Of a DNA stretch of 64,000 nt, positions 1 through 64,000 are shown piece by piece. Each line of letters starts with the position of its first letter. Positions within the stretch are counted from its first letter, which is position 1. Origin of the DNA: Saccharospirillum sp. (GTDB lineage Bacteria; Pseudomonadota; Gammaproteobacteria; Pseudomonadales; Natronospirillaceae); contig JAIUML010000004.1 of assembly GCA_022565595.1 (NCBI GenBank), positions 62,001 through 126,000 of the forward strand. The letters are read 5' to 3'. The position numbers were made by a program, and so were the translations under genes. The notes below the pieces were generated by a model. It searched no databases. It was not told the DNA's origin and was given only the letters and a program-made list of their open reading frames with translations.

Positions 1-1
1 G

Positions 2-526
2 CAACAAGCGGGCACAGCGCCGCGGCTGGAGATTCAGGAACCGCTGTTGCAACTGCGACAATTTCTGGAAGGTGTTCAGGCCAAAGTGCAGAACAACGCC
101 ATTCAACAGAGTTTCAGCACCCTGACTCAACCAGATATGCCGCAGGTACAGCAATTGAGCATTCCGTTGATCTGGTTGGGTGTGACTGCCTGGGCCAACC
201 TGGAGTGGTGGCAGGAAAAACGCGAACGCAAGGACGAACACAATAAACGAAGCGGAGATCGACTCTGGCGGTTTCGCTTGTTTCTGGAGCTGAAACCCCT
301 GGCACCTCTTTGTGCCGACCTCAGTTGGCACAACCACGAGGCTCAGGTCATATTCTGGTCCCAGGACCCGGGTACACTGAACGCGCTGAACCAGCACCTG
401 GATCAGCTAACCGCCTGGACAGAGGGGCTGGGCGAACGCCAGTTCACCACGCGCCATGGTATGCCGCCAAAGAAAACCACACCCAGATCCGACGACTTTC
501 AACCTCTGGTGGACGTACGCACATGA
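2..526 (+). CDS. FliK-like flagellar hook-length control protein, C-terminal part (5' truncated)
   Basis: The frame is open from the left edge of the window, so the N-terminus is missing; a TTG at 47 is probably not the true start. The visible ~174 residues contain a segment rich in W, L and E followed by a repeated-leucine segment (around LNALNQHLDQLTAWTEGLGE). This resembles the C-terminal domain of FliK-type proteins, which interact with FlhB to switch export specificity. The stop overlaps the start of the next gene as ATGA, and that gene is FlhB-like. The pairing of a FliK-like and a small FlhB-like gene is known in gammaproteobacteria and is the main support for the call. Sequence similarity to FliK is weak, so the name rests partly on context. 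Confidence 0.55.
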   Translation, partial: QQAGTAPRLEIQEPLLQLRQFLEGVQAKVQNNAIQQSFSTLTQPDMPQVQQLSIPLIWLGVTAWANLEWWQEKRERKDEHNKRSGDRLWRFRLFLELKPLAPLCADLSWHNHEAQVIFWSQDPGTLNALNQHLDQLTAWTEGLGERQFTTRHGMPPKKTTPRSDDFQPLVDVRT

Positions 527-870
527 GCGACTCAACCGACAAAGACAACAAGGCAGCAGCGCTGACCTACAACGGCCGCAAAACACCCATCATCAGCGCT
601 CTGGGCGAAGACAAGCAGGCGCGGGCCATTGTCAAACTGGCCGAGGAAAACAAGGTACCAATCTACCAGGATGAGGATCTGGTTCGCATACTCAGCCAGT
701 TTGAGGTCGGCCAACCGGTTCCACCGGAATTGTATGAATGGGTAGCGAGAGTGTTGGCCTTTGCCTTTTTCGTCAAGGACCAGGTGCCCGAAGGGTTCTC
801 CCCAAGCGCCACCCGCTCAGCTTATCAGCGGGTTCGAGATGCCTACGGCAAACCAGACATTACCCCTTAG
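523..870 (+). CDS. FlhB-like protein (cytoplasmic FlhB C-terminal domain only)
   Basis: This 115-residue protein lacks the four membrane helices of FlhB and corresponds to its C-terminal cytoplasmic part. Recognisable FlhB features are A-L-x-Y near residue 12, the K-x-A-R-x-I-V-x-L-A-E-E-N-x-V-P-I-Y stretch in the middle, and L-x-x-x-x-V-G-x-x-V-P-P-E-L-Y-x-W-V-A near residues 65-85. The NPTH self-cleavage motif is not present; the protein begins close to where the cleaved C-terminal fragment would begin. Such stand-alone domains (FhlB-type) can partly replace the FlhB C-terminus in export switching. The ATG at 523 overlaps the upstream stop, implying translational coupling. The 3' end overlaps the convergent hydrolase gene by 11 bp. 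Confidence 0.8.
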   Translation: MSDSTDKDNKAAALTYNGRKTPIISALGEDKQARAIVKLAEENKVPIYQDEDLVRILSQFEVGQPVPPELYEWVARVLAFAFFVKDQVPEGFSPSATRSAYQRVRDAYGKPDITP

Positions 871-1819
871 CTCGGGGCTGCCCATTGACCAGCTTGAGAT
901 GAGGGCGATTCCTGCCGGTGCCACTGTCTTTTAGATGCTCGTTCATCCAGTCCAGCAACAAGGGGAAGTGATCCACCCAGGCGTCGTCATGACGCGTCAG
1001 TTGATCAAAGCGATAATTGCGCAGGTTGCCCTCTTTTCGGCCCAACACCAATAAACGGGCGTTGTGCGTGCCAATACCGCGAATGAACTCGCGAACATCC
1101 TGCAGTTGATCGGCATAACCACCTTTGCGCCGGGCGAAGTACAGGCTGGCGGGCCAATCAAGCACCCGGGCGGCTTCGGCAAAGTCCATTTCCGGGGCTT
1201 CCGGGTCAACCCATTCACCTCTGGACCAGCTCAGAAACTCACGATAGAGACTGATATTTTCCGCCTCTGCTGCCAATCGAAACCAATGCAAGGGCACCTT
1301 GCCAAGCAGAGCACCCAACAGTGGCATGACCTGTCGCCACCAGAAAGCCACAGGGCCAGTTTGCCGACTGATGGCTCTGCGCGCGCCAAAATGCACCATG
1401 CCGACCACACCAGGGCGAACCGAAGCGTGCGCTGCATAGGCCGAGGCCAGCAAGGCCCCACCCAGCCCCTGCCCGATCAGAAAAATGCCCTGACCTTTGG
1501 CACTGCGTCGCGCATCGGCCACCAATCGCGGCAGGTCTTCGTTGATAATGGTCGACAAGCCGTGTTTCAGCTTTCGACTGGGCAAGGGCCAGCTCTGGCC
1601 ATGGCCAATCAGGTCAACCACCAGGCAGGTGTAGCCCATCTCGGCGAGATAAGGCGCCAGACCACGGTCGGTACCGAGAAAGGCCTGAGCACTGCTGCCC
1701 TGCCCATGGAGCATCAGTACAACGCCCCTGGATTGCTCAGGCTCTATGCGGTGCACAAAGAGCTGCCCACCCTGAACCGTGGCAACCTTGTGTCGCTCTT
1801 CTCTGAGGTTACGCTTCAT
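860..1819 (-). CDS. Alpha/beta-hydrolase fold protein lacking the nucleophile serine
   Basis: 319 residues with the alpha/beta-hydrolase layout: the oxyanion-loop motif MLHGQGSS (residues 36-43), VVDLIGHGQS (67-76) and the nucleophile-elbow strand IFLIGQGLGG (112-121). The elbow consensus G-x-S-x-G reads G116-Q-G118-L-G120, so glycine replaces the catalytic serine; the codon is GGG, two changes away from AGC. Lysophospholipase-like sequence surrounds it. The protein may have lost hydrolysis, use another nucleophile, or act as a binding protein. Its start overlaps the hrpA stop (ATGA), so it is translated as the second gene of the hrpA operon. No signal peptide is evident, so it is probably cytoplasmic. 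Confidence 0.8.
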   Translation of the reverse strand: MKRNLREERHKVATVQGGQLFVHRIEPEQSRGVVLMLHGQGSSAQAFLGTDRGLAPYLAEMGYTCLVVDLIGHGQSWPLPSRKLKHGLSTIINEDLPRLVADARRSAKGQGIFLIGQGLGGALLASAYAAHASVRPGVVGMVHFGARRAISRQTGPVAFWWRQVMPLLGALLGKVPLHWFRLAAEAENISLYREFLSWSRGEWVDPEAPEMDFAEAARVLDWPASLYFARRKGGYADQLQDVREFIRGIGTHNARLLVLGRKEGNLRNYRFDQLTRHDDAWVDHFPLLLDWMNEHLKDSGTGRNRPHLKLVNGQPRAKG

Positions 1820-4800
1820 TCAGCGATCACCTCCTGCCATAGCCGATTCAGCCGCTTGGCGGACACAGGCACCCTGGTACCCAGAGTCTGGGCGAAGAGC
1901 GAAACACGATACTCTTCCAATAACCAGCGAAACTCGGACAATGTCGGATTCACCCTTTGTTGCTCACTCAGGTTTTTATGCTTCTGTTGGTAACGTTGCC
2001 AGAATTCTGCCAGTTCATCCACCCATTGATGTTCCTGACGCGGAATTCCACCTGAGCGATTCAATCGTTTGTCCGCCGCTTCGAGGTAACGCGGTAGTTC
2101 ATTACGCCAGGCGTCCGGCATGGCTGAGATAAAGCCGGGATAGACCAGCCGATCCATTTGTGCGGCGATATCCGCGTAGACAAAGGCGGTCGCAAAGTTG
2201 ACCTTGCCTTTCAGTTGTTTACGCACCTGGTGGTGCAACTGCAACACCAGGTGCAGCCAGGTCGCCAGGGCCTGTCCTTTCTCTACCAGGTGCCCGCGTC
2301 CGGCATCGAGCCACTCTCGAAATGCCTGCTCGGTTCTGGGCAACGGTTCCTCGCACAGCAGTGCTGATTGCAAGGCCGCCCAGAGCAGATCCTGTTTCAG
2401 CGCTTCGGCTTTGCCATAGGGCGCGAACATCAGAGCTGATTCCTTGAATCTGGGCAGTTGACCGGCCAGATAATCCAAAGTCTTGCTCAGTTCAAAGCTG
2501 GCCAATCGTACCAGGCCCTGGGCATGCTGTTGTTGCGCCCAATCGGGTTGAGCAAAACGTTCTCTCGCCACCGCATTGATTTTGTCCACCAGCGCCGGGT
2601 AGTAGGCAACCTTGATACCGGCCTGCATCTTATGCTCGATCTCCGGTAGATCACCACAGGCCCAATGGGTCATATGGCTGTCTTTTACAGAACTGCCGGA
2701 TTTTTCGGCTTGAGTGACTGAGGCCGAGGGTGGCGGAGTATCGCGTGCCAGAACTTCGGTGTCGCGGCCGGTTCGCAATACCTTGCCGAATTCATCCACC
2801 ACCTTGAAACGAAAGCGGTGATGGGCTTCCAGGCTCTCGGGATTCCACTGATCGTCCGGCACTCGAATGCCCGTCATGCGGAACAACCGCTCACCCATGG
2901 CCTTGTGCAAGGGGGTATCACTGGGCTCCAGACTGTTGAGCAACGCATCGGCAAAATCCGGTACCGGCACAAAATTGCGGCGATAGGATTTGGGCAGCCC
3001 TTTCAACAGGGCGATCACCTTGTCACGCAGCATGCCCGGCACCAGCCACTCCAGCCGTCCTCTGGGCAACTGAGTCAGGGCACCGGCCGGCACTGTCATG
3101 GTGACACCATCGGCTTCATCGCCCGGCTCGAAACGGTACTCCAAAGGCAAGGACATGCCACCGAGCTGAAAATGATCCGGGTAACGCTGCTCGGTTACTT
3201 CGGTGGCGCCGTGCTGCATCAGTTTATCAGGCGTCAGCAGCAGGTGATCCGGCGCTTGTTTTTTCAGCCAGGCATGAAACCCCTTGGCGTTGACAATGCC
3301 CTCGGGGATTCGCTCATCGTAAAAGGCGAATAGGGTATCGTCATCGACCAGGATGTCTCGTCGGCGCGCTTTCTCCTCGAGTCCAGTGACCTCATCCAGC
3401 ATGGCGCGATTCGCCAGAAAGAAGTCTGCCCGGGTATCGAACTCGCCTTCAACCAGGGCACTGCGAATAAAAATGGCCTTTGCCTGCTCAGGTTCAATGC
3501 GCCCGAAGTGAACCTTGCGTTGACTGACAATGGGCAAGCCATAGAGTGTCAGTGTCTCGCTGGCGACTACCTGGCCCCGCTTTTTCTCCCAATGCGGGTC
3601 GGAATACTGGCGCTTGACCAGATGCTCGCTGAGTGATTCCAGCCAGGCCGGTTCAATTTTTGCCACTGTACGTGCAAAGAGCGCTGTAGTCTCTACCAGC
3701 TCAGCGGCAATCAACCACTTGGGGCCCTTGCGTGACAGCGCTGAGGATGGGTGTATGCGACAGGTTCGACCTCGGGCGGCGGTATAGAGTCGGTCTTCCT
3801 TGAAGGTCGCCACCTGGCTGAGCAGACCCGACATCAGTGCCTTGTGCAGCCCTTCGTAACTGGCTGGCTCGGCGTTCTGCCGATAGCCCATTTCGCGGCA
3901 CAACAAGGTTATCTGGCGGTGAATATCACGCCATTCGCGCATACGAATGTAATTGAGAAACTGAGTCTTGCAGTACTTGCGAAGCTGATTCTGGCTGAGT
4001 TCCTGGCGCTGAGTTTCGTAGCGTTGCCACAAGTTCCAGAAGGCGAGGAAGTCGGAGTCCTTGTCCTTATCGACCGAGTGCTTTTCGGCCGATGCCTGCT
4101 GCTTGTCCTGAGGGCGTTCACGTGGGTCGGGTATCGACAGCGCACTGGTGATGACGAGTACTTCAGCAAGGGCTTTCTGGTTCTGACCCTCTATGATCAT
4201 CCGCCCCAGACGAGGGTCGAGAGGTAACCGAGCCAGTTCCTTGCCAATGGCGGTCAACCGCCCTTTGCTGTCCACTGCAGCCAACTCATTGAGCAGGGTA
4301 TAGCCGTCGCGAATCATGCGGGAATCCGGTGCATCCAGAAACGGAAAATCCTCTACCCTGCCCAGACGCATGTGCAACATCTGCAAGATCACCGAGGCCA
4401 GATTGGTGCGCAGTATTTCTGGGTCGGTAAAGGCAGGCCGTTGCTCGTGTTCTTCTTCACTGAACAGGCGAATACACAAGCCCGGGGCAATACGCCCACA
4501 GCGACCAGCACGCTGGTTGGCGGATGCCTGAGACACCCCCTCAATCGGCAGACGCTGAATTTTGGAACGGTAGGAGTAACGACTGATTCGCACCAGGCCA
4601 CTGTCGATCACATAATGAATGCCAGGCACTGTCAGGGAGGTCTCGGCGACGTTGGTGGAGAGTACTATGCGCCGCCCACTGTGACGGCTGAATATGCGTT
4701 GCTGCTCACTGGCACTGAGCCGCGCATATAGCGGCAGCAATTCGGTATGTTTGAGGTCAGCCCGCCTCAGGCATTGGTATGTTTCGCGAATTTCACGCTC

Positions 4801-5718
4801 TCCGGGCAGAAAGACCAGCACATCACCACCCTTGTTGGCCGTCTCACCAGAACGTTCAAGGCGCTCAATCTCTTCTACTGCATCCAGCACGGCACCCGGC
4901 AGGTCTGCCGAGTAGTCCTCTTCATCGGTGCTCATCGGCCGGTACAGCACATCCACCGGAAAGCCTCGGCCGCTGACTTCGATAACCGGAGCCTGGTCAA
5001 AATGCCGGGAAAAACGCTCAACATCAATGGTGGCTGAGGTGATGATGAGTTTGAGATCGGGCCTCTTGATCAGCAATTGTTTGAGGTAACCCAACAGAAA
5101 GTCGATATTGAGGCTGCGCTCGTGTGCCTCATCGATGATGACCGCATCGTAACGACTCAAAAACGGGTCCTGCTGAATTTCATTGAGCAGAATGCCGTCC
5201 GTCATCAACTTGATCAGGGTGGCATCGCTGGAGGTATCGGTAAAGCGCACCTGGTAGCCAACCGCCTGCCCCAACTCCACTTCCAGCTCCTCGGCAATGC
5301 GGGCAGATACCGAGCGCGCAGCCAGGCGGCGGGGTTGCGTATGGGCAATCATGCCCGCTCGGCCCAGCCCCGCCTGGAGGCAAATCTTGGGAAGCTGTGT
5401 GGTTTTACCCGATCCGGTTTCACCCGCGACCACCACCACCTGGCTGGCCAGCAACACCTCACGAATGTCGTCGGCGCGTTCACTGACCGGCAAGGACTCA
5501 TTCAATGAAATCTTCGGCACCAGGGCTTCGCGCGCGGCACATGCCTTGAGGGATCGCTCAAGGACTCTGGCGACCGATGCCTCTACTCCTTTGCAATTCT
5601 TGCCTGCGGCCAGTTGCTGCTGCCACTGACGACAGCGAGTGCGCAAGAAATGCCGATCGCGCACCAGGCACTGTGGCAAAGCATCAAGAACCTGTTCTGG
5701 ACTCGAAATAGAGGACAT
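1816..5718 (-). CDS. hrpA: ATP-dependent RNA helicase HrpA
   Basis: 1300 residues, the usual size for full-length bacterial HrpA. Walker A GETGSGKT lies at residues 99-106, the DEAH box with flanking IIDEAHERS near 196-199, SAT motif at ITSATID, and motif VI QRAGRCGR. These are followed by the winged-helix, ratchet and OB-fold regions and the long DUF3418 C-terminal domain that distinguishes HrpA from HrpB. It is a DEAH/RHA helicase; in E. coli it is linked to mRNA processing and to rescue of colliding ribosomes. The ATG at 5718 sits 29 bp downstream of a good sigma70 -10 box. An alpha/beta-hydrolase-fold gene is coupled downstream. Confidence 0.97.
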   Translation of the reverse strand: MSSISSPEQVLDALPQCLVRDRHFLRTRCRQWQQQLAAGKNCKGVEASVARVLERSLKACAAREALVPKISLNESLPVSERADDIREVLLASQVVVVAGETGSGKTTQLPKICLQAGLGRAGMIAHTQPRRLAARSVSARIAEELEVELGQAVGYQVRFTDTSSDATLIKLMTDGILLNEIQQDPFLSRYDAVIIDEAHERSLNIDFLLGYLKQLLIKRPDLKLIITSATIDVERFSRHFDQAPVIEVSGRGFPVDVLYRPMSTDEEDYSADLPGAVLDAVEEIERLERSGETANKGGDVLVFLPGEREIRETYQCLRRADLKHTELLPLYARLSASEQQRIFSRHSGRRIVLSTNVAETSLTVPGIHYVIDSGLVRISRYSYRSKIQRLPIEGVSQASANQRAGRCGRIAPGLCIRLFSEEEHEQRPAFTDPEILRTNLASVILQMLHMRLGRVEDFPFLDAPDSRMIRDGYTLLNELAAVDSKGRLTAIGKELARLPLDPRLGRMIIEGQNQKALAEVLVITSALSIPDPRERPQDKQQASAEKHSVDKDKDSDFLAFWNLWQRYETQRQELSQNQLRKYCKTQFLNYIRMREWRDIHRQITLLCREMGYRQNAEPASYEGLHKALMSGLLSQVATFKEDRLYTAARGRTCRIHPSSALSRKGPKWLIAAELVETTALFARTVAKIEPAWLESLSEHLVKRQYSDPHWEKKRGQVVASETLTLYGLPIVSQRKVHFGRIEPEQAKAIFIRSALVEGEFDTRADFFLANRAMLDEVTGLEEKARRRDILVDDDTLFAFYDERIPEGIVNAKGFHAWLKKQAPDHLLLTPDKLMQHGATEVTEQRYPDHFQLGGMSLPLEYRFEPGDEADGVTMTVPAGALTQLPRGRLEWLVPGMLRDKVIALLKGLPKSYRRNFVPVPDFADALLNSLEPSDTPLHKAMGERLFRMTGIRVPDDQWNPESLEAHHRFRFKVVDEFGKVLRTGRDTEVLARDTPPPSASVTQAEKSGSSVKDSHMTHWACGDLPEIEHKMQAGIKVAYYPALVDKINAVARERFAQPDWAQQQHAQGLVRLASFELSKTLDYLAGQLPRFKESALMFAPYGKAEALKQDLLWAALQSALLCEEPLPRTEQAFREWLDAGRGHLVEKGQALATWLHLVLQLHHQVRKQLKGKVNFATAFVYADIAAQMDRLVYPGFISAMPDAWRNELPRYLEAADKRLNRSGGIPRQEHQWVDELAEFWQRYQQKHKNLSEQQRVNPTLSEFRWLLEEYRVSLFAQTLGTRVPVSAKRLNRLWQEVIAE

Positions 5719-5746
5719 GCATCACTTCAGCTAAGAAAGGGCTGGC

Positions 5747-5774
5747 ATTATAGGCATCTAAATCGCCCGTTCAA
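5747..5774 (-). promoter_or_regulatory. Sigma70 promoter of hrpA
   Basis: Read on the minus strand, TTGAAC (5769-5774) and a perfect TATAAT (5747-5752) are separated by 16 bp, and the hrpA start codon follows 28 bp later. This lies in the 350-bp divergent region 5719-6068, which otherwise holds the promoter candidate of the ectoine hydrolase-like gene and no other feature that I can see. Confidence 0.75.
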
Positions 5775-5969
5775 AGTGCTAATCAGCTAGGGTTTCGACG
5801 CAAACTCATTAGTTCCCTAAAGGTAAGAGATTCCAGGAATATCCCTGTCGATACAACTATTTACTGCCCAGAGCGGACCAACGTGCAGATTTCCGAGCCA
5901 GTAAAAGGTGCCCAGCAGGCGTTTGCCCTTTCCAGCGATTCGAGACAGACTTTTCTGGTGCTAATGCAA

Positions 5970-5998
5970 TTGACTCGAATGCTCTATGCCAGTACTAC
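5970..5998 (+). promoter_or_regulatory. Candidate sigma70 promoter of the M24/DoeA-like gene
   Basis: TTGACT at 5970-5975 and TACTAC at 5993-5998 are separated by 17 bp, giving an untranslated leader of roughly 60 bp before the ATG at 6069. The -35 is strong and the -10 weak. AGGAGG occurs at 6050-6055, 13 bp before the ATG, longer than usual. Confidence 0.45.
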
Positions 5999-6068
5999 TA
6001 GGGATGATTTGTGGTGAAACAATCAGGATATTTAGGCCCCCAAAGATTCAGGAGGGGCGCTACGACGG

Positions 6069-7259
6069 ATGGGGGTTCGAGTGAAGCTGGCATTTACCAA
6101 AAAAGAATATTTACAGCGCGTCAAAAAAGTACGGCGAGAAATGCGCACACGGAAAGTCGATGTCCTGATCGCGACTGACCCTGGCAACATGAACTGGCTG
6201 ACCGGCTACGATGGTTGGTCGTTCTATGTGCATCAGGGGGTTGTGATCCATGTTGACCAGGAAGAACCTATCTGGTTCGGCCGTCGTATGGACGAAAATG
6301 CCGCCCTGCTGCGCTGCTTCATGAAACGGGAAAACATGATCAGCTACCCGGAAGAATACGTTCAGAACCTCGAAAAACATCCAATGTCGTGGATTGCCGA
6401 CAACCTCTTTGCCGAAAAGGGCTGGCACGGAGCCACCATTGCCACGGAAATGGACAATTACTACTACACCGCTGACGCCCATCGCTCCTTGAAGTTGGCC
6501 TTACCGGAAGCGCGCTTTGTCGACAGTTACAACCTGGTGAACTGGTGCCGTGCCATCAAGTCGGCCAAGGAAATCGAGTTCATGAAGATCGCGGGCAAGA
6601 TCACCTCCAAAATCCACCAACGGATTCTGGATGTTGCTCGGGTCGGTATTCCCAAGAGTTTCGTTGTCTCTCAGATTTACGAAACAGCGATCGCAGGCAT
6701 CGACGGGCACGCCGGCGACTATCCTTCTATCGTGCCACTACTGCCTTCCGGCAAGGAGGCTTCAGCCTCGCACATCACCTGGGATGAGCGGCCTTTCCGA
6801 GCCAACGAAGGCACTTTCTTCGAGATATCTGGTTGCTATAAACGCTACCACGCCCCGATGTCGCGCACGCTCTACATGGGCAAGCCCAGCCAGCGTTTTC
6901 TCAAAGCAGAAAAAGCACTACTGGAAGCCATCGACTCAGGCCTTGAACAGGCCAAACCCGGCAACCGAACCTGCGACATCGCCAATGCCCTCGACAAGAC
7001 GATGGCGAAATACGACATCGACCGCCAGGGTGCACGTTGCGGCTACCCCATTGGCGTCAGTTACCCACCGGACTGGGGCGAGCGTACCTCCAGCTTGCGT
7101 GCTTCCGACGAAACCGTATTGCAACCAGGCATGACGTTCCACTTCATGCCCGGCATCTGGCAGGAAGACTGGGGCATAGAAATCACCGAAAGCATTCTGA
7201 TCACCGAAACTGGTGTGGAAATGCTGTGCGACTTTCCGCGTAAGCTCTTTGTGAAGTGA
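6069..7259 (+). CDS. doeA: Ectoine hydrolase-like M24-family (creatinase-fold) enzyme
   Basis: 396 residues. An N-terminal creatinase-type domain carries MNWLTGYDGWSFYVHQ (near residue 40), wording I associate with DoeA, which opens the ectoine ring to N-acetyl-diaminobutyrate during ectoine degradation. The C-terminal pita-bread fold is seen from about residue 165 (IKSAKEIEFMKIAGKIT) to PGMTFHFMPGIWQEDWGIEI. Positions that carry metal-binding aspartates in M24 aminopeptidases read EISGCYKRYHAPMSRT, without the D...D pair, as in metal-free creatinase-type enzymes. Length matches DoeA (about 400). No doeB, doeX, doeC or doeD lies nearby, so the assignment rests on sequence alone; another M24 amidinohydrolase is possible. 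Confidence 0.72.
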   Translation: MGVRVKLAFTKKEYLQRVKKVRREMRTRKVDVLIATDPGNMNWLTGYDGWSFYVHQGVVIHVDQEEPIWFGRRMDENAALLRCFMKRENMISYPEEYVQNLEKHPMSWIADNLFAEKGWHGATIATEMDNYYYTADAHRSLKLALPEARFVDSYNLVNWCRAIKSAKEIEFMKIAGKITSKIHQRILDVARVGIPKSFVVSQIYETAIAGIDGHAGDYPSIVPLLPSGKEASASHITWDERPFRANEGTFFEISGCYKRYHAPMSRTLYMGKPSQRFLKAEKALLEAIDSGLEQAKPGNRTCDIANALDKTMAKYDIDRQGARCGYPIGVSYPPDWGERTSSLRASDETVLQPGMTFHFMPGIWQEDWGIEITESILITETGVEMLCDFPRKLFVK

Positions 7260-7270
7260 GGAAACATTCC

Positions 7271-7675
7271 ATGGTAACCGGCAGTTGTTTATGCAAAGCC
7301 GTGCAGTTCGAGGTCACCGGCGAATTGCCACCTATTGTCATGTGCCATTGCCAGCAATGTCGCAAGGCACAAGGTACGGCCTTTGTAACCAATCTGCCGG
7401 TCAACGAGAGCCAGTTCAAGCTGACTCAGGGTAAGGACAACTTGTCGTCCTTTGAATCGTCTCCGGGCAAACACCGGTTTTTCTGCAAGGAATGCGGCTC
7501 TCCCGTGATGAGCAAGACGACCAAACAACCAGGTCAGGTGCGGCTTCGGGCCGGCACACTGGACGGTGATCTCGATACCCGGCCAGCTTTTCATATTTAC
7601 ACCGCCTCCAAAGCCAACTGGTACAGCATTTGCGACGACTTGCCCCAGCATGCCGACCGACCATCGACGAAATGA
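7271..7675 (+). CDS. GFA-fold (CENP-V/GFA) zinc protein
   Basis: 134 residues from the ATG at 7271, which follows a GAGG ribosome site; a GTG at 7256 is an alternative. Zinc-binding cysteines typical of the glutathione-dependent formaldehyde-activating fold are in place: SCLCKAVQF (residues 4-12), CHCQQCRKAQG, and FCKECGSPV, followed by a VRLRAGTLD segment. Members of this fold are mostly of unknown substrate, and only a few act on S-hydroxymethyl-glutathione. The gene is 11 bp downstream of the M24 gene on the same strand, so the two are probably co-transcribed. Confidence 0.85.
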   Translation: MVTGSCLCKAVQFEVTGELPPIVMCHCQQCRKAQGTAFVTNLPVNESQFKLTQGKDNLSSFESSPGKHRFFCKECGSPVMSKTTKQPGQVRLRAGTLDGDLDTRPAFHIYTASKANWYSICDDLPQHADRPSTK

Positions 7676-7754
7676 TTACATCAGCTAGTCGAGGTTTGCG
7701 AAATTCACCTCGAACCGCTATAACGCAGCTCCATATTTCAAAAAGCCGGACAGC

Positions 7755-8423
7755 ATGCAGAAAACCAGAATAGAAGGTGTCCTGTGGGACATGGACGGTG
7801 TATTGATCGATTCAGAACGTCTGGTTCAGTCGGTCTTCGTGGAGGTCATGGATCAGGGAGGTCCCGTTCCTGACCCGGAAAAACGCTACCTAGAAACCAT
7901 CGGTTTGAACCGGACGGGATTGATCAACTGGTTTTTGCAATTTGTACCGGATGAGCAAACCGCAGAAATCTGGATCGACAAGACCCGTGATGGCTTCAAC
8001 CAGCGCTCCCGCACCGAACTGCAACTGAAGCCAGGGGTAAAAGAGTCACTCGACCACCTCACCCAACTGGGCATTCAACAAATGGTCGTCACCAGCACTC
8101 GCACCGCTATGGCAGAAGACAAGCTGGAACGCATGGGATTGCTGGAATATTTCGACAGTATTCTTGGCGGCGACCAGGTTGAAAACGGCAAGCCTCACCC
8201 GGAACCTTACCAGCGTGGCTGTCAAAAACTGGGCATCGATGCCCCTTTTGCTCTGGCCATTGAAGACAGTCCCAATGGCGTGCTCTCGGCACTGAGCGCT
8301 GGCTGTGTGGTGATTCACATACCGGATTTGATAGAAACCGACCCAGTCTGGGAGCAACGCCTGACTGCCAGATTGAACAGCCTGGCAGAGTTCCCTGCCT
8401 GGATGAGTCGTCACTGCCAATGA
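7755..8423 (+). CDS. HAD-superfamily phosphatase/phosphoglucomutase-like protein
   Basis: 222 residues with all HAD motifs of subfamily IA: motif I DMDGVLIDS (residues 12-20), where the first D is the nucleophile and the second the acid/base; motif II VVTSTRT; motif III lysine in GKPHPEPY; motif IV AIEDSPNGVLSA. The helical cap lies between motifs I and II. This pattern fits beta-phosphoglucomutase-like and 2-deoxyglucose-6-phosphatase-like enzymes; the substrate cannot be read from the sequence. Its 3' end overlaps the convergent Lnt-like gene by 13 bp. Confidence 0.85.
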   Translation: MQKTRIEGVLWDMDGVLIDSERLVQSVFVEVMDQGGPVPDPEKRYLETIGLNRTGLINWFLQFVPDEQTAEIWIDKTRDGFNQRSRTELQLKPGVKESLDHLTQLGIQQMVVTSTRTAMAEDKLERMGLLEYFDSILGGDQVENGKPHPEPYQRGCQKLGIDAPFALAIEDSPNGVLSALSAGCVVIHIPDLIETDPVWEQRLTARLNSLAEFPAWMSRHCQ

Positions 8424-9871
8424 CGCCGCCGTAAACTCTGCCCCCCTTTTGCAGCAGACAGCAGCAGGACCGCAGCCAGGCACAAAGTACCCAGGAGATT
8501 TCCCAATCGCGGATACAGAGCGGTGGACTGCGGAGTGGGTAAATCGACGAACAATCGGTGTTCAGCGCCTTGTGCCTTGTCGAGCACACGACCATAAGGA
8601 TCAGTTGCGACAGAAAGGCCACTGTCGGCCTGCCGGAACAGGCTGACCCGGTTTTCCATAGCGCGGAAGATGGCCATCTCGCCATGCAAAGGATCTATTC
8701 CGGCCCAATCCTTGGCGACCACAATCAGAAAATCCAAATCCATTCGACCGGCTTCACGAACAACATCCGGAAAATCGGCATCCCAACAGATCAACACACC
8801 GATACGGCCAAGACTGGAATCCACCCAACTGACCTGAACCGGCCCGGGCTGAGTACCTTCAATAAAATTGCCACCAAACTTGACGTGCTGCAACAGAGTG
8901 GTTCCGCCAGCATCGATCAGGTGTGCCTGATTCAGCGCAACGCGCTCTCCGTCCGTGTCCAAAGACAGTGAAGGCACCAGCAAATAGACGCCAAGGCGTG
9001 CAGCGAGCTCACTGGCATCAGCCAACAATTGTTCAACCGAATCAAAGGTTCCCAGCCCTGCCAATTCCGGCCAGACCACCAGTTGTGCTCCAGTGTCGGC
9101 AACCATTTCCTCACTGCTCTCCAGATAGAGGCGATGCAAGGCTCGGCTTTGCTCATCAAAGCGAGCAGGATCAGACTCGAACCAGTTCATGTACTGATGC
9201 ATGTCCACTGATTGAGCCGTCACGCCGGCTATTCTCACCGTTGAAGCACCCACTGGTTGCTGCAATTGCCAGCCTCCCCATCCGATTACCGCAACCAGCA
9301 GGGCCGCCATACTCCATGGGCCCGGGTGTCGCAGGCTCCTTGCTCTGCCTTTGATAAAACACCAGACAAGGGTGCTGGCTGTCCAGGTCATCAAAAAACT
9401 TATCCCCAGGAGCCCGGTGATGCTGGTCAATTGAACAAAGGGTAAAAAGTTGACTTGTGAATAGGCATCAGCACCGAAACTCCCGAATGGACTTCCCGAT
9501 ATAGAAAGCGTTTCGACACTCACATAAACAGCCGGAAATACAAGGGTCCAAAGAAAACCTCGGACTTTTGGTTGCCACAACCACCACACCAGGATGTAAA
9601 CACAAACACCAACGGCCGCATTGAATGCCATAAAAACCAGATGTGCCAACCCCCAGATTGGGGTTGCCCCATACCAGGCAATACTCAATGCCACCCAACT
9701 GGCCAGAAACAACCAACGCAGGCGAACAGAGGCTTTTTGATGATTCGAGTAAAGGAACAACAGGCCCATAATCGGCGCCAGCCATGCGGCTATAGCAAGG
9801 CTGAAGCGGCCAGTACTCAGAAGAGTCGCGAGGCCATAAAGCAGGAGATAGGCAGCATTCCTTGCAATCAT
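8411..9871 (-). CDS. Apolipoprotein N-acyltransferase-like protein (Lnt paralogue)
   Basis: 486 residues: about six hydrophobic helices in residues 1-200, a nitrilase-fold domain, and a final helix (about 455-475), the topology of Lnt. The nitrilase triad can be placed at E269 (VVWPELAG), K331 (HVKFGGNF) and C362 (VLICWDAD). Classic Lnt has a different context around K (LVPFGE type) and C (CYE), so this protein diverges from E. coli Lnt. It also lacks the usual corC/ybeX neighbour. It may be a second Lnt-family enzyme acting on another lipid-linked substrate rather than the housekeeping enzyme. It stands alone between a convergent HAD gene and fadD. Confidence 0.72.
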   Translation of the reverse strand: MIARNAAYLLLYGLATLLSTGRFSLAIAAWLAPIMGLLFLYSNHQKASVRLRWLFLASWVALSIAWYGATPIWGLAHLVFMAFNAAVGVCVYILVWWLWQPKVRGFLWTLVFPAVYVSVETLSISGSPFGSFGADAYSQVNFLPFVQLTSITGLLGISFLMTWTASTLVWCFIKGRARSLRHPGPWSMAALLVAVIGWGGWQLQQPVGASTVRIAGVTAQSVDMHQYMNWFESDPARFDEQSRALHRLYLESSEEMVADTGAQLVVWPELAGLGTFDSVEQLLADASELAARLGVYLLVPSLSLDTDGERVALNQAHLIDAGGTTLLQHVKFGGNFIEGTQPGPVQVSWVDSSLGRIGVLICWDADFPDVVREAGRMDLDFLIVVAKDWAGIDPLHGEMAIFRAMENRVSLFRQADSGLSVATDPYGRVLDKAQGAEHRLFVDLPTPQSTALYPRLGNLLGTLCLAAVLLLSAAKGGQSLRRRHWQ

Positions 9872-10001
9872 TTCGCACGTCCCTACACCTGGATATTAGT
9901 CTGAAGATTACCCAGGATTTGAACGTAAATTCAAGTCTTTGGCCAAACCGACCCGGTAAGCCAAGAAATTCGGATTTCCGGGTCCGTCCATCAGTCTGCC
10001 A

Positions 10002-11660
10002 TCAACTGTCGCGAAGTTCGCGCCTCAGTACCTTGCCGACATTGGTCTTGGGCAGTTCGTCGCGAAATTCAAACAGTTTGGGTACCTTGTAGGCCGTCAA
10101 CTCCTTGCGGCAGAATTCGATCAGTTCTTCTTCGGTCGGGTTGTCTTTGCCTACCACGAAAACCTTGACGGCTTCGCCAGTTTTTTCACTGGGCACACCT
10201 ACAGCCGCACACTCTACTACCTTGGGATGTTGAGTCAGTATTTCTTCAATTTCATTCGGGTAGACGTTGAAACCGGAGACAACAATCATGTCTTTTTTGC
10301 GATCGACGATTTTCAAGTATCCGTCTTCCTGCAATACCGCAATATCGCCCGTTTTCAGAAAACCATTTTTATCTATGGTTTTGGCGGTGTCTTCAGGACG
10401 ATTCCAGTAGCCCTTCATCACCTGAGGACCCTTGACTTCCAGTTCGCCGGCTTCATTGAAGCCGAGCACCTTGCCCTCTTCATCCACTATCCGCACGCTG
10501 GTATTGGGTGTCGGGATACCAATGGTACCCAATTGCTGGTGACCACTGGGGTTGAAAGAGATCACGGGCGACGTCTCCGTCATGCCGTAGCCCTCAGAAA
10601 CCGGACAACCGGTTACTTGTTCCCACCGCTCTGCGGCTGATTTCGTCAATGCCATACCACCAGAGATGGTCAACTTGAGCGCGCTGAAGTCGACAGTCTT
10701 GAAGTCTTCATTGTTCATCAAGGCGACGAAGAGCGTATTCAAACCGGCAAAGCCGGTAAAACGGTGCTTCTTCAGTTCTTTTACGAAACCGGGAATATCG
10801 CGCGGGTTCGGTATCAGAATGTTGTGATTACCGGTCAGCATGATGGTCATGCAGTTCACGGTAAAGGCGTAGATGTGATAGAGCGGCAAGGGAGCAACAA
10901 AGGTTTCCTGACCGTCCTTCAAGGCCAGACGGAAAAATTCGTATGACTGCAACATGTTGGCGATGAGGTTGCGGTTGGTCAACATGGCACCCTTGGCAAC
11001 CCCGGTCGTGCCACCCGTGTATTGCAGGATGATGGTGTCATCATGCCCGGCTGGCGTGCGCTTGTAGCTCTGGGTGCTGCCTTTGTGCAGAGCATCCCGA
11101 AACGAGAGGGCTTTGCTGGCATCGTAGGCGGGCACCATCTTCTTGACGTGCTTGACCACGGTGTTGATCAGTAAGCGCTTGAGCCCCGGATGCATATCGG
11201 CAATTTCGGTTACCAGCACCTGATTGACCGGCGTCTTCGGCTGGACCTTCAAGGCCTGGGCGGCCATACCGGCATAGACGACCAAGGCTTTGGCGCCAGA
11301 GTCATTCAACTGGTGTTCCAGCTCTCGCTCGGTATAGAGAGGGTTGGTGTTGACGACAGTCAGGCCAGCCCGCAAGGCGCCAAAAACTGCGATGGGGTAT
11401 TGCAGGATATTCGGCAACTGAACCGCTATCCGATCACCAGGCTGGAGGTCCGTCTCGTTCTGCAAATAGGCGGCAAAGGCTGCCGACAGCCGATCAATGT
11501 CGCCGTAGGTCAGCGTCTTGCCCATGCAGGTATAGGCAGCCTTGTCGGCGTGCTCACGGGTTTTCTCATCAAACAAATCGAGCACGGTGTCATAGGCTTC
11601 CGGGTCGATACTGGCACTCATGCCATCCGGGTACTGGGTGTGCTGGTATGCATCAGTCAT
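10002..11660 (-). CDS. fadD: Long-chain fatty acid-CoA ligase FadD
   Basis: 552 residues of the ANL adenylating family. The AMP-binding P-loop reads YTGGTTGVAKGA (near residue 215), motif II GYGMTETSP, and the FACS signature runs from KTGDIAVLQEDG through the hinge IVDRKKDMIVVSGFN, followed by the catalytic lysine region in LPKTNVGKVLRREL at the C-terminus. It activates exogenous fatty acids to acyl-CoA at the inner membrane. A palindrome CAAACGTTTG lies about 41 bp upstream, compatible with a TetR-type fatty-acid regulator. It is monocistronic here: a terminator separates it from the vWA gene upstream. Confidence 0.95.
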   Translation of the reverse strand: MTDAYQHTQYPDGMSASIDPEAYDTVLDLFDEKTREHADKAAYTCMGKTLTYGDIDRLSAAFAAYLQNETDLQPGDRIAVQLPNILQYPIAVFGALRAGLTVVNTNPLYTERELEHQLNDSGAKALVVYAGMAAQALKVQPKTPVNQVLVTEIADMHPGLKRLLINTVVKHVKKMVPAYDASKALSFRDALHKGSTQSYKRTPAGHDDTIILQYTGGTTGVAKGAMLTNRNLIANMLQSYEFFRLALKDGQETFVAPLPLYHIYAFTVNCMTIMLTGNHNILIPNPRDIPGFVKELKKHRFTGFAGLNTLFVALMNNEDFKTVDFSALKLTISGGMALTKSAAERWEQVTGCPVSEGYGMTETSPVISFNPSGHQQLGTIGIPTPNTSVRIVDEEGKVLGFNEAGELEVKGPQVMKGYWNRPEDTAKTIDKNGFLKTGDIAVLQEDGYLKIVDRKKDMIVVSGFNVYPNEIEEILTQHPKVVECAAVGVPSEKTGEAVKVFVVGKDNPTEEELIEFCRKELTAYKVPKLFEFRDELPKTNVGKVLRRELRDS

Positions 11661-11700
11661 AAGGGCTCCGTTTCATTGTTGTTGGGCAACGGCGATAAAT

Positions 11701-11710
11701 CAAACGTTTG
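11701..11710. promoter_or_regulatory. Palindromic operator candidate upstream of fadD
   Basis: CAAACGTTTG is a perfect 10-bp palindrome. It lies just downstream of a possible minus-strand promoter (TTGAAC, 18 bp, GACAAT). CAAAC/GTTTG half-sites resemble those bound by PsrA-type TetR regulators of beta-oxidation genes, although PsrA sites normally have 2-4 bp between the half-sites. Confidence 0.4.
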
Positions 11711-11765
11711 TTTAAATGTGGACGGATTGTCACCCTTTTGCCAGCCTCAGTTCAATATTTTAATG

Positions 11766-11789
11766 AAAAAAAGGCACCACTAGGGTGCC
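11766..11789 (-). terminator. Intrinsic terminator after the vWA gene
   Basis: On the minus strand GGCACC-CTAGT-GGTGCC is followed by seven T residues (11766-11772). It lies 24 bp after the end of the vWA gene and separates it from fadD. Confidence 0.85.
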
Positions 11790-11812
11790 ATTAATTACGG
11801 GAAGGCAGGAAT

Positions 11813-14044
11813 TCAGCGTTTTGGCGAGTTACCGTCGTCGAGATCATCGAACTCGGCGAAGGGGTCTTCGTCTTCGTCCAGATTCAGGTTGTCGAGGTCG
11901 GACAGGCTGTCATCGATGTTGCTGATGTCAAAAAGGTCGTTTTCTTCGTCATCTTCAACAATGCTTTCATCTTTTGTTGAGGCGGGGTCGTCAAGGTCTG
12001 ACCAGTCATCCTGCTCGAGCGATGAAGTGTCGAGAGCGTCTTCCATATTGGCCCTGGGCGCCTCTGTCCTGGTCGGCGTTGGTGGTTCGACGTCTTCCAT
12101 GGTCGGTGGTTCGCCTTCATCCAGGTCGTCGGCACCGATACTGGTGTCGAAACCGGCAGCGGTATCCAGTTCGCCGATGTCTCCCAGGGCGTCGTCACTC
12201 ATGGCATCATCCGCCAGCAGGAGATCGTCATTATCCGGGTTCGTTTTACGCTCCAGACGCTGATAAAACAGATAGAACAGCGCCAATATGACGATCCCGG
12301 GTAATGTGAAAAGCAGATAGGTCAGCCAGTTGGTCGATGCCTCGCTCTGCATCGGTGGCTCGGCAAGGGTAACCGGTTCAGGCATGGGTGCAGTGGCCAC
12401 GGGTTCGCTGGGCGTCAACTCCTCAAACAACGGCATGGGTTCCTTGACGAACGCTTCTTCCGCTGTCAAAGGCGACATGGGCGTCGCCTCAAGGTCGAGT
12501 ACACGAGGCTGCCCAGGACTGACCGGTAAACGCACCGTGACTGGGGCTACACCCAGGTCGGTCAATAGCCGATCATTAACGGTAACGCGCCCGATAGCAC
12601 TCAGTTGATATTGCCCAGGCGCTCGATCAGACGGAAGATCAATATAGAGGTAGCCGGCAGGATGACGCTCGAATGGCACCCTTTCATCCAGGACAGGCCC
12701 CAATACTCGGGCTTGTACCTCATCCAGAGACATGACCAGATCACGGTCAGATGGGAACAACCGCCACTGGTAGCCGTCGTCAACCACTATGATTTCTGTG
12801 CGGAACACCGGGCTGTTCTGTACCACCTTACGAACAGCTCGATCAAACCCCAGTCCGCTGATACGTACCTCCAGCGCCAATTCGTCGGTGTCGAAGATAT
12901 TGGGCAACTGTGCTCGTAGCCTATCATTCTGCCAACGCAGAGCGCTGAAGGCTTCGCCATTGATGGTCAGATTCGCTGCCACCAATCCCTCCAGACCTCG
13001 CACCGGCTGCTCCTGAGCATCAACAACCTCCAGCTCAAGCACCACCGGCAGATTGCGCACAATGGCGCTTCCTTGAGGCACTCGCCAACGCAGATTCATA
13101 TCTGAAACGATGCGAATACGGGCATCGGCAACGTCCCCTTCAACCTGCCATTGCCCGAATTCAGGACTGCTCAATTGCACCAGGCTGTAACCCGGGCCCG
13201 CGCGCCATTGCTGATTGCCGGGCGATTGAGCCGAACTGCGCTGTCCGGAAGGGCTGACCAGGCTCAGGTTGCCGCCTTCGTGTAAAAACAGGGCGGTGAA
13301 AGATTCGATTCCCTCATCAATGCGAAACCCATCAGCCGTCATCGGCAATTCACTGCCGCCTCTTTCCGGTAATTCATCGACCACCGAAAGCACAAAGCGG
13401 TTCAAGTCTGCCGACTCGTTGACACGGCTGAATACACCCCCCGTCCTAACAGAGAGTTGCTCCAACAGGCTGTGATCCACCCGATCCGACAAGGCCAGAG
13501 TATGAATACGGGCACCCGCAGCGTTGAAGCGTGGAATAAGGGTATCGAGTATGCGGTTGCGTTCAACCTGATTGACGCTGTCGTTATTGGCTATGGACAC
13601 CCGGCCATCGCTGATCAGGACCACATCGACTGGGCCCTCAAAGTCAGCAAACTCGAAGTCGTAGGACACTCTATCAAGCACCGCCCCAAGGTTGGAATAC
13701 TGGGCGATGGGACGCAGGCTTGTGATCCGGGAGCGCGCTTCACTGCGCCAGTTCTGGTCGACGGCAGCGTGAGGCATAAGCAGGTTGACCTGACGTCCGT
13801 AGCTCCAGATACCGGCTCGACTATCTTCCGCCAACGCATCAATCAGCATTTCGGTCGCTGCCGTGCGCCGGTTATCCGGATCTGATTCGGCCATGCTGGC
13901 TGCTATATCATAGACTATGCGTACATCACCGGCAGCCGAGTCCTGGGCTCGGGTTTGCAGCGAAAGCGTGCAGAGCATGGCCAGTACCAGACTGACCAGA
14001 GGCTTCAAGAAACCGTTAACAGGCCTTGCCATGAAAGGGTCCAT
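11813..14044 (-). CDS. Membrane-anchored von Willebrand factor A-domain protein with acidic cytoplasmic tail
   Basis: 743 residues. A signal peptide (about residues 12-33, ending SLQTRAQ) is followed by a vWA domain from residue 40. The MIDAS motif D-x-S-x-S reads D46-I-A48-A-S50, so one ligand serine is alanine, while the later ISDGR aspartate is kept. Beta-rich periplasmic domains follow, then one membrane helix (about 572-595) and a ~130-residue tail dominated by D and E. The architecture recalls a gammaproteobacterial family of conserved proteins (TIGR03503-like, from memory). Function is unknown; metal-dependent adhesion or envelope protein interaction is plausible. ATG at 14044 is used; ATG at 14032 is an alternative with a more compact signal peptide. 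Confidence 0.75.
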   Translation of the reverse strand: MDPFMARPVNGFLKPLVSLVLAMLCTLSLQTRAQDSAAGDVRIVYDIAASMAESDPDNRRTAATEMLIDALAEDSRAGIWSYGRQVNLLMPHAAVDQNWRSEARSRITSLRPIAQYSNLGAVLDRVSYDFEFADFEGPVDVVLISDGRVSIANNDSVNQVERNRILDTLIPRFNAAGARIHTLALSDRVDHSLLEQLSVRTGGVFSRVNESADLNRFVLSVVDELPERGGSELPMTADGFRIDEGIESFTALFLHEGGNLSLVSPSGQRSSAQSPGNQQWRAGPGYSLVQLSSPEFGQWQVEGDVADARIRIVSDMNLRWRVPQGSAIVRNLPVVLELEVVDAQEQPVRGLEGLVAANLTINGEAFSALRWQNDRLRAQLPNIFDTDELALEVRISGLGFDRAVRKVVQNSPVFRTEIIVVDDGYQWRLFPSDRDLVMSLDEVQARVLGPVLDERVPFERHPAGYLYIDLPSDRAPGQYQLSAIGRVTVNDRLLTDLGVAPVTVRLPVSPGQPRVLDLEATPMSPLTAEEAFVKEPMPLFEELTPSEPVATAPMPEPVTLAEPPMQSEASTNWLTYLLFTLPGIVILALFYLFYQRLERKTNPDNDDLLLADDAMSDDALGDIGELDTAAGFDTSIGADDLDEGEPPTMEDVEPPTPTRTEAPRANMEDALDTSSLEQDDWSDLDDPASTKDESIVEDDEENDLFDISNIDDSLSDLDNLNLDEDEDPFAEFDDLDDGNSPKR

Positions 14045-14110
14045 TTCTCGTCAATACCTTATGCATCGGCCTGACTTGAAAAGACTTGAATGGCCAGGCT
14101 TGCATCTCTC

Positions 14111-14136
14111 GTTGAACGGCAACGGTGCCGTTCAAC
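14111..14136. repeat. Perfect 10-bp inverted repeat between vWA and winged-helix genes
   Basis: GTTGAACGGC (14111-14120) and GCCGTTCAAC (14127-14136) flank AACGGT. There is no T-run on either side, so a simple terminator is unlikely. It lies about 70 bp upstream of the vWA start, where it could be an operator or an mRNA hairpin. Confidence 0.6.
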
Positions 14137-14193
14137 AATAAACCTGCAAGGGTTGTGCCCAGGAACCATTTCGACTCAGAGGGCACAGCCGCT

Positions 14194-14859
14194 TCAGGCC
14201 ATTCTGGCCAACATCTGACGACCGCTGTCGGTAATGTGCCAACGCATGCCATGCTTGCCCATGATCCGGCCCGCCAGATTTCGCGCCACCATGATATCCA
14301 GCGTCTTGCTGATGGTGCCTTCGTCGGTATCGGTTTCGTTACAAAGGCCTTTCAATGAGCGGAAAATATAACGCCCATTGCCCAGGGTTTTCAGCACGAT
14401 GGCGGTGGTGACATCCAGTTCTTCGTCTGGCGTCATTGGCTCGAACGGGCCTTCATCGTCGGTTTCGGTTTCGGTTTCTATCAAAGGGCGGATTTCGGAC
14501 TGCACCAGATAGAGTTCATGCATAACTCGGTCTGCCTGAATGCGCGCTGTTCTTGCTTCGGCCAGAATTCGCTCGGATACACTGGTCACCACAAAGCGAC
14601 TGGCGATGGCGGCAATCAGACAGAAGCCCGTGAAAATCAGAAACCGTGTCGAGTCTTCCTGACTTTGAGATACCAGATCGCTGTTGACCAATGCCAACAC
14701 CACTGGCACCAGAAAGGAGGCGCCAATCCCTACCACCAGACTGCGCGGCAAACTGGTGGTATCCGGGTCATGCTGAGACAACATGTAATAGTTCACCAGC
14801 CCACCAAAAACCCCGGCCATCAACATGACAGCGACCAGGACGAAAATATGAATGGCCAT
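14194..14859 (-). CDS. Three-TM membrane protein with C-terminal winged helix (YEATS-associated-like)
   Basis: 221 residues. Three hydrophobic helices occupy roughly residues 3-25, 38-60 and 72-92 (starting VFGGLVNYYML and GIGASFLVPVVLAL). A charged helix and an ETETETDDEG linker follow, then a ~75-residue winged-helix-like domain (LDVTTAIVLKTLGNG ... RWHITDSGRQML). The membrane part resembles the three-TM helical domain reported next to bacterial YEATS-like proteins; this is from memory and unverified. The whole suggests a membrane-tethered DNA-binding protein. It precedes the vWA gene on the same strand, with an inverted repeat between them. Confidence 0.6.
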   Translation of the reverse strand: MAIHIFVLVAVMLMAGVFGGLVNYYMLSQHDPDTTSLPRSLVVGIGASFLVPVVLALVNSDLVSQSQEDSTRFLIFTGFCLIAAIASRFVVTSVSERILAEARTARIQADRVMHELYLVQSEIRPLIETETETDDEGPFEPMTPDEELDVTTAIVLKTLGNGRYIFRSLKGLCNETDTDEGTISKTLDIMVARNLAGRIMGKHGMRWHITDSGRQMLARMA

Positions 14860-14967
14860 TCCAACTCCTCTTTAGGCTCTTTTTTCCGGGCGAGCTAGTG
14901 CGCCCGGTTTGAATTCAATGTCTGTTAGACGGTGTTAGATATAGCAGATAAGGCCCGCCATTGGTAT

Positions 14968-15345
14968 TCAAGTCCGCTCGGTATTGTCTTGCTCATCGCT
15001 GTTGTTGGCCTTTAATCGCGCCAAAGTCAGGCCGATGCCCAACAACACTATGACCAGAGTACCTATGACCATGGCTTGTATCATCGGCGTCAGAATTGCC
15101 AGCGCTTCCGACAGGCCTACATCCAGAAAGTCGAAGGCGGCCACTATGATCGCAGGCGCCAGATAGGGCTCAGGATCGGTGCCCTGCCAGGGTGTCAACA
15201 CTATGCACAGGTAGATCCAGATGATCCACCAGCGCAGTGGGCGCCAGGGCAGCAACCGTCCCAATCGCCACAGCACCAACCAGAAACCGATGACACCCAG
15301 GCCATACATCAGTGCTGCGGTCCAATAGAGGTCTTCATAAATCAT
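14968..15345 (-). CDS. Conserved small membrane protein, function unknown
   Basis: 125 residues with three or four hydrophobic stretches (about 12-27, 38-52, 62-75 and 88-108) and a polar C-terminus rich in N, D and E. A tryptophan- and proline-rich loop (LLPWRPLRWWIIW and TPWQGTDPEPYLAP) sits between the first helices. I recognise no enzymatic motif. It sits 38 bp downstream of ycgN in the same direction and so may share its transcript. Confidence 0.6.
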   Translation of the reverse strand: MIYEDLYWTAALMYGLGVIGFWLVLWRLGRLLPWRPLRWWIIWIYLCIVLTPWQGTDPEPYLAPAIIVAAFDFLDVGLSEALAILTPMIQAMVIGTLVIVLLGIGLTLARLKANNSDEQDNTERT

Positions 15346-15382
15346 GTACGTGGTACCCTGCCTTGTTTTTGTACAACCTCAA

Positions 15383-15823
15383 TCAGAGGTTATCAATGAT
15401 GTAATCTTCCCACTCTTCTTCTGGTACGGCATCGTCTCGCACCAATGCCATTGCCAATACAGAGGCATCGACCGCGTGTATGCGGTTGGCATCACCGCTG
15501 TTGAGGTGGTGCCATTCTGGCAAGTCCTTGCCTTCAGCTATTAGCCGATAGGCACAAGTCTGAGGTAGCCAGAAAAACTGATCGACATCCTTGGGTGTCA
15601 ACCAGACACAATTAGGGACTTCTCTTTGCCGATGCTCGTAGATGGAACAGCGACAACGGTCGGTCATATAACGACAGACGACACGAGTGTAATAAACATC
15701 GCCTTCGTCTTCATCTTCCAGTTTCTGCAGGCAGCACTTGCCGCAGCCATCACAGAGCGACTCCCACTCCTCTCGGCTCATTTCTGCGAGCGATTTGGTT
15801 TTCCAGAAGGGTAACTCAGACAT
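15383..15823 (-). CDS. ycgN: YcgN-family cysteine-cluster protein
   Basis: 146 residues from the ATG at 15823, chosen because family members begin M-S-E-x-P-F-W; a GTG at 15853 would add ten residues overlapping ycgL. The cysteine cluster CDGCGKCC (residues about 28-35) and later single cysteines in the VVCRY, RCRCSIY, NCVWL and TCAYRL contexts match UPF0260/YcgN. These proteins probably bind a metal or Fe-S cluster; function is unknown. It overlaps the end of ycgL by 8 bp, and the ycgL-ycgN order is common in gammaproteobacteria. Confidence 0.92.
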   Translation of the reverse strand: MSELPFWKTKSLAEMSREEWESLCDGCGKCCLQKLEDEDEGDVYYTRVVCRYMTDRCRCSIYEHRQREVPNCVWLTPKDVDQFFWLPQTCAYRLIAEGKDLPEWHHLNSGDANRIHAVDASVLAMALVRDDAVPEEEWEDYIIDNL

Positions 15824-16133
15824 CCGCACGGCTACTCCCGGAAGCTTGCTCACGGCGCATGGCGTCGAGCAGGTTTTCGGTATCGGCTGGCGGCATTTGC
15901 AAATAATACCCGGGGTCGATGAGTTGCTCCAGAACCCTGTTGGTGTCGGCCCTGGCCAATTTGCGGTCCGGTGTCAGGAGCATGTCGGTAATTTTGCGGG
16001 CTTCGCCAAATTGTTTCAGCAGAGCCTCGGGTAAGTCACTCAGGCTGGCCGAACGAGGCAAATAGAGGTACATTTCGGCCCTGCGCATGGAGCGATAAAT
16101 ACTCACCATCACGCGTTCATTGGTCCTGGTCAT
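15816..16133 (-). CDS. ycgL: YcgL-family protein
   Basis: 105 residues. YcgL hallmarks are VSIYRS near the start, MYLYLPR, LPEALLKQFGEA and GYYLQMPP. ATG at 16133 has a GGAG ribosome site 8 bp upstream and overlaps the rnd stop region by 17 bp. A second ATG at 16109 would avoid the overlap and starts closer to the conserved part. Function is unknown. It lies downstream of rnd, as in several gammaproteobacteria. Confidence 0.92.
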   Translation of the reverse strand: MTRTNERVMVSIYRSMRRAEMYLYLPRSASLSDLPEALLKQFGEARKITDMLLTPDRKLARADTNRVLEQLIDPGYYLQMPPADTENLLDAMRREQASGSSRADV

Positions 16134-17262
16134 TGGGGTGCTCCAGCAACAGTTGCATCAGAGGTTCTGCCAATAGGGGGCGACGCCAACCTGTCAGAGC
16201 TTCCGGTATTTCGTATTCACCGCTGTAACAACCGCTACGCACCAGTTGCTCCAGTTGCTTGCGCCGTGCGAGGAATTCGGCTGGCACACCGTGACAGTCC
16301 GCCACCGCCATGACTCGGGCTTTCACCTGTTTGTAAAGTTCAGCCTGATCTACTGGCAAGGGGCCTGGTACACGCTCTGGCCAGAGATCCCGAGAGGATT
16401 CCTGGGCACTCGCTACTATGCTCAGTATGGCATCGCCATAGAGGCGAACCTTGCGAGGGTGTAAGTCCTTCAGGCCTTTCAAGGCAGACAGATTCGCAGG
16501 CATGGTTTGCGCTACCTGAATAATTTCCGCATCCGATAACACACGAGAGCGATTCAGATTGGCCGAGCAGGCCTGCTCTTCCCGCCATGCGGCCAATTGT
16601 TGCAAGCAATAAAGGCGTTCTCCCTTCAACTTCCAGGCGCCTCGTAACTTGAGGTAGTAGCGCTTGGGGTCACTTGGCTGGCTGTCTCGGGCTACGCGGT
16701 TGCTGTCTTCAACCACCCAATCAAAACGTTGTTGCGCGTGCAAGCGCGTTGCTAGGCCTATAAAGATCTGGTTCAGGTAGTAAACATCGTCTGCTGCGTA
16801 GCGGCATTGCTCTTCGCTCAAGGGACGTTGCAACCAGTTACTGCGGGTGACCTCCTTGGGCAGGCTCACCCCCAGTTCGGACTCTACCAGTCGAGCAAAA
16901 CCCATTTGCTGATCCATGCCCAACAAGGCGGCCGCAATCTGAGTGTCAAAAAGCCCTTTCAATTGCGCCCCCAGAGCGCTTGAAAGGACCTCAGCGTCTT
17001 CCGACAGCGAATGCAGCACCTTGATCACTTGCTCGTCTTCGAGCACCTTGATCAGTGGCTGCCAGTTCTTGATGTCGAGCGGGTCGATTAACCAGACCCG
17101 ATCCTGAAGACCGATCTGGATCAGCCCCAGGTGCGCAAAATAGCTGTCGGTGCGCATAAACTCGGTATCGACCATGATCGCGGCTGACTGCTGCCATAGA
17201 GGGCAGGCTTCGGCAAGTTCGGCATCGGTTTTAAGCCACTGCCAGTAGTCAGTCCTGTTCAA
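16117..17262 (-). CDS. rnd: Ribonuclease D
   Basis: 381 residues. The DEDD exonuclease domain shows motif I MVDTEFMR (D and E ligands), motif II around HSLSEDAEVL, and motif III YAADDVYYLNQIF, followed by an HRDC-type helical domain. RNase D trims the 3' ends of tRNA precursors and other stable RNAs. The start overlaps the recR end by 14 bp, and ycgL overlaps its end, so rnd sits in a tightly packed minus-strand run with recR, ycgL and ycgN. Confidence 0.95.
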   Translation of the reverse strand: MNRTDYWQWLKTDAELAEACPLWQQSAAIMVDTEFMRTDSYFAHLGLIQIGLQDRVWLIDPLDIKNWQPLIKVLEDEQVIKVLHSLSEDAEVLSSALGAQLKGLFDTQIAAALLGMDQQMGFARLVESELGVSLPKEVTRSNWLQRPLSEEQCRYAADDVYYLNQIFIGLATRLHAQQRFDWVVEDSNRVARDSQPSDPKRYYLKLRGAWKLKGERLYCLQQLAAWREEQACSANLNRSRVLSDAEIIQVAQTMPANLSALKGLKDLHPRKVRLYGDAILSIVASAQESSRDLWPERVPGPLPVDQAELYKQVKARVMAVADCHGVPAEFLARRKQLEQLVRSGCYSGEYEIPEALTGWRRPLLAEPLMQLLLEHPNDQDQ

Positions 17263-17860
17263 AAGTCATCACCTTGCGGTCCGCCATGGCCTGAGCCAGA
17301 GTGCCGCTGTCGAGTCGTTTCAGCGCATCCCCGGAGGATACGCCCTGAGCCAGTTGAGTCAGTTGCACCGGCGTGTTCTTTATTTGCTCAATCAAATAAT
17401 GGCTGGTCGCCTTGGCTTCCACCCTGGCACCCAATGCCAATACCAGTTCCCTAACGGAACCGGACTCAAGACGATGCAGCAATGCGGGTATGCCCAATTC
17501 ATCGGGCCCAATTCCATCTATTGGTGACAGACACCCCTGCAGAATAAAGTAGTCTCCCTTGTAGCCGCCGGAGAGCTCAACAGCCTCTCGCTCTTCCGGG
17601 CTCTCCACCACACAGACCAGGCTGTGATCGCGAGTATCATCGGCACACAGAGAGCACAGCTCGGTTTCACTCAGAGCTCTGCAAGCCCGGCATTGCTGCA
17701 CACCGGACAAAGCGTCGGAGAGCGCCGCTTGCAGCATCGCCGCCCCGTCTCGGTCTCTTTCCAGCAGTTGCAAGGCCATGCGCTGCGCCGACCGGGTACC
17801 AACGCCGGGCAGAACCTGCAGCGCCTCAATCAACCGGTCAGTCAGGGGGGTGAAGGCCAT
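17249..17860 (-). CDS. recR: Recombination mediator RecR
   Basis: 203 residues, standard length. The N-terminal helix-hairpin-helix (LPGVGTRSAQRMALQLL, residues about 17-33), the C4 zinc finger (C-x2-C ... C-x2-C in QQCRACRALSETELCSLC) and the Toprim core (VVESPEEREAVE, then LALGARVEA) are all present. RecR with RecO loads RecA at single-strand gaps. It forms the dnaX-ybaB-recR cluster common in bacteria, 11 bp after ybaB. Confidence 0.97.
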   Translation of the reverse strand: MAFTPLTDRLIEALQVLPGVGTRSAQRMALQLLERDRDGAAMLQAALSDALSGVQQCRACRALSETELCSLCADDTRDHSLVCVVESPEEREAVELSGGYKGDYFILQGCLSPIDGIGPDELGIPALLHRLESGSVRELVLALGARVEAKATSHYLIEQIKNTPVQLTQLAQGVSSGDALKRLDSGTLAQAMADRKVMTFEQD

Positions 17861-17871
17861 GATCGCTTTAC

Positions 17872-18198
17872 TCAGAAAGGCATCTTGAAGCCTGGTGGCA
17901 ATTGCATACCGGAGGTCACCGAAGACATTTTTTCCTGACTCGCGGTTTCCACCTTGCGCACAGCATCGTTGACGGCTGCAGCCAGCAGGTCTTCCAGTAA
18001 TTCCTTGTCTTCACTGAGCACGGAATCATCCAGGCTGACATTACGCACGTCGTGCCGACCGTTCATTACAACCTTGACCAGCCCTGCCCCGGCTTCACCG
18101 GTGACTTCCATGCGCGCCACTTCTTCCTGCATGCGCTTCATGTCTTCTTGCATTTTCTGGGCCTGTTTCATCAGGTTGCCCATTCCGCCTTTCATCAT
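17872..18198 (-). CDS. ybaB: YbaB/EbfC nucleoid-associated protein
   Basis: 108 residues. The N-terminus [17 protein letters not shown] and the long helix [13 protein letters not shown] lead into the beta-sheet segment with [15 protein letters not shown], and the C-terminus ends in a G/P-rich tail, all typical of YbaB/EbfC. The dimer binds DNA and affects nucleoid organisation. It lies between dnaX (2 bp gap) and recR, the canonical arrangement. Confidence 0.95.
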
Positions 18199-18200
18199 CT

Positions 18201-20240
18201 TCAGGCTCCTGTCGGTAAGGGGTTATAAGTAGGTTTCACACTGTCTCTTTGCAGTTCGCCGCCAAAGTCCTTGACCAGCGTTTGCACAAACTGATCCTGT
18301 TCCAGCTCAGCCACCGCCTGCTGCCAGGCACTGTGATGCAGTTGGTCCAGCCAGAGCTGAGGCGTCACCTCAGCGGTACCAAAAGAGACCTTGAGCGTCT
18401 TGAACTCAGGCAACAACGCCGGCAACGATTCTATCAGTCGCGCTTCGTAGGTGCTGTTCATGACCTTTCGATAATTGGCCGAGACCAGCAAATGCAGCTC
18501 GCCCCCATCGTAGCTGTAATACTGAGAGTGGGCAAAGATGGTACGCGCCATGCCAGTCAGCCCCAACTTGTGCAAACTGACTTGCCACCAGAACAAGGGG
18601 TCAGCTTCGCGGTCGGTTTCTGGCCAGCGCGGTTCCTCCCTTTGCCTGGCGTGGTTTGCAGCCGGCCTTGTCTCATCAACCTCTGGCTGTTCCACTGCCC
18701 TGGCAGGAGGCTCCGGCGTTTCTGATGTTTCAGGCTCTGCCGCATTGTCTGGAGCGGCCTGCGCGGCCTTTGCTTCGATCTGGGGCTCCGCTTCTGTGGG
18801 CTCAGCATCGGCAACGTCCATCGGCAAAACTGCCGCCCGATCTTCAGCCATCTTGCTTATGGGGTTCTGCTCTGGTTCAGGCTGAGGCGCAGACGCTACT
18901 GGACTCGCGGCGGCTGTTTCATCCCAGGGCGGTGCGGCTTCATCGCCAGCCGATGGTGCAGGTGGTGAAGTTGGCGTTTCCGATGGGTTCGGTGCCTCTG
19001 CCTGGGTTACGCTGCTGACCTCTGCTGGGGCTGCACTCTCTGTTGCCTGGGTCTCTGCTACCGACTTATGGCTGGATTCAGCGGTCGCCATTTCGGCTTT
19101 CGTGCTCGACACTGGATCGGCGTTGAGCAAGGGCAACGACTCGACATTGCCGGCGGGAGAGGGGCTGAACGCCAGCATTCGCAACAAGGCCATCTCGAAA
19201 CCGGCCTGCTCTGTCGGTGCCAGGGCCATTTCCTTGTTGGCTGCGACGCCGACCTGGTAAAACAGGTGAATGTCTTCGGGTTGGGCGGCCTGAGCCAGGG
19301 TTCTAATGGCTTGTTGGTCGCCTTTGCTATTGTCTATGGCGTTGGGAGCCACCTGACAGACCGCAATGCGGTGCAGGCTGGACAACACCTCTGTCATCAG
19401 CAGCTTGAAATCCGGTGCGTGTTCAGCAATATCGGCTACCTGCTTGAGCAGGGCATCGCCTTTTTTCTCGATCAAGGCCTGTATCAGTTTGAAAACGCGG
19501 TTGAGGTCCACGGTTCCCAGCATGGCGGCGACATCGAGCTCGCGCAATTGGCCCTGGCCATAAGCAATGGCCTGGTCTGTCAAGCTCAGGGCATCACGCA
19601 TGCTGCCGTTGGCGGCTTCAGCCAGCAACCAGAGTGACGGCTCTTCGTACTGCACCGATTCAGCTACCAGGATGTGGTTCAGGTGACCAACGATGCTCTC
19701 ACGCGTCATGTTTTTCAGGTTGAACTGCAGGCAGCGCGACAGCACCGTCATCGGCAATTTTTGCGGATCGGTGGTGGCGAGCAGGAATTTGACGTGAGGC
19801 GGTGGCTCTTCCAGGGTTTTCAGCAAAGCGTTGAAACTGCTGGTACTGAGCATGTGGACTTCGTCGATCAAGTATACCTTGTAACGTCCACGAGTTGGCG
19901 CGTACTGTACGTTTTCAAGCAGCTCACGGGTGTCTTCAACCCGGGTTCGAGAGGCTGCATCGACTTCGATCAGGTCGACAAAGCGTCCTTCGGCGATTTC
20001 CCGGCAGGCCGAGCATTGGCCACAGGGTGTGGAGCTGACCCCGACTTCGCAGTTCAGGCTTTTTGCCAACAGGCGGGCTATGGTGGTTTTGCCAACCCCA
20101 CGGGTGCCGGTAAACAGGTAGGCATGGTGCAGCCGCTGCTGATCAAGGGCGTTGATCAGTGCCTTGAGGACATGCGTCTGCCCGACCATTTCGGCAAAGG
20201 TGGAGGGACGCCACTTTCGGGCCAGTACCTGATAAGACAT
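18201..20240 (-). CDS. dnaX: DNA polymerase III subunit tau (DnaX)
   Basis: 679 residues from the ATG at 20240 ([12 protein letters not shown], the conserved start); an in-frame TTG at 20273 would add 11 residues. The AAA+ clamp-loader domain has Walker [10 protein letters not shown], the zinc module C-x8-C-x2-C-x2-C ([17 protein letters not shown]), Walker B LIDEVHML and sensor 1 [12 protein letters not shown] ~150-residue low-complexity linker rich in A, P, E and S precedes the tau C-terminal domain that contacts polymerase alpha and DnaB. No convincing E. coli-type A-AAA-AAG slip site is seen near the end of the AAA+ region, so whether a gamma form is made is open. Confidence 0.96.
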
Positions 20241-20371
20241 GGGGTTGTTCGTTACCTGCTTGGAACCAGCCAATATCCTAACTGGGATGGCGCCTGATCG
20301 CTACCAGAAAAGAAAAAGGTGCGGGAAATCAAGGTGTTAGATAGAGGTGTTTGGTGATTTGCAGTCAGATT

Positions 20372-20486
20372 GGGTGGCGGCCCCACCAGCCACACCCCGG
20401 CACAGGAATCCGTCACTACCGTTGCTCCCTTCCGGGCCTGGCGGGGTTTGCGACTTATCCTTGCGGGGGGACCGGCAGGGCCACCC
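20372..20486 (-). ncRNA. ffs: 4.5S RNA (signal recognition particle RNA)
   Basis: On the minus strand the universally conserved SRP domain IV is clear: AGGCCCGGAAGGGAGCAAC (about 20422-20440), with the GGAA tetraloop and the internal-loop A/C residues that bind Ffh. The 5' end GGGTGGCCCTGCCGG pairs with the 3' end around GGGGCCGCCACCC, giving a ~115-nt hairpin like E. coli 4.5S RNA (114 nt). It lies between its own promoter and dnaX; ends are inferred from pairing and may be off by a few bases. Confidence 0.93.
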
Positions 20487-20499
20487 TAACGAGCGCGGC

Positions 20500-20527
20500 A
20501 TTATGCCTTTATTTGTGAAAATCGCAA
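20500..20527 (-). promoter_or_regulatory. Sigma70 promoter of the 4.5S RNA gene
   Basis: On the minus strand TTGCGA (20522-20527) and CATAAT (20500-20505) are 16 bp apart. A GC-rich stretch (GCCGCGCTCG) follows the -10, as in stringently controlled stable-RNA promoters. The mature 5' end predicted from pairing is about 14 bp further, so a short 5' leader is probably removed. Confidence 0.7.
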
Positions 20528-20649
20528 GAGGCAAAGCGGTTCACGGCAAAACATTGACAAAAACCTGGAACGGGACTGATCTTGAAGCGACGTTTAGCTC
20601 GTATTGGTGGTGATTAGCGACTTGGGTTCGATTTGATGTCAGTGGTTCG

Positions 20650-20817
20650 CACCGGCTGCCGGGGGTGCCTCTGCAGGGTCGGGCGGAATGCCGCCCACTC
20701 AATCCTCCATGGAGCCTGGACTGCAGCATCCGACGGCCATGGATGGCCTAGTGCCGCTTTAACAGGAACAAAAAAGCGGCCATGCTGCAGATTCCCCTGC
20801 TGAGGCACCCCCGGCAT
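20650..20817. repeat. Dispersed intergenic cruciform repeat, copy 1
   Basis: Terminal arms at 20657-20678 and 20795-20816 are inverted repeats of 22 bp with one mismatch, the outer 14 bp perfect. Inside are smaller hairpins: GGGCGG/CCGCCC (20681-20696), the palindrome CTCCATGGAG (20705-20714), GGCCATGGATGGCC (20735-20748) and a GCCGCTTT/AAAGCGGC stem (about 20752-20780). Sequence blocks are shared with the copies near 34642 and 60361. It fills most of the 361-bp space 20528-20888; I see no other feature there. Confidence 0.75.
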
Positions 20818-20888
20818 CCACCGCTTACATTGTGCGCCCCATTACGCTTGAACCAATTACAAATTTTAAAACCGAAGAGAATCTACAC

Positions 20889-21839
20889 ATGACCAAATTG
20901 AACATCGCTGTGAGCAGTTGCCTGCTCGGTTCAGAAGTACGCTTCAATGGCGGTCACAAGCGGCACCGTTGGTTGACTGATGTATTGAGCCAATACGCAG
21001 ACTTCACCTCCTTCTGCCCTGAGGTTGCCATTGGCATGGGTATTCCGCGCAATCCGATTCGTCTGATTCAGACTGATGTGGGCATCAAGGCGGTGGATTC
21101 GGTCAATCTGGTTGACGATTATACGGCGCCGCTTCAGGACTATGCGGAGTCTGTGGTACCGCAGTTGAAGGATATGGACGGTTATGTGTTGATGCAGGGG
21201 TCACCGAGCTGTGGCATGGAGCGGGTCAAGTTGTATAGCGAGAAGATGATTCCTGAAAAAAACGCTTCTGGAATTTATGCCGAGGTCATTCAGCGTGAGT
21301 TGCCGTTTTTGCCGATCGAGGAAAGTGGCCGTTTGACTGACCCGAATCTGGTCGAGAATTTTGTACAGCGGCTTTTTGTTTATCAGGCTTGGCGGCGGGA
21401 GCAGCCCTGGCAAAGTGCCAAGGGTTTGATCGATTTTCATGCACGGCAGAAATATCTGCTGATGATGCATGACTATCCGACTTACAAGTCGCTGGGGCAG
21501 TTGTTGTCGGACTTGAGTGACAAGGAGAAGCTGCCTGCGATTGGTGACACCTATTTGCAGCAGTTGATGGCCGCATTGAAGAAGGTGCCCAAACGTGGCC
21601 AGCGGGTGAATGTGATGCAGCATGTTCTGGGTTACTTCAAGCAGAAGCTCTCTGAAAAAGAAAAAGCTTCGATCCGGCGATCGATCGAGCAGTATCAGGC
21701 ACGACAGGTGCCCTTTATTGTGCCCATTTCTTTGTTGAAGCATTACACCCATCTGCACGGTGATGAGTTCCCGTATCTGATGCAACAGACCTTTCTCAAC
21801 CCTTATCCGGAAGAGCTGGGTTTGCGTAATCCGATATAA
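20889..21839 (+). CDS. DUF523 and DUF1722 protein (YbgA-type)
   Basis: 316 residues from the ATG at 20889, preceded by GAAGAGA. The N-terminal DUF523 part has VSSCLLGSEVRFNGGHK, FCPEVAIGMGIPRNPIRL and VLMQGSPSCGM, with conserved cysteines that could hold a metal or cluster. The C-terminal DUF1722 (YbgA) part includes FHARQKYLLMMHD and ends PYPEELGLRN. The gene is typically found next to photolyase genes, as here (98 bp upstream of phr). Its role is unknown; linkage suggests a part in the response to light or DNA damage. Confidence 0.9.
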   Translation: MTKLNIAVSSCLLGSEVRFNGGHKRHRWLTDVLSQYADFTSFCPEVAIGMGIPRNPIRLIQTDVGIKAVDSVNLVDDYTAPLQDYAESVVPQLKDMDGYVLMQGSPSCGMERVKLYSEKMIPEKNASGIYAEVIQRELPFLPIEESGRLTDPNLVENFVQRLFVYQAWRREQPWQSAKGLIDFHARQKYLLMMHDYPTYKSLGQLLSDLSDKEKLPAIGDTYLQQLMAALKKVPKRGQRVNVMQHVLGYFKQKLSEKEKASIRRSIEQYQARQVPFIVPISLLKHYTHLHGDEFPYLMQQTFLNPYPEELGLRNPI

Positions 21840-21937
21840 AGCGACCAGCAATTCCTTCTCTTTGGCCCTTTGAGTGAACCGGTGCTCATTGGGCTCCGTA
21901 TCTCCCCTGTCTAACTTCTGTCAAGGTTTGCTTTTTT

Positions 21938-23323
21938 ATGACCCACCTGGTGTGGTTTCGAAACGATTGTCGAGTCAGCGACCACCAGGCCCTTTATGAG
22001 GCCTGTGCGAACGCTGGGCCCGGCGAGGTTGAGGCGCTGTTCTTGTGGACGCCGCAGCAATGGGAACGCCACGATTATGGCCTGGCGCGCCAATACAGTT
22101 GGTCGCAGGCGCTGAAGGAGCTAGCCCAGTCGCTGGCGGAACTCGGCGTTCGTCTGACACTGCTTGAAGCGGATAGCTGGCCGGAGGGCGTGCGTGCCAT
22201 GATCGACTGGGCACAGCACCATGGCATGAAAAAATTGAGTTTTCACCGTGAATTCGGTTGGGACGAGGTGCAGCGTGACCGCCTGGCGATCGAGCTGGCG
22301 CACAAGACTGGTCTGAAAACCCGCGTCCATGAAGATCGCATCCTCTGGGAGCCACAGCAACTGCTCACCGGCCAGAACGAGATGTACAGGGTATTCACCC
22401 CATACAAGAAACGTTGGCTGAACCAGTGGCATGCAAGCCCCCTTCCCGCCCCATTACCTGTGCCCAGGGCCATCGGTGATGCGTACAAGCCCATTGCCAA
22501 CATCCCTGAAGTCAACTGGTCAGGAACATCGGAACTGCCGCTCACGGAATCCGCCGCCCATGAACAGCTGGCTCGTTTCTCCGAGCAAATAAGTGGCTAT
22601 CAGTCGAACCGGGATCTACCTGGCATGGAGGGGACTTCACGCCTGTCTGCGGCCCTGGCCAATGGCGCCATCAGCCTGAAGCAATGCCTGCACCAGGCCT
22701 TTTCTCACCCGAGAGCCAACGACAAGGGCGTTCAGACATGGATTTCAGAATTGATCTGGCGCGATTTCTACCACTACCTGCTCTACTGGCGCCCTGATCT
22801 GGCCAAACATGAACCCTTCTACCCACGCTGGGATGCCTTCCCCTGGTCTCGGGATCAGGAAGCGTTGGAACGTTGGCAACAGGGCATGACCGGAGTGCCT
22901 ATTGTGGATGCCGGTATGCGGCAGTTAAAGGCTACCGGCTGGATGCACAATCGGGTGCGGATGGTGGTTGCCATGTATCTGGTCAAGCTGTTGCAACAGG
23001 ATTGGCGAGCTGGCGAGCGCTGGTTTGCACAGCAATTGCTCGACATCGACTTCGCCAGCAACAACGGAGGTTGGCAGTGGTGCGCCTCGACGGGCGTCGA
23101 CGCAGCGCCCTATTTTCGAATTTTTAACCCTTACACCCAGGCCGAACGTTTCGATCCTCAGGGCGACTATGTGCGCCGCTGGGTACCCGAGTTGTCCAGC
23201 CTGGATGCCAAAACCCTACGCCAGCCACCGGTAAAGACCCTGAAACACCTGGGCTACCCGGCACCACTGGTTGACTACAAGCAGGCGCGAGAGAACACCC
23301 TCGCTGCTTTCAAACAACTGTGA
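21938..23323 (+). CDS. phr: Deoxyribodipyrimidine photolyase (class I CPD)
   Basis: 461 residues. The N-terminal Rossmann antenna domain starts MTHLVWFRNDCRVSDHQAL. The C-terminal FAD-binding domain includes WISELIWRDFYHYLL, VPIVDAGMRQL, TGWMHNRVRM, and NNGGWQWCASTGVDAAPYFRIF; these place the FAD pocket and the conserved lesion-contact tryptophan. It repairs cyclobutane pyrimidine dimers using blue light. It heads a run of same-strand genes to 28625, which elsewhere form light- or singlet-oxygen-induced clusters. The carotenoid-type MerR regulator often found beside it (LitR/CarH) is not in this window. Confidence 0.96.
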   Translation: MTHLVWFRNDCRVSDHQALYEACANAGPGEVEALFLWTPQQWERHDYGLARQYSWSQALKELAQSLAELGVRLTLLEADSWPEGVRAMIDWAQHHGMKKLSFHREFGWDEVQRDRLAIELAHKTGLKTRVHEDRILWEPQQLLTGQNEMYRVFTPYKKRWLNQWHASPLPAPLPVPRAIGDAYKPIANIPEVNWSGTSELPLTESAAHEQLARFSEQISGYQSNRDLPGMEGTSRLSAALANGAISLKQCLHQAFSHPRANDKGVQTWISELIWRDFYHYLLYWRPDLAKHEPFYPRWDAFPWSRDQEALERWQQGMTGVPIVDAGMRQLKATGWMHNRVRMVVAMYLVKLLQQDWRAGERWFAQQLLDIDFASNNGGWQWCASTGVDAAPYFRIFNPYTQAERFDPQGDYVRRWVPELSSLDAKTLRQPPVKTLKHLGYPAPLVDYKQARENTLAAFKQL

Positions 23324-23343
23324 TTCACCATGAGACGCCTCTG

Positions 23344-23775
23344 ATGTCTATCATCGAACGCATACAGCGCACCTACAGTCAGTTGAACGCAGAGACGGTT
23401 ACAACCGGCCTGCTCAGCGAGCTGTACGACGACAACATCCTGTTCATCGACCCCTTGCATCGTATCGAAGGGTTGCCCGCACTTCAGAGCTACTTCGAAG
23501 GTATGTATCGCAATGTTATCGACATTCGCTTCGACTATTTGAACACCTGGGACCAGGACGGCGAGGCCATGTTGCGCTGGCAGATGGATTTTCGTCACCC
23601 CAAATTGAAGAACGGCAGTAGCATTATCCTGCCAGGTGCGACCTTTCTGCAGTACAAGGACAAGGTCACCCTGCACCAGGATTATTTCGACAGCAATCAG
23701 ATGATCTTTGACCACGCACCCGTGCTGGGTTCGGTATTGGGTTGGTTGAAGTCTCGTTTGAACCGTACAGAATGA
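23344..23775 (+). CDS. SnoaL-like (NTF2-fold) protein
   Basis: 143 residues from the ATG at 23344; a GTG at 23320 overlapping the phr stop is an alternative. The pattern of an N-terminal helix, YDDNILFIDPLHRIEG, YFEGMYRNV and a beta-sheet ending in DYFDSNQMIFDHAPVLG matches the small SnoaL-like NTF2 fold. Members commonly sit in photolyase/FAD-oxidoreductase clusters. Substrate unknown. 20 bp upstream of the FAD enzyme and probably in the same operon. Confidence 0.8.
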   Translation: MSIIERIQRTYSQLNAETVTTGLLSELYDDNILFIDPLHRIEGLPALQSYFEGMYRNVIDIRFDYLNTWDQDGEAMLRWQMDFRHPKLKNGSSIILPGATFLQYKDKVTLHQDYFDSNQMIFDHAPVLGSVLGWLKSRLNRTE

Positions 23776-23794
23776 CCCCCTGACAGGAATAATC

Positions 23795-25060
23795 ATGACA
23801 GATCGTATCGCCATTATCGGCAGCGGTATCGCTGGCCTGACAACAGCTCGATTGTTGCACCCACATCACGACATTCATTTGTTTGAGCAAAACGACTACA
23901 TAGGCGGCCACACCAACACGGAAGACTTTACCATTAACGGCCAGACCTTTGGCGTTAACACAGGCTTTATCGTCTACAATGATTGGGTCTACCACAACTT
24001 CAACAAACTTATGGCAACACTGAACATTCAACGTGAACCGACAGAAATGAGCTTCAGTGTGCGCGACGACAACACTGGCCTTGAATACAATGGCCACAAT
24101 CTGGATAGCCTTTTCGCCCAGCGCCGCAACCTCTTTAACCCGAGATTCCTTGGCATGATCAAGGACATACTGCGCTTCAACAAGGAAAGCCAGGCAGACC
24201 TGGCCAGCGGTCGCCTCACACCCGATTTGACCCTGGGTGACTATTTCAAGCAAAAGAAATTCGGCAAGGCCTTCATTGAAAAATACATCATTCCCATGGG
24301 AGCAGCGATCTGGTCTTCGGGTGAAGGTGACATGGCCGACTTCCCTGCCCTGTTTTTTGTGCGTTTTTTCAAGAATCACGGCCTGCTGCAAGTGAAGGAT
24401 CGGCCACAATGGTATGTGCTCAGTGGCGGTTCACGCAGCTATGTGGAACCCCTGATAGCCCCCTTCAAGGACAGAGTACAGCTCAACCGCGGTGTGAAAA
24501 GGGTGATTCGCGAAGAAGGCGCGGTGCAACTGATATTTGAAGATGGCACTTCAGAACGCTTCGATCAGGTTGTCTTTGCTTGTCATAGCGATCAGGCACT
24601 GGCAATGCTCGAAGCGCCCACAGAAGACGAGACTCATATTCTGGGTGCCCTGCCATACAGCGATAACGACGTCGTACTGCACACCGATGAAAGCCTGCTG
24701 CCAAAACGCCGCAAAGCCTGGGCCGCCTGGAATTATCACATTCCCACCGACCCTGCTCAGGCGGTCGGGCTGACCTACAACATGAACATTCTGCAGAATT
24801 TTGACGATGCCCCCGTCACCTTCTGCGTGACCCTGAATCGAACCGACCACATTGACCCGGACAAGATCATTAAACGCTTCAACTATGCTCACCCGGTTTT
24901 CACCAGGGCCGGCATTGAAGCACAACAGAACTATCACAAGATCGGCAATAAAAACCGCACTCACTTTTGCGGTGCCTACTGGTTCAACGGCTTTCATGAA
25001 GACGGCGTCAACAGCGCCTTGCGTGTTGTTGAAGACCTCGGAGTCGTACCATGGCAATGA
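23795..25060 (+). CDS. FAD-dependent oxidoreductase of the amine-oxidase/desaturase fold
   Basis: 421 residues. The dinucleotide-binding motif IAIIGSGIAGLTTARLL (residues 5-21) is followed by HLFEQNDYIGGHTNT, the usual FAD-ribose contact. The flavin monooxygenase/phytoene-desaturase-like core continues to FCGAYWFNGFHEDGVNSAL at the C-terminus. It overlaps the DUF1365 gene by 10 bp and stands two genes before a Cfa-like methyltransferase. In Rhodobacter sphaeroides a comparable trio belongs to the singlet-oxygen regulon, and a flavoprotein of this type (UfaD) works with a methyltransferase (UfaM) in making methylated furan fatty acids. Orthology is inferred and not tested. Confidence 0.85.
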   Translation: MTDRIAIIGSGIAGLTTARLLHPHHDIHLFEQNDYIGGHTNTEDFTINGQTFGVNTGFIVYNDWVYHNFNKLMATLNIQREPTEMSFSVRDDNTGLEYNGHNLDSLFAQRRNLFNPRFLGMIKDILRFNKESQADLASGRLTPDLTLGDYFKQKKFGKAFIEKYIIPMGAAIWSSGEGDMADFPALFFVRFFKNHGLLQVKDRPQWYVLSGGSRSYVEPLIAPFKDRVQLNRGVKRVIREEGAVQLIFEDGTSERFDQVVFACHSDQALAMLEAPTEDETHILGALPYSDNDVVLHTDESLLPKRRKAWAAWNYHIPTDPAQAVGLTYNMNILQNFDDAPVTFCVTLNRTDHIDPDKIIKRFNYAHPVFTRAGIEAQQNYHKIGNKNRTHFCGAYWFNGFHEDGVNSALRVVEDLGVVPWQ

Positions 25061-25851
25061 AAAGCCGCCTTTACAGTGGCTGGGTTCGACACCGCCGGTA
25101 TGCCCCCAGAGAGCACAGTTTAAACGTGCCCCTCTTTATGCTGTATCTGGACCTGGATGAAATACCTCAGGTCTTCGAGCAATCCCCTTTCTGGTCGGTG
25201 GAGCGATTCAACTGGGCCAGCTTTCGTCGGGGTGATTTCTTCGCCCCGGAAAGAGGTGATTTGAAACAGGCGGTTATCGCTCGCATTTGCGAACAGAGCG
25301 ACTTGAACCCCGAGCGTATTCAATCTGTGCGCATGCTGACTCACCTGCGATACCTGGGGCATATCTTTAATCCCGTCACCGTTTATTACGCCTTCGATGA
25401 GTTCGATCAACTGGTCGCCATCATGCCGGAAATCACCAATACCCCCTGGAAAGAACGCTTCCAGTATGTATTGCCTGCCCAGGCAGACCAGGTCGGTATT
25501 CAGCCCAGCCGGATTCATCGTCACTACCGCGAATACCGACTCGGAAAAGCCTTTCACGTGTCGCCCTTTTTGCCGATGGATATGGATTATCGCTGGGTCT
25601 TTGGTGAACCCGAAGAAACTCTGCGTATCCACCTGGAAAACCACCGTCAGGGCAGCCGAGTCTTCGATGCCACCCTGGTCATGGAGGCAGAGGCCATCAA
25701 TGCCCAGACCATGAGGAGGGCACTCATCCGCTTTCCGTGGATGACCGTAAAAGTTGTGATAGGTATCCATTGGCACGCACTGCGGCTGTGGCTAAAAAAG
25801 GTGCCCTTTCTTCGCCACCCGCACAAAGTACAAAAGGAAAAGAAAGCATGA
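25051..25851 (+). CDS. DUF1365 protein
   Basis: 266 residues. DUF1365 features are LYSGWVRHRRYAPREHSL at the start, MLYLDLDEI, the long HLRYLGHIFNPVTVYY segment, and FHVSPFLPMDMDYRW. Possible catalytic or ligand residues are conserved histidines in these motifs. The biochemical role is unknown, but the gene almost always accompanies an FAD oxidoreductase and a Cfa-like methyltransferase, so lipid modification is likely. Overlaps both neighbours (10 bp and ATGA), a strong sign of co-translation. Confidence 0.9.
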   Translation: MAMKSRLYSGWVRHRRYAPREHSLNVPLFMLYLDLDEIPQVFEQSPFWSVERFNWASFRRGDFFAPERGDLKQAVIARICEQSDLNPERIQSVRMLTHLRYLGHIFNPVTVYYAFDEFDQLVAIMPEITNTPWKERFQYVLPAQADQVGIQPSRIHRHYREYRLGKAFHVSPFLPMDMDYRWVFGEPEETLRIHLENHRQGSRVFDATLVMEAEAINAQTMRRALIRFPWMTVKVVIGIHWHALRLWLKKVPFLRHPHKVQKEKKA

Positions 25852-27095
25852 CCATCGCTTCACCCGCCCAAAACAGCGTCGGCAGTCAGACTCTGACACA
25901 ACGTCTGCTGATCAAGGCTTTGAACCGCTTTCGCCATGGTTCTTTAACGCTTCATGATGGCGATAACACCTTTGTTTTTGGCGATATCAACAGCGAAGGC
26001 CCTCACGGTGTCGCCTATATTCGTAACCGTCGCGTTTACCGTGAAATGCTGGCCGGTGGCGCCCTGGCTGCGGCCGAGTGCTATGTGGCAGGCTACTGGG
26101 ACAGCCCGGACTTGACCGCTGTCGTACGCGTATTCGCCATCAACATTGAAACCACTTCCAGCCTGAACCGCACACTGGGCACTATCTCCAAGCCGATTTT
26201 ACGCTTTGCCCACTGGCTTAACAGGAACGACAAAGCCGGTTCACGCAAGAACATTCGTGCCCACTACGATATTGGCAATGATCTGTTCGAAACTTTTCTC
26301 GATGATTCAATGATGTACTCCAGTGCCATCTACCCCACTCAGGATGCCAGTCTGGAGCAGGCTCAACGTTACCGGCTCGATCGCATCTGCCAAAAATTGA
26401 ATCTCAAGCCGGGCGAACACCTGCTGGAGATAGGCACCGGCTGGGGTGGATTGGCCATTCATGCGGCCAAACACTATGGCTGCAAGGTAACCACCACCAC
26501 CATCTCTGATGAGCAATTCGCCTACAGTCAGGCACGGGTAGAACGGGAAGGTCTTGGCGACCGCATTACCCTGCTCAAGCAGGACTACCGCGATTTGACC
26601 GGTCGCTACGACAAACTGGTATCCATTGAGATGATCGAAGCGGTCGGTCATGACTTCTTGCCCAGCTACTTCCGGGTATTGTCCGAGCGACTCAAGGACG
26701 ACGGCGTGGCGTTACTGCAATGCATCACCATGCCGGATCAGCGCTACTCGAGCTACCTGAAGAGCGTCGACTTTATTCGCAAGTACATTTTCCCGGGCGG
26801 TCACCTGCCTTCCATTTCCGTTCTGCTCGACAATATGCGCAAGCATACCGATATGCAGATGGTGCACCTTGAGGACATAACCGAGCACTACGCCACTACC
26901 CTGAGAGACTGGCACCACCGCTTTTTTCAGGCTCGTGATCAAATCACCGACCTGGGCTATGACGACACCTTCTTCCGTCTTTGGCGTTACTATTTTTCCT
27001 ACTGCGAAGGTGGCTTTGCAGAGCGCGCCATCGCCACCAACCAGGTGATTTTTGCCAAGAATGGCAACCGGCAACAATGGCATAACTTTGAATGA
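25848..27095 (+). CDS. Cyclopropane-fatty-acyl-phospholipid synthase-family methyltransferase
   Basis: 415 residues from the ATG at 25848, which overlaps the DUF1365 stop as ATGA. The N-terminal lipid-binding region precedes the SAM-binding core, with motif I LLEIGTGWGGLAIHAAKHYG, VTTTTISDEQ, IEMIEAVGHDFL, and the active-site region LLQCITMPDQRYSSYLKSVD followed by FIRKYIFPGGHLPS. Its place in this operon suggests a modified acyl product other than a simple cyclopropane, such as the methylated precursor of furan fatty acids (UfaM type). A plain Cfa role cannot be excluded. Confidence 0.9.
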   Translation: MTIASPAQNSVGSQTLTQRLLIKALNRFRHGSLTLHDGDNTFVFGDINSEGPHGVAYIRNRRVYREMLAGGALAAAECYVAGYWDSPDLTAVVRVFAINIETTSSLNRTLGTISKPILRFAHWLNRNDKAGSRKNIRAHYDIGNDLFETFLDDSMMYSSAIYPTQDASLEQAQRYRLDRICQKLNLKPGEHLLEIGTGWGGLAIHAAKHYGCKVTTTTISDEQFAYSQARVEREGLGDRITLLKQDYRDLTGRYDKLVSIEMIEAVGHDFLPSYFRVLSERLKDDGVALLQCITMPDQRYSSYLKSVDFIRKYIFPGGHLPSISVLLDNMRKHTDMQMVHLEDITEHYATTLRDWHHRFFQARDQITDLGYDDTFFRLWRYYFSYCEGGFAERAIATNQVIFAKNGNRQQWHNFE

Positions 27096-27595
27096 TCAAG
27101 AAAATAGGCAATTACGCAGGTTTTCAGATCGGCTGGTTTGTATTGGTATTGACCCAGGCGGCGTGGAGCATCCTTTGGGCGCTGGCCTTTGTCCTGTTCC
27201 ATAAACTGAAAGTGGCCTCACCCGGTGAATGGCCGAAGGTCGGCTTGATCATGATCATAGGGCTGACGGTCGATACCGCCTGGCACTTTTCCCCCTGGAT
27301 ACACTTTGTTGGTGCTGGCTGGCCCATCCCTCTGTGGTTGATGGGGCTTTGGCTCATGTTTCCGCTCACCCTGGCTCATTCGCTGTCGTGGTTGAACAAC
27401 CGACTGGCCTTGCAAGTTGTTTTTGGTGCCGTTGGTGGCGGTGGCAGTTACATCGCTGGTGCCAAGTTCGGCGCTGCCGAACTCTCCGGTATTGGCTGGG
27501 TGGCAATGCCACTGCTTTGGGGGCTCTGGCTACCGCTTTTCTACCGAATCATGAACATCAAAACTCAGCCAGACCCGATGGGAGAACCCTCATGA
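27092..27595 (+). CDS. DUF2878 membrane protein
   Basis: 167 residues with four to five hydrophobic helices (roughly 12-38, 47-65, 72-90, 98-125 and 135-155). Typical features are GWFVLVLTQAAWS, a WHFSPWIHFVGAGWPIPLWLMG stretch (W/H/P rich) and WLNNRLALQ. It is an inner-membrane protein of unknown role. ATGA overlap with the methyltransferase before it and with the exported protein after it. DUF2878 genes recur in the photolyase-cfa type of cluster. Confidence 0.85.
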   Translation: MIKKIGNYAGFQIGWFVLVLTQAAWSILWALAFVLFHKLKVASPGEWPKVGLIMIIGLTVDTAWHFSPWIHFVGAGWPIPLWLMGLWLMFPLTLAHSLSWLNNRLALQVVFGAVGGGGSYIAGAKFGAAELSGIGWVAMPLLWGLWLPLFYRIMNIKTQPDPMGEPS

Positions 27596-28278
27596 GGCCC
27601 CTGGTTAGCTTATTGATGGCAAGCTGCATGAGCATGGCCAGTTGGGCCAGCGGCAATGACGTCTTTGTTGGTTTTGCCTATGCTCTGGACAGCGACGACT
27701 TGCTCTACCGGGAAGAGCACCGCATTCAGTACGAGGACGAGCAGCCTGTTTCTGGCGAAGTCATCTACCTCGATGCCGACGAAAACGAATTGGGAATTAA
27801 ACGGTCACGTTACCGTGAGCCAGCACGCCCAGCCTACGAGTTCGATATTACAGGTCTGGATCGAGACACCGAAAGGGTCGAACCGGGCGATGCCGGGGTT
27901 CGAGTCGACAGTGTCCGCAGTGGCAACCTCGACTGGCCATCCGGCGAAGCCGTGATCGATAGCGGCTTTCACTACTTTATTCTGGCGCATTTCGACCGTT
28001 TGAAAGCGGGTGACACTCTTCGCCTTGAGTTCCTCGCTCCGACACGTGTCAGTTGGACAAGCCTGGTGATTGAGCCGCAATCAAACAGCAACGATCGATT
28101 AGTGATGCAGTTGAAGCCAAGAAATCGGCTGATCTCCTTGTTTTTTGACCCGATCAGGCTGACGTACGACATACCCTCTCGTCGACTGCTGGAATACCGG
28201 GGCCTGACCAACGTCCCCAAAGCCGGAGGCGGAAATTACACAGCCCGTATCGAATACCAATATGAAGGTGAACTCTAA
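27592..28278 (+). CDS. Exported protein of unknown function in the lipid-modification operon
   Basis: 228 residues from the ATG at 27592, overlapping the DUF2878 stop. A signal peptide is clear (MRPLVSLLMASCMSMASWAS, cleaved near residue 20), so the mature protein is probably periplasmic. It is rich in D, E, R and Y and predicted mostly beta (for instance EEHRIQYEDEQPVSGE, YEFDITGLDRD, LRLEFLAPTRVSW, TYDIPSRRLLEYRG). I recognise no named family. Tight coupling to the operon suggests an envelope-side role in the same process. The longer in-frame extension upstream overlaps DUF2878 and is not used. Confidence 0.7.
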   Translation: MRPLVSLLMASCMSMASWASGNDVFVGFAYALDSDDLLYREEHRIQYEDEQPVSGEVIYLDADENELGIKRSRYREPARPAYEFDITGLDRDTERVEPGDAGVRVDSVRSGNLDWPSGEAVIDSGFHYFILAHFDRLKAGDTLRLEFLAPTRVSWTSLVIEPQSNSNDRLVMQLKPRNRLISLFFDPIRLTYDIPSRRLLEYRGLTNVPKAGGGNYTARIEYQYEGEL

Positions 28279-28625
28279 TGAGACTTGGCAAACTGGAACA
28301 GACTGTCATGACTTTCTGTCTGGGCCTCAGTGTGCTCTTTGCCATCGCACTGCTTGCCTGGCTGCTGACACAATCACCCTGGTCAGAGTTTTCTGAGCAA
28401 GGTGCCTGGTTGATGAACAACGTCTGGGGGCAAATTTCTCTCATTGATCTGTATGGTGGTTTCTTTATTGGTCTAACACTGGTGTGGGTTCTGGAGCCAA
28501 AAGCCTGGGTTCGATGGGCTCTGACCCTGACTCTCCCCTTTATCGGCAACCCTTTGCTTGCACTCTGGTTGATCTTGCGTTGGGGTAAGCTAAAGGCTTT
28601 GGCGAAGCAGCCAGTTTTTGACTAA
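28278..28625 (+). CDS. Small three-TM membrane protein (DUF1475-like)
   Basis: 115 residues with three hydrophobic helices (about 10-32, 52-72 and 78-98). The DLYGGFFIGLTLVW and FIGNPLLALWLILRWGK segments resemble DUF1475-type proteins found in similar operons. Its ATG shares a base with the upstream stop (TAATG), so it closes a chain of six overlapping genes from 23795. Function unknown. Confidence 0.7.
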   Translation: MRLGKLEQTVMTFCLGLSVLFAIALLAWLLTQSPWSEFSEQGAWLMNNVWGQISLIDLYGGFFIGLTLVWVLEPKAWVRWALTLTLPFIGNPLLALWLILRWGKLKALAKQPVFD

Positions 28626-28683
28626 TCTGTATGCATTGAGTATGTTGTCGCGCCCCGTGACCACTTCAGCCGGCTGAATACTG

Positions 28684-31146
28684 ATGCCCCCAGCGTTAAC
28701 CAGGACCAGAACCACCCATCGCCTTTCCTTCCGCCTGGCGAGATTGGGCGTTATATTGGCACTTCTGGTCAGCCTGATCAGCAGCAGTTACCAGGTGTTT
28801 CTCGATTTTCGTGAGGAAAGCCGGTCGCTCGACAATACAGTCTCCCGGCTGCTGGACGGTTCGACCTTCGCAGCGGCCCGTGCCGTTCATACACTCGACT
28901 TCAACCTGGCCAATGAAGTCGTCAGTGGCCTCTTCGTTTACGATTATGTAACCGAAGCGGCCGTCATAGACGAACTGGGCAACCCTCTGGCTCAGCGTGT
29001 TATCCCTGCCGATGACGTCGTTTTGCCCTGGTTTGCAAGCTTTATTCAGAACCGTTACATCGAACGCCAGACGCCGTTGATTACCGACACCCTCGGCGAG
29101 GACATTTATGGCCTGCTCACCCTCACGGTGGATCAGGTCGTGGCTTATGAAAGCTTTATTGATCGAGCCTTCTCTACATTGATGCTCGGTATTGTTAAAA
29201 ACTTCGTCCTGATCGTTCTCTTTATTCTGGTCTTTTATCGCCTGATCACCAAGCCGCTCAACCTGTTGTCAAATGCCGTAGACGCCATCGATCCTAAAGC
29301 TCCAGAAGGCCAGCGCCTGCCAACCCCAAGCGGGCATGAAAAGGATGAACTGGGCGCCTTGGCCGAGAACATCAACCTATACTTGAGTAATACCGAACAA
29401 CTGCTCCAGGATAACGCCAAAGCCCACCGTGATGCCGAAGAATCCTATCGTAACCTCAGAAGGCTCGTTGACAACCTGCCACACTTGATCTTTGTGACCG
29501 ATGAAAAGGGCAAGCTGCTACTGGTCAACCAGTTGACCAAGACCACCTTTCACGCTCCCGAACAACCCCAGGGGGACGAAAGCCAGTCCTTGTTGTTGAA
29601 ACATTACGATGACCGCTCCAGGGAGGTTATTCTGGATGCACAGCAGTCGGTGCTGAGCCAGCGCAGAAGCCTGTTTATTCCGGAACTGGAGTGGCTGGAT
29701 GAAACAGGCAGCTACAGTGCGATTGAAGCACGCTTGTTGCCTCTGGAGTTCCGTGGTGAACAGGCGGTACTCTTTGTGGGTGTCGATATAACCGAGCGTA
29801 AACGACACCAGGCGCGCATGCAGCACATGGCCTATCATGACCCGCTGACCGACCTCCCCAATCGTCACCTCTTTCTTGATCGACTCAGTCAATCCTTGAA
29901 ACGAGCGGGTCGTTCAGGCTTGAGTGGTGCCCTGATCTTCATTGATCTGGACAATTTCAAGAACATCAACGACTCACTCGGCCACGGTGCTGGCGATACG
30001 GTGTTGCGCCAGATTGCAGTGCGCATCAAGGACATCGTACGCAGTGAAGACACCATTGCGCGCCTGGGTGGGGATGAGTTTGTGGTGTGCATCAATGAAC
30101 TGGGTCGTGATATTGAAAAAGCCACTGAATTGGCTCTTTTGCGCTCGGAGAGCCTGAGAAGCGCCCTTCACGAGCCTTTTTATGTCGGAGGACAGCGGTT
30201 ACAGGTGACCGCCAGCCTTGGCATTGCACTGTTCCCCGATGGCGACCAGACAGCCTCTGACCTGTTGCGCAATGCCGATACGGCCATGTATCAGGCCAAA
30301 GCAAGAGGCAAGGACACCCACATCCTGTTTGAACACGCCATGGCAGAAGCCACGGCCTTTCGCATTTCACTGGAAAACGACTTGCGACAGGCATTGGAAC
30401 GAGAGGAGTTTTTCCTGACCTTTCAGCCCCAATACCACGTCAACACCATTATAGGGGCTGAGGCTCTGCTGCGTTGGCAGCACCCCACTCGCGGCGTTGT
30501 CTCACCAGTGGAATTTATTCCGGTTCTGGAAAGCATGGGGCTGATCGTTAATGTTGGCAACTGGACACTGCGCAAGGCCTGTACCTGTGTCCGTCAGTGG
30601 ATGGACCTGGGCCTGTGGCAGGAGGACCTGGTGATGGGCATCAATGTCAGTCCACAGCAATTCAGTCAACCCGAGTTCTTTGATCAGGTTCGTCAAGCCA
30701 TTGCTGAAACAGGCATACCGGCCCATTGCATCAATCTGGAAATTACCGAAGGCATGGTTATTCACGAAGTGGAGGAAACCATCATTCGCATGAATCAGGT
30801 CCGAGAATTTGGCGTCAGCTTCTCCATCGATGACTTTGGGACCGGCTACTCCAGTTTGAGCTATCTGAAACGCCTACCTCTGGATGTGCTCAAGGTGGAT
30901 CAGTCCTTTGTTCGAGATATTCATGTCGACAGCAACGATGCCGCCATTGTCGAAACCATCCTTTCCATGGCTCGTCACCTGAACCTGGAAACCATTGCCG
31001 AAGGCGTCGAAACCATAGAGCAAGTCCGCTTCCTTGAAGAGAAAGGCTGCCAAAAATACCAGGGCTACTACTTCTCTCCACCTCTACTCGAAGCTGACCT
31101 GATTACCCTGCTGCGCGAGCAACCCATTATTCTGGAGACCAGCTGA
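28684..31146 (+). CDS. Membrane GGDEF-EAL protein with PAS domain
   Basis: 820 residues. One membrane helix (about 22-40), a ~120-residue periplasmic sensor region, a second helix (about 165-188) and a HAMP-like linker are followed by a PAS fold (about 255-370, starting DNLPHLIFVTDEKGKLLLVN). Then come GGDEF (RLGGDEFVV, GGDEF at 462-466, intact) and EAL (GAEALLRWQHP, EAL at about 593-595, with IEITEG-type LEITEG, DDFGTGYSSL and KVDQSFV metal and loop motifs). Both halves look catalytically competent, so it could make or break c-di-GMP; many such tandem proteins act mainly as phosphodiesterases. The periplasmic domain has no recognised ligand. Confidence 0.93.
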   Translation: MPPALTRTRTTHRLSFRLARLGVILALLVSLISSSYQVFLDFREESRSLDNTVSRLLDGSTFAAARAVHTLDFNLANEVVSGLFVYDYVTEAAVIDELGNPLAQRVIPADDVVLPWFASFIQNRYIERQTPLITDTLGEDIYGLLTLTVDQVVAYESFIDRAFSTLMLGIVKNFVLIVLFILVFYRLITKPLNLLSNAVDAIDPKAPEGQRLPTPSGHEKDELGALAENINLYLSNTEQLLQDNAKAHRDAEESYRNLRRLVDNLPHLIFVTDEKGKLLLVNQLTKTTFHAPEQPQGDESQSLLLKHYDDRSREVILDAQQSVLSQRRSLFIPELEWLDETGSYSAIEARLLPLEFRGEQAVLFVGVDITERKRHQARMQHMAYHDPLTDLPNRHLFLDRLSQSLKRAGRSGLSGALIFIDLDNFKNINDSLGHGAGDTVLRQIAVRIKDIVRSEDTIARLGGDEFVVCINELGRDIEKATELALLRSESLRSALHEPFYVGGQRLQVTASLGIALFPDGDQTASDLLRNADTAMYQAKARGKDTHILFEHAMAEATAFRISLENDLRQALEREEFFLTFQPQYHVNTIIGAEALLRWQHPTRGVVSPVEFIPVLESMGLIVNVGNWTLRKACTCVRQWMDLGLWQEDLVMGINVSPQQFSQPEFFDQVRQAIAETGIPAHCINLEITEGMVIHEVEETIIRMNQVREFGVSFSIDDFGTGYSSLSYLKRLPLDVLKVDQSFVRDIHVDSNDAAIVETILSMARHLNLETIAEGVETIEQVRFLEEKGCQKYQGYYFSPPLLEADLITLLREQPIILETS

Positions 31147-31149
31147 TCC

Positions 31150-31806
31150 ATGGTGTTCCACGTCAAGGAAATGTTCTATACCCTTCAAGGCGAGGGTGCT
31201 CAAGCGGGCAGAGCCTCTGTGTTCTGTCGTTTTACCGGGTGCAACCTCTGGAGTGGTCGCGAACAGGACAGAGCGTCCGCCGTATGCACCTTCTGTGATA
31301 CCGACTTTATTGGCACCGATGGCCCAGGCGGAGGCCGATTCGACAACGCCCGCGCTCTTGCCGAGCGAATTGCCTCATTCTGGCCAGAAAACCAGCCGGG
31401 AACGCCCTTTGTCGTCTTCACCGGCGGCGAGCCCGGCCTGCAACTGACAGAAGCATTGATTGATGCCCTGCATGACCATCAGTTTGAATGTGCCGTCGAA
31501 TCCAATGGCACCCGCCCTCTGCCGCCCAACCTCGACTGGGTTTGCATCAGCCCCAAGGGCAACAGTGACATCATCATTACCGAGTGCGATGAACTCAAAC
31601 TGGTGTATCCTCAGCCTGAAGCGCCACCGGAACGCTTCGTCCAGATAAAGGCCCGCTATCGATACCTGAGCCCGATGAACCCCTGGCAGGATGAAACCAT
31701 CCACCCGTCCCGGCAGGACACCACCCAGGCAGCCGTTCAATACTGCATGGAACACCCCGAATGGCGACTGACACTACAAATGCACAAGGTTGTCAATATC
31801 GCCTGA
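31150..31806 (+). CDS. queE: 7-carboxy-7-deazaguanine synthase (QueE)
   Basis: 218 residues of the radical SAM superfamily. The cluster motif is C31-x14-C46-x2-C49, the expanded spacing seen in one structural class of QueE, instead of the usual C-x3-C-x2-C. The glycine-rich SAM motif FTGGEPGLQLT and FYTLQGEGAQAG near the N-terminus fit. QueE converts carboxy-tetrahydropterin to CDG in queuosine synthesis. The start is 4 bp after the GGDEF-EAL stop. queC and queD are not in the window. Confidence 0.93.
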   Translation: MVFHVKEMFYTLQGEGAQAGRASVFCRFTGCNLWSGREQDRASAVCTFCDTDFIGTDGPGGGRFDNARALAERIASFWPENQPGTPFVVFTGGEPGLQLTEALIDALHDHQFECAVESNGTRPLPPNLDWVCISPKGNSDIIITECDELKLVYPQPEAPPERFVQIKARYRYLSPMNPWQDETIHPSRQDTTQAAVQYCMEHPEWRLTLQMHKVVNIA

Positions 31807-31843
31807 GTTATAGTCACTATCACAAGGTCGTAGGCGGCTTCCC

Positions 31844-31872
31844 TTAACTTTTTGGTCAAATTTCACTAAAAT
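31844..31872 (+). promoter_or_regulatory. Candidate sigma70 promoter of acnB
   Basis: TTAACT (31844-31849) and TAAAAT (31867-31872) are 17 bp apart, leaving a leader of about 85 bp before the acnB GTG. The -35 is weak. The region 31807-31963 contains nothing else that I can name. Confidence 0.35.
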
Positions 31873-31963
31873 CGCGCCACGATTACGCTCAGCCAGTCCT
31901 GGTTGCTGACCAGAACAGCCAGACACACCTCAGCAACCCAACCACTGTTTGGAGATTACACCC

Positions 31964-34555
31964 GTGTTAGAAACCTATCGTAACCAAGTTGAAGAGCGCA
32001 CAGCCCTCGGCATTCCTGCCAAGCCGCTGAGCGCCGAACAAGTCACCGAACTGGTCGAGTTGCTGAAAAACCCTCCAGCGGGCGAAGAAGCCTTTATCAA
32101 GGATCTGATCGTCAACCGCGTTCCCCCCGGTGTCGATGAAGCCGCCTACGTCAAAGCGGCCTTCCTCTCTGCCGTCGCCAAGGGTGAAGCCAACACCCCC
32201 TTGATCGACAAGAAAGAAGCGGTAAAACTGCTCGGCACCATGCAGGGCGGCTACAATATCGAGACCATGGTGAGCCTGCTCGAAGACTCTGAACTGGCCG
32301 AAACTGCCGCTGAAGAACTCAAACATACTTTGCTGGTATTTGATGCCTTCCACGATGTGGACGAACTGGCCAAGGGTGGCAACGCTGCCGCCAAGGCTGT
32401 TATGCAGTCCTGGGCCGAAGCCGAGTGGTTCCTGAACAAGCCGGAACTGGCAGAAAAAATCACCTTGACGGTATTCAAGGTCACTGGCGAAACCAACACC
32501 GACGACCTCTCTCCTGCCCAGGACGCCTGGTCACGCCCGGACATCCCGCTGCACGCGGTCGCCATGTACAAAATGAAGCGTGATGGCCTGAACCCGGACA
32601 AGGACGGCGAAATCGGCCCGCTAAAACAGATTGAAGAGCTGAAACAAAAAGGCCACCCCGTTGCCCTGGTTGGCGATGTGGTTGGTACTGGCTCATCGCG
32701 TAAATCCGCCACCAACTCTGTGCTGTGGCACACCGGTGACGACATGCCCTTCGTGCCCAACAAGCGCACCGGTGGCTTTGTGCTCGGCACCAAAATCGCA
32801 CCCATCTTCTTCAACACCATGGAAGACGCTGGCGCTCTGCCGATTGAAGTCGATGTCGACAAGCTGGAAATGGGCGACGTAATTGATCTGTACCCCTATG
32901 CCGGCAAGGTTGAAAGAAACGGCGAGGTTGTTGCCGAGTTTGAACTGAAAACTCAGGTCCTGCTCGATGAAGTTCGAGCCGGTGGCCGTATTCCGTTGAT
33001 CATTGGCCGTGGTTTGACTGACCGTGCGCGTGAAGCTCTGGGTCTGGAGCCCAGCACTGTGTTCCGTCGTCCTGGAAGCGTTGCCGAAAGCACGTCGGGT
33101 TACACCCTGGCACAGAAGATGGTTGGCAAGGCTTGTGGCCTCGAAGGCGTTCGCCCCAACGAGTATTGCGAACCGAAGATGACCACCGTAGGCTCTCAGG
33201 ACACCACTGGTCCTATGACCCGCGACGAACTGAAAGACCTGGCCTGTCTGGGCTTCTCGGCCGATCTGGTCATGCAGTCTTTCTGTCACACGGCGGCTTA
33301 TCCCAAGCCTGTCGACATCGAAACTCAACACACCCTGCCGGACTTCATCAAGAACCGCGGCGGCGTCTCTCTGCGTCCGGGTGATGGCATCATCCACTCC
33401 TGGCTGAACCGCATGCTACTGCCTGATACCGTCGGCACTGGTGGCGACTCTCACACCCGTTTCCCGATGGGCATCTCCTTCCCTGCCGGTTCTGGTCTGG
33501 TGGCTTTTGCTGCCGCTACCGGCGTTATGCCGCTGGACATGCCGGAGTCTGTTCTGGTGCGCTTCAAGGGCAAACGTCAACCCGGCATCACTCTGCGTGA
33601 CCTGGTTCACGCCATTCCTTACGCTGCCATCAAGGAAGGTCATCTGACCGTCGAGAAGAAAGGCAAGAAGAACGTCTTCTCTGGCCGCATCCTGGAGATT
33701 GAAGGCCTCGAAGAACTGACGGTCGAGCAGGCTTTTGAGTTGTCTGACGCCTCTGCCGAGCGTTCTGCAGCCGGTTGCACCATTACGCTGAGCGAAGACT
33801 CCGTGTCTGAGTATCTGCGCTCCAACATCGTCATGCTGCGCTGGATGATGGCCAGTGGTTATGGCGATGCCCGCACTCTGGAGCGTCGTGCTGCCGCCAT
33901 GGAAGCCTGGCTCGCCGACCCGAAACTGATGCGTGCCGACAAAGATGCCGAGTACCACACCGTCATCGAAATCGACATGGACGAGATCAAGGAGCCCATT
34001 CTGTGCGCCCCGAACGATCCGGACGATGCTCGTTTGCTGTCTGAAGTCGCTGGCGAGAAAATCGACGAAGTCTTTATCGGCTCGTGCATGACCAACATTG
34101 GTCACTTCCGCGCCGCTGGTAAGCTGCTCGACGCCCATAACGCTCCGATCGCTACCCGGTTGTGGGTATCCCCGCCGACCAAGATGGACCAGGCTCAGTT
34201 GATGGAAGAAGGCTACTACAACATCTTCGGCCGTGCCGGTGCTCGCACCGAAATGCCGGGCTGTTCTTTGTGCATGGGCAACCAGGCACGCGTCGCTGCC
34301 AAGTCGACGGTGGTATCCACCTCAACCCGTAACTTCCCGAACCGTTTGGGTGATGGCGCCAACGTCTATCTGGCCTCGGCTGAGCTGGCTGCGGTAGCTG
34401 CTCTCAATGGCAAACTGCCGACACCGGCAGAATACATGGAGATCGCCAACAAGATCGACAGCATGGCGGCCGATGTCTACCGTTACCTGAACTTTGACAA
34501 GATGGAAGACTTCGTCAAGGCAGCCGATTCGGTGATTGCGACTTCAGCGGCTTGA
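31964..34555 (+). CDS. acnB: Aconitate hydratase B
   Basis: 863 residues from the GTG at 31964, which has GGAG 9 bp upstream and gives the conserved start M-L-E-x-Y-R; a TTG at 31949 would add five residues. The HEAT-like N-terminal domain ([13 protein letters not shown] ... [15 protein letters not shown]), the swivel domain ([20 protein letters not shown]) and the [4Fe-4S] ligands C708 (GSCMTNIGH), C767 and C770 (GCSLCMGNQ) are in place. It interconverts citrate and isocitrate in the TCA cycle. Its apo form binds mRNA in E. coli. A strong terminator follows. Confidence 0.98.
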
Positions 34556-34576
34556 ACCAAATAGCCGATTAGATGT

Positions 34577-34604
34577 AAAACCGGGCCCTTGCCCGGTTTT
34601 TTTT
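34577..34604 (+). terminator. Intrinsic terminator of acnB
   Basis: A 10-bp perfect stem AAAACCGGGC/GCCCGGTTTT with loop CCTT ends in eight consecutive T residues counted from the stem, 22 bp after the acnB stop. Confidence 0.95.
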
Positions 34605-34641
34605 GCCAGTCTGCTCTTCAATTAATCGCCGGGAACCCGCA

Positions 34642-34749
34642 CCGGCTGCTGGGTTGGCCTATCCGGGGTCGCCGTGAATCCATCCCTGGAGGCTCGGCAG
34701 CGCCCATCCAGGGCGCTGACGTCCCCGTATAGGCCAACCCAGCAGCCGG
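34642..34749. repeat. Dispersed intergenic cruciform repeat, copy 2
   Basis: Perfect 21-bp terminal inverted repeats (34642-34662 and 34729-34749) enclose CGGGG/CCCCG and CCCTGGA (34684-34690)/TCCAGGG (34707-34713) stems. The core GTGAATCCATCCCTGGAGGC is of a kind I associate with repeats in Marinobacter- and Halomonas-like genomes. It shares the outer CCGGCTGC(T/C)GGG block with copy 1. It occupies the gap between the acnB terminator and cmoM; 34750-34846 holds nothing else that I recognise. Confidence 0.85.
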
Positions 34750-34846
34750 AGCTAGCCATTCGCGAGCACTAATAGAATGTTAATCCGTTATTGCAGGAAT
34801 GAATCTGGAATAAGCACAAGATGAAAGCCTGAGAGTGTCTACTACC

Positions 34847-35614
34847 TCAAAGCGGTTTATGGGCAAGGAACAGCACATAGCGCCCCAGATCTCGATAAGG
34901 AGCCTGTTCGCACAGTTCAAGCTCCATTTCGATGATATCTGCCTCTTCGTACCAGGACAGCACCACAGGCTCTGTAAGGTCCGAGAAGGTGCGAACTCCA
35001 GCCTGCAAGGCAACCTCAAGCCCAGCGGCTTCCAACCAGCCTCTGACGGCCGTCGGGTCGAGAGGGTTGATCGGTGTCAGCCCCTGGCCATCACCACCCA
35101 GTTGATCCGCCTTCACCTTCTTGAGGGTACCGCGCATCAGGTTGCGCATGACCAACATATGACGGTTGTACACCATCAGCCCCAGAACACCGCCAGGCTT
35201 GAGCCAGGCGACAGCACGCTCCAAAGCCAATTGCGGTTGCTCCAGCCACTCCAGCACCGCATGGACGACGACCAGATCCATGGCATGGCGCGGCTCATAC
35301 TCCAGTATGGAAGCCTGCATACCTTGCCATTGCCCAGAGGCCGTCTGCTCAGACAAAAGCTGCTCAGTGCGGTTAAGCATTTCTTGAGAGACATCGAAAT
35401 AGTCGACCTGATGGCCGAGTTCAAGCAGCCACTTAGACATCTGTCCCAGTCCACCGCCGGCATCCAGAACTCTCAGCCCAGACCCTGAATCCAGCTCCGG
35501 CAGTACCTTGAGGTAACTGGCGTTGATGACGGCCTGGCGAATACGCCCCTTGGTGCTGCCGTATATCTGATCCTGAAATCGATCCGCCAGGTGGTCGAAA
35601 TTGATGTATGTCAC
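34847..35614 (-). CDS. cmoM: tRNA uridine-34 oxyacetic acid methyltransferase CmoM
   Basis: 255 residues of a class I SAM methyltransferase. NFDHLADRFQDQIYGSTKGRIRQ at the start (family wording), motif I RVLDAGGGLGQMSKWL, VHAVLEWL, LKPGGVLGLMVYN, and DPTAVRGWLEAAGLEV then GVRTFSDL match E. coli CmoM (formerly SmtA). It methylates cmo5U34 to mcmo5U34 in several tRNAs. Single gene, divergent from the SCO gene with about 130 bp between. Confidence 0.92.
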   Translation of the reverse strand: MTYINFDHLADRFQDQIYGSTKGRIRQAVINASYLKVLPELDSGSGLRVLDAGGGLGQMSKWLLELGHQVDYFDVSQEMLNRTEQLLSEQTASGQWQGMQASILEYEPRHAMDLVVVHAVLEWLEQPQLALERAVAWLKPGGVLGLMVYNRHMLVMRNLMRGTLKKVKADQLGGDGQGLTPINPLDPTAVRGWLEAAGLEVALQAGVRTFSDLTEPVVLSWYEEADIIEMELELCEQAPYRDLGRYVLFLAHKPL

Positions 35615-35748
35615 TGTTGGATCAACCTTTCAGTTAATTAAGTGCTTACTTATAAACTCATAGTCTACACTGTAACGACTGATGAATTGTTCAAGGATAC
35701 GTCCTCGAAGCCGATATATTCGAGTGAAAGAAGCCTGAGGACTGATGT

Positions 35749-36387
35749 TTGTTAATACAAAGCGCTCTCGCACCAACTGTCCATATTGCGCCTAAAAACG
35801 CCAGTACCCTTATAGCGACCCTGCTGATTCTATTCAGCCTGGTACTGGCATTCAGCCTGCCCTGGCTATTCTGGTTGAATCAAAAAAGCGGTTTCTATGG
35901 CCTTGAATCCAACTTCTCAGCCAGTGGCAAAGTTCCATGGCTGGATGCTGTTTTGGCCGAAGCTCCCAATCACCATCAATACCTGATGTTTGGGTTTCTG
36001 AACTGCACGGATACCTGCCCTGCTCAACTCACTACCCTGATGGCTCTTGAACAAGAACTGCAAGAACACAAGGTTCGCTTCGTATACGTCAGCATCGACC
36101 CTGCAAGAGACACTGATGAAGCACTTACCTATGTCGGAAGCCAATTAGGCCCGAATTTTCGAATGGTTCGTCCAGAAAGCCTTGCCCAGGCCCAAAAGGC
36201 GACCAACGCCTTTCGGGATTTTGCTGCGAGAAACGCCCATAACGAGGATTTGCAACACAGCGGCCGGCTTTACCTGCTGTCGCCTTACCGGGATATCCGA
36301 CTTGTCTACAGCCCTCAACAGAACGACATCATTCGACTGAGTGAAGACTTCCGTACTCTTACAGCCATTACCCGAGGAGGGAAATGA
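35749..36387 (+). CDS. SCO1/SenC-family copper-binding protein
   Basis: 212 residues. One N-terminal helix (about 20-43) anchors a thioredoxin-fold domain with the C-x3-C copper site C86-TDT-C90 and the third ligand H170 (NEDLQHSGRLYLL), so the full Cu site is present. SCO proteins deliver copper to the CuA centre of cytochrome oxidase or act as thiol-disulfide redox sensors. TTG at 35749 is chosen as start: TGAGGA lies 7 bp upstream. An ATG at 35745 is out of frame and stops after 16 codons. Only 3 bp separate it from a chemoreceptor gene; no cytochrome oxidase gene is nearby. Confidence 0.88.
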   Translation: MLIQSALAPTVHIAPKNASTLIATLLILFSLVLAFSLPWLFWLNQKSGFYGLESNFSASGKVPWLDAVLAEAPNHHQYLMFGFLNCTDTCPAQLTTLMALEQELQEHKVRFVYVSIDPARDTDEALTYVGSQLGPNFRMVRPESLAQAQKATNAFRDFAARNAHNEDLQHSGRLYLLSPYRDIRLVYSPQQNDIIRLSEDFRTLTAITRGGK

Positions 36388-36390
36388 ATC

Positions 36391-37902
36391 ATGAGTGAAG
36401 TACTGTCCCATTATGTAAAAGACCGCCTCGAGTCAGACAGGATCTTGTTAATCATCTTGCTGGCACACGCGCCTTTCACCGCACTCTTGATCCCCATGGG
36501 CTACGGCACTTATCAATTTGCCATTATAGCGACACTGCTGGTTGTTGCATTGGCGGTTGTCGGTTTCCTCTTGTTGCGAGGACAGCGTGCGTACAGCGCT
36601 CTAACCGGGGTTCTCTTGATGACCTATTCGGCCATCATGATCCAGAGCCAACTGGGGCGCATCGAAATGCACTTTCACATCTTCGCCGCACTGGCTTTCC
36701 TGCTCATCTACCGTGACTGGCTTCCTATCGTCGTTGCTGCTGGTTTTATCGCCGTACATCACCTCCTGCTGACCGGCCTGCAATTGAACGAAGCCGTGAT
36801 CGGCAACATGCCTATCATGATTTACAACTATGGCTGTAGTTGGGGCATCGCCTTTTTGCATGCCGCTTTCGTCGTCATGGAAACGGCAGTGCTGGTATTT
36901 ATCGCCGTGCGCATGGCGTTGCAGCGTCAGATCAACTTTGCATTGATTGAACGCATTCAGCAAATTGCCGAAAACAAAGACTTGACTCAGACGATCACTA
37001 TTCGGCAGACCGATCCGACGGTACAAAGCTTTAACCAGCTTCAATCCAATATCCTGCACTTGATCAGTTCCCTCAAGACCTCCGTACACAACCTGAAAGA
37101 CTCTGCCGATCAACTGGGAGAACAATCCAGGAACACGAACAGGAACCTGGAACAGCAAATGATTCAGGTAGAGCAAGCTGCGCAGTCGACCTACGAGATG
37201 AAAAGCACCATCGACAGTGTTGCAGAGAATGCCAACCAGGCAGCCGAGGCCGCCAATGGTGCTACAGAACAGGTGAACACCAGCAGCAAATTGATGACTG
37301 AGTCCATCGAGGCAATCGAAGGTACCAACCAGACATTGGACGAAGCCAGTAAAACCATAGATTCGCTAATGAAAAGCGTCGAAAAAATAGGCTCAGTCGT
37401 TGGCACCATCAACGACATTTCCGAAAAAACCAATCTGCTGGCATTGAACGCTGCCATTGAAGCAGCACGAGCTGGGGAACAGGGCCGGGGGTTCGCTGTT
37501 GTCGCCGATGAAGTACGAAACTTGTCAGTCAGTACCCAGGAAGCCACTCATGAAATACAAACCATGATCGAGCAGCTAACCGATGGTACTGATAAAGTCA
37601 TAGCAATAATGGCGAGCGGCCAGGAAAAGGCACTTACATCCGCCAGATCCATACGCAGCCTCAACGAAGCTCTGGGCATCCTTAAAGGACTGATTGAAGG
37701 CTTGACCGATATGAATCTGCAAATTGCCACAGCGACTGAAGAGCAATCGGCAGCAGCTGATCAGATCAACAACAATGTTAAAACTATTTCAGAACAAAAC
37801 CGTACAGTGGTAAATGAAAGCAAGGACGTTCAGGCGCTCGCGGGGAAACTGGAGGCGCTTTCAAGTGAAGTGGATAAGCTGGTGAAGGACTACAAAAGTT
37901 GA
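36391..37902 (+). CDS. Methyl-accepting chemotaxis protein with six-TM histidine-rich sensor domain
   Basis: 503 residues. Instead of a periplasmic ligand domain there are six hydrophobic helices in residues 17-175 that carry M93-H94-F-H96, A-V-H123-H124 and L-H157 within or at the edges of the membrane. The cytoplasmic part begins near 180 and ends with the MCP hairpin tip ([20 protein letters not shown], then [13 protein letters not shown]). Histidines placed like this could hold a haem or copper ion; ligand identity is an inference. It is 3 bp downstream of the SCO copper protein and therefore co-transcribed. No C-terminal CheR-tether pentapeptide is obvious. Confidence 0.9.
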
Positions 37903-37937
37903 TTATCACTTCTTGAGTAAAATAACTGGCTGCACAG

Positions 37938-37975
37938 GCAGGCTGACGCCTGCTACGTCGATGAGGATATCGACG
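37938..37975. repeat. Two adjacent hairpins after the chemoreceptor gene
   Basis: GCAGGC-TGAC-GCCTGC (37938-37953) and CGTCGAT-GAGGAT-ATCGACG (37956-37975) follow each other directly. Neither is followed by a T-run, although AAAAAAG follows at 37980-37986. They may terminate transcription weakly, protect the mRNA 3' end, or be a REP-like unit. Confidence 0.55.
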
Positions 37976-37985
37976 CTCCAAAAAA

Positions 37986-38217
37986 GCCGGCACTCCGGCT
38001 GCGGCCCGAGCCACCCCACTTTCGATTGAAGCCACAAACAAAAAGACCGGCTCAAGGCCGGTCTCTTTGTTCTGAATTTGGTCGGGCATGCAGGATTGGA
38101 TCTGGCCGGCACTCCGGCTGCGACCCGAGCCACCCCACTTTCGATTTAAGCCACAAACAAAAAGACCGGCTCAAGGCCGGTCTTTTTGTTCTGAATTTGG
38201 TCGGGCATGCAGGATTT
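37986..38217. repeat. Tandem duplication of tRNA-Pro 3' end plus terminator
   Basis: Segment 37986-38098 is repeated at 38105-38217 with an exact 119-bp offset and few differences. Each copy contains CCGGCACTCCGGCTGCG, a hairpin terminator (AAAAAGACCGG/CCGGTCTTTTT type) and the first ~20 bases of the tRNA-Pro 3' end (TGGTCGGGCATGCAGGATT). The distal copy holds only this tRNA fragment, with decayed continuation. Recombination at a tRNA gene or slippage could have made it; no integrase is nearby. Confidence 0.9.
38157..38189 (-). terminator. Intrinsic terminator of tRNA-Pro
   Basis: Thirteen-bp stem ACAAAAAGACCGG (38157-38169) with its complement (38177-38189), loop CTCAAGG. The stem has A/T runs on both sides, so it can work in either direction. 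It lies 8 bp after the tRNA 3' CCA on the minus strand. A near copy with one mismatch lies at about 38038-38070. Confidence 0.85.
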
Positions 38218-38274
38218 GAACCTGCGACCCTCGCCACCCCATGACGATGCGCTACCAGACTGCGCTAATGCCCG
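38198..38274 (-). tRNA. tRNA-Pro(GGG)
   Basis: 77 nt on the minus strand. The acceptor stem CGGGCAT/ATGCCCG is perfect, followed by discriminator A and an encoded CCA. D arm GCGC-AGTCTGGTA-GCGC; anticodon arm TCGTC-ATGGGGT-GGCGA (one G-U pair), with anticodon GGG at loop positions 34-36; T arm GCAGG-TTCAAAT-CCTGC. It reads CCC and CCU proline codons. Confidence 0.96.
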
Positions 38275-38286
38275 AAAACGTTGCGA

Positions 38287-38314
38287 ATAATACGCTAAGC
38301 GATTGAATAATCAA
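38287..38314 (-). promoter_or_regulatory. Sigma70 promoter of tRNA-Pro
   Basis: On the minus strand TTGATT (38309-38314) and TATTAT (38287-38292) are 16 bp apart. The tRNA 5' end at 38274 follows 12 bp after the -10. Confidence 0.65.
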
Positions 38315-38332
38315 GCGTTTTCTTGAGAAACT

Positions 38333-38695
38333 TTAGTCATCCGAGAGGAGTTTGAGCACGGCTTCGAGTTCACGGATCATATCCTGAATCAAGGCCTGCT
38401 GTTGCACTACCAATGCGCCCTCGGTTTCCGGCTCGGTAAGTTTTTGCCGCGCACCGCCAATGGTGAATCCGTCCTCATAAAGAAGATGACGAATCTGGCG
38501 GATGAGAACGACGTCATCCCTTTGGTAGTAACGCCTGTTTCCTCGGCGCTTTACCGGACTGAGTTGCGGAAATTCCTGCTCCCAGTAGCGAAGGACATGA
38601 GGCTTGACTGCACACAAGTCACTGACTTCGCCGATTGTAAAGTAACGCTTCCCTGGGATAGGAGGCAATTCATCATTCTGGCTCGGTTCCAGCAT
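38333..38695 (-). CDS. MerR-family transcriptional regulator
   Basis: 120 residues. The MerR winged helix reads [20 protein letters not shown] then [19 protein letters not shown], followed by a short dimerisation helix; there is no effector-binding domain, so the signal is not apparent. A gene like this usually lies directly after ihfA in gammaproteobacteria, as here with a 23-bp overlap. Targets are unknown. Confidence 0.9.
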
Positions 38696-38975
38696 ATGCC
38701 TCGACTTTAACCTTCAGCTTCTGGCCTGGACGAAAGGTCACGACCCGTCGCGCCGAGATAGGAATCTCTTCGCCGGTCTTGGGGTTCCGCCCCGGGCGTT
38801 GCCGCTTATCTCGCAGGTCGAAGTTGCCGAACCCCGAGAGTTTCACTTGCTCGTTATGTACCAGAGATTCCCGAATCTCTTCAAAGAAGATTTCGACCAT
38901 TTCCTTGGCTTCGCGCTTGTTGAGGCCTAGCTCCTCATACAGGCGTTCCGCCATCTCTGCTTTAGTCAGGGCCAT
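38673..38975 (-). CDS. ihfA: Integration host factor subunit alpha
   Basis: 100 residues. [18 protein letters not shown] at the start, the conserved [20 protein letters not shown] and [19 protein letters not shown] arm with the intercalating proline are diagnostic of IHF-alpha. It bends DNA as a heterodimer with IHF-beta (not in this window). It lies 2 bp after pheT, the canonical pheST-ihfA order. Confidence 0.97.
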
Positions 38976-38977
38976 AG

Positions 38978-41353
38978 CTAGCTCCTCAACGCAGCATTGT
39001 ACCTCGTCTGCAAGGTGGTGATGATGGAATCCATCAAATTGTTTATTTCATCATCAGTAAGAGTGCGCGAAGCGCTCTGCCAGGTCAAGCCTAAAGCGAC
39101 ACTTTTTCTTTGCGAATCAATGCCTTTGCCACGATAGATGTCAAACAAGTTCAGGCTTTCAAGGTCATCGCCTGCCTTTTCACGAACACTGTTCATAACA
39201 TCACTGACCGACACTTCTTCATCCACAACGACCGCCAGGTCACGGCTGGAGCTGGGGTAGCGCGACAAGGGTGTAAATGCCGGCAGTTCCGATTTCAGCG
39301 TTTTATCAAGGCGCAGCTCAAACAGAAAGGTCGGTTGTTTAATATCCAGCTGGCGCATCAACGAGGGGTGCAGGGCACCAATAAAGCCAGCCAGTTTGCC
39401 GTCACGCTCGATGCGAGCACACTGCCCAGGATGCAATGCGCTGTGCTGGCCAGGTACAAATTCGAATTCCGCACCCTTGATCAAACTCAGAACCTGCTCA
39501 AGGTCGCCCTTGGTGTCAAAGAAATCGAGCATTTCGTTGCCACTGTGCCAGGCTTTGGGGGTGCGTGTTCCAGTAGCCACAGCAGCCAACATCGCCACCT
39601 GCTCGGTACCCGCTTCTGTTGAACGGAAACGCAGCCCTGTTTCAAACAAGCGCACACGTTCCTGCTGCCTTTTCAGGTTGTAGGTCATGGCCTTGAGCAA
39701 ACCGGGCCAGAGTGATACCCGCATGACGGCCATATCGGCAGATATGGGGTTGGCCAGTTCTATGCCCTTCTCTTTAGGGAACATGGCCTGTTGCAAGCCA
39801 GGCTCAACAAAGCTGTAGGTAATGGCTTCCTGGTATCCTAGCGAAGCCAGGCGATCAACCAGCCGTGCCAGTGGTGTGTTCTGCTCGATATCCCCTCTGG
39901 GGGCCAGAGCGGCCGAAGGCACAGACACCGGCAGGCGGTTGTAGCCATAGACTCGGGCAATCTCTTCGATCAGATCTTCACGAATCGCCATATCGAAGCG
40001 CCAACTGGGCGCCTTTACCGTCCAGGCGGCATCCGATTCGGAGACAAATTCAAAGCCCAACCCAGCAAGAATCCGACGCACTTCGGTCGCAGCAATCGGC
40101 ATTCCCAGGGCGGCTTCGACCACATCGCCAGTCAAACTGATTTCAGCGGCTTTGGGCAACTGGCTGGTGTCTTCTTCGATCACCAGAGGGCCTGGCTCGG
40201 CACCGCAGATGTCGACCAGCAACGCTGTTGCACGTTCTACAGCCAGTGCCTGAGCAGTCGGGTCGACACCACGCTCAAACCGGTGGCTGGCATCGGTGTG
40301 CAGCCCATATTGGCGCGCACGACCGGCAATTTCCAGGGGGGCAAAGAAGGCACTCTCAAGGAAGACGCGCCGCGTCTCGGTTGATACGCCACTTTGCTCA
40401 CCGCCCATCACCCCCGCCATGGCCAGAGGCCCCTTGGCATCGGCAATGACCAGCACCTGGTCATTCATTTCGATGGTCTGGCCATCGAGCAACTCCAGGC
40501 TTTCGCCCGGCTTCGCGCGCCGAACGATGATGGCATCGTTCAATCGATCGAGGTCAAAACCGTGCAGGGGTTGACCCAACTCCAGCATGACGTAGTTGGT
40601 AACATCCACCACCGGATCAATGGAACGCAGGCCTGAACGGCGCAGCCGCTCAACCATCCACAGCGGGGTAGCCGCTGCGACGTTGACGTTATTCAGCACG
40701 CGGCCGACGTATCGTGGGCAGCCAGTGTAGTCCTCGATGCGAACCGGGAAGACGTCCTGGTGTACCGCTTCGATGCTGGGAATTTCAGGGCCCTTGACAG
40801 GGGCTTCGTTCAATACGCCCACTTCACGGGCAAGGCCGGCAATGCTAAGGCAATCTGCCCGGTTAGGGGTCAAGTCGACTTCGATGCTCAGATCATTCAG
40901 GCGCAGCAGTTCACGCAGGTCCGTACCCAGGGGTGCATCAGGCACCAGTTCCATGATGCCTTCATGGTTTTCTGACAGACCCAGCTCTTTTTCACTGCAC
41001 AGCATGCCCTGGCTTTCTACCTGACGGAGCTTGGCTTTCTTGATCTTGAAATCACCGGGCAGCGTCGCGCCGACCTGAGCCAGCGCTACCTTGATGCCGG
41101 CTCGGGCGTTGGGTGCACCGCATACGACCTGAAATGTCTCCACGCCATTGGAGACCTGGCAGACCTGCAACTTGTCGGCATTGGGGTGTGGCTCACAGCC
41201 CACCACTTCGGCTACAACAACGCCGTCAAAGGCGTCGGCAACCGGTTCTGAGCCATCGACTTCCAGGCCCGCCATGGTGATCTGGTCCATCAAATCCTGG
41301 GCGCTGATGCTCGGGTTTACCCATTCGCGCAGCCACTGTTCACTGAATTTCAT
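38978..41353 (-). CDS. pheT: Phenylalanine-tRNA ligase beta subunit
   Basis: 791 residues, standard length. The N-terminal EMAP-type tRNA-binding domain ([18 protein letters not shown], then [13 protein letters not shown]), B3/B4 editing domain, B5 domain, catalytic-like core and the C-terminal anticodon-binding FDX-ACB domain ([20 protein letters not shown]) are present in order. It forms the alpha2-beta2 enzyme with PheS. Between pheS and pheT lie 96 bp carrying a 53-bp palindromic repeat, an unusual insertion in an otherwise compact operon. Confidence 0.98.
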
Positions 41354-41400
41354 ACTGTGTTACCAATCCTGATTCTGTGTTGTCCCAATGTGGGCCCGGT

Positions 41401-42484
<1,084 letters not shown>

Positions 42485-42550
42485 TCAAGACTCACAGAAA
42501 AAGGCCACACTATAAGGATGAAGCCAAAATAAGCAACTGCCTTAACCAGT

Positions 42551-42631
42551 CCTTACCAGAAACAACGTTTCTGGTAAGGCACGAACGCGGTGCACGGATG
42601 CACCGCCATAATCAAGCACTTAAGTGCTTGA
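42551..42631. repeat. Cluster of three strong hairpins upstream of pheS
   Basis: In order: a 13-bp stem CCTTACCAGAAAC-AAC-GTTTCTGGTAAGG (42551-42579), GCGGTGCA-CGGA-TGCACCGC (42587-42606) and the perfect 20-bp palindrome at 42612-42631 (TCAAGCACTT with its complement). They fill the gap between pheS and pyrI with two further hairpins (42642-42665, 42677-42697). No coding frame is credible here. Confidence 0.8.
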
Positions 42632-42641
42632 ATATGCGAGC

Positions 42642-42665
42642 CAGGAAAAATCACGCTTTTTCCTG
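42642..42665 (-). terminator. Terminator-like hairpin after pyrI
   Basis: CAGGAAAAA-TCACGC-TTTTTCCTG has a 9-bp stem, with the T-run in the stem itself. It lies 43 bp downstream of pyrI on the minus strand and is partly shared with the 53-bp repeat. Confidence 0.5.
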
Positions 42666-42711
42666 AGCGACTCCGCGAAACGACAGGAAGTCGTTTCAGG
42701 ATGGAAACTAG
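42659..42711. repeat. 53-bp palindromic repeat, copy 2 (after pyrI)
   Basis: Runs from TTTCCTGAGCG to AAACTAG, whose CTA is the pyrI stop codon. The hairpin is GAAACGAC-AGGAA-GTCGTTTC (42677-42697). Against copy 1 the flanks are conserved while both arms change together, so pairing is kept. Confidence 0.85.
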
Positions 42712-43199
42712 CCCGCCTCGGTAAAGAGGGTATCGGCAAAGCTGCGTTCGCAGTAGTCACATCGCAGCAGGACCTGGGCTGAGCGCTGTGGTTGCGCCGG
42801 ACGTTGTATGACGGTAAAACGGCTGTCCACCGGCTCGTTATGGGTGATGCAATTGGTGTTCGGGCAGGTAAATACCCCGACAAAACGCTCCGGCAAACCA
42901 ATGGAGAACTTTTTAACGACCCGGTAATCTTCGATAATGTTGACGGTCGCATCGGGCGCGAACAATGCCAGTTCAGCAGCGTCGTTTTCGGTGAAGCGCC
43001 ATTCATCGATCTTGATCAGGTCCTTAAGGCCGGAACCTCCACTGGGCAGATTCAGTCCGACGGTCAAGCGGGCCTGGGCATTGCGGATCTGCAGTCGGCT
43101 GAGAATGGTTAACCCCTTGCCGGCGGGAATATGGTCAATCACTGTCCCGGTCTGAATGGCTTCCACCATCAACTTGGTTTTGGTATCAGGCATCGGCAT
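42708..43199 (-). CDS. pyrI: Aspartate carbamoyltransferase regulatory subunit
   Basis: 163 residues. The allosteric nucleotide domain ([18 protein letters not shown] ... TVGLNLPSG) and the C-terminal zinc domain with C-x5-C ... C-x2-C (CPNTNC; CDYC) match E. coli PyrI. It gives CTP/ATP control to the PyrB trimers. It overlaps the pyrB end by 14 bp and is thus translated after pyrB. Start ATG 43199; ATG 43193 is also possible. Confidence 0.96.
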
Positions 43200-44133
43200 G
43201 GCCCTCCCCTTCGATCCTGGCTTCGTTCATGACCAGCGACAGCAGCGACTGGCGAGTGTAGACACCGTTTTCTGCCTGCTGGAAATAATAGGCATGAGGG
43301 GTGTGATCCACGGCCGGATGTATTTCATCGACCCGAGGCAAAGGGTGCATGATCTTCATATGGGGCTGCGCATGCTCGAGCATTTCGGCACGCAGCACGT
43401 ATTGTGAGGCCAGGTGCATGTATTCGGTGGGGTCAAAGCGTTCTTTTTGCACACGGGTAACGTAGAGCAGATCCACTTTGGGGATCACGGCTTCGAGTGA
43501 GTCGACATATTCAAAGGGAATGCCGGCTTCGGTCAGGTTGTCTTCTATGTAGCTGGGCATGGCCAGGGCCTGAGGCGCCACGAAATAGAAGTGTGGCGAG
43601 TAGTGGCTTAGCGCCTGAGCAAGGGAATGGACGGTGCGACCGTATTTGAGATCACCGACCATGGCAATCTTCAGCCCTTCGAGCCGGCCCTGACATTCGG
43701 CGATGGAGAACAGGTCCAGCAGGGTTTGGGTCGGGTGCTGGTTGGCACCATCACCGCCGTTAAAGACGGGAATATTGGCGACTTCAGCAGCAAGGCGTGC
43801 AGAGCCCTCCTGGGGGTGACGCATGATAATGGCGTCGGCGTAGGAAGCGATCATGCGGATACTGTCAGACAGGGTTTCCCCCTTTTTGGCGGAAGTGTTG
43901 CCGCTGTCGGAGAAGCCAATCAGGGTGCCACCGAGACGCTGTACGGCAGTCTCGAACGAGAGCCGAGTGCGCGTAGACGCTTCAAAGAAGCAACTGGCGA
44001 CCAATTTACCATGCAGCAAGGGCTGTGCGCCCTGGCGTTTGAGTATGGCTGCTCGGTCTATAATGGCATTGAGGTCGTTTTTCGATAAGTCGCGAATGGA
44101 GACGATGTCGCGACCAAAGAGGGGGTTAGGCAT
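43186..44133 (-). CDS. pyrB: Aspartate carbamoyltransferase catalytic subunit
   Basis: 315 residues from the ATG at 44133. The carbamoyl-phosphate loop [14 protein letters not shown], the HPTQTLLD motif and [10 protein letters not shown] are intact. It catalyses the first committed step of pyrimidine synthesis. The length and the adjacent pyrI indicate the enteric-type class B holoenzyme, unlike the PyrB-PyrC' type of Pseudomonas. The untranslated leader after the -10 box is about 20 bp, too short for the pyrL attenuator known in E. coli. Confidence 0.97.
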
Positions 44134-44160
44134 TCCGTGGGTCTCGGTCGGATTTGCGGC

Positions 44161-44166
44161 ATTATA
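44161..44166 (-). promoter_or_regulatory. -10 box of the pyrBI promoter
   Basis: TATAAT on the minus strand, 28 bp before the pyrB start; no good -35 is seen 17 bp upstream. In the divergent space to 44346, TATAGT at about 44273-44278 could serve the antiporter operon. Confidence 0.5.
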
Positions 44167-44346
44167 GCGGAAGCTTGGGTGACCTCCTAGAGGGGCGTTC
44201 GGAGTCAGGAGTCTGAATTTACAAGCACTGAACACTGATCCGGATTAAAAATAGTACGCTATAGTCCTGTTAGACTTGAGTATTGGCTGAACGGCCACAA
44301 TCGACATAGACGACTGACTATTTCAACAGCAGCAAAACGGGAGCTC

Positions 44347-44841
44347 ATGAAGCAGGAACCTTCACCAAACACCCTTTTCTCCTGGACGGCCTTTTTCGGC
44401 TGGTGCCTCACCTTTGCGCTGCTCTGGGCATTATTGGCGGGCGGACAGGGCTGGGGCTTTGGTGGGATCGCTGTGGTGGCGGCATCGGCTATGACCGTCT
44501 GGCTCAAACCGGCAGTGCGCTTGCCGGGGTGGCGTTATCTGCCTGCTTTTCTCTGGTTCTTCCTGCGCTCGGCGGTTCATGGCGGTTGGGATGTGGCCAT
44601 TCGCGCCTGGCAACCCTCCTTGCCCATTCACCCGGATTGGGTGGAGTATGAGATGCGTTCCGAAGACGCTCGCGTGCGCTTGATGCTGTCCGCAATGGTC
44701 GGTTTGTTGCCTGGCACTCTGGCCTCTCACTACGATGGCAGTCGCCTGGTTATCCATGCACTGGATAGTCGGCAAGAATGGGCTGCGACCGTTGAGACAC
44801 TCGAAACCCATCTGATACAGCTATTGGAGGGTCGGAGCTGA
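44347..44841 (+). CDS. mrpE: Cation/proton antiporter subunit E (MrpE/MbhA type)
   Basis: 164 residues. Two N-terminal helices (about 12-50) and a WFFLRSAVHGGWDVAIRAW segment are followed by a soluble domain with LMLSAMVGLLPGTLASHYDG, typical of MrpE. GGGAG precedes the ATG. First gene of an eight-gene operon with every junction overlapping. MrpE is needed for stability of the antiporter complex in the inner membrane. Confidence 0.92.
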   Translation: MKQEPSPNTLFSWTAFFGWCLTFALLWALLAGGQGWGFGGIAVVAASAMTVWLKPAVRLPGWRYLPAFLWFFLRSAVHGGWDVAIRAWQPSLPIHPDWVEYEMRSEDARVRLMLSAMVGLLPGTLASHYDGSRLVIHALDSRQEWAATVETLETHLIQLLEGRS

Positions 44842-45092
44842 TGCTGTGGCTGATCAGTCTGCTGCTGTTGACGGTAATGGCCAGTATGGTTCGCGTAGTC
44901 GTGGGGCCGACGCGGGCCGATCGTCTGCTTGCCATACAACTCTTTGGCACGGCAGGCACGGCAGTGTTGTTGATGATGGCCTACCTCTGGGGGCAACCTG
45001 CCCTGATCGATGCAGCTCTGATCATCGCTCTGTTAGCGGCTGTGATTACCTCGGCACTGGTGCAGTTTTTAAGGAGGGAGCACCATGATTGA
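44841..45092 (+). CDS. mrpF: Antiporter subunit F (MrpF/MbhB type)
   Basis: 83 residues, three helices. VRVVVGPTRADRLLAIQLFG is the MrpF signature, and the second helix carries the conserved aspartate in LIDAALIIALLAAV. Its ATG shares the last base of the mrpE stop. MrpF is essential for antiport in Bacillus-type Mrp complexes. Confidence 0.93.
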   Translation: MLWLISLLLLTVMASMVRVVVGPTRADRLLAIQLFGTAGTAVLLMMAYLWGQPALIDAALIIALLAAVITSALVQFLRREHHD

Positions 45093-45396
45093 GTTCACAG
45101 CCATTCTGGCCTGGCCCTTTTTGCTGGCTGGCGCCTTCTTCTTCATTGCTGGCACCCTGGGCGTGCTTCGATTTCCGGACATATACAGTCGCCTGCACGC
45201 GGTCACCAAGGCCGATACTCTGGGGCTTGGCTTGACCGTCATTGGCCTCGGGCTCCTGTCCGGGAGCTTGAGAACCACTCTGCTGATGATCCTGGTCTGG
45301 TTGTTGGTTATGGCCTCCGGCGCTACGGCCTGCCAGTTACTCGCCCGCTACGAGCGAGAGCGCCCCCAGGTGGAGGACGAAAATGGCGGTCGTTGA
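45085..45396 (+). CDS. mrpG: Antiporter subunit G (MrpG/MbhC type)
   Basis: 103 residues, three helices. FFFIAGTLGVLRFPDIYSRLHA is the MrpG hallmark, followed by KADTLGLGLTVIGLGL. Overlaps mrpF by 8 bp and the next gene by 14 bp. Confidence 0.93.
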   Translation: MIEFTAILAWPFLLAGAFFFIAGTLGVLRFPDIYSRLHAVTKADTLGLGLTVIGLGLLSGSLRTTLLMILVWLLVMASGATACQLLARYERERPQVEDENGGR

Positions 45397-46294
45397 CTGG
45401 GTCTATGACGGCCTGCTGGCCTTGCTGGTTCTCGGCCTGGCCGCAGGCGCGTTGTACAGCTTGTCGCTTTATCGGGCAGTGGTTTTCTATATTGCGCTCG
45501 GCCTGGTTCTGGCATTGGTTTGGGCACGCCTTGGGGCGCCAGATCTGGCCCTGGCAGAAGCAGCCATCGGTGCCGGGCTGACGGGTGTTCTGCTGTTGTC
45601 TGCACTCAAGCACCAACCAAACAAGGCTCGTCTGATGGGGTGGCCCTGGCTTCCTGGACTCACAGGAATCGCCATCTTGCTGCTGTTGATCATGATGGTG
45701 AAAGCGGTGTGGGGCTTACCCCAGGGCATGGCGGCCGTCGGTCAGGCCGCCTTACTGGCGGTACCAGAGAGTGGGGTCGAGCATCCGGTTACTGCGGTTC
45801 TGCTCAACTTCCGGGCATGGGACACCCTGCTCGAGGTCCTGGTGGTATTGCTGGCGCTGCTGGCACTGCGCCAGTTGACTCTGCCCGACGAGACATTCCC
45901 CGACGCCTGGCCACTGCTGCTGGCCTGGAGTCGTTTGCTGGCGCCGCTAAGCCTGCTACTGGGCATATACCTGCTGTGGCGCGGTGCAGATGCTCCCGGT
46001 GGCGCTTTCCAGTCGGGCGCCTTGATTGCCGCAGGCCTGTTGATGCTGCGCCTGGTCGGCTTGTCACCGGCCCTACCCTGGTCACGCTTCGGTGTGCGCT
46101 TGAGCATACTGATCGGACCGACCATATTTTTGCTGGCCGCCATGGCAACAGCCAGTCTGGGAGCAGGCTGGCTGGCGTTCCCGCCTGACTGGAGCAAGGC
46201 TCTGATTCTGCTGATCGAGGTTGCTGCAACCACCTCGATCGCCATTTCCCTGGCTCTGTTGGTTGGCAGTGACAGCCGGGAGTTGAATCAATGA
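45383..46294 (+). CDS. Fused MbhD-MbhE-MrpB antiporter subunit
   Basis: 303 residues joining three units that are separate in archaeal Mbh. The MbhD-like part (DUF4040; about 1-75) has LGAPDLALAEAAIGAGLTGVLL with its conserved acidic residues. The MbhE-like part (about 85-165) has EHPVTAVLLNFRAWDTLLEV. The MrpB part (about 170-303) has LYLLWRGADAPGGAFQSGAL. In standard Mrp operons the first two are the C-terminus of MrpA, so here they have moved to MrpB. Overlaps both neighbours. Confidence 0.88.
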   Translation: MAVVDWVYDGLLALLVLGLAAGALYSLSLYRAVVFYIALGLVLALVWARLGAPDLALAEAAIGAGLTGVLLLSALKHQPNKARLMGWPWLPGLTGIAILLLLIMMVKAVWGLPQGMAAVGQAALLAVPESGVEHPVTAVLLNFRAWDTLLEVLVVLLALLALRQLTLPDETFPDAWPLLLAWSRLLAPLSLLLGIYLLWRGADAPGGAFQSGALIAAGLLMLRLVGLSPALPWSRFGVRLSILIGPTIFLLAAMATASLGAGWLAFPPDWSKALILLIEVAATTSIAISLALLVGSDSRELNQ

Positions 46295-46584
46295 CGGAGT
46301 TTCAACTCTTTCTGGGCCTGGGCCTGTTGCTTTTTCTGCTGGGGGTGCATGGTTTGGTGCTTTCCGAGCATACCATTCGCCGCCTGATTGCCATCAATGT
46401 CAGCGGCGGCGGGGTATTTCTGGTGATGGTGAGCCTGGCCAGCCGTGGCGACAGTGTCGACCCGGTGATGCAGGCGCTGGTGGTTACTGGCCTGGTGGTT
46501 GCCGTCAGTGCCACGGCCTTTGCACTGCGCCTGGGCAGTGCCCTGACTCGGGCCGAGTCCAGCGACAGGGAGGGTGACCATTGA
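46291..46584 (+). CDS. mrpC: Antiporter subunit C (MrpC, NuoK-like)
   Basis: 97 residues, three helices, NuoK/MrpC fold: GLLLFLLGVHGLVLSEHTIRR, then LIAINVSGGGVFLVMV, and DPVMQALVVTGLVVAVSATA with the conserved DP-x-x-QALVxTGLVV motif. ATGA overlap with the gene before it. Part of the proton path next to the MrpD-type subunits. Confidence 0.94.
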   Translation: MTEFQLFLGLGLLLFLLGVHGLVLSEHTIRRLIAINVSGGGVFLVMVSLASRGDSVDPVMQALVVTGLVVAVSATAFALRLGSALTRAESSDREGDH

Positions 46585-48008
46585 ATTGGGCTCTACTCAG
46601 CCTGGCGTTGCCATTGCTGTCGGCGTTCTGGGTGCTGCTGGTACGACGTGCCGTGAGCGAAACTATCCTGTTCGCCACCCTGGTGAGTCTGACTGCCGCC
46701 CTCGCCGCTTTTTATCAGGTGCAGAGCGACCCTGTGCAAACGCTCTTGCTGGGTGACTGGACCTTGCCGCTGGCCATTCGCTTCGAGTTGACCTCTCTTA
46801 ATGCATTGTTGATGGTATTAACCGCGACCATACATTTCCTGGTCGGTCTCTATAATCGCTTCAGCCGCCATGGCAGTGGCCGGTACAGTGACTATTGGCC
46901 ACTGTCTGCTGTGCTGCATTCAGCCCTGGTGGCTTTATGGCTCTCACGCGACCTGTTCAACTGGTACGTCACTCTTGAGTTACTGACCCTGGTTGCAGTC
47001 GCTCTGGTCACGCTCAGTGGCCCAAAAGCCTACAGAGCCGCCCTGGGCTACCTGGTGTTGTCATTGATCGCCTCGCTGTTTTACCTGCTCGGTGTCGCCC
47101 TGCTTTATGGTGAATATGGCGTGCTCGACCTGGACCGACTCTCTGCTCTGGCCGTCGACAGCGCCAATACCCGCTTGGCCTTGCTGCTTATGGTACTCGG
47201 GCTGATGCTCAAGGCTGCGCTCTGGCCGCTGTACCTATGGCTACCCGATGCGCATGCCAATGCTCCCACTGCGGTCAGTGCCTTGCTTTCTGCACTGGTC
47301 GTCAAGGGCCCACTCTTTATCCTTTGGTTGACTCTGACCCAGATCGCACCGGTCGAATTTGCCCAACAACTCGGGCTGATATTTGCTCTGTTTGGTTCCG
47401 TAGCACTGCTATCGGGTGCCTGGTCCGCCTTAAGGACACCCTATCTGAAAACCCTGGTCGCCTATTCCACGGTGGCCCAGCTTGGTTATGCACTCATTAC
47501 CTTGGGCCTTTTGCTGCGCTGGCAAACGCCTGAACTGGCGACAGCCCTGTGGTTGTTCGTTATTGCGCATGCCCTGGCGAAGGTGTCGGCCTTTCTGGCC
47601 GCCGGTGAGATGCAGGCCACCTTTGGCAGCAAAGAACTGATCGCGGTGCGTGGCGCCAGCCAATCCATGCCACTGGCCATGTTTGCCTTTGCCGTTGCCG
47701 GGGGCAGCCTGATTGGCTTGCCACCCAGTGGCGGATTTCTGGCCAAATGGATCCTGTTGCAACCGCTGTTTGCCGAGCCAGCTCATTGGCCCTGGGCCCT
47801 TGCCATTCTGCTGGGTACTCTGGCCAGTGCTGCCTACGTATTCCGGGTGGTGGCTCTGGCCTTCGACCGCTACGATGTCGAAACAGAATTACCGCAGACC
47901 GATGCCCTGGCTCAATGGCTTAGCCTCCTGCCAGCGCTGGTAGTCTGGGGGTTGGCCTTGATCAGTCAGCCGCTGATGCTATGGCTGAGCACGGGGGCCA
48001 ACCCATGA
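46581..48008 (+). CDS. MrpD-type antiporter subunit, first of three
   Basis: 475 residues with about 13-14 helices of the proton-conducting membrane transport family (NuoL/M/N-like). DLFNWYVTLELLTLVAVALV supplies the TM5 glutamate, and LKAALWPLYLWLPDAHANAP the TM7 lysine and the following loop. KTLVAYSTVAQLGYALITLG marks the second half of the channel. The TTG start at 46581 overlaps the mrpC stop (TTGA). Confidence 0.9.
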   Translation: MNWALLSLALPLLSAFWVLLVRRAVSETILFATLVSLTAALAAFYQVQSDPVQTLLLGDWTLPLAIRFELTSLNALLMVLTATIHFLVGLYNRFSRHGSGRYSDYWPLSAVLHSALVALWLSRDLFNWYVTLELLTLVAVALVTLSGPKAYRAALGYLVLSLIASLFYLLGVALLYGEYGVLDLDRLSALAVDSANTRLALLLMVLGLMLKAALWPLYLWLPDAHANAPTAVSALLSALVVKGPLFILWLTLTQIAPVEFAQQLGLIFALFGSVALLSGAWSALRTPYLKTLVAYSTVAQLGYALITLGLLLRWQTPELATALWLFVIAHALAKVSAFLAAGEMQATFGSKELIAVRGASQSMPLAMFAFAVAGGSLIGLPPSGGFLAKWILLQPLFAEPAHWPWALAILLGTLASAAYVFRVVALAFDRYDVETELPQTDALAQWLSLLPALVVWGLALISQPLMLWLSTGANP

Positions 48009-49519
48009 CTCTGCTGCATATGCTCATGCCGTTAATGGTTGTGCTCAGCTCGTTAATACCCGGGCTGATCATTTTTACTCTGCGTGAAGACCAGATTGAA
48101 CTGCGTACCCTGCTCAACTTGAGCGGCGTCTTTATCAAGATGGCACTGGTAATCACCATGCTGATCGGCGTCAGTCAGGGTTACTCTTATGAGTTCCGAT
48201 TGCCGTTCCTGCCCAATGCGGATTTGACACTGCGGGGTGATGCGCTCTCGCTGCAGTTTGTCACTTTGTCGTCCATTTTGTGGATGGCGACCACCATTTA
48301 TGCTATCGGTTACCTCGAAGGCTCACCACTGAGGTCCCGCTTTTTTGGGTACTTCAGTCTCTGCGTTAGCGCCACTGTAGGTCTCGCCCTCGCCGGCAAT
48401 CTGGTGACTTTTCTGTTGTTTTACGAGTTGCTCACTCTGGCAACCTTTCCATTAGTCGTGCATCGGGGCACCAAAGCCGCTTTGCGCGCTGGTCGCATCT
48501 ACCTGGCTTACACTCTGGCTGGCGGAACCCTGGTATTGCTCGGTGTAGTGCTGTTGCACGACATTGCCGGCAGCCCCGAGTTTACCATTGGTGGTTACCT
48601 GACCGTTTTTGAAACCGAGCACAGCGCCTCCCTCACCCTGGCTTTTGCCTTGCTGATTGCTGGGCTGGGGGTCAAGGCGGCACTTTTCCCGGTACACGGT
48701 TGGCTGCCGCGAGCCATGGTTGCACCCGCCCCGGTCAGTGCCTTGTTGCATGCTGTGGCGGTAGTAAAGGCTGGTGCTTTCGGCATTGTTCGCGTGGTGT
48801 ACGATGTCTTTGGCGTGGATCTCGTACAAAACCTCAACCTGATGCCACCCCTGCTCTGGTTGGCAGCTTTCACCATCATCTTTGGATCTGTCATGGCACT
48901 ACGCCAGACCGAACTGAAAAAACGCCTGGCCTACTCTACCGTCAGTCAGGTTTCCTACATCACCCTGGGCGTCGCCTTGCTGGGGCCGATAGCAGCCATA
49001 GGAGCCATTGCGCATCTGGTGCACCAGGGCTTGATGAAGGTCACCCTCTTTTTCTGCGCCGGTAACTTTGCCGAAACACTGCATGTTCATCGCATACAGG
49101 ACATGAACGGCATCGGCAAACGCATGCCTTACACCATGGCCGCCTTTACCGTTGGTGCTCTGGGCATGATGGGCGCGCCTCCCATCGCCGGCTTTATCAC
49201 CAAATGGCACCTTGGCCTCGGGGCTCTGGAAGTGGGCCAGGCCTGGGTTCTATTGGTCCTGGTCGGCTCAGGTCTGCTCAATGCGCTCTACTTCTTGCCG
49301 CTGATTTATCGTGGCTGGTTTGGTTTACCACCCAAAGCCTGGCCCGAGGATACCGGCCTGGGCGGTGGCTCGCCTGGCTGGCGAGAAACGCACTGGATGT
49401 TGCTGCTGCCAACCCTCTTTACGGCCGTTGTATCGATACTGGTGGGTGTTCTGGCGGGGACCAGCATCAGCCCGCTGGCCTGGGCCAAACTGGTGGTTGA
49501 TCTGGAATTCAGCTTATGA
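48005..49519 (+). CDS. MrpD-type antiporter subunit, second of three
   Basis: 504 residues from the ATG at 48005 (ATGA overlap). Closest in look to MrpD/MbhH with LLFYELLTLATFPLVVHRGT, VKAALFPVHGWLPRAMVAPAPVSALLH, KKRLAYSTVSQVSYITLG and HLVHQGLMKVTLFFCAGN. The TM5 glutamate, TM7 lysine and TM8 histidine positions expected of a proton channel are visible. A longer upstream extension lies inside the preceding gene and is not used. Confidence 0.92.
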   Translation: MTLLHMLMPLMVVLSSLIPGLIIFTLREDQIELRTLLNLSGVFIKMALVITMLIGVSQGYSYEFRLPFLPNADLTLRGDALSLQFVTLSSILWMATTIYAIGYLEGSPLRSRFFGYFSLCVSATVGLALAGNLVTFLLFYELLTLATFPLVVHRGTKAALRAGRIYLAYTLAGGTLVLLGVVLLHDIAGSPEFTIGGYLTVFETEHSASLTLAFALLIAGLGVKAALFPVHGWLPRAMVAPAPVSALLHAVAVVKAGAFGIVRVVYDVFGVDLVQNLNLMPPLLWLAAFTIIFGSVMALRQTELKKRLAYSTVSQVSYITLGVALLGPIAAIGAIAHLVHQGLMKVTLFFCAGNFAETLHVHRIQDMNGIGKRMPYTMAAFTVGALGMMGAPPIAGFITKWHLGLGALEVGQAWVLLVLVGSGLLNALYFLPLIYRGWFGLPPKAWPEDTGLGGGSPGWRETHWMLLLPTLFTAVVSILVGVLAGTSISPLAWAKLVVDLEFSL

Positions 49520-51162
49520 ACGCTGCCTTATGGCTTCTGCCTATCGCGACCCCCTTGCTCGGCGCCTTGCTGCTGCTCAAAGGCGGGCGGCGCTGGGCAC
49601 CCTTGCTGTGGCTTGCCCCGCTGCCGGCTCTGGCCATAGCCTGGTTGCCGGTTGACGTTCTGAAGCTCGGCTGGCTCTGGCCGGATGCCCAATGGGGTAT
49701 AACCGATGCACTGGCCACCAACTGGCTGGGGTTTACCGCTCTGCTCTGGCTGGCTGCCAGTCTGTTCGCATGGCAATACCACAAGGACGATGCACACGCC
49801 GCTCGCTTCTGGGGGTTCTGGCTACTGACTCAAGCCGGCAACTTCCTGTTGTTGATTGCCATGGACGCCGTCAGCTTCTATGTCGGCTTTACCCTGATGA
49901 GCCTCAGCGCTTACGGTCTGGTGGTGCACAAGGGCGGCCCGGAACCCATCCAGGCAGGCCGCCTCTATGTGCAACTGGCCATTCTGGGCGAGATGCTGGT
50001 GTACGCTGCTCTGATGCTGAGAATTCACGAATCCGGCGGCTCACTCCTGTTGGCCGATTGGCAACAAAGCTCGACCACGCCCCTGACCATGGTTCTGCTG
50101 TTGGTGGGCTTTGGTCTGAAGGCAGGCTTTTTCCCGTTGCATATCTGGTTACCCCTGGCGCACCCGGCTGCACCACCAGCGGCCAGCGCTGTGCTCTCTG
50201 GTGCCATGATCAAGGCAGGCATTCTCGGGCTATGGCGCTTCCTGCCGGAGCAGGACATGAGCCTGATGGCCTGGTCGCCCTGGTTGATTGGTTTGGGGCT
50301 TTTCAGCGCTTTCTTTGGTGTAGCCATGGGCCTGGTGCAGCGCAAGGTAAAAGTCGCTCTGGCCTATTCCTCCATCAGCCAGATCGGGTATTTGCTGATG
50401 ATTCTTGGCCTGGCACTCGGCGATGAGGCTGGGTTCAGCAGTTGGGCAGGCGTGTTAATCCTTTACGGCGTTCATCACGGCCTGGCCAAGGGTGCACTCT
50501 TTATGGGTGCGGGGGTTATCATGGCAAGGCGTCTTCCCAGATTGGGTTGGGGCCTGATGGCTGTTCCAGCCCTGGCCCTGGCGGGCCTGCCCTATACCTC
50601 TGGAGCCATTGCCAAAACGGCATTAAAAACCGGTGTCTATGACATCAACACTATACTGGTGACGGCGCTGACACTCGGCTCCCTGGCAACCACCCTGCTG
50701 GTGATGCGTATTATTGCCTTGATGCTGGCCACCAATGAAGGCATCACGACAACGCAAAAGGTGCCGTTGCGCTTTTGGCTGGGCTGGGGCCTGCTCTGTT
50801 TGGCACCCTTGCTGCTGCCCTGGCTCTGGCCAGTCTTTATTAATCTACGCCCTGAGGCCTTTCACGCCAGCGCTCTCTGGGATCAGAACTTGCCGATACT
50901 GCTCGGGTTGATCTTTTATGGCCTGACCATGCGTTTTGTTGTTCGGCCGGATCGCTTCCACCCCAGACAACGCCTGGCGCGCTGGCTCTCGCTGACACTC
51001 AAGAACTACTTGCAACCTGCCATACCAGCCAAAGACCGTTCGGGTTCGATGCGTTGGCTAAAAAACTCGCAGACGCGAACCGCTAATGCCCGGTGGGACA
51101 GCGTGACCCTCAGCACCGCCTTGATGGCACTGTTTCTGTTGCTGGCCTGGGTCCTGATCTGA
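49516..51162 (+). CDS. MrpD-type antiporter subunit, third of three
   Basis: 548 residues; ATGA overlap. Proton-channel core: FYVGFTLMSLSAYGLVVH, LKAGFFPLHIWLPLAHPAAPPA, KVKVALAYSSISQIGYLLM and VHHGLAKGALFMGAG. In the TM5 region the usual glutamate (E in FYELL-type motifs) is replaced in FYVGFTLMSL, so this subunit may conduct differently from the two before it. The C-terminal extension after residue ~410 has two further helices and a basic loop. Last gene of the operon. Confidence 0.88.
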   Translation: MNAALWLLPIATPLLGALLLLKGGRRWAPLLWLAPLPALAIAWLPVDVLKLGWLWPDAQWGITDALATNWLGFTALLWLAASLFAWQYHKDDAHAARFWGFWLLTQAGNFLLLIAMDAVSFYVGFTLMSLSAYGLVVHKGGPEPIQAGRLYVQLAILGEMLVYAALMLRIHESGGSLLLADWQQSSTTPLTMVLLLVGFGLKAGFFPLHIWLPLAHPAAPPAASAVLSGAMIKAGILGLWRFLPEQDMSLMAWSPWLIGLGLFSAFFGVAMGLVQRKVKVALAYSSISQIGYLLMILGLALGDEAGFSSWAGVLILYGVHHGLAKGALFMGAGVIMARRLPRLGWGLMAVPALALAGLPYTSGAIAKTALKTGVYDINTILVTALTLGSLATTLLVMRIIALMLATNEGITTTQKVPLRFWLGWGLLCLAPLLLPWLWPVFINLRPEAFHASALWDQNLPILLGLIFYGLTMRFVVRPDRFHPRQRLARWLSLTLKNYLQPAIPAKDRSGSMRWLKNSQTRTANARWDSVTLSTALMALFLLLAWVLI

Positions 51163-51177
51163 TCACGCCTTGATCAG
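51159..51177. promoter_or_regulatory. Inverted repeat upstream of the CsrB-like RNA
   Basis: CTGATCA-CGCCT-TGATCAG, perfect 7-bp arms, begins at the last codons of the antiporter operon and lies about 31 bp before the RNA's -35 box. It may be a regulator site for the RNA. It does not match the TGTAAG-N6-CTTACA consensus of GacA/UvrY. Confidence 0.4.
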
Positions 51178-51207
51178 CCGCCCGAAAAAGTCGCGTATAT
51201 GGCTCCC

Positions 51208-51237
51208 TTGGGTAGCACCAGACTGTACTTTTAATAT
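51208..51237 (+). promoter_or_regulatory. Candidate promoter of the CsrB-like RNA
   Basis: TTGGGT (51208-51213) and TAATAT (51232-51237) are 18 bp apart, giving a transcript start near 51243-51245. The -35 is only partly consensus, as expected for an activator-dependent promoter. Confidence 0.5.
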
Positions 51238-51242
51238 TGTTG

Positions 51243-51545
51243 TTTTACTGCTGACTCGGCACTGGTACCTTGTTGCTTGTCGAAGGGAGGAGGACAGGGA
51301 AAAGGGATAGAGCAGCAAGGAATAAAGAGCTGAAGGCTGGGAGCGCCACAGAAGGAATGGCCGGGAATGGCCAAATAAAGGAACGACAGGCTCAGGCCGG
51401 GATGGCAAAAAGAGCGCGCAGGGAATGCATTTTCAAAGGATGCACAGGGTGCAACAAGGAAACGCCCCACGGATGGTAGCCAGATCGCAAAGGACGTCGC
51501 CAGATGACAAAACCGGAGAGCCGAGTTGTGCTCCGGTTTTTGTTA
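51243..51545 (+). ncRNA. CsrB/RsmZ-type sRNA (predicted CsrA/RsmA sponge)
   Basis: About 300 nt, with no credible ORF, strongly purine-biased. Between 51286 and 51517 there are 17 GGA triplets (positions include 51286, 51289, 51292, 51298, 51305, 51319, 51340, 51354, 51364, 51380, 51400, 51422, 51438, 51458, 51471, 51492, 51515); about four would be expected by chance. Several sit in loops of short hairpins: TGGCC-GGGAAT-GGCCA (51359-51372), GCC-GGGAT-GGC (about 51396-51405), TGCAT...AGGATGCA (51426-51443) and CCA-CGGA-TGG (51468-51476). It ends in a strong terminator. This is the known design of CsrB, CsrC and RsmX/Y/Z RNAs, which bind many CsrA dimers. Exact ends are uncertain. Confidence 0.82.
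51509..51541 (+). terminator. Intrinsic terminator of the CsrB-like RNA
   Basis: A perfect 10-bp stem AAAACCGGAG (51509-51518)/CTCCGGTTTT (51531-51540) with a 12-nt loop, ending in five T residues. It lies 347 bp after the antiporter stop, consistent with a separate RNA unit. The following 51546-51662 holds nothing that I recognise. Confidence 0.9.
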
Positions 51546-51662
51546 TAGGCGTCATTAACAGTCACCGACGTTTCAGCGCTTACCCATTTTCTGTATCGCT
51601 TTCATGATCGTCATACCTTTCCTATACTGTTTCTCTCATGCAAACCTATAGGGAATTCCTCC

Positions 51663-52649
51663 GTGACCCACACAAGCCTCCATGAACACCTGATCTCATC
51701 AACAATAATGCGCTACAAGTCAGTCGTGTCCCGGGCTCAAACGGCAAAACCTTTGGCATCGATGCTACTCAAGATTGCCACGGCTTTGACGATCTCTACT
51801 GCAGCCCTCGCCGACAATGTTGTCGTTTCCTCGAAAATCGATACCGAAGGCTCCGTTCTGGGCAATATTATTTATCTCGCGCTTCAGGATGCAGGCATCC
51901 CGGTAGAGGATCGCATTCAACTGGGCGCAACCAATATCGTTCGGGATGCCATCATCGCCGGTGAAATCGATATATATCCCGAATACACTGGCAATGGCGC
52001 CTTTTTCTTTGACCGGACCGATGCCCCAGACTGGAAGAACCCGGATGCAGCATATGAACTGGTTCGCCAACTGGATTTCGATGCCAATCAACTGGTCTGG
52101 CTACAGCCTGCCAATGCCAACAACACCTGGGCAATCAGCGTCCGCCAGGACCTTGCAAGTGCCCATGGCCTGGATACGCTGGAAGACCTGGCGGCCTACT
52201 TGAACGATGGAGGTGAGTTCCGTTTTGCTGGCAGCGCCGAATTTGTGGAATCCGAAAGTGCCCTGCCCGCTTTTCAAGCAGCTTATGGATTTGAGCTCAG
52301 ATCAGATCAGTTGGTCGTCCTGGCCGGTGGCAATACGGCCGCTACGATGAGAGCGGCAGCGCAGCAAATCAATGGTGTCAACGCGGCAATGACCTACGGT
52401 ACCGACGGCGGTCTTAACGCTCTGAATCTGCGTGTCATGAAGGACACGCTCGGCGTACAGCCGGTATACGAACCCGCTCCGATTATTCGAGCCGATACCC
52501 TGGCGCAGTACCCTGAAATCGAGTCCATTCTGGCACCCTTGTTCAATGCCATGACGCTAGAGGGATTGCAGGAAATGAACGGCAATGTCGCTGTTAACGG
52601 GGCCGACCCACGCCAGGTTGCACGTGACTTTATTGACCAGAACCGCTAA
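51663..52649 (+). CDS. Osmoprotectant ABC transporter substrate-binding protein (OsmF/YehZ type)
   Basis: 328 residues from the GTG at 51663 with AGGGA 9 bp upstream; an ATG at 51708 gives a more usual signal peptide (MRYKSVVSRAQ ... ALTISTAALA). The mature domain has VVVSSKIDTEGSVLGNIIYLALQDAGI, EIDIYPEYTGNGAFFF and MTYGTDGGLNALNLRVMKD, the OpuAC/quaternary-amine-binding pattern. It binds glycine betaine or a related solute in the periplasm. First gene of an operon with two permeases and an ATPase. Confidence 0.9.
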   Translation: MTHTSLHEHLISSTIMRYKSVVSRAQTAKPLASMLLKIATALTISTAALADNVVVSSKIDTEGSVLGNIIYLALQDAGIPVEDRIQLGATNIVRDAIIAGEIDIYPEYTGNGAFFFDRTDAPDWKNPDAAYELVRQLDFDANQLVWLQPANANNTWAISVRQDLASAHGLDTLEDLAAYLNDGGEFRFAGSAEFVESESALPAFQAAYGFELRSDQLVVLAGGNTAATMRAAAQQINGVNAAMTYGTDGGLNALNLRVMKDTLGVQPVYEPAPIIRADTLAQYPEIESILAPLFNAMTLEGLQEMNGNVAVNGADPRQVARDFIDQNR

Positions 52650-52663
52650 GGCAAGGCGTTAGA

Positions 52664-53875
52664 TTGCTTTTGATGGCCGCACCGGAGCCTACCAGGAAAA
52701 ACACGGTACTGATTGTTCTTGCTGCAAGTGCACTGGCGGGATTATGGCTGCTCGACTTCAGCAGTATCCAGCCCAATCGTATCGTGCCTGGTATTAGTCA
52801 GAACCTGTTCGCGGCAGCAGGCACAGCGTTGAGCGTTGTATTGAGCATCATGCTGGCTGCTTTGGTGCTGTTGGGTCTTTGGTCCCGGTCGCGCCGACTG
52901 GTGGCCGCCGTCGTAATCGCCACCGCAGGCTTATGCCTGCTGCCCTGGTTGCTGGTCTCGGTCAGCCTGAACCAATTGACAGACGATCAGCCATCAGCCC
53001 GCATAGGACTGGGTGCGGCTTTCTGGCTATTGTTGTTTCTGCTCAGTTTGATGCTGGTCGAGTGCTGGCAACGGGTGAATCTGGACGTGCATTGGCGGTT
53101 GATCGCCATGGCCGCCGTGATCGGCAGTTGGAGTTGGGCTTACAGCAGTGGACAGCTTGAAGCATTGGGCTTGCTGCGTGAATATCACAGTCGGTCCGGT
53201 CAATTCCATCAGGCCCTGCGCCAACACCTGCTGTTGGTCGGCGGTGCGGTCGGTTGCAGTCTGGTACTCGGTTTTGCGCTGGCCGTGCAGATTTTACGGC
53301 GACCCAGATGGCAAGAGCCGGTGCTGAACGTGCTTAGCTTCTTCCAGACGATCCCCAGTCTGGCCTTGTTTGGTCTGTTGATCGCACCGCTCAGTTACCT
53401 TTCAAACCAATGGCCCTGGTTGCAGCAATTTGGCATCCGCGGTATTGGTTGGGCGCCTGCAGTCCTGGCGTTAATTGGCTACAGCCTATTGCCCATTGTT
53501 CGCAATACATGGGTCGCCCTGTCGGAAGTAAGCCCCGGGGTGGTGGATGCCGCTCGAGGTATGGGAATGAGCCCGGCTCAAGTCTTCATCCAGGTTCGTC
53601 TGCCGCTCTCTCTGCCGGTTTTATTGGAGGGTGTGCGGATCACGACCATTCAGGCCATCGGCCTGACCGCAGTGGCCGCTTTGATTGGCGCGGGTGGCTT
53701 GGGCACCTTCATTTTTCAAGGCCTGGGCCAGGCGGCCAACGAACTGATACTGCTTGGCGCCTTACCCACCATCGGCCTGGCACTGCTGGCCGATGGGTTC
53801 CTCACCGCCGCAATCCAATGGCTTCGCCAGCGTCATCTTTCAACCAGTTTAACCGCACAGGCAACGGCACCATGA
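52664..53875 (+). CDS. Osmoprotectant ABC transporter permease (YehY type)
   Basis: 403 residues. Several extra N-terminal helices (residues about 15-170) precede the ABC-2-type transmembrane domain (about 190-390). The coupling-helix EAA motif lies around PGVVDAARGMGMSPAQVFIQVRLP. The long N-terminal membrane extension is typical of YehY, unlike short OpuCB-type permeases. TTG at 52664 has AAGG 7 bp upstream; ATG at 52673 is the alternative. Overlaps the ATPase gene (ATGA). Confidence 0.88.
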   Translation: MLLMAAPEPTRKNTVLIVLAASALAGLWLLDFSSIQPNRIVPGISQNLFAAAGTALSVVLSIMLAALVLLGLWSRSRRLVAAVVIATAGLCLLPWLLVSVSLNQLTDDQPSARIGLGAAFWLLLFLLSLMLVECWQRVNLDVHWRLIAMAAVIGSWSWAYSSGQLEALGLLREYHSRSGQFHQALRQHLLLVGGAVGCSLVLGFALAVQILRRPRWQEPVLNVLSFFQTIPSLALFGLLIAPLSYLSNQWPWLQQFGIRGIGWAPAVLALIGYSLLPIVRNTWVALSEVSPGVVDAARGMGMSPAQVFIQVRLPLSLPVLLEGVRITTIQAIGLTAVAALIGAGGLGTFIFQGLGQAANELILLGALPTIGLALLADGFLTAAIQWLRQRHLSTSLTAQATAP

Positions 53876-54840
53876 TTGAGTTGATCGGCGTCAGCAAGAC
53901 CTTTAATGGACGCACGGCCGTAGATGCCATTGATCTAACAATACCCAAAGGGTCCATCTGTGTGTTGGTCGGCACCTCAGGCTGTGGCAAGTCCACCACC
54001 CTGCGCATGATTAACCGGCTACTGCCCCATGACGCTGGCATCATTCGCATCGACGGTCAGGAGATTCGAAGTTTCAACGAACAGAAGCTGCGCCAGCAAA
54101 TTGGCTATGCCATACAGAGCACTGGCCTGTTTCCGCATTGGACAGTGGAACGGAATATCGGCCTGGTACCACGACTACTGCGCTGGCCGAAACAGAAAAT
54201 TCAGGATCGCGTGGAAGAATTGATGACCCTGCTCGACCTTGACCCGGCAATTTACGCACGCCAGTACCCCAGGCAACTATCAGGTGGCCAGGCCCAGCGC
54301 GTGGGCGTAGCTAGAGCACTGGCCGGCAACCCGGAAACCCTGCTGATGGATGAACCCTTCGGCGCACTGGATCCGATCACTCGGGATAACTTGCAGAACG
54401 AGTTACTGCGCATTCAAGCACAAGTCAAAAAAACGATTGTGTTCGTTACTCACGACATTGATGAAGCACTCAAGTTGGCCAGCCAGATTGTTGTGATGGA
54501 TCAGGGCCGCATTGTCCAGGTTGATCACCCTGAACAATTGTTGCGCCACCCCGCCAATGCCTATGTGGAAAACCTGTTCGGCAGCCAGGACAGGGGGCTG
54601 AAGCTGGCGTCCTTGTTCCCGGTTAGGTCCCTGTTCGAAACAGACACCCCCATCCAGGCCAATGGCCTGAAAGCACCAGGCAGCGGGCCGGAGGACTGCA
54701 TCGAAGCAACCGATTCACTGCGCCTGGCTTTATCAAAAATGCTCTGGGCAGGCGCCAGTGAAATGCCGGTAGTGGATGCCAATGGGCAAGTTCTCGGCCA
54801 GTTGACCCTTGAACAGATTCTCCGAGCGAATGGCAAATGA
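53872..54840 (+). CDS. Osmoprotectant ABC transporter ATPase (YehX/OsmV type)
   Basis: 322 residues from the ATG at 53872. Walker A GTSGCGKSTT (residues about 34-43), Q-loop in AIQSTGLFPHWT, signature LSGGQAQRVGVARAL, Walker B LLMDEPFGALD and H-loop FVTHDIDEAL are all intact. The C-terminal ~45 residues (ASEMPVVDANGQVLGQLTLE) form a single CBS-like unit; OpuA-type ATPases use CBS pairs as ionic-strength sensors, so sensing could be reduced or need dimerisation. Overlaps both permease genes as ATGA. Confidence 0.94.
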   Translation: MIELIGVSKTFNGRTAVDAIDLTIPKGSICVLVGTSGCGKSTTLRMINRLLPHDAGIIRIDGQEIRSFNEQKLRQQIGYAIQSTGLFPHWTVERNIGLVPRLLRWPKQKIQDRVEELMTLLDLDPAIYARQYPRQLSGGQAQRVGVARALAGNPETLLMDEPFGALDPITRDNLQNELLRIQAQVKKTIVFVTHDIDEALKLASQIVVMDQGRIVQVDHPEQLLRHPANAYVENLFGSQDRGLKLASLFPVRSLFETDTPIQANGLKAPGSGPEDCIEATDSLRLALSKMLWAGASEMPVVDANGQVLGQLTLEQILRANGK

Positions 54841-55565
54841 AGTTACCTTCACATTGGTCAGCCAGTGGCTGGTTAGTGGTGCTGATCATGGCAACACTCG
54901 GCATGCAGTATCTGGAACGGTTTTTCCGTTGGGTAGCACCAGGACAACGGCAGGTCATTTATCAGCGTGACGACTTCCTGAGTTTAATGCTCAATCACGC
55001 AAGCCTGGTCGGCCTGGCCAGTATCGTTGCAATCACCATAGGGGTCGGCACAGGCATTCTTGTCACGCGCGCCTGGGGGCGGGATTTTCTCCCCACGGTC
55101 AGCCTTATTGCTTCTGTCGGTCAGACCTTTCCACCCGTGGCCGTATTGGCGCTCTGCGTCCCTTTGCTCGGCTTTGGCGCTGGCCCGGTGATCCTCAGTC
55201 TTATTCTCTATGGGCTTTTACCTATAGTCCGCAACACCCTTGCCGGTATCGGGGACGTCGAGCCTGCGGTAATCGAATCAGCTCGAGGCATGGGCATGTC
55301 CGGGACCCAGATTCTGTGGCAGGTCGAAATACCCCTGGCCTTCAATGTCATCCTTGCCGGTATACGTACGTCGGTCACCATCAACATTGCCACCGCGGCA
55401 ATCGGTTCAACTATCGGTGCTCGCACCCTGGGAGATCCTGTCATTGCCGGTTTGATCAACAACAATATTGCCTACACCTTGCAAGGCGCCATTCTCATCG
55501 GTCTCCTGGCTGTGACTGTGGACCGGTTGTTTGAGGTGGTACAAAGTGTATCGACCAGGCGCTGA
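54837..55565 (+). CDS. Osmoprotectant ABC transporter permease (YehW type)
   Basis: 242 residues, about six helices. The coupling-helix motif is VEPAVIESARGMGMSGTQILWQVEIP, followed by AFNVILAGIRTSVTINIATA. It pairs with the YehY-type permease to form the channel. Ends 26 bp before the convergent transglutaminase gene; I see no strong terminator in the gap. Confidence 0.92.
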   Translation: MKLPSHWSASGWLVVLIMATLGMQYLERFFRWVAPGQRQVIYQRDDFLSLMLNHASLVGLASIVAITIGVGTGILVTRAWGRDFLPTVSLIASVGQTFPPVAVLALCVPLLGFGAGPVILSLILYGLLPIVRNTLAGIGDVEPAVIESARGMGMSGTQILWQVEIPLAFNVILAGIRTSVTINIATAAIGSTIGARTLGDPVIAGLINNNIAYTLQGAILIGLLAVTVDRLFEVVQSVSTRR

Positions 55566-55591
55566 TAGGCGCCGCCCATGGTTGACCAACT

Positions 55592-56482
55592 CTATATCGG
55601 CAATACATCCACGGCGACTTCCAACTCGTGCGCACCGCCACCGTTCATGACGCCCTTCAATGGTGTCACATCGGCATAATCCCGGCCCCAGGCCAGAGTT
55701 AAATAGCGCTCGTTTGGTTGGTTGCCGTTGGTCGGGTCTATATCAAACCAGCCCCAGCCCGGCAGATAGACACTGAGCCAGGCATGGCTGGCATCGGCAC
55801 CAAGCAGTTTTTCTTGCCCGGGTGGTGGTAGGGTTTCCAGATACCCACTGACATAACGTGCTGCCAGGCCAATGGATCGTAAGGCGCCTATGGCCAGATG
55901 GGCGAAGTCCTGGCAAACGCCCTTGCGGTTTTCCAGCACTTCATCCAGCGGGGTGGCCAGGGTGCTGAATTCTTGATCGTAGGTAAATTCTTCGAATATG
56001 GAGCAGTTCATTGCCAACACTGCCTCCACCAGAGATCGACCTGGCGTGAAATGCGCTTGTGCAAAATCTCTTAGCGCCTCACTGCGACGGATAAATGGCG
56101 AGTTCAGGGTGTAAAGCCGCGCTGCCAGGTTCTCTTCATTGTCAGCCGCATCAAACTGAACCGTTCCCGGCGCCAGAGATTGAACCGCCTGCTCCCAGGC
56201 CATGGAATTCACATCCGGCTGTGGTCTGGCCTGAGTAGTGACCTTACTGAGCACGGTCACTTCCAGGCTTTCGTGAATGTCCGCTATGGCAAAGTACACC
56301 ACCCGGTTACCAAAAAAATCCTTGCGTTCATGCTGGCGTAATGGCGCCGGTTTGATGATCAAACGGGTATTGCTGCAATGTTGCCAGGGCAGGTCGCGCA
56401 ACAGCAACCTCGCTTCGTTATGGCTGAGCGAGACCGGGCTGCTGTAATCGTAACGAGTGGTGTGCCGCAATTGATATTTCAT
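55592..56482 (-). CDS. Transglutaminase-like protein (SCP/bacterial TGase family)
   Basis: 296 residues. The bacterial N-terminal domain (YQLRHTTRYDYSSPVSLSHNEARL) is followed by the papain-like core with catalytic cysteine in NRKGVCQDFAHLAIGALRS, histidine in GADASHAWLSVYLPG and aspartate in WFDIDPTNG. Likely acts as a peptidase or cross-linking enzyme on isopeptide or amide bonds. It is 2 bp downstream of the ATP-grasp/alpha-E gene and translated with it. No signal peptide, so cytoplasmic. Confidence 0.92.
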   Translation of the reverse strand: MKYQLRHTTRYDYSSPVSLSHNEARLLLRDLPWQHCSNTRLIIKPAPLRQHERKDFFGNRVVYFAIADIHESLEVTVLSKVTTQARPQPDVNSMAWEQAVQSLAPGTVQFDAADNEENLAARLYTLNSPFIRRSEALRDFAQAHFTPGRSLVEAVLAMNCSIFEEFTYDQEFSTLATPLDEVLENRKGVCQDFAHLAIGALRSIGLAARYVSGYLETLPPPGQEKLLGADASHAWLSVYLPGWGWFDIDPTNGNQPNERYLTLAWGRDYADVTPLKGVMNGGGAHELEVAVDVLPI

Positions 56483-56484
56483 GA

Positions 56485-59091
56485 TCAGAACACCCCCTGC
56501 AGGCTGACCAATTGCTTGGGAGTCTCCGCATGCGTAAAGTGACTGTGCGACACAGCATCGGAAAGAGCGTTCAAGGGGGTCAATAGTTGATCCAGAAGGT
56601 CACCCAAAGCGGCCTGTGACTCGGCAGAGCTTTCCAGATCCAGAAGCGTATCAAGATCCACCAGATGCAAGTGGCTGGTTGCCTGAATGATCAAACGCGC
56701 CTCCTGGCTGCGAAACGGCGAGGTATCCGGGTGCGGCAGGTGTTGAATTTGTGTCTCCAGGCGCTTGAGCATATAGCCGACCGAGCGCGGGTTGGTTTCG
56801 TCAAACAGCAGCAAGTCGAGGATGGCGGCGGGGTACAGTTGGGAGCGATAGCGACGCCGATATACCGTCAAGTTATCCGTACTGGCCAACACCGTTTCCC
56901 ACAGATCGGTACCTGGTTTTTGCGCCGTGATCATGGCCAGTTGCAACAGTTCCAGACTGGCAATACAACGTTCGGTAATACGGCCAATGTCCATAAAGCG
57001 CCAGCCAAAGTGGTGAGGCATGGTCTCGTTACTTAGCCCAAAGAATGCGGCCAGCAGAGTCACTATATCTTCCAGGCTACGCTGGCCAGCATTGGCTCCC
57101 TGAATGGAGGGCAGGCTATTGAAGGTCTGCCTGAGTGTGTTGATGGTGCGCCAGGCATCATCACCCAGGTGGTCACGCACCGCCCGACAATTGCGCAGCA
57201 AGGAAGAGAACAACCAGGGCAAGGCGTCGGACTCTTCCTCAGAAAATTGCCCGAGTAAAACATTGCGCAACTGCATGAACTGATGCACGGATACCGAAGC
57301 ATCAGATCTGACCACTGACTCTGTTTGAGAAGCCTCCTCTTCTGGCAAAGTCAATTTGAGAGCACTGAACAAATCCGGCAGGAGTGTCTCTTCCAGTTCA
57401 GACTGGCCCTCCTCGACCAGGCTGGTCAGCGCTTCACGCATTAAGCGCGAACGGTTATCCAGCCGCTCCCCGTAACGACCAATCCAGAACAGGCTCTCGG
57501 CCACGCGACTGGGCAGGTCCATGCCATCCCGTGTCACCAGTATGGGCCCCTTGGCACGCTGCAAAAGGCTGACATGCGGCTGAGCCACAGGAGACAGCAC
57601 CCAGATGTCCTTGACCATCTGGCTGTCCATAATGGCAGTGCCCGGCTGGGCAACCCAGGCCAGGCCTCCGGGCATGATGCGATGCTTCGGGGCGCCGCCT
57701 TCGTCCGCGCGCTCACTGGGATCGGCCAAGGCGAAAAATCTGAGATTCACCGGCTGAGGCGACACCTTACCGGTTTTCAGATCAAAACTGGGCGTGGACG
57801 CCGGCTGCAAGGGTTGTTCAGCGACATAGAGGTGCGGCCCAGCCTCGATGGATCGTCTGAGTGCCTCCCGCTCTGGCACATCCATTTGTGCAGGTACCAA
57901 CACCTGATTCACATCGTGCACTTCTCGCAACTGCCAGTGATTCAAATCCGAAAGCACCGACTGGCAATAATCTGGCTGACCACACCAGAGCACATCTCGA
58001 CCAGACAACAGCAGAGGCTCATTCAACAAATACTGGCATAAGCCCGGTAGAAAGGCGGCCAGGGCTGGATGCTCCAGCACACCGACACCCAGGGTGTTGG
58101 CGATGGCCACTTCGCCACGACGGGCGGCCTGGACCAGGCCGGGCACGCCCAACAGTGAATCTCCCCGCAGCTCGAGCGGGTCACACCAGGGGTCGGTAAT
58201 CTGACGAACAATGACATCGACCCTTTTCAAGCCACCCAGAGTGCGCATGGCAACATGACCATCTCGCACTACCAGATCCCCACCTTCAACCAGCGAAAAG
58301 TTCATGTAATTGGCCAGCCAGGCATGCTCAAAATAACCGGAACTGCCCGGGCCTGGCGTCAATAACACAATATTCGGGTTTTCCCGCTGAGCCGGCGCCA
58401 GTTCAGCCAGACAACGATGGTAGGCTTGCAGAAAACCAGCCAGCCGGCTCAGCGGCGCATCACGATAGAGACGCGACAAAGCGCGCGACAAGACAATGCG
58501 GTTTTCCAGTGAATAACCTACACCTGAGGGGGCCTGAGTCCAATCGCCCAGTACGCGCCATTCCCCTTGATGGTTGCGCATCACATCCATGCCCTGAAGA
58601 ATCACTCGCGGGCGTTCGTACAAATTGCCGCTGTCTGCGGCCGGAAACAACCAGCCAGGGTGGCTATAAACCAGTTCTGGCGGCAAGACCCCATCGCGAA
58701 TCACACGGCGCTCGCCGTACAAATCTTCAACCAATATTTCCAGCAAGCGAGCCCGCTGCCTCATGCCGCCTTCCAGCATGGCCCAACTTTGCGGACTGAT
58801 CACATAAGGAATGGGGTCGAGTTGCCAAGAGCGCATCTTGCGCACATCGTCTTCGTAGACGTTAAAGGTGACGCCGTTTTCATAAAGCAGGTTCTGCGCT
58901 TCGATCGAGCGTTGTTGTAAACCCTCCAGACCCAGCTCATCCAACTCCTCAACCAGGGGTTGCCAGCGTGCACGCACCTGCCCCTCCCGGTTCACCAGGT
59001 CATCGTAATCATCGAAGTCACTTCCTCGTTCAGCCTGATAGTCGGCAAGCAGTTTTTGCATAAGAGGGCTGATGACAGAAGGGTTGCGCAT
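56485..59091 (-). CDS. Circularly permuted ATP-grasp fused to alpha-E domain
   Basis: 868 residues from the ATG at 59091 (MRNPSVISPLMQ); the longer in-frame extension to 59169 lies in the promoter region and is not used. Residues ~1-480 are a circularly permuted type 2 ATP-grasp domain (VTFNVYEDDVRKMRSWQLDP, NPNIVLLTPGPGSSGYFEHA, DVIVRQITDPWCDPLELRGD, IANTLGVGVLEHPAL). Residues ~540-868 are the helical alpha-E domain (LPSRVAESLFWIGRYGERLDN at its start). The two are separate genes in many genomes. Such proteins are predicted amidoligases making peptide or isopeptide bonds. Coupled to a transglutaminase. Confidence 0.9.
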   Translation of the reverse strand: MRNPSVISPLMQKLLADYQAERGSDFDDYDDLVNREGQVRARWQPLVEELDELGLEGLQQRSIEAQNLLYENGVTFNVYEDDVRKMRSWQLDPIPYVISPQSWAMLEGGMRQRARLLEILVEDLYGERRVIRDGVLPPELVYSHPGWLFPAADSGNLYERPRVILQGMDVMRNHQGEWRVLGDWTQAPSGVGYSLENRIVLSRALSRLYRDAPLSRLAGFLQAYHRCLAELAPAQRENPNIVLLTPGPGSSGYFEHAWLANYMNFSLVEGGDLVVRDGHVAMRTLGGLKRVDVIVRQITDPWCDPLELRGDSLLGVPGLVQAARRGEVAIANTLGVGVLEHPALAAFLPGLCQYLLNEPLLLSGRDVLWCGQPDYCQSVLSDLNHWQLREVHDVNQVLVPAQMDVPEREALRRSIEAGPHLYVAEQPLQPASTPSFDLKTGKVSPQPVNLRFFALADPSERADEGGAPKHRIMPGGLAWVAQPGTAIMDSQMVKDIWVLSPVAQPHVSLLQRAKGPILVTRDGMDLPSRVAESLFWIGRYGERLDNRSRLMREALTSLVEEGQSELEETLLPDLFSALKLTLPEEEASQTESVVRSDASVSVHQFMQLRNVLLGQFSEEESDALPWLFSSLLRNCRAVRDHLGDDAWRTINTLRQTFNSLPSIQGANAGQRSLEDIVTLLAAFFGLSNETMPHHFGWRFMDIGRITERCIASLELLQLAMITAQKPGTDLWETVLASTDNLTVYRRRYRSQLYPAAILDLLLFDETNPRSVGYMLKRLETQIQHLPHPDTSPFRSQEARLIIQATSHLHLVDLDTLLDLESSAESQAALGDLLDQLLTPLNALSDAVSHSHFTHAETPKQLVSLQGVF

Positions 59092-59245
59092 AGCAAAAAT
59101 ACATCCGGCAGGAGATAGTAAATAAATGCCCTGGGGCAAAAATGAAATGATACATTGACTCAACATCAAGGTTCGACGTTCATTGGGTGGTCAATGCCGA
59201 AACTTGAGTTAATAGTAAACCATCGCTTCATAACAGAGTAATTTT

Positions 59246-60307
59246 ATGCGCTTGTTTCGCTGCGGCTCCTGCGGTCAGCCTGTCTATTTCGAGAACACCC
59301 AATGTACTCGCTGCGGTGCCTGCCTGGGCTTTGTACCCGAAAAGCTCGATATGGCCGCCCTAACCCTGTTGGAGAATGGTTTCTGGCAATCAGCCGCAGA
59401 CGCTCAAACCTATAAGCTGTGCAGCAACTATGCACACCAGGGCGTCTGCAACTGGCTGCTCCCGGCCGACAGCAACGACCACTACTGCGTTGCCTGCCGC
59501 CTGAACAGAACCATTCCGGATCTCAACAACACTCACTTCAAGACACTCTGGTCGCGCCTGGAAACCGACAAACGCCGCCTGGTCTACAGCTTGCTGCGCT
59601 TGAAGCTGCCCATTCTGCCCCAGGCAGAACACTCGGAAGGCCTGGCCTTTGACTTCCTCGCAGACCTTGCCCCTCAGTTCAATGAAACCGGTCGAGTGCT
59701 CACCGGGCACAAGGAAGGCGTGATCACTCTGAACATCGCCGAGGCCGATCCGGTGGCGCGAGAGCAGATGCGTACCCAGATGGCCGAACCCTATCGCACC
59801 ATTTTGGGGCACTTTCGCCACGAAAGTGGGCACTATTATTGGGACCGACTGATCTGGAATACCCCCAGGCTGGAGGAATTCCGCCTCTGCTTCGGCGACG
59901 AACGCCAGGATTACGCCCAGGCGCTGGACAGGCTCTACAACCAGGGGCCCCCCTTCGATTGGCAAGCCAATCACGTCAGCGCCTATGCCAGCTCCCACCC
60001 CTGGGAAGACTGGGCAGAAACCTGGGCGCACTATCTGCACCTGGTAGACACCCTGGAGACGGCCTACCAGTTCGGGCTGAGCGTGCACCCCCGCACAGCA
60101 GACACGCCAGAAATGAGCCTGGAGCAGTCCTTCAACCCTTACGACGACACGGACATGGACAGCCTCATCGCCCACTGGCTACCCCTCACCTACGCCTTGA
60201 ACAGCCTGAACCGAAGCATGGGACACGACGACCTATACCCTTTCGTCCTCTCACCCGGCGCCATCCAGAAACTCACCTTCGTCCATCGGGTGATTCACTC
60301 TGGCTGA
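59246..60307 (+). CDS. Putative zinc-binding metallopeptidase with N-terminal zinc ribbon
   Basis: 353 residues. Zinc ribbon at the N-terminus (C-x2-C in FRCGSCGQP, and C-x2-C in QCTRCGACLG), then a cysteine-rich segment (KLCSNYAHQGVCNW, HYCVACRLN), and the gluzincin-type active site GHFRHESGHYYWDRL (H-E-x2-H form, near residue 195). WEDWAETWAHYLHLVDTLETA supplies a likely third ligand. Its standard partners are transglutaminase, ATP-grasp and alpha-E genes, as here on both sides. It may release or mature the peptide-modified product. Cytoplasmic, no signal peptide. Confidence 0.88.
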   Translation: MRLFRCGSCGQPVYFENTQCTRCGACLGFVPEKLDMAALTLLENGFWQSAADAQTYKLCSNYAHQGVCNWLLPADSNDHYCVACRLNRTIPDLNNTHFKTLWSRLETDKRRLVYSLLRLKLPILPQAEHSEGLAFDFLADLAPQFNETGRVLTGHKEGVITLNIAEADPVAREQMRTQMAEPYRTILGHFRHESGHYYWDRLIWNTPRLEEFRLCFGDERQDYAQALDRLYNQGPPFDWQANHVSAYASSHPWEDWAETWAHYLHLVDTLETAYQFGLSVHPRTADTPEMSLEQSFNPYDDTDMDSLIAHWLPLTYALNSLNRSMGHDDLYPFVLSPGAIQKLTFVHRVIHSG

Positions 60308-60360
60308 CTTCTCTGCCTACTTTTAATTCTGGCTGATCTTGGTGATCGACAGAATCCGCG

Positions 60361-60430
60361 AGCGCTGCTGGGTAGACCCTTTTGGGGTCGTGCGGGGTGC
60401 CGCCCACTCAGAGGCATCCCCGGTAGCCTT
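60361..60430. repeat. Dispersed intergenic cruciform repeat, copy 3 (partial)
   Basis: GCTGCTGGGT (60364-60373), GACCC-TTTTG-GGGTC (60375-60389) and TGCCGCCCACTCA (60398-60410) are shared in order with copies 1 and 2, but the long terminal inverted arms are missing. It occupies part of the 251-bp gap 60308-60558; the rest should hold the promoter of the DUF2126 gene, which I cannot place. Confidence 0.6.
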
Positions 60431-60558
60431 CGCGTGCCATCACCACAAAACCGTATTGAGCCACTAAATAGCTCTAGTGCAGGCTACAAAAAATCGTCTA
60501 AGCTATTGATGTGGCTTGGCAATTGCTAGTTACCTTGACCCTCACAAGGATCGGAACC

Positions 60559-63500
60559 ATGACCATCCGTGTTGCTTTGAAGCATTCGACTCACTACAAG
60601 TTTGACCGGGCCGTAAACCTTTCGCCGCACTTGATTCGCCTCAAGCCCGCCCCTCATTGCCGCACGCCTATTGAAGCCTATTCCATCAAGATTAATGGTG
60701 GACCCTACTTTATCAATTGGCAGCAGGACCCCTTCGGTAACCACCTGGCTCGACTGGTGTTTCCGGAGAAAATGAAAAAACTCGAAGTCGATGTTGAGCT
60801 GGTCGCGCCGATGACGGTGATCAACCCCTTCGACTTCTTTCTTGAAAGTTATGCCGAGCACGTGCCATTCGAGTATCCCAAAGCGCTCAAGAAAGAACTG
60901 GGGCCTTACCTTGAGGTGAGCGAAAACGGGCCTCTGTTGCAAGCCTGGTTGAAGAAGGTGAAGCTCGAAAAGCAGGCGACGGCGGATTTTCTGGTGGGTC
61001 TCAACCAGCGCCTGCAGGAAGAGATTAAATATCTCGTGCGGATGGAGCCTGGCGTCCAGGCGGCGGATGAGACGCTTGAGCTGGCGCAGGGCTCCTGTCG
61101 GGATACGGCCTGGTTGTTCGTGCAGATTCTGCGGCACCTGGGCTTTGCTGCACGCTTTGTGTCAGGTTATCTGATTCAATTGACAGCCGATGTGAAAGCA
61201 CTGGATGGGCCTTCGGGTACCGAGGTCGACTTTACCGATTTGCATGCCTGGACAGAGGTCTATATTCCCGGTGCAGGCTGGGTCGGGTTGGACCCGACCT
61301 CGGGTCTCTTTGCCGGTGAAGGGCACATCCCTTTGGCGGCGACGCCGGTGCCGAGCAGTGCCGCGGCCATTACCGGTTCCAGTGACCCGTGCGAGGTCGA
61401 GTTTGACTTCGATATGTCCGTGACTCGCCTTCACGAAACCCCGAGAGTGACCCGGCCTTATTCCGAAGACGACTGGCAACGCATTCTGAGCCTGGGGGAT
61501 GCGGTCGATGAGCAACTGGAGCAGCAGGATTTGCGGCTGACCATGGGAGGAGAGCCGACCTTTGTCTCAATCGACGACATGGACTCGCCCGAATGGACGA
61601 TCGCAGCACTGGGTGACAAGAAGCGAGCACTGTCCGAAACCTTGCTGGGCAAACTGCGTGATGAATTCGCCCCTGGCAGCCTGGTGCATTACCAGCAAGG
61701 CAAATGGTACCCGGGAGAACCCCTGCCCCGCTGGGCACTGGCCTGCTACTGGCGCAAGGATGGGCAACCGCTGTGGCGGGATGAACGCTGGTTGGCGACT
61801 CATGCCGAGGGCAAAAACGACAAGGCTGCGCAGGCGGTTACTCCCGAAACCACCCTGGCTTTTGCCAAGGGCCTGGTCAACCGCCTGGGCTTGCGTGAGC
61901 AGTGGTTGATTCCCGGTTATGAAGATGGCTACCACTACCTGATGCAGGAAGCACAGCAACCTGCCGATGTGGACCTGAGCAAGGAAGACCTGAAATCCAG
62001 CGACAACCGTCGCAGGCTAGTCAAATTGCTGCAAAAAGGGCTCGATGAGGTCACCGGCTATGCCCTGCCGCTGTCCTGGGATGTGCGCAAGAAAGGCTGG
62101 CAATCATCGCCATGGCCCTTGCGTCGTGAGCGCCTGTTTCTGATTCCAGGTGATTCACCCATGGGCTTGCGCTTGCCATTGGACAGCCTGCCGGTCAGCG
62201 ACAAGGTTGAAGAACACCACCCGAAGAGCGCCTTTGAGTTGCATCCGCCTCTGCCGGATGTGCACGGAGAAGTGGCCAGCCGCTATTCAACCTGGATGCA
62301 CGAACCAGAGCAGCCGATAAACGCCACCATCAAGCCTCAGTATCTGGACGAGGCCGATGGCACCATCCACACCGCTCTTTGCGTTGAACCGCGTGATGGT
62401 CAGTTGTGTATCTTTATGCCTCCGGTGGCCGAACTGGAGGACTACCTCGATCTGCTCGCCAGTATTGAACAGACCGCTGCGGCCTTGCAGTGCCCGGTGT
62501 GCATCGAGGGGTATCCGCCGCCTTCGGACCCGCGCATTGAAAAATTCATGATCACGCCCGACCCCGGGGTGATTGAGGTGAACATCATGCCCGCGCGTCA
62601 CTGGCGCGATCTGGTTCACAACACCGAGGTTATTTACGAGGCGGCCCGGTTGAGCCGCTTGGGTGCCGACAAGTTCATGCTCGATGGGCGACACACCGGT
62701 ACAGGCGGGGGCAACCACGTTACCCTGGGGGGCGCCACCCCCAACGACTCGCCCTTTTTGCGGCGCCCAGACCTGCTCGCCAGCATGATCACCTACTGGC
62801 AGCATCATCCGGCCTTGTCCTATCTTTTTGCGGGCATGTTCATGGGCCCAACCAGCCAGGCACCGCGCGTGGATGAAGCCCGGCACGAGGCGCTGTATGA
62901 ACTGGAAATCGCCTTCCAGCAAATGCCGGTCGGTGAAGTACCTCAGCCCTGGCTGGTTGATCGCCTGCTGCGCAACCTGCTGACCGATATTACCGGCAAC
63001 ACCCACCGCGCCGAGTTCTGCATCGACAAACTCTATTCGCCTGATGGCCCGACCGGCCGCCTCGGCCTGGTGGAACTACGCGGCTTCGAAATGCCACCGC
63101 ACGCACGCATGAGCATTATGCAGCAACTGCTGATTCGGGCTCTGGTCGCCAGGTTCGCGGCACACCCCTATCGCAAACCCCTGGTGCGTTGGGGCACCAG
63201 TCTGCACGATCGCTGGTTATTGCCGCACTGCCTCTGGGCCGACATGCTCGACATTCTGGCCGATTTGCGCGAGCACGGTTTTGATTTCGACCCGGTCTGG
63301 CTGGAAGCCTTTCTGGAATTTCGCTTTCCGCTTTATGGCCAGGTGCAGTACGGTGATCTCACTATAGAACTGCGCCAGGCCATTGAGCCCTGGCATGTGC
63401 TGGGTGAGGAGGTCAGTGGTGGTGGCACGGCTCGTTATGTCGATTCCTCCGTTGAACGTTTGCAAGTGAAGGTAAGCGGCCTGGTGCCTGGTCGTCATAT

Positions 63501-63885
63501 TCTCACCTGCAACGGGCGGTCGGTGCCTTTGCATCACAGCGAGACCAGGGGAGAGGCCGTTGCCGGTATTCGTTACCGTGCCTGGCAACCACCCTCTGCT
63601 CTGCATCCGATGATACCGGTGCACGCCCCCCTGGTGTTTGATCTGGTCGACACCTGGAATGAACGCTCCATCGGTGGTTGCACCTATCACGTTTCCCACC
63701 CGGCCGGGCGCAACTACGAACACTTCCCGGTCAACGCCAACGAAGCGGAAGCCAGACGCCTGGCCCGTTTCTGGCCCTACGGCCACACCCAGGGGCACTT
63801 GCCTGCCAAACAAACCCATGCCCAGGGCGAATACCCCTACACCCTTGACCTGCGTTATGGTCATCAAGCGGACGGATCAGTATGA
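60559..63885 (+). CDS. Transglutaminase fused to DUF2126 (large amidoligase-locus protein)
   Basis: 1108 residues from the ATG at 60559, with AAGGA 10 bp upstream. The N-terminal transglutaminase (about 1-280) has its own N-terminal domain (RVALKHSTHYKFDRAVNLSP), catalytic cysteine QGSCRDTAWLFVQILRHLG, histidine DLHAWTEVYIPG and aspartate GLDPTSG. The remaining ~800 residues are DUF2126 (LRLTMGGEPTFVSIDDMDS, then TGGGNHVTLGGATPNDSPFLRRPDL, and LVELRGFEMPPHARMS), a glutamine-synthetase/COOH-NH2-ligase-like fold in the literature on amidoligases. Both a ligase and a hydrolase/transferase activity are thus on one chain. Next gene starts 23 bp downstream. Confidence 0.92.
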   Translation: MTIRVALKHSTHYKFDRAVNLSPHLIRLKPAPHCRTPIEAYSIKINGGPYFINWQQDPFGNHLARLVFPEKMKKLEVDVELVAPMTVINPFDFFLESYAEHVPFEYPKALKKELGPYLEVSENGPLLQAWLKKVKLEKQATADFLVGLNQRLQEEIKYLVRMEPGVQAADETLELAQGSCRDTAWLFVQILRHLGFAARFVSGYLIQLTADVKALDGPSGTEVDFTDLHAWTEVYIPGAGWVGLDPTSGLFAGEGHIPLAATPVPSSAAAITGSSDPCEVEFDFDMSVTRLHETPRVTRPYSEDDWQRILSLGDAVDEQLEQQDLRLTMGGEPTFVSIDDMDSPEWTIAALGDKKRALSETLLGKLRDEFAPGSLVHYQQGKWYPGEPLPRWALACYWRKDGQPLWRDERWLATHAEGKNDKAAQAVTPETTLAFAKGLVNRLGLREQWLIPGYEDGYHYLMQEAQQPADVDLSKEDLKSSDNRRRLVKLLQKGLDEVTGYALPLSWDVRKKGWQSSPWPLRRERLFLIPGDSPMGLRLPLDSLPVSDKVEEHHPKSAFELHPPLPDVHGEVASRYSTWMHEPEQPINATIKPQYLDEADGTIHTALCVEPRDGQLCIFMPPVAELEDYLDLLASIEQTAAALQCPVCIEGYPPPSDPRIEKFMITPDPGVIEVNIMPARHWRDLVHNTEVIYEAARLSRLGADKFMLDGRHTGTGGGNHVTLGGATPNDSPFLRRPDLLASMITYWQHHPALSYLFAGMFMGPTSQAPRVDEARHEALYELEIAFQQMPVGEVPQPWLVDRLLRNLLTDITGNTHRAEFCIDKLYSPDGPTGRLGLVELRGFEMPPHARMSIMQQLLIRALVARFAAHPYRKPLVRWGTSLHDRWLLPHCLWADMLDILADLREHGFDFDPVWLEAFLEFRFPLYGQVQYGDLTIELRQAIEPWHVLGEEVSGGGTARYVDSSVERLQVKVSGLVPGRHILTCNGRSVPLHHSETRGEAVAGIRYRAWQPPSALHPMIPVHAPLVFDLVDTWNERSIGGCTYHVSHPAGRNYEHFPVNANEAEARRLARFWPYGHTQGHLPAKQTHAQGEYPYTLDLRYGHQADGSV

Positions 63886-63907
63886 CGCACCTTCAGGAGA
63901 CAGATGC

Positions 63908-64000
63908 ATGAGTACAATCAACTGGGCGGAGTACGCCTGCAAAGGGTTCTATGATGAGTTGATGGCCAAACCCGGTTTGCCGCACCCGGCGGCGCGCATG
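63908..64000 (+). CDS. Circularly permuted ATP-grasp protein, N-terminal fragment (runs off window)
   Basis: Only 31 residues are visible: MSTINWAEYACKGFYDELM, then AKPGLPHPAARM. AGGAG lies 8 bp before the ATG at 63908, and the frame is open to the window edge. FYDELM near the start fits the first segment of permuted ATP-grasp proteins, and the position after a TGase-DUF2126 gene is where such a gene is usually found. Called on context plus this short match. Confidence 0.6.
   Translation, partial: MSTINWAEYACKGFYDELMAKPGLPHPAARM

Follow-up and report, generated by a model that had tools for sequence, protein, structure and literature searches.

A candidate CsrA-sponge RNA gene of the CsrB/RsmZ kind in a Saccharospirillum genome

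The locus and its neighbouring genes

A GGA-rich region, which a preliminary description had presented as a sponge RNA of the CsrB/RsmZ type, occupies an intergenic position in the window (the whole 64,000-nt stretch of DNA that was analysed), between two salt-stress gene clusters, one containing an antiporter gene and the other being the osmF operon (Table 1). The genome (4.77 Mb, 66 contigs, 99.94% complete) is a draft assembly. From the antiporter stop to the first GGA there are 123 bases.

Table 1. Features of the candidate sRNA locus and its flanks (positions in the window)
Feature	Position	Strand	Remarks
Upstream gene	49516..51162	+	Proton-conducting antiporter-like membrane subunit (Proton_antipo_M)
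Upstream intergenic stretch	51163..51285	+	Where an own promoter would sit; no sigma-70 consensus, no GacA box found
Candidate CsrA-sponge sRNA gene	51208..51545	+	GGA cluster and terminator, intergenic; bounds from the preliminary description, provisional at the 5' end
GGA-rich core	51286..51517	+	17 GGA, roughly half of them as ARGGA; CsrA is predicted to bind here
Hairpin with GGA in loop	51358..51373	+	TGGCCG-GGAA-TGGCCA; clearest case; GG unpaired in all sampled folds
Terminator hairpin, T run ending 3' arm	51509..51540	+	Fold -15.4 kcal/mol; 3' arm ends in GGTTTTTGTT
Downstream gene	51663..52649	+	OsmF-type glycine betaine binding protein, then ABC permease genes

The region had been said to contain no ORF of merit. 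Four ORFs overlap it, and none of them has a Pfam match at E 1, which adds to the support for a sponge RNA; the statement needs qualification in that a 69-aa ORF with a TTG start spans 51270-51479. Although this frame is open, a small protein gene at this place is extremely improbable in view of the TTG start, the lack of a Pfam match at E 1 and the lack of a DNA relative in the genus.

Motif density, folding and expression signals

The GGA-rich core is the densest place for GGA on both strands of the window, the next-best separate places holding 11 triplets on the plus and 9 on the minus strand, and the earlier count of 17 GGA within approximately 235 nt was reproduced as 17 in 232 nt. With 35% G and 36% A, the core would have some 10 GGA by composition alone. 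Shuffled versions contained 10.3 on average; among 2000 dinucleotide shuffles 1 attained the observed number, and among 2000 mononucleotide shuffles 10 did. The excess of A(A/G)GGA was more pronounced, with nine occurrences versus a mean of 2.6, a value that none of the 2000 shuffles reached with either method. A search of the whole genome for three ARGGA with short gaps gave 29 matches, and the reversed control gave 27, which means that a match on its own can be put down to chance. The window locus accounts for six of the 29, G000:C42:27041-27133 (contig C42 of the same genome) for three and any other place for two at most. As in the Csr/Rsm class, GGA/ARGGA sites are numerous over the short length of the predicted non-coding RNA.

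Sampled folds place 5 of the 17 GGA in hairpin loops with a probability above 0.3 (two of them in one loop), and the remaining 12 are not mainly in loops. When the GGAs were fixed and the rest of the sequence was shuffled, a mean of 2.5 was displayed in loops, and the mean loop display of the window RNA was equalled by 1 of 100 such controls. The display of GGA in hairpin loops or single strands, another feature of the class, is therefore present above control, in agreement with the earlier observation of several GGA in loops of small hairpins. As a whole, the fold is not unusually stable for its composition (z -0.57), 52 of 200 shuffles doing equally well.

The strong terminator that had been described was confirmed by folding (Table 1), and its T run gives the locus the intrinsic terminator at the 3' end that is found in this class. 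A terminator scan did not list the 51509-51540 hairpin on the plus strand, which we think is due to an outer loop over the scan's loop limit of 8; a terminator-like site was also listed on the minus strand. This hairpin bears on two other explanations of the GGA cluster. A functionless purine-rich spacer would be compatible with the approximately 10 GGA attributable to composition, with the ordinary overall fold and with the lack of a match in congeners, but it is improbable considering the ARGGA excess that 0 of 2000 shuffles attained, the loop display and the terminator. Since the GGA region is located upstream of osmF on the same strand, it could also be the leader of the osmF operon, bound by CsrA and controlling betaine uptake in cis; such a leader is quite improbable, given that the terminator intervenes before osmF and that 17 sites would exceed the need of a cis target.

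Both protein partners of a Csr/Rsm circuit are encoded in the genome. A single copy of csrA exceeds the curated cut-off, CsrA being present in all of the 28 genomes searched (own genome included), and a GacA/UvrY equivalog (298.9 bits, cut-off 280) is located directly upstream of uvrC. The presence of CsrA and of a GacA/UvrY regulator in the same genome agrees with what is typical of the class.

The promoter-like element of the preliminary description was not recovered, as a sigma-70 consensus scan of 50700-52000 yielded 0 sites. Near the window RNA no GacA box was detected within 3 mismatches of the motif, and the best upstream site had 4; a GacA box upstream, which is usual but not defining for the class, is thus missing at this locus. 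The sponge RNA might instead have no promoter of its own and arise by processing of the antiporter mRNA at its 3' tail, an explanation that overlaps with the preferred one of a CsrA-sequestering RNA gene. The lack of a promoter consensus in the intergenic stretch speaks for such processing, but activator-dependent promoters often miss the consensus and the 123 bases ahead of the first GGA leave room for a promoter; on balance, we consider this origin unlikely, albeit a serious alternative.

Comparison with known RNA families and related genomes

Over the whole window, only an SRP RNA and a tRNA exceeded the Rfam cut-offs. At E 10, the candidate stretch produced one related match, to RsmY (RF00195), with 13.7 bits versus a gathering cut-off of 57, and the CsrB model (RF00018) had no match at the window locus even at this threshold, its two weak matches in the genome both lying on other contigs. 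By gathering cut-off, the RNA is thus assigned to neither RF00018 nor RF00195. This was the covariance-model check (CsrB and Rsm families) that had been suggested, and the accompanying forecast that sequence searches may miss the RNA proved right. Rfam searches of 14 further loci, nine of which have GGA-rich stretches, returned tRNA matches only. Our literature search found no papers on Saccharospirillum with CsrA or with small RNA.

The window RNA has many GGA sites, an intergenic location and a terminator in common with CsrB (RF00018) and CsrC of Escherichia coli, although the CsrB model does not match it; one report gives 22 and 14 GGA sites for CsrB and CsrC, respectively (PMC11882849). 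GGA hairpins are shared with RsmX, RsmY and RsmZ of Pseudomonas, but in length the window RNA exceeds the 121 positions of the RsmY model. The closest parallel in the way of detection is provided by Pf1, Pf2 and Pf3 of Pseudoalteromonas fuliginea, which were likewise found via GGA count, promoter and terminator and for which the same source lists 25, 21 and 9 GGA, with several such RNAs per genome (PMC11882849); these three were verified at the bench, whereas the window RNA is a prediction. An fdxA-rsmZ arrangement is described for Pseudomonas in another report (PMC9788540). It was rejected for this genus, as it is absent from all six genomes (0, 5, 1, 1, 1 and 4 GGA in the 300 nt behind fdxA). 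The kind of RNA is already known from CsrB and RsmZ, and the window RNA itself is most likely a new member that is missed by Rfam.

The genus set comprised six genomes, namely the window's own genome and five congeners. At E 0.001 the window RNA found only itself, with no DNA relative in any of the five congeners, and therefore conservation of the window RNA itself cannot be shown. No match was found in plasmids, and among the matches listed at E 10 in 28 genomes there were only the RNA itself and short ones at chance level. A search of the five congeners with the flanking genes (antiporter and osmF) gave no match at E 1e-60 for either. In G016, a genome of a different genus, only a few kb separate the antiporter from the osmF operon, and neither of the two loci taken from there exceeds 7 GGA per 240 nt on the plus or the minus strand. 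Weak similarity was noted between the window RNA and eight GGA-rich stretches, the scores being reached by 2 to 174 of 200 shuffles (2 for G015, 5 for G001, 6 for G006, 13 for G005, 17 for a second stretch of G001, 27 for G003, 47 for C42 and 174 for G014). A common terminator, ACCGGA..TCCGGTTTT, was considered as a proof of orthology and rejected, since it has seven matches in four of the six genomes and three other places that were fetched carry no GGA cluster.

Some further stretches were noticed in the congeners. The second Csr-like stretch of G001 (C35; L155 3830-4330) holds 13 GGA in 232 nt and lies among genes that look pho-like. Upstream of this RNA is a TGTAAG-N6-CTTACA-like site with 2 mismatches of 12, which may be due to chance because several spacers and eleven stretches were tried. 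G002 has a small stretch with 4 GGA (L162 4260-4350) next to a gene presumed to be dinB, and a similar one is present in G004 (L163).

GGA-rich stretches behind comEA and the proposed role of the RNA

Three congeners have large GGA-rich stretches directly behind comEA (L154 4130-4600, L156 4255-4720 and, in - strand coordinates, L176 1810-2400). They begin 12-16 bases after the comEA stop, the 300 nt that follow this stop include 17 (G001), 20 (G005) and 25 (G003) GGA, and Rfam recognises none of the three. In G002 and G004 such a cluster is missing behind comEA. Between the stretches of G001 and G005, 292 of 444 alignment columns are identical; with G001 as reference 16 of 23 GGA are kept versus 147 of 440 other triplets, and with G005 as reference the numbers are 16 of 29 and 145 of 434. 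AGG (19/30) and CAG (16/25), both of which overlap the CAGGGA motif, are kept about equally well as GGA. By eye, two GGA hairpins of this alignment each keep one pair through a two-sided change, and the outer pair is broken in one of the two. We take this pattern as a sign that the sponge design is under selection in the genus; it does not extend to the window RNA itself, which resembles the comEA-linked stretches weakly. The window RNA also has no comEA adjoining and is thus not one of these stretches.

At E 1e-5, comEA was found in 27 of 28 genomes, the sole miss being the window's own genome, where the comEA family search gave only 37.3 bits (cut-off 53.1), in a 788-aa frame. On contig C42 of this genome (L157 4400-4690), a short frame ending GIGPATL...stop is followed about 14 bases on by 10 GGA in 187 nt, with a hairpin lacking a T run behind the cluster and the contig end approximately 320 bases further on; read by eye, this looks like a comEA 3' remnant plus its RNA. 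The earlier designation of the window RNA as the host's global switch RNA overreaches in view of this second cluster, and at least one further RNA of this type probably exists in the genome. Flagellar, c-di-GMP and stress genes had been put forward as possible targets. Elsewhere in the same genome, a GGA-rich stretch around a gene start (L165 3200-3430, contig C26) might be a CsrA target leader; the gene resembles gshB.

The comEA survey was extended to 124 stretches, 27 from the relatives and 97 from 96 class genomes over the cut-off (132 searched). In the 120 full stretches of 300 nt behind comEA, the mean number of GGA was 4.56 versus 4.15 for TCC. In 200 nt, for which 121 of the 124 stretches were long enough, at least four ANGGA occurred in 9 (6/27 relatives, 3/94 class) and at least four TCCNT in none, the threshold of four having been chosen after looking. 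Over this length, comparing GGA with TCC gave p 0.60, and comparing ANGGA with TCCNT gave p 0.009 overall and 0.054 and 0.066 for the two parts. G015, G006 and G008 are the members elsewhere in the family with at least four ANGGA in this interval. On this survey, a class-wide comEA sponge was rejected as not general. Csr-like GGA hairpins were seen by eye behind comEA in L190 (another genus of the same family) and L254 (another family of the same class).

A parallel to the stretches of the congeners is RsmU of Xanthomonas campestris, which reportedly binds RsmA, originates from the comEA 3' UTR by processing and has four or three GGA depending on the isoform; mutating all four predicted GGA abolished neither RsmA binding nor the effects of RsmU (PMC7694677). 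The window RNA differs from RsmU in not being beside comEA. A further report tabulates PP_1813, a comEA-like transcript, among the RNAs bound by Rsm proteins in Pseudomonas putida (PMC7937890). Processing of RsmU from a 3' UTR (PMC7694677) and the position of the three congeneric stretches 12-16 bases after a stop codon also favour an origin of the window RNA by cleavage of the antiporter mRNA.

The best explanation of the locus, to which we give a probability of roughly 0.84, is that it would be the gene for a CsrA-sequestering RNA of the CsrB/RsmZ kind, with its own promoter or cut from the antiporter message. The analysis shows the motif excess, the loop display, the terminator and the presence of csrA and gacA; similarly designed stretches of congeners, in which GGA are kept, lend the explanation further weight, and we infer the transcription, CsrA binding, GacA control and targets of the RNA. 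The sponge type proposed earlier is thereby upheld in the number of GGA/ARGGA sites, the loop display, the terminator, the single CsrA and the GacA/UvrY regulator, but not in the promoter or in being "the" switch RNA. The RNA would be non-coding, approximately 260-340 nt long and terminated around 51540-51545. Through numerous ARGGA sites, some of them in hairpin loops, it would bind several CsrA dimers and draw CsrA off mRNA leaders in the manner of CsrB and RsmZ. An own promoter, perhaps GacA-dependent, is judged likelier than cutting from the antiporter message.

Within this genus, the location of Csr-like RNAs appears to shift rapidly; Csr-like stretches repeatedly lie behind comEA, a pattern that apparently breaks down in the window species. 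A joint history, which we offer tentatively and regard as rather doubtful as a whole, would be that the family's sponge arose as the comEA 3' tail, tying competence transcription to CsrA (cf. RsmU), and that the window species lost comEA, reduced the orphan sponge on C42 and moved the main function to a free-standing gene beside osmoadaptation genes. If this were true, CsrA sponges would be fast-moving genes, and the host message would decide which signal feeds the CsrA switch. The Rfam models that were run recognised no sponge in the genus, and with this locus its Csr circuit gains a probable one. Our comparison suggests that csrA is retained while sponge RNAs differ in place and sequence from one species to the next, and the repeated GGA-rich stretches behind comEA suggest a link between natural competence and CsrA.
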